Translations under genes and position numbers: made by a program
IMG/VR virus record: IMGVR_UViG_3300027573_000625
Location: 1 to 21,399 of that record
Length of the DNA: 21,399 nucleotides
From: a virus
Direction: 5' to 3' (one strand)
The notes under the pieces: generated by a model
What the model was told of the DNA's origin: nothing
Database searches by the model: none
What the model saw: only the letters and a program-made list of their open reading frames with translations
Shown here: piece after piece, positions 1-21,399 of the stretch
Layout of the letters: every line of letters starts with the position of its first letter
Position numbering within the stretch: the stretch's first letter is position 1

Positions 1-25
1 ACCTAAACCGAACCTTTAAATAAAG

Positions 26-49
26 AAGCCTCTTCACCGGGGCTTTTTT
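26..49 (+). terminator. Rho-independent terminator at left edge
   Basis: A short stem (AAGCC at 26-30 pairing with GGCTT at 41-45, ten-base loop) is followed by a run of T at 44-49. It would end transcription arriving from the left, outside the window, and it separates that unit from the promoter that starts immediately after it. The stem is short, so strength is uncertain. Confidence 0.7.
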
Positions 50-50
50 G

Positions 51-80
51 TTGCTTAATTTAAATTAAAACTTAAATTTG
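51..80 (+). promoter_or_regulatory. Bacteroidota-type promoter of the glycan cassette
   Basis: TTG at 51-53, a 19-base spacer, then TAAATTTG at 73-80 match the known Bacteroidota promoter pattern (TTG, 17-19 bases, TAnnTTTG). Transcription would start only a few bases downstream, at or very near the ATG at 84, so the first message may have almost no leader. It lies directly behind a terminator, as expected for the start of a new unit. Confidence 0.65.
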
Positions 81-83
81 GCT

Positions 84-257
84 ATGACACGACAAGAAAT
101 TAAGGCTGCCTTAAAGACCAGAGGCATCTTTGATACTAATTCGAAAGACCAACTCTGGCAGCAAGCCTTCCAATTATACTATCAGGAAACAAAACAGAAG
201 TTATCTATTAGCTGTGGCTCTTGTTTCAACCGTGTCCGTAATTGGCTACAGGCATGA
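84..257 (+). CDS. Small protein of 57 residues, first gene of the cassette
   Basis: I do not recognise the family. The product is 57 residues, begins MTRQEIKAALKTRGIF, is rich in charged and polar residues, and carries a C-x2-C pair (SCGSC) near its C-terminus, followed by a short basic and aromatic end. There is no membrane segment or signal peptide. The ATG at 84 is the first after the promoter at 51-80 and sits almost at the predicted transcription start. The stop overlaps the next start as ATGA (254-257), the same coupling used at most junctions downstream, which is the main evidence that this is a real gene. The compact C-x2-C may be a partial metal site, but one pair is not enough to claim this. 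Confidence 0.6.
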   Translation: MTRQEIKAALKTRGIFDTNSKDQLWQQAFQLYYQETKQKLSISCGSCFNRVRNWLQA

Positions 258-451
258 ATACATTAGAGACACTTACCGAAGATTTAGACAAAGAAAAGGA
301 TTATTGCATTATAGCTATTAGGTTCTTAGAAGGTTGCCCCGGATTAGAGCCTGATAAATATCCAGAACAAAGAATTGAACAATATTTTGATAGACTTAAT
401 GTGTTGGCTATTGAAAGGGCTCGTCGGTTGAAAAATATCTTTGGTTTATGA
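254..451 (+). CDS. Small acidic protein of 65 residues, unknown
   Basis: The start is set at the ATG at 254, which overlaps the previous stop as ATGA; a longer reading from an upstream TTG at 242 is possible but less likely. The product is 65 residues and looks helical, with an acidic N-terminal half (TEDLDKEKD) and a basic C-terminus (IERARRLKN). No catalytic motif, signal peptide or membrane segment is visible and I do not recognise a family. It is translationally coupled to the next gene by another ATGA overlap at 448-451. Its position at the head of a glycosyltransferase operon hints at an accessory or scaffolding role, but nothing in the sequence shows this. Confidence 0.6.
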   Translation: MNTLETLTEDLDKEKDYCIIAIRFLEGCPGLEPDKYPEQRIEQYFDRLNVLAIERARRLKNIFGL

Positions 452-1083
452 TGCACCAGATTTATTACAAGCCTGAACAGAAGACTAAGCTATATCCATT
501 TGCAACACCTTACTATAACGAAGGGCTTACTATCTTCTTCGAGAATAAACCCATTGAAGCCATTGTAAACAGTGCAGACGGCCCAACTATAGCGGTAGCA
601 AGCTGGAAATTATCACAGAAATTAAGAAGACATCAGCCTTTAACTAATGAACGGTTAGAATCTGACTACCAGGTGCTGAGTTTTACCCGGAATTCGTGGC
701 GACACAACATGATGGCGATGTCAAACCAGTGGCATCCTGGATTTATGAAGACAATTACGCTCTTGTGGGAGAAATTAGGGCTAAAAATGCCCGGAGAAGC
801 GAAACAACCTATCTACCAGAACCATTATTCCGCGAAAAGTGACATTTACAAGCGGTATGTTAACGAATTCCTGTCGCCGGCGATGGAATTAATTGAAAAA
901 GACGAAGAATTGCACAGTTTAATGGTTGTACCGTCACGTTATGGGTCATTGTCACGGGAAGCGGACCTGAAAAGTGTAAAAGAGAAGCTAGGCATGACGG
1001 ATTACCCGTTATGCCCTTTCATTTTAGAACGTTGTCCTTCATTGTGGTTCACTATTCACCGGATCCCCGTCACCTACCTATGA
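448..1083 (+). CDS. Unrecognised 211-residue protein of the glycan cassette
   Basis: A soluble-looking protein of 211 residues, rich in Trp, His, Tyr and Pro, with no signal peptide or membrane segment. Segments such as YYNEGLTIFFEN (residues 22-33), VLSFTRNSWRH and PFILERCPSLW near the C-terminus look like conserved blocks. The C-terminal pattern 'basic residues, Pro-Phe-x-LER' recalls the ends of some uncharacterised glycosyltransferase families, but I see no clear DxD motif, so I do not call it a transferase. It is coupled by ATGA overlaps to both neighbours (448-451 and 1080-1083) and directly precedes a glycosyltransferase-like gene. The most reasonable reading is a glycan-pathway protein of unknown activity. 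Confidence 0.75.
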   Translation: MMHQIYYKPEQKTKLYPFATPYYNEGLTIFFENKPIEAIVNSADGPTIAVASWKLSQKLRRHQPLTNERLESDYQVLSFTRNSWRHNMMAMSNQWHPGFMKTITLLWEKLGLKMPGEAKQPIYQNHYSAKSDIYKRYVNEFLSPAMELIEKDEELHSLMVVPSRYGSLSREADLKSVKEKLGMTDYPLCPFILERCPSLWFTIHRIPVTYL

Positions 1084-1715
1084 TTTCATTAATACATCCA
1101 AGCAGGGGAAGACCAGAACAGGCACTAAAGGCTACTCGTGATTGGTCGTTTGCTGCTGGTTCATCGGACTTTGAACACATTTTAAGCCTTGATGATGGTG
1201 ATACGGAATACTATAAGTATATAATGTATTTCGCGCCAAGTGAGATTGTAAAAGGTCCTAACAATTCAGTAGTTGAGGCAACAAATAGAGCTGCTATGGT
1301 TGCTGATGGTGACATTCTAATTTATATGTCAGACGATTTTAAGTGCCCTGAAAACTGGATTGAATTAGTCACTAAGGAATTTGCAAAGTATTCAGGCCCA
1401 ACACTTATAAAGGTTGACGACTGTCTACAAAAGTTTCACGTTCCTGTGCTGACTATCCCAATAATGAACCGTGAGCTTTATAATAAACTCGGATACTTCT
1501 TTCATCCTGACTATAAGTCTATGTTCTGTGATGAACATCTATATTGGAAGACTATGCAGTTAGGGGCCTTGAAGTTTGCACCACATTTGAAATTCGAACA
1601 CTGCCACGTATCAGTAGGCAAAGCCCCGGACGATGAAACCTATCGGAGAAGCGCAGCAAATTGGGAACAAGGAAAGGCGATGTTTGCCAAACATAAACGG
1701 GCGGGATTTCCATGA
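1080..1715 (+). CDS. GT-A type glycosyltransferase-like protein
   Basis: Probable family 2-like glycosyltransferase of 211 residues, transferring a sugar from a nucleotide-sugar donor. It opens with a hydrophobic strand and MISLIHPSRGRPEQ, the usual first strand and turn of GT-A enzymes. LDDGD (37-41) and a likely DxD-type metal site MSDDF (83-87) follow, with hydrophobic IYM before it. There is no membrane segment, so it should be cytosolic. The start at 1080 gives a 4-base ATGA overlap with the upstream gene; an upstream in-frame ATG at 1011 would add 23 residues that overlap the previous gene and do not resemble the family. It is short for GT2, so it may be only the catalytic core. Donor and acceptor cannot be told. 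Confidence 0.75.
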   Translation: MISLIHPSRGRPEQALKATRDWSFAAGSSDFEHILSLDDGDTEYYKYIMYFAPSEIVKGPNNSVVEATNRAAMVADGDILIYMSDDFKCPENWIELVTKEFAKYSGPTLIKVDDCLQKFHVPVLTIPIMNRELYNKLGYFFHPDYKSMFCDEHLYWKTMQLGALKFAPHLKFEHCHVSVGKAPDDETYRRSAANWEQGKAMFAKHKRAGFP

Positions 1716-2293
1716 GTTCACTGGCGATATTGATATGTACTTTACCGGAACGGTTCGAAAAGTTGAAGCGGTTGAAGAACATTTTAGAACCCCAGGTGGA
1801 ACGGTTCAAAGACAGGGTTTCTATTCACTACCATGACGGAGGGAGTTCGCTACCAACAGGCACAAAACGGAATTTACTAATAGAAAACAGTTCCTCCGAT
1901 TACTTCTGCTTTGCCGATGACGATGACTTAGTTTCCGCTTTCTATGTTTCTGAAATAGTTAAAGCAATGGACCAGAACCCGGACGTGATTACTTTCTGTG
2001 GGTACATTACAACGAACGGGGCCAACCGGGTAAACTGGGAGATTAAACTAGGCAATGAATATGTTGAACGGAACGGGATGTACTATCGATGGCCCAACCA
2101 TTTAGCGGTGATGAAACGGGAGCGGGTCAGACACGTAAAGTTTCCGGCTGTATGGCAGATGGAGGACTTTCGATGGTCGGAAGAAATAGCACGGAGGAAA
2201 CTACTAAAAACGGAGGTTCACATTCCGTTGGAATTGTACCACTATGACTGTATTCCAAAAACAAAAAGAGTAAATGAAAGAAGACTTCGATAA
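1712..2293 (+). CDS. Family 2-like glycosyltransferase
   Basis: GT-A type glycosyltransferase of 193 residues. It begins with the N-terminal strand and turn ILICTLPERF (residues 6-15), has a donor-binding-type segment GTKRNLL (50-56), and carries the metal and sugar-nucleotide DxD motif in FADDDDL (67-73). A later ED pair (MEDF) may hold the catalytic base. There is no membrane helix. It is coupled to the gene before it (ATGA at 1712-1715) and its end overlaps the following methyltransferase by 20 bases. It shares layout and motifs with the glycosyltransferase at 2885-3523, so the two look like diverged copies that could add successive sugars. The substrate is unknown. Confidence 0.85.
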   Translation: MSSLAILICTLPERFEKLKRLKNILEPQVERFKDRVSIHYHDGGSSLPTGTKRNLLIENSSSDYFCFADDDDLVSAFYVSEIVKAMDQNPDVITFCGYITTNGANRVNWEIKLGNEYVERNGMYYRWPNHLAVMKRERVRHVKFPAVWQMEDFRWSEEIARRKLLKTEVHIPLELYHYDCIPKTKRVNERRLR

Positions 2294-2888
2294 ATCATTT
2301 TTTCAGACCGCATGGGGGGAGGAAGGGTACTTAGAACCCTTCAGCTACGGAGTCGGTATTGATACCGTGTGTGAGGTTGGGTTAATGCCGTTCCTGTCAC
2401 CACATAAGGACGCTTTGGAAATTGGTCCAGGGGGAGGGACGTTCACACAACGGATGATAGGCCAATTCAATCACTTGACGGTGATGGATGTCATTAGAAA
2501 GCCTAAAGCATTTGATGCCTATGAGAACTTCACCTATATCGAATTATCAGATAAGAACTTTGACTGTCCTGTCGATGCCTATTCAATGGACTTTTGTTTC
2601 AGCTATAATGTCTTCTGCCACTTATCAAATGAGGCTTTAAGTAAGTATTTGAGGGGCATAAACAAAGCATTGAAGTTCGGTGGGGACTTTGTGTTTATGC
2701 TTTCAAACTACCGGCATACCAGTCAGTTCGGTAAAGGGTATTCACTCGGAGACTTCTTACCAATGGGTCATTTTTATCAGGATCTACGGACACTGGATTT
2801 GATTGTTGATTATAATGAATGGGAGGTAATTAATAACAATCTACTCCCAGACCACAGGGATATAGTATGTCACCTACGAAAGATATGA
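2274..2888 (+). CDS. Class I SAM-dependent methyltransferase
   Basis: A 204-residue methyltransferase of the Rossmann-like class. Motif I is EIGPGGG (49-55), with an acidic residue at the end of the next strand (VMDV). A motif IV-like segment follows in FSYNVFCHL and a strand in GGDFVFMLSN. The family moves a methyl group from S-adenosylmethionine; the acceptor here is not shown. Because it lies between two glycosyltransferases and overlaps both, a sugar or glycan acceptor is the natural inference. The ATG at 2274 lies inside the previous gene (20-base overlap). The stop overlaps the next start as ATGA at 2885-2888. Confidence 0.85.
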   Translation: MKEDFDKSFFQTAWGEEGYLEPFSYGVGIDTVCEVGLMPFLSPHKDALEIGPGGGTFTQRMIGQFNHLTVMDVIRKPKAFDAYENFTYIELSDKNFDCPVDAYSMDFCFSYNVFCHLSNEALSKYLRGINKALKFGGDFVFMLSNYRHTSQFGKGYSLGDFLPMGHFYQDLRTLDLIVDYNEWEVINNNLLPDHRDIVCHLRKI

Positions 2889-3523
2889 TAGCTTCTATCC
2901 TCATCCCGACAATGCCTGGAAGATTGGAAAAGTTTACCAATCTGTTCAACGAACTACATCGGCAATTGGCCTATATGCAAACTTTTCACCCAACACTGGG
3001 ACAGATTGAAATAGTAATAGACGATTCAAAACGGTTTTTAGATGGGGGACTTTCTATAGGAAAGAAACGGGAGGCATTAGTACAGCGTGCAGAAGGTAAA
3101 TATTGTTGGTTTCTGGATGACGATGAAACGATAGCGCCGAACTACCTTGAAACATTGGTAAGACTTTGTTGCAGGAATGAAGATGTATGCACATTCCGGG
3201 CCATAGGAAAATTTGATAACTATTGGGCGGTCTATGATATGTCGTTATTTAACACATGGAATGAACCCTCCACACCTGATAAAACAGTAGTTCGCCAGCC
3301 GTGGCATCAGTGTCCGGTTAAGACTGAGTATGCTAAATTATATTCATTTCCTGATACGTCCTATGGAGAGGACTGGGAATGGATGGAGCAAGTCTTAAAG
3401 CATTGCAAGTCAGAAGCCCACACGGACGCTATTTTACTTCAATACAATCACGGAAAACATTCAGAAGCAGATAAAATAACTAACCATGTACAGTCAGAAT
3501 CAGGAGGAGAAACACATTCTTGA
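2885..3523 (+). CDS. Family 2-like glycosyltransferase
   Basis: GT-A type glycosyltransferase of 212 residues. The first strand and turn are ILIPTMPGR (5-13). A GLSIGKKREAL segment (55-65) is in the place of the donor-binding strand, and the DxD metal motif is FLDDDE (76-81). The pattern EDWEWMEQ later in the protein may include the catalytic acid. An in-frame ATG at 2867 exists, but the ATG at 2885 gives the 4-base ATGA overlap used throughout this operon and places the conserved strand at the N-terminus, so I chose it. The end overlaps the following methyltransferase by 38 bases. It resembles the 1712-2293 product in motif order and spacing, suggesting gene duplication. Confidence 0.85.
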   Translation: MIASILIPTMPGRLEKFTNLFNELHRQLAYMQTFHPTLGQIEIVIDDSKRFLDGGLSIGKKREALVQRAEGKYCWFLDDDETIAPNYLETLVRLCCRNEDVCTFRAIGKFDNYWAVYDMSLFNTWNEPSTPDKTVVRQPWHQCPVKTEYAKLYSFPDTSYGEDWEWMEQVLKHCKSEAHTDAILLQYNHGKHSEADKITNHVQSESGGETHS

Positions 3524-4091
3524 ATACTTCGGATATCATGTAGGTACCTTCATCGATGTAGGTTGCAATGATTGCGAAACGTTCTCCAATACCAGGGCTT
3601 TGGCGCTCAGGGGATGGAAAGGGATACTATTGGATTGCAGTCCAACGGCTATTGATCGCTGTAAGAAACTATACAACGGACACAAGGGCATTTATATTTA
3701 CGACTATGCGATTTCATCTCACAATGGCAAAGCGATTCTACAGGAATCCGGGCCGTTATGTACTCCTTCCGATATTGGGTTGGTTAGTACTTTCCATCAA
3801 CACGAGAAGGCCAGATTTGATAGGAAGGTTAAATATGAACCTATTGAAGTTAAAACGTTCAAATGGAAGACCGCATTGAATAGGTGGAAGATAAAAGAGT
3901 TTGACTGCATTTCTTTAGACGTTGAAGGGGATGAGCTTAACATTCTACCAGATATGGACCTATCCAAAACTAGATTAATCTGTATTGAGTGGAACGGGAA
4001 ACCTGAACTAAAGGAAGCCTATGAGAAATATTTATCAGGTTTCAGTATAATTTATACGTCAGCCGAAAACATCGTTTATGCCAGAATTTGA
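3486..4091 (+). CDS. FkbM-family methyltransferase
   Basis: A 201-residue SAM-dependent methyltransferase of the FkbM type. The SAM-binding loop is FIDVGCNDCETFSNT (22-36). An acidic residue ending strand 2 is seen in LLDCSP, and the family's signature second motif is SLDVEGDE (143-150), followed by a typical IEWNG strand. FkbM enzymes commonly O-methylate hydroxyls of sugars or polyketides. In a glycosyltransferase operon, sugar O-methylation is the likely job, although the acceptor is not shown. The start lies 38 bases inside the preceding gene and the end overlaps the next gene by 14 bases. There is no signal peptide, so it should work in the cytosol. Confidence 0.88.
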   Translation: MYSQNQEEKHILEYFGYHVGTFIDVGCNDCETFSNTRALALRGWKGILLDCSPTAIDRCKKLYNGHKGIYIYDYAISSHNGKAILQESGPLCTPSDIGLVSTFHQHEKARFDRKVKYEPIEVKTFKWKTALNRWKIKEFDCISLDVEGDELNILPDMDLSKTRLICIEWNGKPELKEAYEKYLSGFSIIYTSAENIVYARI

Positions 4092-4656
4092 CATTAGTCT
4101 TTATGACGAGGACTTCTTCGAATGGCACGTAACACATGCTAGAAAGTATTCTATACGCACGATGGACTGGTACATTATTAATTACCATCCTAAAAGCGTT
4201 ATAGACTTTGGATGTGGGATAGGTAGCTATTTAGAATGCGCTTACGACTATGATATTAAGATTAAAGGCTATGAGATTTCGTGGGAAGCAGTCAGCCACA
4301 CCCCAGAACGCATACGGCCATACATTGAATACAGGGACTGCACCGAGCCAATAAACGCGGGGATATTCGATACGGTTATTTCTTTTGAAACCGCGGAACA
4401 CATTGAACCGGAAGGGACTAACCAATTCATTTTGAACCTTGTAAACGCTACCGGTAAAACGTTACTATTCACAGCAGCCCCTTTAGGGCAGGGGGGAACA
4501 GGGCACATCAACTGCCGGCCTAAAGAGTTCTGGATAATGGAGTTAAGTGACCTCCTGATTTACAATGACGTTTTAACCGGGGAGATATCAGAGGCATGGG
4601 AGAAACTTGGAGCCCCGTGGTATATCGTTAAAAATCTAATGGTGTTCAGCCGATGA
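4078..4656 (+). CDS. Class I SAM-dependent methyltransferase
   Basis: A 192-residue methyltransferase. Motif I is DFGCGIGSY (43-51), a conserved acidic residue follows in GYEIS (64-68), and motif IV-like FETAEHIEPE (103-112) includes the EH pair common in this superfamily. The C-terminal block APLGQGGTGHINCRP resembles a loop found in small methyltransferases that sit in glycosyltransferase clusters. Acceptor unknown; glycan or sugar is inferred from context. It is the third methyltransferase in the operon and differs clearly from the other two, so each may act at a different position. It overlaps the preceding gene by 14 bases and the following one by 4 (ATGA at 4653-4656). Confidence 0.85.
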   Translation: MPEFDISLYDEDFFEWHVTHARKYSIRTMDWYIINYHPKSVIDFGCGIGSYLECAYDYDIKIKGYEISWEAVSHTPERIRPYIEYRDCTEPINAGIFDTVISFETAEHIEPEGTNQFILNLVNATGKTLLFTAAPLGQGGTGHINCRPKEFWIMELSDLLIYNDVLTGEISEAWEKLGAPWYIVKNLMVFSR

Positions 4657-5282
4657 TAATTGTCAACTTCTCCACAAAAGGCTACGGGATGTTGCAACGC
4701 AGACTGCGTCATTCGTTAGCGGGTCACAGAAGTATAATGTTCAGCAACTATGGGCAGATTGATAGCCCAACACAACAGGAAAGCCCCTATCAGTTTAAGA
4801 TACATTCCATAGAAAGGGCATTTCTTCAGGATGATATCGTTTTATGGTGTGATTCATCACTGTTTCTGGTTGGAAACCTACATATCATCGACAATCTTAT
4901 AAAACAGGATGGCTATTTTATGGAGGAGGCGGGGCATTGGGTAGGGTCATGGACAAATGAGTTTACAAAGGATTATTTTAAGATGACAGAGGAAGAACTC
5001 GCGGTCCCTGGGGGGATATTCATGTTTACCGCTGGGTGCTTGGGATTGAACAGACAGAATCAGACAGCTATGGAATGGTTCAGACAGTGGAAGGAGGCGG
5101 CGCTTGCGGGATGCTTTAAAGGTCATTGGCACGATCACCGACACGACATGACCTGTGGTTCGATAATAGCCCAACGGCTGGGAATGAAGTACCAACGGGG
5201 AGGTAAGTACCTTGCTTATGTGGGGCCAGACTACCCCAAACCGGAGCCGGGTGTTGTATTTAAGTTAAAAGGATACTTATGA
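4653..5282 (+). CDS. Probable GT-A type glycosyltransferase
   Basis: A 209-residue protein with the layout of a GT-A glycosyltransferase. YQFKIHSIERA (46-56) resembles the helix that precedes the donor site, and DIVLWCDSSLFL (61-72) has the hydrophobic strand and an Asp-x-x acidic turn in the place of the DxD motif. A Trp- and His-rich segment, GHWHDHRHD, may form the acceptor side. The canonical DxD is reduced to CDSS, so metal use may differ; this lowers confidence in the catalytic call but not in the gene. It is coupled at both ends by ATGA overlaps. Substrates cannot be told. Confidence 0.7.
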   Translation: MIIVNFSTKGYGMLQRRLRHSLAGHRSIMFSNYGQIDSPTQQESPYQFKIHSIERAFLQDDIVLWCDSSLFLVGNLHIIDNLIKQDGYFMEEAGHWVGSWTNEFTKDYFKMTEEELAVPGGIFMFTAGCLGLNRQNQTAMEWFRQWKEAALAGCFKGHWHDHRHDMTCGSIIAQRLGMKYQRGGKYLAYVGPDYPKPEPGVVFKLKGYL

Positions 5283-5473
5283 GAATTCTACTGGCGTGGT
5301 GGTTCTGGTTTACCAACAGAAACGATGAAGTCGCCAGACAGCGACTAAAAATATGTTCTACGTGTGAAAAAATGAAATGGGGGATATGCAAAGTTTGTGG
5401 CTGTCCATTGCAAACTAAAGCGAGATTGTTAGATGAAATATGTCCGCATCCGGATGGAAACAAGTGGAATTAA
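5279..5473 (+). CDS. Small Cys-rich zinc-ribbon-like protein
   Basis: A 64-residue protein whose middle carries C26-x2-C29, then C37-x2-C40-x-C42 and C55, a pattern suited to binding zinc. Short proteins with this 'ICSTC ... CKVCGCP ... CP' layout recur in tailed phages, but I know no established function. The N-terminus is hydrophobic and aromatic (LLAWWFWF), perhaps a membrane-touching or hydrophobic contact face. It is the last gene of the cassette, coupled to the previous one by ATGA at 5279-5282. Its stop codon ends at the first stem base of the terminator at 5473. Confidence 0.7.
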   Translation: MRILLAWWFWFTNRNDEVARQRLKICSTCEKMKWGICKVCGCPLQTKARLLDEICPHPDGNKWN

Positions 5474-5510
5474 AAGGGGGCCAATCGCCAACAAGCCCCC
5501 TTTAATATTT
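5473..5510 (+). terminator. Strong Rho-independent terminator closing the glycan cassette
   Basis: A 9-base-pair stem (AAAGGGGGC at 5473-5481 with GCCCCCTTT at 5495-5503), a 13-base loop, and a T-rich tail through 5511. It begins at the last gene's stop codon, so it should end the transcript started at the promoter at 51-80. Confidence 0.85.
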
Positions 5511-5522
5511 TCGCCGGACTTA

Positions 5523-5550
5523 TTGGTTTTACCGACGCGAAGTAAATATA
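5523..5550 (+). promoter_or_regulatory. Possible promoter for the 5571 gene
   Basis: TTG at 5523-5525, a 17-base spacer, then TAAATATA at 5543-5550, which matches TAnnTTTG at only part of its fixed positions. The preceding terminator means the next gene needs its own promoter, which is the main support. Weak by sequence alone. Confidence 0.3.
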
Positions 5551-5570
5551 ACAATTTAAATGCCATTTAA

Positions 5571-6323
5571 GTGAAGTTATGCGCTATTTACAACGTATGG
5601 GCCGATTGGGATATTTTAGAATATTCGCTTAAAAACATAGAGCCGCTTGTCGACGGAGTCATTATAGTCGGCTCCACTAAGAGCAACTTTGGGGAATATT
5701 ATCCAATACCTGAGAATTTCCGCGACAGGGTAGCCATACGTGAACCACAGTTTAAAACAGCCCGCGAAAGTGAGACAGACAAGCGTAATTTCGGATTAGA
5801 CTTAGCACGGTGGGCAGGGTTCACCCACTTCCTAACTATCGACGCTGACGAATTCTACGACCCTGAAAAATTCATCTTAGCTAAAAAATTAGTTGACGAC
5901 ACTGGACTTATTGGGCTGGTTTGTACCTGTACCACTTACTTTAAAAGCCCTACTTTAACGATTGGATTGGATGTGACGCTGGTTCCCTTCATACACGAAC
6001 TTACCCCGACTATTAAACACACCTTCAACAGAAACTATCCCTATGCGTGGAACGGGACTCAGATTCGGATAGACCCTACCCGGAGTTTGAATATTGATGA
6101 TGGGGTATTTATGGTTGATATTACCATGCATCACATGTCATGGGTACGAGCAGACATCAAACGTAAAATCAGGAACTCCACGGCAAAAGCGAATTTAGAT
6201 CGATCTACCATATTGGAAGATTTGGCCAATGCAAAGCCGGGTTACTACTGTCGTTTTTACCAAAAGACACTGATAGAATGTGAAAACCGGTTTAATATTA
6301 AGTTAGACGAAAGCCAATCCTAA
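5571..6323 (+). CDS. Glycosyltransferase with a DADEF metal motif
   Basis: A 250-residue cytosolic glycosyltransferase-like protein. It starts with the strand KLCAIYNVWADWDILEYSL (residues 2-20), a layout seen in family 2 and family 92-like enzymes. It has a motif FLTIDADEF (87-95) containing the DxD metal site, and a later HHMSW segment (187-191) in the region where such enzymes bind the acceptor. The GTG start is forced, because the codon just upstream is an in-frame TAA and the conserved strand begins immediately. It lies outside the main cassette, after its terminator, so it may be regulated separately. Its 3' end overlaps the convergent HNH gene by 21 bases. The donor sugar is unknown. 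Confidence 0.85.
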   Translation: MKLCAIYNVWADWDILEYSLKNIEPLVDGVIIVGSTKSNFGEYYPIPENFRDRVAIREPQFKTARESETDKRNFGLDLARWAGFTHFLTIDADEFYDPEKFILAKKLVDDTGLIGLVCTCTTYFKSPTLTIGLDVTLVPFIHELTPTIKHTFNRNYPYAWNGTQIRIDPTRSLNIDDGVFMVDITMHHMSWVRADIKRKIRNSTAKANLDRSTILEDLANAKPGYYCRFYQKTLIECENRFNIKLDESQS

Positions 6324-6751
6324 TTTACCTCTATGTATTTTATGATGATCATACTTTAATCCTCTGGCCTTCATTGCTTCGGCACCGTTATCATAATAGA
6401 TACCAGTTAAAAGGTCGAGACATAGTTTTGACCTACACGTGTATTTCATCAGTTTTCGGTATGCATGTATCCTATTCTCGGAAGTAGTGGCCCATTCCAA
6501 ATTTTCGACTCGGTTATCAGTTTTAATGCCGTTTTTGTGGTTTATTTCCGGCTTATTTTCTGGATTGGCTATAAATGTGAGTCCGATGAGCCTATGAACT
6601 GATGGCCATTTTCTAATATCATTAACTGATAAACACACAGATTGATATCCACACTTATCAATTGATAATTTATGGTAGTGCCTCTGTGGCTGTAGATATT
6701 ACCCTGATCATCAGCAGAGTAAAGACCCTCATAACTTGGAATTGGCTTCAT
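6303..6751 (-). pseudogene. Frameshifted NUMOD4-HNH homing endonuclease
   Basis: Read from 6751 leftwards, the first frame gives MKPIPSYEGLYSADDQGN, a NUMOD4 DNA-binding start. The second frame, open back past 6680 and ending at 6303, gives HYHKLSIDKCGYQSVCLS and then an HNH core with VHRLIGLTFI, EINHKNG and NRVENLEWAT. The two parts belong to one protein of about 149 residues, and joining them needs a one-base insertion around 6680-6690. HNH proteins of this type nick or cut DNA and spread the gene to homologous sites in related phages. The gene is on the opposite strand to its neighbours and its 3' end overlaps the glycosyltransferase. It may be a decaying copy or a sequencing error. Programmed frameshifting is not supported by any slippery site I can see. 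Confidence 0.85.
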
Positions 6752-6773
6752 ATTTTAAAGATAGATTTTATTG

Positions 6774-6781
6774 CAAAATTA
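6774..6781 (-). promoter_or_regulatory. Possible -7 promoter element for the HNH gene
   Basis: On the minus strand the bases read TAATTTTG, an exact fit to TAnnTTTG, 22 bases before the ATG at 6751. No good TTG lies 17-19 bases upstream, so it is only a candidate. It would give the endonuclease gene its own promoter, as is usual for homing genes. Confidence 0.4.
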
Positions 6782-6809
6782 ACAGCAATCTAGCTATAGA
6801 GATTATACA

Positions 6810-6817
6810 CATCTTTG
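6810..6817 (+). promoter_or_regulatory. Possible -7 promoter element for the portal operon
   Basis: CATCTTTG differs from TAnnTTTG only at the first base and lies 16 bases before the GTG at 6834. No convincing -33 TTG is present. A promoter is needed here because the upstream neighbour is on the opposite strand. Confidence 0.3.
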
Positions 6818-6833
6818 TTACGTTCCCACACGC

Positions 6834-8465
6834 GTGGCAGAACTGAAATATCCCGGAGGTATGGACGTAAAGAAAATCACTGAGCCTTTATACAAGATTT
6901 ATAACTTCGTAGTAAGGGAATTTGCCTACACTCAACAGGTAGAAATGTCCGGTCAATATCTCCCCTTCGGGCCGGATGATATGTTCCCCAATAAATTAGC
7001 TGCCTTAGTTCAAGGTTCACCCACCGCGACCGCGTGTTTATCTACAATGGTAGACTTTGTGACGGGGGAGGGATTTAACAAAGGCATAGGACTTGAAAAT
7101 CTTGTTATTAACAATCAAGGCTTAAAGTTATTTCGATATCACTCCATACAATCGGATTCATTGGTCCATAACTGGGGTGTTGCTTCCATAGTGAAGTACA
7201 ACCAGGCGGGGGAGATTACCCAGATATTTGATATTCCTTTTGCTTACTGCCGACTAGGGAAACCTGATGACAGAGGTATAATTTCTAAGATACTTTACAA
7301 TCCCTATTTCGGGACGGGGCTTTACAACAGAGCGCAGACGGTAGAATATGACGTCTACAATCCAACCGCGGCCACCGTTCAGATGGGACTGGATAAGAAA
7401 TGGAAAGGACAGATAAATTGGCTTGGCATTAAAGACCAGAAACATCCGTTTTACCCTATACCTGACTATTATTCTGCTTCCCACTGGATGAATGTAGAGA
7501 AGAACGCGGCCGTTTACTTCGATACAAACTTAGAGAACGGGTTCCTTCAGTCTATGGTCCTTAAAATGGTGGGCGACCCTAACGACGTTTCCGGCAAGAA
7601 GGATGGCAACGATGAGGATATTACCAAAGGGAAGTTACTGGATGAAATGTTAACCCACGACTTTTCAGGTCCAAAGCGGGCGCATAAGATAATGACCCTG
7701 TGGGGAAACAACAAAGAAGAATGGCCCGAGCTTGCAGCTTTCCCTACAAATGCGAATTCAGATTTATATCGCGTCCAGGATGAACAGGCCACCCGGAAGA
7801 TAAGCATAGCTACCAAAGTCCCCGCTATTCTAGCCAATGTAAACGACGCTAATAACTTCGGGGGGGAGCAGATTCGCCCAGCGGTGAAATTAATGCAGCA
7901 ACGCGCCAAACGGCCACAGGATTTGTTGATAGACTATTACTCGGATATGTTGAAACGGTTCATTAATCCTGTCACCGTTCCGATAAAAATAGTCCCTTAT
8001 AACCCGTTCCCAGAATTAGAGAGCATAGATCCGCAAGTGTGGGGCGTAATGACGCTGGAAGAACAACGGAAATGGACACAAGACCACACAGAAATAGAAT
8101 TAACGCTTACTACCCCTCAAACACCGGCTGCACCTGTCGAAAACAGGTTTGTGAACCTACATTTTGACTCTTATCCGGCGGGAGCGAAGGCAAATGCTAA
8201 ACGGGCGGTAGAATGGGAGGAAAAAATGCAAACTTTCTGTCAACCGAAGAAGGGAAGGATGTTGACAGACCAGATTTTGAACGGAATTCCACTGGGACCG
8301 AAGGAAATCAAGCGTTTATCACGGTATTTAAGTAAAAATACTATACACAAAGACAAACCTTATGGCGAAAGCTGCGAGGCGGTGATGTATGACGCGTGGG
8401 GAGGGTCTGAAATGATGGTTTGGGCTAACGAAAAAGTAAAAGAGTTAAATGGCAAAGCTGATTAA
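6834..8465 (+). CDS. Phage portal protein with an extra C-terminal helical domain
   Basis: A 543-residue protein called as the portal, the ring at the capsid vertex through which DNA passes. The early block LPFGPDDMFPNKLAALVQ and the following TACLSTMVDFVTGEGF are typical of Bacteroidota phage portals, as is the later stretch ISIATKVPAILANVNDANN. Residues 444-537 form a separable unit (FDSYPAGAKANAKRAVEW ... MYDAWGGSEMMVWANEKV). It resembles a helical module with the pattern 'YP..A..NAKRA ... WGG ... WA' that occurs in other phage head proteins. The GTG at 6834 is the longest start; an in-frame ATG at 6861 sits directly behind GGAGGT, too close for normal use. The end overlaps the next gene by 17 bases. 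The family call comes from motif memory, not a search. Confidence 0.75.
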   Translation: MAELKYPGGMDVKKITEPLYKIYNFVVREFAYTQQVEMSGQYLPFGPDDMFPNKLAALVQGSPTATACLSTMVDFVTGEGFNKGIGLENLVINNQGLKLFRYHSIQSDSLVHNWGVASIVKYNQAGEITQIFDIPFAYCRLGKPDDRGIISKILYNPYFGTGLYNRAQTVEYDVYNPTAATVQMGLDKKWKGQINWLGIKDQKHPFYPIPDYYSASHWMNVEKNAAVYFDTNLENGFLQSMVLKMVGDPNDVSGKKDGNDEDITKGKLLDEMLTHDFSGPKRAHKIMTLWGNNKEEWPELAAFPTNANSDLYRVQDEQATRKISIATKVPAILANVNDANNFGGEQIRPAVKLMQQRAKRPQDLLIDYYSDMLKRFINPVTVPIKIVPYNPFPELESIDPQVWGVMTLEEQRKWTQDHTEIELTLTTPQTPAAPVENRFVNLHFDSYPAGAKANAKRAVEWEEKMQTFCQPKKGRMLTDQILNGIPLGPKEIKRLSRYLSKNTIHKDKPYGESCEAVMYDAWGGSEMMVWANEKVKELNGKAD

Positions 8466-8976
8466 CTACCAATATCTCCGGGTCGAGGCTGACATTTCAC
8501 AAAATGTCAAAGACCTTGAACTGGACAACCCCATTAAGCGGTCTGAAGAGATGCTGGCTATGCTTATAGGTGACGCTTTATACGCTGAATTGGTGTCAGA
8601 GAACCCCAATTTTACAGGGGGGAACATTACGCTCATGCCCTACGTGAAAAAGTTCTTAGCGTGGCAGGCCTATCAGTTCTGGTTGCCAAAGGCCAACTTT
8701 AAAACGCACAATTCGGGACTAAGAGTCCATGAAGAGGAGAACAGCCGGGCGGCAAGTTCAGAAGAGATGGCCAATTTAATCCGTGACGCTAAGATGTGGT
8801 GCCAGACGCAAAAGGATAAGCTAGTACAGTACTTAGAGAATAACTGTGATGGGTATCCGCTGTACAACTGTCAGTGTAACGATACTTCTAAAACGGGGAC
8901 GGGCTTTCATATTACTTCGGTAGGTAATCATCCGACAGGGTGCGGGTGTAATTCATGCAGACATGGACATTCATAA
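8449..8976 (+). CDS. Head-tail connector-like protein with a Cys/His-rich tail
   Basis: A 175-residue, mostly helical protein directly after the portal. That position, and blocks such as EEMLAMLIGDALYAELV and MPYVKKFLAWQAYQFWLP, suit the small adaptor proteins that sit below the portal ring. The C-terminal 45 residues are different: Cys at 133, 141, 143, 165, 167 and 170 plus His at 161, 172 and 174, in patterns C-x-C and C-x-C-x2-C. This could bind a metal or form disulphides. It overlaps the portal gene by 17 bases and the next by 14, so it is coupled to both. The adaptor role is inferred from position and helix content. Confidence 0.6.
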   Translation: MAKLINYQYLRVEADISQNVKDLELDNPIKRSEEMLAMLIGDALYAELVSENPNFTGGNITLMPYVKKFLAWQAYQFWLPKANFKTHNSGLRVHEEENSRAASSEEMANLIRDAKMWCQTQKDKLVQYLENNCDGYPLYNCQCNDTSKTGTGFHITSVGNHPTGCGCNSCRHGHS

Positions 8977-9316
8977 CGAATTCATAGCCAATAAGAAAGA
9001 CCTTGTGTTTTATGCAGGGAAAGCGATACTTAACAAAGTACACGCCTTCTTTGATATTAATGGGGATGCGTGGGACTTTTCAGCCGCTATTGGGTTCACG
9101 TTTACCATCTGGCAGGAGCGGGAGGGGGGATTAGAGATGATTGCATGGACGTCTCCTGGTAACCTTCCTCAGACAACTTCGACTAATGAGATAACATTGA
9201 ATGCACTGGCAACGGACACAGATATTGAATTAGGAAAGTATTACTATGAAATGGAATATTTAGTGTCCGGGGGTTACTCAGTTTTAATTGCTTATGGTGA
9301 AGCTAAGTTTATATGA
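8963..9316 (+). CDS. Small beta-rich tail or baseplate-like protein
   Basis: A 117-residue protein that looks all-beta, with alternating hydrophobic strands such as FTFTIWQE and YYYEMEYLVSGGYSVLIAYGEAKF. The plan (a polymer-type N-terminal strand, WDFSAAIGFTFTIW, then an Ig-like end) recalls the N-terminal domain of baseplate upper proteins and similar small tail proteins, but there is no decisive motif. It overlaps the connector gene by 14 bases and the next by 4, so it is made with the virion proteins. No signal peptide or membrane segment. Confidence 0.6.
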   Translation: MDIHNEFIANKKDLVFYAGKAILNKVHAFFDINGDAWDFSAAIGFTFTIWQEREGGLEMIAWTSPGNLPQTTSTNEITLNALATDTDIELGKYYYEMEYLVSGGYSVLIAYGEAKFI

Positions 9317-9549
9317 ACTTCACCTTAAATGATAATGCTGTAAACTTTGAGTTAGAGGATAGAAAGGATTTTGAACTGGGGGAAGATAGACTAAGTTTCA
9401 AACTCAATGCGATCACGGAGGTGCCGGAAGCTTCGGGATGTTTCAGATTACTGGAAGACGGTTTTTTCAGGCTCTTGGAAGACGGGGACGTCAGGGTATT
9501 AGAACAATGTGATCAGGGATTTGACTACACACTTGATTTTACTTTATGA
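9313..9549 (+). CDS. Small acidic repeat protein, probable fibre-associated
   Basis: A 78-residue acidic protein with a short internal repeat: RLLEDGFF (45-52), RLLEDGDV (53-60) and a weaker RVLEQCDQ (61-68). An eight-residue period with a conserved Asp-Gly turn suits a stacked beta-turn structure, and such LLEDG repeats are common in small phage tail proteins. The first half also alternates NFxL and FxL (FTLNDNAVNFELED, FELGEDRLSFKL). It is coupled by ATGA overlaps at 9313-9316 and 9546-9549. Its exact function is unknown. Confidence 0.6.
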   Translation: MNFTLNDNAVNFELEDRKDFELGEDRLSFKLNAITEVPEASGCFRLLEDGFFRLLEDGDVRVLEQCDQGFDYTLDFTL

Positions 9550-10094
9550 TAACCTATAACGATAAAGTTCAGTTCGAATCTAATCCTCTTCCTGAGGTAA
9601 ATAAATGGAGTGCAGATGACGCCAATCAGGTTAAAGGTCAAGTCAATACGACTATAAATGATTTAAATAGTGCTATAAGTAATTTGAATACAGCTATTAC
9701 CACTTTAACGAATTTAACCGCAGTTGTTAATTTGAAGATGACCATCCCGGTGATGCAGTCTTATGTTCCTGTTCATACTGGATGCTCATTGGACCCTACA
9801 CTATTGGTCGCGAATTATATACAGTTGGGAAGATTATGTATTATCAATGTGAATTTCAGTGCATTTGGAACAAGTAACGCAACTACAAAAACGATAACAT
9901 TACCGGTGGCGGCAGCATCAGTGCAACCATTTATAATTACAGGTTTTGTTGGTGCTGGGGGTCCTGAGGTGATAAAAGTATCTACGAGGGTAAATAGTAT
10001 CATTGCAGATGTTTATAGGAATGTTGCGGAAGCAAATTGGCCTGTATCAGGAAACTATTTACCGATATTGAATTTTGCTTACATAACGATCTGA
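9546..10094 (+). CDS. Tail-fibre-like protein with N-terminal coiled coil
   Basis: A 182-residue protein. The opening ITYNDKVQFESNPLPEVNK followed by WSADDANQVKGQVN is a common start for phage fibre proteins. It leads into a short coiled coil at about residues 30-60 (repeated ND/SN/NT with LNxAIxxL spacing) that would trimerise the fibre. The remainder is Thr-, Val- and Gly-rich beta structure, likely a head domain. The start overlaps the previous stop (ATGA) and the stop is two bases before the next ATG at 10097. Binding partner unknown. Confidence 0.7.
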   Translation: MITYNDKVQFESNPLPEVNKWSADDANQVKGQVNTTINDLNSAISNLNTAITTLTNLTAVVNLKMTIPVMQSYVPVHTGCSLDPTLLVANYIQLGRLCIINVNFSAFGTSNATTKTITLPVAAASVQPFIITGFVGAGGPEVIKVSTRVNSIIADVYRNVAEANWPVSGNYLPILNFAYITI

Positions 10095-10096
10095 CG

Positions 10097-10528
10097 ATGT
10101 CAAACAAGAAAATTACCGAACTCCCAGCCGCCGGTGCGTTAACAGGCGCAGAACTTGTGGAGACTGTTCAAGGTGGAATAAATGTTCAAACTACATCCGG
10201 TGGAGTATCTGATCCTGATACTACCGCCGTAGCTTTGGTGGACGATGCCTCTATGGCAATGACCGGTCAAAAACATACATTATCTACATCTTCTGCAACC
10301 CGAACTTTTACGATTACTTATACTGGTGACGATATAACATTGGTAATTACGTTAAGTGCCGCTACCTCAACGCTTACTTTTCCAGCCACTTCGCTTTGTG
10401 TTTCAGAGGGGGTGGCTTCAGGGGATAACACGTGTCCATTAGCGGGGGTCTCCGGAGACAAGTATGTAATAGCAATTAAAAAGGTAGGCAGTGCCTACTA
10501 TGTGGTGTGTAAAAACTTCGGACAATGA
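10097..10528 (+). CDS. Small fibre protein with a KITELPAAGALTGAELV start
   Basis: A 143-residue protein. The N-terminal NKKITELPAAGALTGAE is a very common opening of phage tail-fibre and tail-collar-adjacent proteins, followed by a Thr- and Ser-rich beta region. The ATG at 10097, two bases after the previous stop, places this motif at the N-terminus; an upstream ATG at 10037 would add residues encoded within the previous gene and is not used. It is coupled at its end to 10525 by ATGA. It likely sits between the fibre base and the tailspike proteins downstream. Confidence 0.7.
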   Translation: MSNKKITELPAAGALTGAELVETVQGGINVQTTSGGVSDPDTTAVALVDDASMAMTGQKHTLSTSSATRTFTITYTGDDITLVITLSAATSTLTFPATSLCVSEGVASGDNTCPLAGVSGDKYVIAIKKVGSAYYVVCKNFGQ

Positions 10529-10716
10529 GTTGGTTCCATGCTATGTTAACGGCTGGTTCTCAATTTAATCCTGGTGGTGGAACGGATTATTATGTTTCAG
10601 AATCAGGGACTGGCAGTGGTTTAAGTGCAGCGACACCTATGAGTCCAGCCAGCTTTCTTTTAGTTGTGTTGGTTGATGCCGACAGAGTTTTCTTTTTAGA
10701 AGGAGATGAATTTTAA
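10525..10716 (+). CDS. Short beta-helix cap fragment preceding the tailspike
   Basis: A 63-residue product with the classic beginning of a right-handed beta-helix protein: DYYVSESGTGSGLSAATP, then SPASFLLVVLVDADRVFFLEGDEF-type residues (42-63). The family continues here with the helix, but the frame stops at TAA (10714-10716), three bases before the ATG of the next gene, which is in the same frame. The next gene has its own equivalent cap (TLEEFRKKKLKAGDKVYFE). So this may be a separate small anchor protein or the remnant of an older tailspike whose body was replaced. It overlaps the preceding gene as ATGA. Confidence 0.5.
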   Translation: MSWFHAMLTAGSQFNPGGGTDYYVSESGTGSGLSAATPMSPASFLLVVLVDADRVFFLEGDEF

Positions 10717-10719
10717 TTT

Positions 10720-13338
10720 ATGAATAACGATATCATTGAATATAGCATACCATCTTTTAAAGAACTTTCTAAAAAGTGGGAAGCGCCAAGAATCAGGATT
10801 AAAAAGCTACTTCCTGATCTGACTATTTATCCATCACGATGGACCTATTTAGTCTCAAACGAGAAACGACCGCACACAATTACGTTAGAAGAGTTCAGGA
10901 AGAAGAAACTCAAAGCCGGAGATAAAGTTTATTTTGAGCGTGGACAGATTTACAATTGGGCTGAATACGATGTAATTACAGACGATAACACATTCGGTTC
11001 GTTTGGCTCTGGCGCTGATCCTATATTTTACGGATCTGATTCATACATCGCAGCAACATGGACATCTGAAACCGGAGGATATTATTCGACCCCGCTTGCT
11101 ACTGCTCCATTATGGGTTGCAATTAACGGTGAATGCGCAAGGCAAGGGGAGACGGATTGGATTCCGACAATTACGAATTCAACTTCGAATACTATTGCCG
11201 GTGCTCCGGCAACATTGAATGCTTTTAATTCTGTGATGTTGTTGGCTAATAATACCAAGCTAAGGATGAAAGAGTTTTTTTTCAGACTTTCTTATGAGCA
11301 TTTAGTTACGGGATATAACACAGGGACCGGTTTAATGAATATTGGAGCCGGTGGTGTTGTGGGAGGTGTGCAGGGAATGCCTTTTAAACTATACGGGCAA
11401 AAGCAATTTGCAACCTTGGAGGGTGATTGGTGGTATGATGATCCAAATAATAAACTGTGGATTAAAACGGTAGCAACTCCATCGGGAACAGACATTCGGG
11501 TAATAACAGAAAATTATGCTTTTAAAGTTAACGGGGCAAGTAACGCAACCTTTGAAAATATAGACTTCACACAGTATTATAACACAGCGATCGACGCACC
11601 GGATGCGCCAAACATCACAGTTAATAACGTAGATGTACACGACAACCGTACAAACGCGTTCATGTTCTACGGTAATAATACAACGTTTACGTTATCAAAT
11701 TTTGCACTTGAGCGAATAGGACTTAATGCAATTCACATCGGGGCTGTTTCTGGTGGTTCAATAACTGACGGTACAATTGAACATACGGGCAAACAGGATA
11801 ATATAGGATGGCCTCATGATACCTATTGGATTAAAACTGGTGGTGTCCCTATCTGTTGTTTCTGGGATTCCGGGGAGTCTGTAACGCAACCTGATAACGT
11901 AGATATTGACTCTGTTGTAATGTCCAATGCAGGATATATAGGAGTACTTTTTATTGGGGATAACCACAGTGCAACAGAATGTATAGTCCATGACTTTTGT
12001 GAAAAGTGGAACGATGGCGGGGGATTCTACACAATTCACAGAAACACGTTAGGCACATCAACTAAGAATATAACATTTACGAGATGTCATGCTTATAATG
12101 GCATTGGCTCTATAGAGGGCATAACACCTGATGCGCTACTATTTAGCCATGCAGAAGGTTTTTATATTGACAACGGTAGTGAGTTAGTAACTATAGACGA
12201 GTGTGTAGCTTATAACAATTCGGAATTTGGAATACTGTGCAACTGGGATACTCAGAAAACGACTATTACAGACTGTATTGTTTATGGCAATTTAAATTCA
12301 GGGGTGTGCTTCAGAGAGGATACAGCTGGGGGGTCTTCTCCCGTATTTCCAAATAATGATGGCAATATATTCACAGGTAATATTATTACTGCGTCTGATT
12401 TAAATTACTGCGTTGAAATCATTAGCTTCAATGGTAGCACTACTTATAACCCTTTCTCTGATTCTGGTGATTCGGATAATAATAAATATGTAAGACCGTA
12501 CGGAAGCTCTGTAAATGCTTCACGGTCTACCCAGCTAGGAACCCAAACGCCGTATGCCATTGCAGCATGGCGTACCCGTATTGCTGATGACGCGTCTAGT
12601 ACGGAGCGTTATGAGTCAACCTATAGGTATAAAAATCCTCTTAAAACCAGGGCTGAGGAAGTCAGGATAGCAACCAATGAAACATCCTCTACGACAACAT
12701 TCAACGGTACAGGTTACCACAGCATAACAGGATCAGCACTTGGAAGCAGTGAAAATATTGCAGCGTTTAGTGCTGTTGTTTATTTGGTTGATACGTGGCC
12801 GGTTCCAGATTATTTATTCGATGATTTTGTAGCTGCAAACGGAACAGCTATCGCAGGACGTACCCCGCCAGTAGGGCCTATCCCCGTAATTGACGCGGGA
12901 ACACATACGATACAATCTCAAGAAATGGTGTCCAGTGTTGGTGGGGTTGTTAATTGGGATATAGCTCAATCAAATTTCGATTTTACTGTAAGAACAAGGT
13001 GTACAACTACACTAGCGGGGTCTGGTAGTGGACTTGGAACATATTTCAGGCGTGTGAATGATAACAACAGAATGGTTATCAGTTTTTCGACTACATCGAT
13101 AACGTTATATGAGTTTAATAACAGTGCATCTGTTACAAATACCTGGGTAGTTTCCCGGACGTTTGGTAACAATGACACTTATTTCATTTCGGTTCGTGCA
13201 AACGGTACGAGCGTTAAAATATGGGTAAATAATATTTTACAGATTGACATCACAACATCTTACACGACAGCTGGGAAGGTCGGTATATTAGGCGCGACAG
13301 GTAGGGCTACGGATTATGTTTTAGCAGAATCATTATGA
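10720..13338 (+). CDS. Large beta-helix tailspike with C-terminal jelly-roll domain
   Basis: An 872-residue probable tailspike or receptor-binding protein. Residues 1-55 form a charged adaptor. A beta-helix cap follows with the pattern LKAGDKVYFERG, and then many Asn- and Asp-rich turns spaced through about residues 270-600, as in right-handed parallel beta-helices of the pectate-lyase superfold (ATFENIDFTQYYNTAI, PNITVNNVDVHDNRTNAF). From about 695 to the end comes a concanavalin/laminin-G-like jelly roll, with FDDF near its start, SVKIWVNN in the middle and GILGATGRA near the end. Phage proteins with this plan bind or cleave host surface polysaccharide, but I see no catalytic residues I can name. 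No signal peptide. The end overlaps the next gene by 4 bases. Confidence 0.75.
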   Translation: MNNDIIEYSIPSFKELSKKWEAPRIRIKKLLPDLTIYPSRWTYLVSNEKRPHTITLEEFRKKKLKAGDKVYFERGQIYNWAEYDVITDDNTFGSFGSGADPIFYGSDSYIAATWTSETGGYYSTPLATAPLWVAINGECARQGETDWIPTITNSTSNTIAGAPATLNAFNSVMLLANNTKLRMKEFFFRLSYEHLVTGYNTGTGLMNIGAGGVVGGVQGMPFKLYGQKQFATLEGDWWYDDPNNKLWIKTVATPSGTDIRVITENYAFKVNGASNATFENIDFTQYYNTAIDAPDAPNITVNNVDVHDNRTNAFMFYGNNTTFTLSNFALERIGLNAIHIGAVSGGSITDGTIEHTGKQDNIGWPHDTYWIKTGGVPICCFWDSGESVTQPDNVDIDSVVMSNAGYIGVLFIGDNHSATECIVHDFCEKWNDGGGFYTIHRNTLGTSTKNITFTRCHAYNGIGSIEGITPDALLFSHAEGFYIDNGSELVTIDECVAYNNSEFGILCNWDTQKTTITDCIVYGNLNSGVCFREDTAGGSSPVFPNNDGNIFTGNIITASDLNYCVEIISFNGSTTYNPFSDSGDSDNNKYVRPYGSSVNASRSTQLGTQTPYAIAAWRTRIADDASSTERYESTYRYKNPLKTRAEEVRIATNETSSTTTFNGTGYHSITGSALGSSENIAAFSAVVYLVDTWPVPDYLFDDFVAANGTAIAGRTPPVGPIPVIDAGTHTIQSQEMVSSVGGVVNWDIAQSNFDFTVRTRCTTTLAGSGSGLGTYFRRVNDNNRMVISFSTTSITLYEFNNSASVTNTWVVSRTFGNNDTYFISVRANGTSVKIWVNNILQIDITTSYTTAGKVGILGATGRATDYVLAESL

Positions 13339-15233
13339 GGTGGATAGTTAAAAAGATAATGAGATTGATTTATAAAATATATAGAGGATGGCATACACCA
13401 AAATATTATATAAAAATACTTCTATTTATTTTGTTATCGTTGCCATGCATAGCACAGGACTCACTACACATCGAAGAGCTTGGGGTATACGTGAAGACCA
13501 CTGAAACGCCTCCACCGATCCCAGTGGATTCTTTCCTGACCATTGATAATGCAACCAAAGGTATTCAAGGATATCAGCACAACTACACAGGTAACTGGAG
13601 TGAAGGAACAAGCGCCAACTGGTATGCTACCACGCTTACCTATACCGCCAATGGCGCTGTGACCTTCCGTTTCAATGGAACAAAGATCGAGTGGTACACC
13701 GAGAAAGGACCGACTCATGGTAAAGCGGCGGTTTCAATTGACGGAGGATCAGAAACTATCATCGACCTGTATGCCGCCGCATTTGCTCAGAAAGTGAAAG
13801 TGTTTGAGCGTGTTACCACGCAGGATATTCACACCATAAAATTACGCTCTACCGGCACGAAGAATCCAGCGAGTAGCAACACGTACTTGCTAACGGACTT
13901 CTTCAAAATCAAAGACCCGGGGTTCGTCCCTGATACTGTCCCCCCCATTCCTCCGCCAGTCACCGGAGATATTATTGTATCGCCCGGACAAAGTATCAAG
14001 GCTGCTGTAGAATCAGCGACATCCGGCAAAGTCGTAAGTCTGCTGGAAGGAACCTACAACGAGAATCTGATAAACGTTCCTGTCGGAGTATCAATTGTTG
14101 GCGCTGGTAAACTGAAGACTATTATCAACTTCACCGGAAGTATGCCACAACAATCCGAAACAGCGATGTTTCAACTTAAAGGAGGATCACTGGTACGTAT
14201 TATGCCGATGACTATGGGTGTTACTGGCATCATGCTACTGGTTCTATTATGGTTGATAGCCAACTACGGACCGTGGACATCGCGGGTCAAATTAATAGTA
14301 ACAGCAGTTATCGTAGTCATCATAATCGGAATTATTATCTACATCCTGAGTCCTCAACCTTCACAACACGCCGCAGGGAATCAAACCATATCCGGCTTCA
14401 CCATCAATGGTAAGTTCCAGTGTAACGGTGGGATCATGGTAGATGGTCGCGACAACGTCAAGATTCTGGACGTCAAAGTTCAGGAGACAACCTATTTCGG
14501 TGTATGGCTGAAGAACACCGCCAACAGTGAGTTTGCCAATAGTGACCTGTTCAACTCTAGTTGGGCTTCTGTTGGATGGGTCACGGGCGAACTCTGTGTA
14601 CACAACATCACTAACACTATGATCCACCATAACTTCTTTAAGACTACACGCAATGATAAAGGATATGGCATTAAAGGTCTTTGGCCGGATGGAACGGTAA
14701 CTAATTCAAAGTTCTATAATAACAAGTTTGAGCTAACGCACTTTAGTTTATGGAACAATGGGTCAGCGCCAAACATCGACATCGAATTACACAATACTTT
14801 CTATAACGGTATTGAAATCTACGAGAATGACTTTTCAGTGATGGGCTTATCATTAGCATCGCATAGACCAACTAAAGGCGGCAGGACCATTGTACGCAAC
14901 AATCGTTTTGTATGGTGTTCAACCGCTCACATTGAACTGGTCTGCTCAAACATAACCATTGGCCCGGGTAACGTGTTCTCAGGCGCGCCGATGCTGACAG
15001 CGAATTTTCAGCCTAATGGAAAGTGGACGGACATTATCGTAACCGGTAACACCTTCACCAGCAACGGCGCTAATCCAAGCTGGGGAGGAACGCATTTAAT
15101 AGGGGCGAATGGGATGGACATGACCATTACTAACAACGTCTACAATAATTTGGGGGGGTATACCTTTGTCAAGCACATGGGAGCGCCTGCGAATAGTGTG
15201 GTAGTGGACACAGGAAACACCAAGAACCAATGA
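13335..15233 (+). CDS. Secreted-type beta-helix protein interrupted by a membrane hairpin
   Basis: A 632-residue mosaic. Residues 1-41 are a basic N-region and hydrophobic stretch ending ...LPCIAQ, like a Sec signal peptide. Residues about 70-192 form a jelly-roll domain that is also present in the next gene (shared KIEW, HG, DGG and TGTKNPAS elements). A Pro-rich linker (194-210) leads to a parallel beta-helix starting IIVSPGQSIKAAVESA. At 286-343 a 58-residue insert carries two membrane segments (about 295-309 and 318-338). The beta-helix then continues to the end with Asn-rich turns. The insert is in frame and bounded by TCAC repeats. Start at 13335 by ATGA overlap; M9 at 13359 is an alternative. 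A signal peptide is unusual for a virion protein, so it may be exported by the host during infection. Confidence 0.75.
   Translation: MRWIVKKIMRLIYKIYRGWHTPKYYIKILLFILLSLPCIAQDSLHIEELGVYVKTTETPPPIPVDSFLTIDNATKGIQGYQHNYTGNWSEGTSANWYATTLTYTANGAVTFRFNGTKIEWYTEKGPTHGKAAVSIDGGSETIIDLYAAAFAQKVKVFERVTTQDIHTIKLRSTGTKNPASSNTYLLTDFFKIKDPGFVPDTVPPIPPPVTGDIIVSPGQSIKAAVESATSGKVVSLLEGTYNENLINVPVGVSIVGAGKLKTIINFTGSMPQQSETAMFQLKGGSLVRIMPMTMGVTGIMLLVLLWLIANYGPWTSRVKLIVTAVIVVIIIGIIIYILSPQPSQHAAGNQTISGFTINGKFQCNGGIMVDGRDNVKILDVKVQETTYFGVWLKNTANSEFANSDLFNSSWASVGWVTGELCVHNITNTMIHHNFFKTTRNDKGYGIKGLWPDGTVTNSKFYNNKFELTHFSLWNNGSAPNIDIELHNTFYNGIEIYENDFSVMGLSLASHRPTKGGRTIVRNNRFVWCSTAHIELVCSNITIGPGNVFSGAPMLTANFQPNGKWTDIIVTGNTFTSNGANPSWGGTHLIGANGMDMTITNNVYNNLGGYTFVKHMGAPANSVVVDTGNTKNQ
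14187..14364 (+). other. In-frame two-helix membrane insert in a beta-helix gene
   Basis: A 174-base (58-codon) segment interrupts the beta-helix coding sequence. TCAC occurs at both edges (14187-14190 and 14361-14364), and removing one copy with the insert restores a seamless frame (Gly-Gly-Ser-Gln-His). The encoded peptide has two hydrophobic helices joined by a turn with W306, L307, Y311, P313 and K319. The same residues at the same spacing occur in the lone membrane protein at 18613-18798 (W18, L19, Y23, P25, K31). The four-base repeat could be chance. Confidence 0.6.
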
Positions 15234-15931
15234 AAACACTTCTATTACTTTTCGGAGTTCTTGTCGGACTGCCAGCTTTGGCTCAGACATACAAGATTGG
15301 CGAAATCACCAAATTATGGACGCCAAAGCACATTCAGGTAACTGATGGCTTAACATTCAAGTATAAACTTTATAACGGCTTGGATACGGCCTATCGGTAT
15401 ACCATTGGTGCTAATTCTGATACATTCGACGTGACAATCACCTTTAAGCAACGATTGCCACCAGCTAAGCCTGACGTTGTTACTATAATCGACGACTACC
15501 CAACAGCCCCAGCACAAACTTATCTCCCAGCCACACGCCTAGCTGATAACGTCTACAGCACAAACGCATGGGCGCACATGAAAGGTCAAACGTGGAACGC
15601 GCTTCACTATGAAAACACCGTATCGTTTGTGGAAGGGATACCGGTAGGTGCTTACGTTGAATTGACTTGCACTTGCTATAAGGTTGAATGGTGGGGGGAA
15701 AGACGAAACAATCATGGAATAGTTTCAATTACCACAGACGGCGGATCGATAGCGAACGTGGATACATACGGAACTAATTCAGACAACCCTTCAACATTGC
15801 TGTGGCAAAGTGCATCAGCACCAGTTAATGGTACGCATAAATTCCGAGTAACTTATACAGGAACAAAAAATCCGGCGTCAACTTCATTTAGCATTGTTCA
15901 CGACAAATGGGTTATTTACACTAAGCAATAA
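15230..15931 (+). CDS. Signal-peptide protein with a carbohydrate-binding-like jelly roll
   Basis: A 233-residue protein with a textbook Sec signal peptide (MKTLLLLFGVLVGLPALA, cleavage before Gln-19). An N-terminal beta region (about 20-75) is followed by a Pro-rich linker. A jelly-roll domain (about 120-230) shares with the upstream protein the elements KVEWW, HG, DGG, the VD/ID-x-Y strand, a G/D-x-H-x-(F/I)-(R/K) strand and TGTKNPAS. Similar beta-sandwich domains bind glycans. It is coupled to the upstream gene by ATGA at 15230-15233, and its last base is shared with the next gene (TAATG). It would be exported to the periplasm or cell surface of the host, or may mature on the virion; function is not shown. 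Confidence 0.7.
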   Translation: MKTLLLLFGVLVGLPALAQTYKIGEITKLWTPKHIQVTDGLTFKYKLYNGLDTAYRYTIGANSDTFDVTITFKQRLPPAKPDVVTIIDDYPTAPAQTYLPATRLADNVYSTNAWAHMKGQTWNALHYENTVSFVEGIPVGAYVELTCTCYKVEWWGERRNNHGIVSITTDGGSIANVDTYGTNSDNPSTLLWQSASAPVNGTHKFRVTYTGTKNPASTSFSIVHDKWVIYTKQ

Positions 15932-16137
15932 TGAGACCTATAGGATATTACCATATTAAGATCCAACAATGGAAAGATAGAGATACACGCATAGATGACA
16001 AATGGTCTATTGGTTATTGGGATGGAAAGTGTTTTGAAGAGTTCAACGAAATGTACTATGAAAATGAATTAGTTGAGATAGACGAAAGAAGAATAGTAAG
16101 AGAGGAAACAATAACCATTTACACTAAGCTGCTATGA
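15931..16137 (+). CDS. Small phage protein of 68 residues, unknown
   Basis: A 68-residue protein beginning with a beta stretch YYHIKIQQWKDRD, then DKWSIGYWDGKCFEEF and a C-terminal EIDERRIVREE. The arrangement 'W-x-I-G-Y-W-D-G ... E-I-D-E-R-R' resembles small phage proteins of the DUF551 sort, but I am not sure of the family. No membrane or signal segment. It begins one base before the end of the upstream gene (TAATG) and overlaps the following one as ATGATG at 16134-16137. Its place between fibre and lysis genes gives no functional clue. Confidence 0.6.
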   Translation: MRPIGYYHIKIQQWKDRDTRIDDKWSIGYWDGKCFEEFNEMYYENELVEIDERRIVREETITIYTKLL

Positions 16138-16346
16138 TGGAGTGGAAGAGAGAGGAACGAGCACCAGCATGGAACACATGGCCTTCAGCACACAACGCGG
16201 AAGGATGGAAGCAAAGAAAACAAGATGTACTAGACTACTACATAAACCTTGTAATCAGATTTAAACGGCGTGAACGTTGGCAACTGTTGAAGGCTGATTT
16301 AAGCGCAAAAGAGAAACTACATGAAGTTCCTGTTAGTCAAAGATAG
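16134..16346 (+). CDS. Small basic protein of 70 residues, unknown
   Basis: A 70-residue protein, basic and Trp-rich (MEWKREERAPAWNTWPSAH). Its second half is helical with many Lys and Arg (VIRFKRRERWQLLKADL). It could contact nucleic acid or membrane surfaces, but I see no motif to decide. Two adjacent ATGs start it at 16134; either would be coupled to the upstream stop. Its end overlaps the endolysin gene by 26 bases, suggesting co-expression with lysis functions. Confidence 0.5.
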   Translation: MMEWKREERAPAWNTWPSAHNAEGWKQRKQDVLDYYINLVIRFKRRERWQLLKADLSAKEKLHEVPVSQR

Positions 16347-16881
16347 CGTTGTGTTAACCGAACATATTACCCCGGTAATTGAACGGCTGGACCCTTTTTT
16401 TAAGGCGGCCAATTTAACGGCCTACGTGACCTCAGGGCTACGCAGACCAGAGGACCAGTTACGTATCATCCGAAATGAATTAAACCGCCGGGGGCTATCT
16501 GGAGACTTCCAGCAGGGCTTTGACGACATCGGCGACAGGATTCAGTATGAAGGACAGGAAGTATACGCATGGCAGCCGGCGTGGAGTAAGTTACTTTCTG
16601 TTGGTTTTGTTGTTAACCCTCCATATCCGGCTGTCGCTTTAATGGACTATTTCAGACCTGGGAGTCAGGAGAACCGAAAGGGAAAGATGATAGGGGACAG
16701 CCCCCATATCAGGGGGACAGCTTTCGATATTGGGGGAGGCAAAGACGGGATTACCAATGAAGCCCAGGTAATAGAAAAGGCTATGGGGAAGGTGAAAGGG
16801 CTGAAAGGGTATTTGATTGAAAGAAATAATAATGCGATCCATGTAGACTGTCAGCCGATTGACATGGAAGACTTCAAATGA
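16321..16881 (+). CDS. Endolysin: M15-type zinc peptidase
   Basis: A 186-residue probable endolysin cutting peptide bonds of peptidoglycan. The N-terminal half has VTSGLRRPEDQ (36-46), the usual strand and helix of M15 peptidases. The zinc-binding pair is HIRGTAFD (H129 and D136), and the second site is IHVD (H174). In M15 enzymes an acid usually sits three residues before the last His. Here that position is Asn, so the catalytic base may be elsewhere, for example E167. There is no signal peptide, so a holin would be needed for release. It overlaps the next gene by 4 bases (16878-16881), and that gene looks like a spanin, which supports the lysis role. Confidence 0.75.
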   Translation: MKFLLVKDSVVLTEHITPVIERLDPFFKAANLTAYVTSGLRRPEDQLRIIRNELNRRGLSGDFQQGFDDIGDRIQYEGQEVYAWQPAWSKLLSVGFVVNPPYPAVALMDYFRPGSQENRKGKMIGDSPHIRGTAFDIGGGKDGITNEAQVIEKAMGKVKGLKGYLIERNNNAIHVDCQPIDMEDFK

Positions 16882-17114
16882 AAGTGCTTGTTATACTGCT
16901 GTTGATGTCCTGTTCAACGATGCGACAACGGACGGTGGTGGTCTCAGTATATGATTATCCTATGCAGTTAGATTCAGTGAAGATCCCTGCGGATTCGGTG
17001 GTACACTACCGTCAGGAAATACGAAAGCAGGAGAACAAAAAGAACTTCTGGAAGGGTGCTACCATTACTCTATTCTTGTTCATCCTGCTGGAGATATTTG
17101 TTAATACGAACTAA
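16878..17114 (+). CDS. Candidate unimolecular spanin (lipoprotein with C-terminal membrane helix)
   Basis: A 78-residue protein. Residues 1-11 are a short hydrophobic signal and LLMSC gives a lipobox with Cys-12, so the mature N-terminus would be lipid-anchored in the outer membrane. A periplasmic stretch (about 13-57) is charged towards the end. A hydrophobic segment at about 59-75 (ATITLFLFILLEIFV) lies near the C-terminus and would span the inner membrane. This two-membrane layout in one small protein is that of u-spanins such as T1 gp11, which fuse the two membranes at the last step of lysis. It directly follows the endolysin and overlaps it by 4 bases. No sequence family is claimed. It converges with the minus-strand gene, overlapping by 4 bases. 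Confidence 0.7.
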   Translation: MKVLVILLLMSCSTMRQRTVVVSVYDYPMQLDSVKIPADSVVHYRQEIRKQENKKNFWKGATITLFLFILLEIFVNTN

Positions 17115-17371
17115 TTTTCGTCACGTTTGAATTTATCCTGACCACCGAATTTATAGATCCCCCCGTCTGTCCATTCAAGTTTGGTATCGTAGATTGACTT
17201 TTCTACGTTGAATGTAACACCTAACCAGAAAGCGGAGTTTTCAGTTGTGCCAGACACATAGGCGTGAAGTATTTCTGGTTCGTCTGTTTCGTGAAACTGT
17301 ACTTCGTGGCTATGAAGAATGCAAGCCTTTTGTAGCGCATCCTTATCTCTTTTGTCAATAGTTAATTTCAT
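17111..17371 (-). CDS. Unknown 86-residue protein
   Basis: An 86-residue soluble protein with Lys/Asp-rich ends and a beta-rich middle (AYVSGTTENSAFWLGVTFNV). It has no motif I can name, no signal and no membrane segment. It is the last gene of a minus-strand run of overlapping small genes and is coupled to the one before it by ATGA (17368-17371). It ends four bases inside the spanin gene on the other strand. Confidence 0.6.
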   Translation of the reverse strand: MKLTIDKRDKDALQKACILHSHEVQFHETDEPEILHAYVSGTTENSAFWLGVTFNVEKSIYDTKLEWTDGGIYKFGGQDKFKRDEN

Positions 17372-17463
17372 AGTGATAGGGCTAAAAGGATTAAGATAAA
17401 GATAAGAGCGGCCATTGGCATGGCTAATTTTTCAGAGAGGTTTTGCTGTGGGTTATGTTTCAT
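17368..17463 (-). CDS. Very small single-helix membrane peptide (31 residues)
   Basis: A 31-residue peptide read on the minus strand from ATG at 17463 to TGA at 17368-17370. It has a polar N-terminus (MKHNPQQNLSEKLA) and then one hydrophobic helix to the end (MPMAALIFILILLALSL). The stop overlaps the next start as ATGA, and the upstream gene ends 11 bases before its ATG, matching the packing of the rest of this operon. It could be a small regulatory membrane peptide or a holin-like protein; the sequence does not decide. Confidence 0.55.
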   Translation of the reverse strand: MKHNPQQNLSEKLAMPMAALIFILILLALSL

Positions 17464-17474
17464 AGTTTAAAAAG

Positions 17475-17666
17475 TTATCTGTGCCAGTAAGCCTGACGGT
17501 TATAATTGGTTTTTTTGATTGGTAACTGATTGTAGGTAGGGCATCCACCACCCCAGCCTGGAGTAAAGTAGGTGTGTTTCCCTGATGCGGTGTGGCGGTC
17601 CTGCTGCCAATAGGCTCCGCTACAGGATGACAACAGGACTAAAAGGATAAGGCTAGTCGTTCTCAT
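17475..17666 (-). CDS. Small lipoprotein
   Basis: A 63-residue protein. MRTTSLILLVLLSSCS is a short lipoprotein signal with a lipobox LSSC, so the mature protein would be lipid-anchored at Cys-15. The rest is Tyr-, Gln- and Gly-rich (GAYWQQDRHTASGKH, PGWGGGCPTYNQ). The start at 17666 is preferred because it begins directly with the signal; a longer upstream reading would push the signal away from the N-terminus. It overlaps the previous gene by 14 bases. Small lipoproteins in phages can alter the host surface or exclude other phages; no evidence for either here. Confidence 0.65.
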   Translation of the reverse strand: MRTTSLILLVLLSSCSGAYWQQDRHTASGKHTYFTPGWGGGCPTYNQLPIKKTNYNRQAYWHR

Positions 17667-17871
17667 TGTAGCGGGTGTTAAGTCTGGAAGCCATTTCATC
17701 GTAGAACTCAATTTCGTGGCATCTGTTGCGCCATTCCTCCGAACCAATCTTTACCACTCCGTCGAGGAGAAGTTGCCCCAGAGCGTCCTCAGCGTTTGAT
17801 TTAAGGCGGTTGTAGTCGCGTTCCTCTTTTTTGAACTGATGGCCGTACCATCCTTCGAATTGGTTTTTCAT
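17653..17871 (-). CDS. Unknown 72-residue helical protein
   Basis: A 72-residue soluble protein, strongly charged and mostly helical (KKEERDYNRLKSNAEDALGQLL). No signal, membrane segment or named motif. It overlaps the upstream gene by 4 bases (ATGA at 17868-17871) and the downstream lipoprotein gene by 14. I do not recognise the family. Its place in a chain of overlapping small genes controlled by a putative regulator suggests a host-takeover role, but this is context only. Confidence 0.55.
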   Translation of the reverse strand: MKNQFEGWYGHQFKKEERDYNRLKSNAEDALGQLLLDGVVKIGSEEWRNRCHEIEFYDEMASRLNTRYNEND

Positions 17872-18053
17872 ACTATTTCACCGTTTTGTAGTTTGTCTTC
17901 GCAATGCCTGTCGAAAGCCGCTTCGTTGTCGTTGTCTTCAAGTTCGGCTATCTTCTTTCTGAGTTCATCCCAACCGCCGAACCAGTGGGCAGCTTCTTTT
18001 ATTTCGTGTTCAAATTCGGCGGTAATTTTTTCAGTGTTTGTTAATGGGCTCAT
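17868..18053 (-). CDS. Unknown 61-residue acidic helical protein
   Basis: A 61-residue acidic protein. It has a long helix (TEKITAEFEHEIKEAAHW), a turn FGGWDEL, then a second helix (RKKIAELEDNDNEAAFDRH). This could be a two-helix hairpin, and no known motif stands out. It is coupled to both neighbours by 4-base overlaps at 18050-18053 and 17868-17871. No signal peptide. Confidence 0.55.
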   Translation of the reverse strand: MSPLTNTEKITAEFEHEIKEAAHWFGGWDELRKKIAELEDNDNEAAFDRHCEDKLQNGEIV

Positions 18054-18193
18054 GACTGTAGTGTTTGAAGTGTTGCGGCAATAGCTGCCATTTCGATAAA
18101 CCGTTTGGTGGACTGACCTTTGATTTCGGCTGCTTTTATAAGCTGTTTGATTTCGGATGGCGTGAACTCCACGCGCTTACTTTTCTTTGCCAT
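18050..18193 (-). CDS. Ribbon-helix-helix DNA-binding protein
   Basis: A 47-residue protein with the complete plan of a ribbon-helix-helix regulator: a basic N-terminus and strand (AKKSKRVEFT), a first helix (PSEIKQLIKAAEIKG) and a second helix (STKRFIEMAAIAATL). Such proteins bind short palindromes as dimers. The ATG at 18193 starts directly with this domain; a longer reading from 18265 would add residues encoded inside the upstream gene. A perfect palindrome lies upstream of the operon (18467-18483), which makes self-regulation plausible. It could instead be an antitoxin, but no toxin partner is recognisable beside it. Confidence 0.65.
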   Translation of the reverse strand: MAKKSKRVEFTPSEIKQLIKAAEIKGQSTKRFIEMAAIAATLQTLQS

Positions 18194-18197
18194 TGGA

Positions 18198-18431
18198 TTA
18201 ACCTTTGATAACTGGTACGCCATCAATACGGGGCAGACAAGCAATAATATTTTCCTGGTGTTCACCCTTTACATAGCAGGCTCCAAAGCGTCTAAATGGG
18301 TGTGCTAGTGGGTTCTCTTTTACATAGTAAACGCCACCAGTAAGACGGCCTGAGATAAAGTCCGGGTCAATGGATTGAAAACGTTTCATTTTTTCAATCG
18401 CTGCGCTTGGTGTTTTTGCTTCGTGGTTCAT
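18198..18431 (-). CDS. Unknown 77-residue protein, first gene of the minus-strand operon
   Basis: A 77-residue soluble protein with a helical start (AIEKMKRFQSIDPDF), an aromatic middle (GGVYYVKENPLAHPF), and a Gly/Arg end. No motif I can name. The ATG at 18431 is chosen over an upstream ATG at 18473, because the latter lies inside the palindrome and would put the promoter region into the coding sequence. It ends four bases before the start of the ribbon-helix-helix gene. It is the promoter-proximal member of a run of seven tightly packed minus-strand genes. Confidence 0.6.
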   Translation of the reverse strand: MNHEAKTPSAAIEKMKRFQSIDPDFISGRLTGGVYYVKENPLAHPFRRFGACYVKGEHQENIIACLPRIDGVPVIKG

Positions 18432-18451
18432 ATCTTGTTGTAATTGATATG

Positions 18452-18459
18452 TAAATATA
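18452..18459 (-). promoter_or_regulatory. Possible -7 promoter element of the minus-strand operon
   Basis: On the minus strand the bases read TATATTTA, matching TAnnTTTG except for the last base, about 20 bases before the ATG at 18431. A palindrome at 18467-18483 lies just upstream, where the promoter spacer would be, a natural place for a repressor. The -33 element is not clear. Confidence 0.35.
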
Positions 18460-18466
18460 CGTGGTC

Positions 18467-18483
18467 TGTACATATTATGTACA
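18467..18483. promoter_or_regulatory. Perfect 17-base palindrome, candidate operator
   Basis: TGTACATATTATGTACA has two 8-base arms that are exact inverted complements around a single central T. It lies between the minus-strand operon and the plus-strand gene at 18613, upstream of a possible minus-strand -7 box, and the same operon encodes a ribbon-helix-helix protein. Those facts suggest an operator for this protein or a host repressor; the site is AT-rich, so some chance remains. Confidence 0.5.
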
Positions 18484-18590
18484 TAAATGTAAGAAAAGAA
18501 TAGAAAGGTTTGAAATTAGCCTGAATTTGCCTATTGTATTTTAAAGCCTATGTAAGGTTTAGCTAAAAAAGAAGGTTTTTTGATAGTCAT

Positions 18591-18598
18591 TAAATTTG
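18591..18598 (+). promoter_or_regulatory. -7 promoter element of the small membrane gene
   Basis: TAAATTTG matches TAnnTTTG exactly and lies 14 bases before the ATG at 18613, giving a leader of about ten bases. No good TTG is seen at the expected -33 distance. The core AATTTGCCTA also occurs at 18524-18533, 69 bases upstream. Confidence 0.5.
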
Positions 18599-18612
18599 CC
18601 TAACTTCATTGC

Positions 18613-18798
18613 ATGAGCCTACTTGTAATCATCCTGGTTATCGTCTTCGCAGGCCTGATTCTGTGGCTGGTGGAGAAATATATTCCAATGGACCCCGGAC
18701 TTAAAACACTGTTACGGGTGGTGGTGATAGCTATTGTCATCTGGATATTACTTCGTGAATTAGGAGTGCTGCACTATCTTTCAACTGTTAAGATTTAG
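18613..18798 (+). CDS. Small two-helix membrane protein of the Thivi_2564 type
   Basis: A 61-residue membrane protein with two hydrophobic helices (about 3-20 and 33-48) around a conserved turn KYIPMDPGLK (22-31). This resembles the small Thivi_2564-type membrane proteins found across bacteria and phages, whose function I do not know to be established. It is the only plus-strand gene between two minus-strand runs and has its own promoter-like element. Since no other holin candidate sits beside the endolysin, it could fill that role, but this is an inference from size and topology. The same turn residues appear in the insert in the 13335-15233 protein. Confidence 0.65.
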   Translation: MSLLVIILVIVFAGLILWLVEKYIPMDPGLKTLLRVVVIAIVIWILLRELGVLHYLSTVKI

Positions 18799-18800
18799 TT

Positions 18801-19046
18801 TCATTTGGCTTCGTGTTTGGAGAGACAAAAATGAATTCTTTCTTGTGTTATCGGTAGAAGGAATAACTCTTTTTCTAATTGTTTTAGCATTGAAACGAGT
18901 TCCGCTTTGTCGGCCTGAAGTTCATCTATCCATTTCTTCAAATGTAAATCGCTTTGCTTCAGTCGCTCATTCTCTGTCTTGAGCGCAGCGAGTTCATCCA
19001 ATAGCTTTTGATTGATTTCGATATTAACGTTTTCTACTGTAGCCAT
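18801..19046 (-). CDS. Coiled-coil protein of 81 residues
   Basis: An 81-residue protein that is almost all one coiled coil: from about residue 10, heptad spacing in LLDELAALKTENERLK and LKKWIDELQADKAELV, then a short tail with one Cys and His. It probably dimerises. No DNA-binding motif is visible. It is the last gene of the right-hand minus-strand run, ending two bases from the convergent membrane gene, and its ATG is eight bases after the upstream stop. Confidence 0.6.
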   Translation of the reverse strand: MATVENVNIEINQKLLDELAALKTENERLKQSDLHLKKWIDELQADKAELVSMLKQLEKELFLLPITQERIHFCLSKHEAK

Positions 19047-19054
19047 ATCTCTGT

Positions 19055-19264
19055 TTAGTTAAAGACCTTAATATATTTTGGTGCAAGTGAATATGTATGT
19101 TTGCCATGACGTACAATAGCCCGTCCGCCTTTGGTTATTCTTTCCAGAAACAATGGATACTCGTTTGCATCGTCATATAGAAATTTTCTCAGATCCCAGT
19201 TTATGGCAATGTCGCCACTGTTTAAAATCCTTACACGTTTGCCGATGTCATCTATTGAAATCAT
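19055..19264 (-). CDS. Unknown 69-residue protein
   Basis: A 69-residue soluble protein with a beta-rich core (GKRVRILNSGDIAINW) and a helical middle (DLRKFLYDDANEYPLF), then two strands (GRAIVRHGKHTYSL). The alternating strand pattern could be a small beta-barrel such as an SH3-like fold, but that is only a guess. It has no named motif. It follows the upstream gene after three bases. Its coding end contains AGGTCTTTAACT, which recurs at the end of the upstream gene. Confidence 0.55.
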   Translation of the reverse strand: MISIDDIGKRVRILNSGDIAINWDLRKFLYDDANEYPLFLERITKGGRAIVRHGKHTYSLAPKYIKVFN

Positions 19265-19267
19265 AAG

Positions 19268-19843
19268 TTAAAGACCTAAAGGGTTATCTATTTTCTCGAA
19301 CTTGGCCAAATACGCTTGTACTTCATCGTCCATTGCATCAGGATAGGCGTCACGAAAATACTTAACACGGCATCTTCTAACCATTTCTACGTGTGCTAAA
19401 TAGGCCGTTCTCTTTTCCATCTCCGTAGGTTCACGTATCTCCACAGGCTTAGGCCGCCAGTCACCATTTTCTATTAATTCACGGCTACTGATAGGTGCTG
19501 TTTTCATGGCTGGTAACTTAGCTAAGGCATCCATCCATTCCTGTAGTCGTTTGGCTCTGGCTTCTCCTGTCAATGGTGGTTTCTCGTCTTTCTTTGGCTC
19601 CTCTTTCGGCAGATACCACGGCTTACGAACCTTGTCAGGAGTTACTTTACACAGCTTGTTAAACACGTGCTGACGGTGGAATTTAAGAGGCGTCTGTGCG
19701 AACTCTAAACTGTCTGTCATTCCATTGGTATAGACTTTTAAGGCTACATCTTTGAAGGTTTCAGGCTTATGGTTCATGCCAGCTTGTTCAAACCATCGTT
19801 CATCGCTTGTTAATTCTTTGTACCAATCATCGAAGTTCTTCAT
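19268..19843 (-). CDS. Unknown 191-residue protein, possibly replication-linked
   Basis: A 191-residue soluble, highly charged protein: a helical start (MKNFDDWYKELTSDERWF), a middle with KFHRQHVFNKLCKVTP, a Pro/Lys linker, and a helical C-terminal part rich in basic residues (KRTAYLAHVEMVRRCRVK). I do not recognise the family. The ATG at 19843 is chosen because it overlaps the upstream stop as ATGA; an ATG at 19870 would add nine residues. Its place beside a DNA methyltransferase and the nuclease-like 19840-20538 protein suggests DNA processing, but no catalytic motif is seen. Confidence 0.6.
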   Translation of the reverse strand: MKNFDDWYKELTSDERWFEQAGMNHKPETFKDVALKVYTNGMTDSLEFAQTPLKFHRQHVFNKLCKVTPDKVRKPWYLPKEEPKKDEKPPLTGEARAKRLQEWMDALAKLPAMKTAPISSRELIENGDWRPKPVEIREPTEMEKRTAYLAHVEMVRRCRVKYFRDAYPDAMDDEVQAYLAKFEKIDNPLGL

Positions 19844-20538
19844 AGTAGTTCCGACTTTATTAATGACCACAGAACACCATTCATAGACCTAAGCGTAATT
19901 AATGCGCTTGTTTTGTCGCTTATGAATTTAGCTACAGTTGACTTGTAAACCTTGTCCGCTTCGGCAAATGTTTCATAGCGTGCGAACTTCCTGGAGTCAT
20001 AATTGCCATTTTTCAGATAGCATACATCTACTTCATGCAGTTTTGATAGTTGCTTTGTTGCTTCTGCCGGAGTTAATAAATTCAGCTTAATCCAAAATTC
20101 ATTTATTTTATGCGTCCTGTCTTCATCGATGTAGTCTAATACGCCACGTTCCCTGCAATCACCTTCGTTTACAACTTCATAAAATTTGAAAGGAGGTTTA
20201 CCTTTTTGTGTTTCTACTATAAACATCCTGCTTCCCAATCGGCGAGACATTAAAAACTGTGCCCATGTAGATCCACCTTTTTTGCATTGTAGTGCTTCGG
20301 CTAATCTTGGCGAACCGGATACTTTTAAATCGAATACTGCCGTAAAAACACAGCCAGAATAAGGCGTCCGGTATTCTACAAATGTTTCATCTTCATTGGC
20401 TAACTGTTTTAATGAACCATTGTCAATACCAATCATTGAATCAATATCAGTAAAGCAAATAGAAGGAGGTAGTTTGCGATGGGCTTCGCCAAATTCTGTG
20501 CCTTTACCATTCAGGCGGGGTCGTACTTCATTGTTCAT
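19840..20538 (-). CDS. Unknown 232-residue protein with a TDID/VEYR nuclease-like pattern
   Basis: A 232-residue protein. Early in it are ICFTDIDSM (27-35) and FVEYR (53-57), followed by a basic and aromatic region and a C-terminal helical part (YETFAEADKVYKSTVAKF). The Asp in the first pattern and the Glu in the second could be the metal-binding acids of a PD-(D/E)xK nuclease fold, where D and E-x-K/R lie about 20 residues apart. This is a guess from spacing; Arg replaces the usual Lys, so it may be inactive or something else. It overlaps the methyltransferase gene by 11 bases and the next by 4. Confidence 0.6.
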   Translation of the reverse strand: MNNEVRPRLNGKGTEFGEAHRKLPPSICFTDIDSMIGIDNGSLKQLANEDETFVEYRTPYSGCVFTAVFDLKVSGSPRLAEALQCKKGGSTWAQFLMSRRLGSRMFIVETQKGKPPFKFYEVVNEGDCRERGVLDYIDEDRTHKINEFWIKLNLLTPAEATKQLSKLHEVDVCYLKNGNYDSRKFARYETFAEADKVYKSTVAKFISDKTSALITLRSMNGVLWSLIKSELL

Positions 20539-21399
20539 TTAACCTTGCTTTTGATATGTTGACATTTTCAATATTCATTTCAATACCATCAAAAAAACAT
20601 CCATGCCTTAGTGCTGCTATTCCTGTAGTACCAGCACCGCAGAACGGATCTAAAATGCTTTGACCAGGAAGACACATCTTAGAAATAATATCATACATAC
20701 CGCTTATTGATTGACCCCATTTATGAAAGTCTTTGTCGTTTCCGTCGCTTTTAAAAACGTCACCGAATATTTTTCCTTTATATTCTCCCTTTCGGAAGAT
20801 CAACAAGGGTTTCCAAGTTGTATTTACATTCACTTGGCGTAATGGTGTTGGCTGTCCAGGCGTTAGATAACAAGCGGTCCAGTAGTATTGAATGTTCCTT
20901 GACATTATTTCATAGATTTCATCCAAATAAGATTGGCCACTCATTACAATTAAAAGCCCGCCATCTTTTAACCATAGTTTTGAATAAATTGCAAGGTCTT
21001 CAAACAATGGTAGAAACTCTTTAGGATACGGAGGATCAGTGATTACAAAGTCGTACTGCTTCTGCTGTTTCCACGTCCTGAAATCAGAATGATATACTTT
21101 CCATCTTTCACTAATTGGTATTGATGCACCAGCCTTTGCAATGTCTGCGCGTGCTTCATTGCGTTTACCTTCACTTACTTTCTTTTGCGCTTCAAATAAG
21201 GTGTGAACACCGTCCTTTACCTTTTCTAACTGGTCATCTGGTAGCGATGCAATGTCCTGAGCGAGTTTGCTGGTTTTTTTATCCAAACCAATTTCAGCAA
21301 GTGTTGGTATACTGCTCGGCGGTTCCATTTTAGTACCACCGATATCTCTACCGTTGGCTCGTACACCTTGATTCTTAGGCATATCTTTTAACATTCTTC
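20528..21399 (-). CDS. Beta-class DNA methyltransferase with ParB-like N-terminus, partial
   Basis: A methyltransferase that adds a methyl group to an amino group of DNA bases (N6-adenine or N4-cytosine). The catalytic motif is TDPPYP (residues 119-124 counted from the ATG at 21394) and the SAM-binding motif DPFCGAGTTG comes after it (249-258). The order catalytic then SAM-binding marks the beta class. The N-terminal 60 residues (MLKDMPKNQG, TLAEIGLDKKTSKLAQDIAS) look like the end of a ParB-like DNA-binding region with a helix-turn-helix. The reading frame shows no stop up to the window edge, so the true start is probably beyond 21399. No restriction enzyme partner is seen, so it may protect phage DNA or regulate it. 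Confidence 0.85.
   Translation of the reverse strand, partial: RMLKDMPKNQGVRANGRDIGGTKMEPPSSIPTLAEIGLDKKTSKLAQDIASLPDDQLEKVKDGVHTLFEAQKKVSEGKRNEARADIAKAGASIPISERWKVYHSDFRTWKQQKQYDFVITDPPYPKEFLPLFEDLAIYSKLWLKDGGLLIVMSGQSYLDEIYEIMSRNIQYYWTACYLTPGQPTPLRQVNVNTTWKPLLIFRKGEYKGKIFGDVFKSDGNDKDFHKWGQSISGMYDIISKMCLPGQSILDPFCGAGTTGIAALRHGCFFDGIEMNIENVNISKARLNEQ

Follow-up and report, generated by a model that had tools for sequence, protein, structure and literature searches.

A gene-wise reassorting glycan locus beside the capsid gene of a tailed phage, probably lytic and of Bacteroidota type, with virion glycosylation as its most likely role

Background

In the literature covered here, glycosylation of phage virions has been shown experimentally in mycobacteriophages only, among others in the work of Freeman et al. 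2023 (as cited in PMC11256854, PMC12363180 and PMC12619734). The capsid of mycobacteriophage Che8 bears covalent glycans (PMC11256854; PMC12363180), the glycosyltransferase gp110 has been named as essential for this modification, and in Che8, Corndog and Myrna glycosylation shields the virions from antibody binding (PMC12363180). A methylated capsid glycan is built by the glycosyltransferases and methyltransferase of PBCV-1, encoded by A064R and related genes (PMC7019647). Variation of a comparable layout is found in cryoconite phages, where flexible allele regions carry interchangeable alleles at fixed points of conserved Bacteroidetes phage genomes (PMC7468147).

Here we describe a glycan locus of an uncultured phage in a 21,399-base stretch of DNA, hereafter the window, which is an entire viral record. 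Its genes are numbered g1 to g12 as in the list below. Like the mycobacteriophages, this phage encodes a cluster of soluble glycosyltransferases, and the placement recalls LittleE, in which gp15 directly follows the major capsid gene and the glycosyltransferase cluster lies there; the Che8 cluster, in contrast, is at the genome end, whereas this one lies between capsid and portal. The products of g5 and g7 are homologous to the actinobacterial-phage glycosyltransferases Che8 gp108 (30% identity, E 6e-15), LittleE gp15 and Mareelih gp91; Che8 gp110 gave no match. Unlike the mycobacteriophage systems, this locus belongs to another phage lineage with probably other hosts, and adds several methyltransferases, the g12 and g10 types of glycosyltransferase and extensive gene-wise exchange of alleles; moreover, their glycosylation is experimentally proven, whereas this locus is known from sequence and predicted folds. 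Chloroviruses encode a GDP-mannose dehydratase, as do two relatives of the window, but PBCV-1 is a eukaryotic virus and its glycan is asparagine-linked. The cryoconite phages share the interchangeable alleles at fixed sites, but the genes involved there are mostly those for DNA methyltransferases, homing endonucleases and tail fibres, whereas here a whole glycan locus is concerned. The serotype-converting gtr operon differs in that it combines a membrane flippase with a lipid-carrier glycosyltransferase in a temperate phage, whereas here the cassette proteins have no predicted transmembrane segments and eight near-complete relatives have no integrase or resolvase. What is unusual about this locus is the fixed capsid-side site combined with gene-wise reassortment, the persistence of g12 where the cassette is missing, and an uncharacterised RNA element.

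Gene content of the locus

The first-pass annotation had reported eleven genes in which every junction overlaps, and we recovered the same ORFs (g1 to g11) and all ten overlaps, of 4 to 38 nt each. The features of the locus are as follows.

19-52, plus strand: intrinsic terminator, hairpin and T-run; from the terminator scan, at a position conserved in relatives
47-80, plus strand: putative Bacteroidota-type promoter, TTTG ... TAAATTTG; position conserved before g1
84-257, plus strand: g1, 57 aa, function unknown; conserved C-terminal end CGSC..R.WL
254-451, plus strand: g2, 65 aa, unknown, lineage-specific
448-1083, plus strand: g3, 211 aa, no assigned function; one of the best-conserved genes in the module
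1080-1715, plus strand: g4, GT2 glycosyltransferase (Pfam GT2 E 8.9e-6; phrog_14945 5.4e-21)
1712-2293, plus strand: g5, GT2 glycosyltransferase by Pfam, paralog of g7
2274-2888, plus strand: g6, class I SAM methyltransferase (Pfam Methyltransf_11 E 3.2e-7)
2867-3523, plus strand: g7, GT2 glycosyltransferase (Pfam GT2 E 6.2e-8), paralog of g5
3486-4091, plus strand: g8, FkbM-family methyltransferase (Pfam PF05050 E 1.1e-9)
4078-4656, plus strand: g9, class I methyltransferase (Pfam Methyltransf_23 E 5.6e-7)
4653-5282, plus strand: g10, GT-A fold glycosyltransferase by predicted structure
5279-5473, plus strand: g11, 64 aa, DUF6171 / phrog_13558, zinc-ribbon-like cysteines
5473-5546, plus strand: RNA element of two hairpins whose loops are complementary; in relatives the stems covary and the loops again complement each other
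5571-6323, plus strand: g12, GT-A fold glycosyltransferase, beyond the eleven genes first annotated
6303-6638, minus strand: HNH endonuclease (phrog_59 E 4.5e-24), inserted between g12 and portal
6834-8465, plus strand: portal protein (phrog_11226 E 7.9e-45), the downstream anchor of the locus

Pfam and PHROG profile searches gave no match for g1 or g12 and no accepted family for g1, g2, g3 or g10, and sequence searches with g3 and g10 found no match in cultured phages or the PDB. No transmembrane segment is predicted in any cassette protein, indicating that they are soluble. The earlier tally of four glycosyltransferase-like genes (g4, g5, g7 and g10) stands because the model of g10 has a GT-A fold, and so does that of three methyltransferases (g6, g8 and g9). 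The idea of a module for assembling and methylating a sugar structure is well supported by the GT2/GT-A and FkbM/TylF families and by the GDP-mannose 4,6-dehydratase that two relatives carry at the corresponding slot.

A fixed site between capsid and portal

Scans of IMG/VR with the portal, g3, g10 and g12 yielded 86 non-redundant loci, including one adjoining stretch that was added by hand. One relative is complete, a 43.3-kb record with overlapping ends, and its gene order is terminase, tail genes with the tape measure, ClpP-like head protease, capsid, a 182-aa protein, the cassette, g12 and portal; the capsid is called by position and size, its only profile hit being a weak match to a PHROG of unknown function. 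Gene presence was counted in the 26 loci that include the 182-aa gene as well as the portal. In all 26 the locus occupies one fixed site between the capsid/182-aa gene and the portal, and the earlier description of the cassette as lying next to the portal holds. That description needs one adjustment in the window itself, where an HNH gene separates g12 from the portal; this gene is missing there in three close relatives (L002, L003 and L013). HNH genes are also inserted in some relatives.

Within these 26 loci, g12 is universal (26/26) and g3 nearly so (24/26), followed by g4, g5 and g10 (23/26 each), g8 and g1 (21/26 each), g11 (19/26) and g7 (18/26), while g6 (7/26) and g9 (5/26) are sporadic; g2 is seen in the near-identical contigs L015 and L018 only, and in one of the 26 region-spanning relatives. 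The patchiness of g6, g9 and g2, together with the HNH genes and an IS1595 transposase inserted in some relatives, would suit a loose run of moron genes at a tolerant site, yielding no joint product. We consider this quite improbable in view of the presence of g3, g4, g5, g8, g10 and g12 in at least 21 of the 26 relatives, mostly in the same order, and the tight overlap of the genes in the window. In two loci (L110 and L111) the 182-aa gene and the portal are separated by g12 alone, which represents a cassette-less state, and g12 is present in every one of the 44 loci whose sequence reaches 1.2 kb or more upstream of the portal.

Upstream of g1, the terminator reported earlier was called by the scan at 19-52. 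Nearly all relatives have a hairpin with a T-run after the 182-aa gene, and this recurrence with differing stem sequences argues that the terminator is real; because it is also present in L110 and L111, which lack the cassette, it is best assigned to the upstream capsid operon, which it closes. The promoter had been described as near-perfect. Its -7 element TAAATTTG lies at 73-80 and ends 3 nt before the g1 ATG, and the motif is found in the window at chance level (18 found against 20.2 expected). However, at least 14 relatives have TAnnTTTG just ahead of g1, 4-6 nt from its start, and on account of this conserved position, rather than of the motif, the promoter is probably real. It would give a nearly leaderless g1 transcript.

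Downstream extent and an RNA element before g12

The strong terminator annotated after g11 turned out to be the first hairpin of an RNA element rather than a clear terminator. The loop of this hairpin (5473-5503) is 13 bases long, its T tail is interrupted, and the scan of the window called no terminator here; in relatives the hairpin at the end of g11 is the first of two, with a T-run that is variable or absent. A downstream intrinsic terminator is therefore not supported at this point. Past it lies g12, a fifth glycosyltransferase gene, which in relatives usually overlaps the start of the portal gene and whose C-terminus is altered in the window, where the HNH gene is inserted. About half of the relatives have g11 and g12 overlapping directly, with no RNA element between them. 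Read from the gene layout, the expression unit reaches as far as g12 and frequently runs on into the portal, and the description of the eleven genes as discrete and self-contained is not supported.

The stems of the two-hairpin element vary in sequence across relatives yet remain paired, and the two loops are complementary (e.g. TTTCCA/TGGAAA, CAACC/GGTTG and GTTTCAAC/GTTGAAAC). With stems assigned by hand, automatic alignment of the element being poor, cognate loops matched better than permuted ones (P 0.0006 for all sequences, 0.003 for twelve representatives). A mechanical descriptor, whose positional test is independent of the hand assignment, picked out 123 hairpin pairs over 989 kb on both strands, with related sequences counted repeatedly, and 23 of these lie at most 160 nt upstream of g12, an enrichment ahead of this gene; loop matches of at least 4 occur in 16 of these 23 as against 30 of the 100 elsewhere. 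In the window the second hairpin picked by the descriptor differs from the hand-set one. No Rfam family matched the element at gathering score. The two-hairpin form is thus well supported by the sequence comparison, and a kissing contact between the two loops is suggested by their complementarity.

Predicted folds of g10 and g12

The AlphaFold2 model of g10 (mean pLDDT 85) adopts a GT-A fold; a DxD-type motif is absent and the assignment is one by fold. Its top structural match is the bacterial enzyme BoGT6a (4ayj; Z 12.8, 186 residues, 3.3 A), followed by a PBCV-1 glycosyltransferase (2p73; Z 12.7, 170 residues, 3.3 A), the latter likeness being one of fold. According to the title of 2p73, the PBCV-1 enzyme acts on the viral major capsid.

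The g12 protein combines a DAD motif with a GT-A fold. Its model is confident over residues 1-190 and poor beyond, and the first 190 residues match GT2-like enzymes. The best matches are the glycocin S-glycosyltransferases ThuS (7msk; Z 14.3, 183 residues, 4.1 A) and SunS (7msp; Z 13.4, 163 residues, 2.7 A), with WrtF after them (Z 12.7), so that these two lead the other GT2 enzymes by only about 1-1.5 Z units. SunS and ThuS act directly on a peptide; their context differs from that of g12, to which they are alike in fold only, at 13-14% identity.

Target of the glycan

The phage is probably one of Bacteroidota, as judged from the promoter type and from distant relatives of the portal and g12 in Bacteroides, Cellulophaga and Prevotella phages. 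Bacterial genomes scanned with the portal and with g12 contained no relative, and eight near-complete related records lack integrase and resolvase families; on the strength of these records we reject lysogenic conversion.

We regard it as fairly probable that the locus serves virion glycosylation in a probably lytic, Bacteroidota-type tailed phage and builds a short methylated glycan on a structural protein. The glycan locus is real and ordered, and virion glycosylation is its most likely role. The first-pass annotation had left the choice between virion and host surface open, and the virion accords better with the position between capsid and portal, the soluble proteins, the lack of an integrase in the eight near-complete records and the likeness of g5 to glycosyltransferases from phages with glycosylated capsids. 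The fold likeness of g12 to peptide glycosyltransferases and of g10 to the PBCV-1 capsid enzyme, and the position of distantly related clusters beside tail sheath, terminase/portal or tape-measure genes, point the same way. FkbM and TylF methyltransferases also modify bacterial surface sugars, and their occurrence here counts in favour of a cassette that alters host surface glycans or host O-glycans during infection, thereby blocking superinfection or changing the receptor. Bacteroidota O-glycans are, moreover, species-specific and often methylated (PMC12871550). We nevertheless hold such a role to be unlikely, since the cassette proteins are soluble and include neither a flippase nor a polymerase nor a lipid-carrier glycosyltransferase, the eight near-complete relatives have no integrase or resolvase, and the locus sits inside the structural gene region.

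Glycosyltransferases that modify phage DNA bases exist (Pyle 2024, as cited in PMC12619734), but here this function is highly improbable. No hydroxymethylase of the thymidylate-synthase family was found in twelve related records in searches whose controls were positive, which speaks against DNA modification; O-methyl and deoxysugar enzymes also fit it poorly, as does the location of the genes among structural genes. A search for Tet/JBP hydroxylases gave no match, and its control was likewise silent. A virion protein thus fits better than the host surface or DNA in view of the soluble proteins and the lack of integrase, resolvase and hydroxymethylase in the related records searched.

On the virion-glycosylation reading, soluble enzymes made late in infection would act in the cytoplasm and glycosylate a freshly synthesised structural protein, either ahead of assembly or while it proceeds. 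Its constancy, place and fold make g12 the candidate initiator, which most likely would put the first sugar on the protein; g4, g5, g7 and g10 would lengthen the glycan, and g6, g8 and g9 would O-methylate it, adding methyl caps, with nucleotide sugars mostly supplied by the host. The benefit may be that virions are hidden from molecules that bind or neutralise them, or that adsorption is altered. Gene content, order, conservation, gene-wise exchange and predicted folds come directly from the analysis, whereas which protein is modified, what each enzyme does and how the phage profits are inferred. Several points weigh against this reading: the narrow lead of ThuS and SunS among the matches of g12 and its poor model beyond residue 190, the missing match to Che8 gp110, the existence of a cassette-less lineage, by which extension of the glycan is not essential, and the presence in 24 of the 26 relatives of g3, a gene of no known function.

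Gene-wise exchange of alleles

We compared the window with L002, L003 and L013, whose portals are 97-99% identical in protein. Among these four, g4 is the most divergent allele (49-76% protein identity); g8 groups the window with L003 against L002 with L013 (85 supporting sites as against 4 and 0), g9 separates L013, and g10 separates L002. Breakpoints also fall within genes: between the window and L002 the first half of g4 is 37-60% identical and the second half 85-96%, and g9 of L013 shows a similar break. The conflicting groupings of g8, g9 and g10 speak against the cassette having been passed on whole within the lineage, a reading that we reject at this distance, and in which, by these comparisons, genes or half-genes have been swapped singly.

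The variable slots of other relatives hold further types of enzymes, namely TylF methyltransferases (L006, L072, L116 and L054), GDP-mannose 4,6-dehydratase (E 3.5e-114) with a cupin (L072 by Pfam, L065 by close sequence resemblance) and a hexapeptide acyltransferase (L117); L061 has the IS1595 transposase. Such exchange would leave each phage with its own glycan, much like a serotype. We tentatively propose, as a possibility short of an even chance, a serotype-like locus with g12 as constant initiator and a near-constant core, around which alleles for glycosyltransferases, methyltransferases, acyltransferases and nucleotide-sugar enzymes are interchangeable, and in which a kissing-loop RNA controls g12 and portal in part of the lineage. 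If this is true, close relatives whose capsids are almost the same bear methylated glycans of different kinds. Such a locus, fixed beside the capsid gene yet reassorting by gene, would then suggest that coat sugars are a variable identity of environmental phages, anchored by a peptide-type glycosyltransferase, and it narrows the candidates to a few enzymes, g12 foremost, and virion proteins.

The earlier suggestion that the module could move between phages as a unit is not supported within the lineage, given the fixed site and single-gene exchange, but has some merit on a larger scale. At greater distance the g4, g5, g8, g10 and g12 families are clustered in different phages, adjoining a tail sheath gene (L115 and L083), terminase and portal (L113) or a tape-measure-like gene (L084), and therefore the kit as a whole has spread.

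Flanking and internal features of the cassette locus

In many relatives, a gap of 3-6 nt separates the end of the TAnnTTTG element from the start codon of g1, the first of the eleven overlapping cassette genes (window 73-86), which suggests that the g1 transcript is leaderless or almost so. Further into the cassette, g3 (448-1083) belongs to a family of unknown function found in 24 of the 26 relatives that span the 182-aa gene to the portal gene, and it has no sequence match among cultured phages or in PDB. Two contigs from one sample, L016 (3476-4811) and L063, show an apparent inversion of g3 and the adjoining GT2 glycosyltransferase gene, g4, beside a truncated capsid gene; these may be assembly chimeras or a genuine inversion.

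The interval between g11 and g12, the predicted GT-A fold glycosyltransferase gene, contains a pair of hairpins with covariation in both stems and mutually complementary loops, a candidate structured RNA for which Rfam holds no match.

Positions of the candidate two-hairpin RNA
5473-5546, window, between g11 and g12
L002:6331-6403, relative
L033:8829-8894, relative
L059:307-377, relative
L008:6064-6130, relative
L004:2989-3053, relative
L050:8056-8126, relative

Distant relatives of g12 (5571-6323) are encoded by Prevotella Lak megaphages, with about 30% identity across two thirds of the protein. The g12-portal junction of the window is the exact insertion site of an HNH gene (6303-6638, minus strand) that has altered the end of g12, and L022 and L061 likewise carry an HNH gene at this junction. 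Downstream of the portal gene lies a pair of large genes, putatively for tail proteins of 872 and 632 aa (window 10720-15233), in which close relatives differ; the gene at 10720 lacks a counterpart in the compared part of L003.

Follow-up and report, generated by a model that had tools for sequence, protein, structure and literature searches.

What is a membrane hairpin doing in the middle of a phage beta-helix protein, and how did it come to be there? The question is raised by IMG/VR record IMGVR_UViG_3300027573_000625, which was analysed over its whole length of 21,399 bases and is referred to here as the window. The original prediction placed two membrane segments inside a beta-helix encoded in this DNA and offered three explanations for them: a small membrane gene that had inserted as a moron-like element, a genuine domain serving as the anchor of a secreted beta-helix, or an assembly chimera. 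The portal protein of the window (6834-8465) has matches in Bacteroides, Cellulophaga and Tenacibaculum phages, and the DNA therefore belongs to a tailed phage with a Bacteroidota-type host. The gene studied here belongs to the late region, downstream of the structural genes, and adjoins a second beta-helix protein (10720-13338). On the 5' side of the portal gene (448-6323) stands a long series of open reading frames whose translations, as read, resemble glycosyltransferases and methyltransferases, an odd cargo for a tailed phage.

Results

The hairpin lies between two turns of a predicted beta-helix

An AlphaFold2 model of the whole protein (features in Table 1) has modest confidence, with a mean pLDDT of 63.5, and contains the strands of a parallel beta-helix, predicted with good confidence, at residues 211-280 and 346-400. 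When the model was searched with Foldseek, the best matches were beta-helices (E 2e-10), among them GH87 glucanase, AlgE4 epimerase, PL6 lyases and the HK620, LKA1 and phi297 tailspikes. The Pfam family PF13229 (Beta_helix) matches residues 348-499 with an E-value of 2.3e-5 and 24.5 bits, slightly below its gathering cut-off of 25.9, and the homologue in related record L019 passes this cut-off (35.0 bits, E 1.3e-8); a weak match to TIGR03805 (beta-helix start) covers residues 221-271. As modelled, the C-terminal part of the protein is a right-handed beta-helix. Its N-terminal domain is matched by the tail protein family PHROG 15881 at residues 102-185 (E 4.8e-6), weakly by CE2_N, and also by Streptomyces and Arthrobacter plasmid sequences, one of them under the name beta-galactosidase; the plasmid matches are confined to this domain. 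A glycan role may be guessed from the modelled fold, and no catalytic site was identified in the beta-helix protein.

Table 1. Positions in the window of the beta-helix gene, its parts and the separate two-helix gene.
Feature	Position	Strand	Basis
Beta-helix protein, 632 aa: signal peptide, CBM-like domain, membrane hairpin, beta-helix	13335..15233	+	Open frame, Pfam, AlphaFold2, Foldseek
N-terminal hydrophobic signal peptide with long charged n-region	13335..13454	+	Hydropathy; predicted cleavage between PCIA and QDS, residue 40/41
CBM-like / tail-protein-like jelly-roll domain, residues ~70-192	13542..13910	+	PHROG 15881, weak CE2_N, plasmid matches
First beta-helix turns, preceding hairpin	13971..14186	+	Model strands 213-282, pLDDT mostly 80-93
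Extra segment of 61 codons, holds membrane hairpin	14187..14369	+	Alignment with insert-less L014 and L005
TCAC, 5' copy, judged chance	14187..14190	+	Random-placement test, relatives
Membrane helix 1, residues 292-311	14208..14267	+	AlphaFold2, hydropathy
Membrane helix 2, residues 316-338	14280..14348	+	AlphaFold2, hydropathy
TCAC, 3' copy, judged chance	14361..14364	+	Random-placement test, relatives
Main beta-helix, 3' of hairpin, residues 346-632	14370..15230	+	AlphaFold2; 60% identity with insert-less L014
Separate two-helix gene, Thivi_2564-family membrane protein	18613..18798	+	NF041949, 48.6 bits against cut-off 33

The two membrane segments originally predicted are upheld by a frame that is open throughout and by the agreement of hydropathy with the model, in which both helices sit between beta strands 279-282 and 346-358. 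The Kyte-Doolittle values of the hydrophobic stretches are 2.07 (residues 289-307) and 3.38 (residues 320-338), and the number of helices is even by either approach. The short loop between them contains R and K and therefore fits the positive-inside rule; the hairpin flanks carry about one positive charge each, and the bias is weak. Aligned with two relatives that lack the insert, the window reads KGG, 61 residues and AAGNQT, where L014 has KGG-IT-GNQT and L005 has DGG-L-NQT. The extra segment thus comprises about 61 codons instead of the 174 bases, or exactly 58 codons, first proposed, and the expectation that its excision joins the beta-helix cleanly is borne out by these homologues, which do so at the same point.

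The fold is common to right-handed parallel beta-helix proteins (PF13229; PL6, AlgE4, GH87 and the HK620/LKA1 tailspikes), and the position of the gene in the tail region is a further likeness to phage tailspikes. The window protein differs from the named tailspikes and lyases in its membrane hairpin between turns, a feature that we know of in none of them. Other open reading frames of at least 180 residues in the window, five related loci and two Bacteroides phages contain no internal hairpin, and a literature search found no precedent for such a membrane hairpin in a beta-helix. With its membrane hairpin, conserved and selected, this phage beta-helix is a new variation on a known fold.

Several other functions of the segment were considered and rejected. 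Translational bypass of the insert would be pointless, as it is in frame and without stops. An internal start was discarded because the SD-like run (AAAGGAGG, followed by ATG at 14202) encodes KGG and lies 16 bases from the ATG; this run is not kept in L002 (AAAGGGGG), L003 (AAAGGCGG) or L019 (AAAGGTGG). An RNA element was likewise dismissed, there being no stable fold in common and no Rfam match.

The hairpin is conserved in some relatives and absent from others

Six records besides the window carry the gene (L002, L003, L004, L019, L014 and L005), and rescans with broader patterns gave the identical set. No relatives of the gene were found in GTDB genome contigs, and GenBank phages gave no match at the protein level for the whole gene, for the insert or for the homologue in L005, and just chance-level Gordonia matches for the C-terminal part of the protein. 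The hairpin is at the identical place in L002, L003 and L004, which come from other assemblies and show 91-92% identity; L003 and L004, themselves from two assemblies, differ at 11 of 17,782 bases. Within the insert dN/dS is 0.06-0.11, while dS (0.84-1.35) falls within the range of the flanks, and synonymous divergence amounts to about one change per site in the whole gene and the insert alike. A low dN/dS together with a flank-like dS indicates that the segment is old and selected as protein; on these sequence comparisons, the hairpin is under purifying selection and is not a recent insertion. Helix 1 is nearly invariant among the window-type hairpins, and helix 2 varies among I, V and L.

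Two local features of synonymous divergence were also observed. All three pairwise comparisons give 0.30-0.35 over helix 1 (codons 285-316, 14187-14282), where the gene as a whole has about 0.6 and helix 2 has 0.71-0.82; no RNA fold or Rfam family explaining this dip was found. At codons 491-550 the synonymous differences between L002 and the window drop to 0-0.19, against 0.32-0.68 for the window-L003 pair, which suggests recent recombination between the L002 and window phages.

In the L019 homologue, which is 64% identical to the window protein overall, an equally long hairpin occupies the same site; identity is 63-74% in the flanks and falls to 23% in the hairpin, so that the two-helix character is preserved where the sequence is not. 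A profile of the window-type hairpin gave no match to the L019 hairpin, and shuffles weakly support a common origin of the two (1-5%). Two histories would account for this: very rapid divergence of the L019 hairpin, constrained by nothing but hydrophobicity, or a refilling of the site. It is conceivable, though we think it doubtful, that a tight turn of the beta-helix is a slot that was filled more than once by unrelated hairpins, in the window clade and in L019, each with a signal peptide.

L014 and L005 have no hairpin, and GGITGN and GGLN, respectively, bridge the same strands. Both share the beta-helix, with 60% identity over the C-terminal part for L014:3052-4692 and 34% for L005:1831-3063. 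The L014 model, which is well predicted in this region, connects strands 254-259 and 266-274 through a short turn; the hairpin can therefore be regarded as a lengthened loop that the rod could accommodate without being disturbed. The possibility that all homologues contain the hairpin as a normal part of the fold receives a mixed answer, as it is present in four lineages and absent in two. The tree of the six homologues does not firmly resolve the order of L019 and L014, and for this reason one gain versus losses was judged by similarity and not by a supported tree.

Hairpin and predicted signal peptide occur together

Signal peptides and topology were called from hydropathy and motif rules, using a rule-based scan and reading. 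The proteins of the window, L002, L003/L004 and L019 start with a predicted Sec-type signal peptide (MKILLLLLLPFFAFA ahead of QDS, for instance) with Gln at the +1 position. In the homologues n-, h- and c-regions are seen, with a cut between A and Q or between G and Q, and the signal peptide is plainer than in the window (FFAFA/QDS in L002, LSLLA/QDS in L003, AHIIG/QDT in L019). From these features we infer that the beta-helix protein is very likely exported. The L014 and L005 proteins start without a signal peptide. Four lineages accordingly have both signal peptide and hairpin and two have neither; because there are just four and two lineages, such a link would arise by chance about 1 time in 15. 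A signal peptide is unusual in a late gene of a tailed phage. In the target proteins of phage DGRs, the lack of signal peptides and membrane regions has been read as supporting a phage origin (PMC6199706).

Several neighbouring genes were noted. L014 and L005 encode a separate CBM-like protein with a signal peptide (L014:6826-7527, L005:979-1824), the counterpart of a second, probably exported protein in the window (15230-15931); this gene adjoins or is close to the beta-helix gene in several of the related phages. A conserved two-helix gene of 64-71 residues (MELLxTLLIYI..., L002:7512-7727, L014:2858-3052, L019:2440-2646), possibly a holin, directly flanks the beta-helix gene, preceding it in some phages and following it in others. 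Farther downstream in the window (16878-17114), a small protein with a lipobox (LLMSC/LLSAC) and a C-terminal membrane helix is a candidate one-piece spanin (u-spanin), with counterparts at L002:11733-11969, L003:11862-12098 and L019:2643-2894. It adjoins an M15-like peptidase in the window and in L002, and no family match to it was found.

Flanking repeats and resemblance to a separate membrane gene

The TCAC copies to which the original prediction drew attention are present on both sides of the insert, but as a repeat they are at chance level: at least one in-frame 4-mer in common is found in 54% of random placements with the same geometry in the same gene. Nor are they conserved, the pair reading TCAC/TCCC in L002 and TCTC/TCTC in L003 and being absent in L019. 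A target-site duplication left by a mobile element was rejected on both grounds, and no copies of such an element were found elsewhere in IMG/VR, the phage collection or the related records. Rickettsia palindromic elements are in-frame protein-coding insertions, and the window insert resembles them in lengthening, without loss of frame, a protein that is conserved in its remaining parts; it is unlike them in having no repeated copies in these contigs and in being selected at the protein level.

The separate gene at 18613 is a member of the Thivi_2564 family (NF041949), to which its L003 homologue scores 56.9 bits. Like the hairpin, members have two hydrophobic helices and a short polar loop. 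The motif W-L-x3-Y-x-P-x5-K, reported as shared, does occur in both peptides but is not kept in the gene's own L003 homologue (YLINKHVPMDEPYK). The hairpin segment falls outside the family, scoring 16.5 bits alone and 14.2 bits in the whole protein, about half the cut-off of 33, and the hairpins of relatives score 13.5-15.6 bits; another two-helix gene of L002 reaches 17.1-18.3 bits, and the window insert is no better. The hairpin further differs from the members here by lacking the loop PMD and the LLRExGV tail, and in being embedded, whereas the member is a free gene. A kinship between the two was set aside as unproven, with 13-17 bits against the family cut-off.

Discussion

The extra segment probably serves an exported phage protein as its own membrane anchor. 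This corresponds to the explanation of a real domain anchoring a secreted beta-helix, which is supported by the conserved hairpin, purifying selection and the co-occurring signal peptide. The Sec signal peptide would direct the protein into the periplasm of the infected cell, where helix 1 of the hairpin would stop transfer, the short loop containing R and K would remain cytoplasmic, and helix 2 would lead the chain back out to form an out-in-out hairpin. A single internal helix would put the parts of the beta-helix on opposite sides of the membrane; with two helices both stay periplasmic. The two crossings would thereby bring the main beta-helix to the same side as the turns that precede the hairpin, where together they could fold as one rod; the hairpin would loop out of this rod at a single tight turn that joins consecutive strands. 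During infection the product would hold a CBM-like domain and a beta-helix of the polysaccharide-processing type at the periplasmic side of the inner membrane. There it would most likely bind or process glycans of the envelope, either when infection ends or to counter a second phage. The comparisons establish where the hairpin lies, that it is conserved and selected, that two homologues have an empty site and that hairpin and signal peptide go together; export, the out-in-out topology, residence in the inner membrane, glycan role and absence from the virion are what we infer from these features.

The main rival to this model is a virion protein of the tail spike or ejection type, whose hydrophobic N-terminus and hairpin would stay covered in the particle until, upon infection, they enter the membrane of the new host. 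Its late-region position downstream of the structural genes, the adjoining beta-helix protein, the N-terminal match to PHROG 15881 and the tailspikes among the Foldseek matches are what one would expect of such a protein, but four lineages have a classical signal peptide, which would take the protein away from the cytoplasm where tailed phages assemble, and it is the insert-less homologues without a signal peptide that resemble ordinary tail-region proteins. We therefore regard a virion protein as unlikely. A lysis function, in which a holin-like or holin-regulating membrane protein has the beta-helix as its periplasmic part, would suit the small two-helix genes that neighbour the beta-helix genes of L002, L014 and L019 and the M15-like peptidase and candidate spanin downstream; yet these three phages retain the two-helix genes as well, no holin family match was found, and an exported protein of 630 residues is unlike known holins, which makes this function very improbable.

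The remaining alternatives concern the origin of the segment. Capture of a small membrane gene (for example, of the Thivi_2564 family) through in-frame, moron-like insertion followed by retention is possible, though in our judgement improbable. L014 and L005 display the empty state that capture presupposes, and the window insert scores 63 against the Thivi_2564 gene, a value reached by 0.5% of segment-wise shuffles (38.6 +- 6.7), which replaced a null from E. coli hairpins that was too easy by composition. The match to the L003 Thivi_2564 gene, however, is at noise (23% of shuffles), the NF041949 scores do not exceed that of another two-helix gene in L002, and the TCAC copies are chance. A search for the hairpin peptide as a free gene, by which the idea was to be checked, found none in IMG/VR or the phage collection, and with kinship below the cut-off the moron-like element is not sustained. 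An assembly or binning chimera, for which nothing speaks beyond the oddity of the arrangement, is refuted: the same joints occur in three other contigs (L002, L003 and L004) at about one synonymous change per site, and a fourth (L019) has a different hairpin at the same site.

It is uncommon for a rigid repeat fold to have a membrane hairpin looping out from one of its turns, and both hairpin states persist in related phages, along with the presence or absence of the export signal. Should the tight turn have been filled repeatedly, a phage tail-type protein would on each occasion have become anchored in the envelope of the infected cell, by gaining an export signal at one end and, within its rigid fold, an even number of membrane crossings. 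If the topology proposed for the anchored protein holds, the window offers a natural case of a virion-type beta-helix turned into an anchored host-envelope protein, and it would point to phage proteins that act on the inner membrane of the infected cell, at its outer face.
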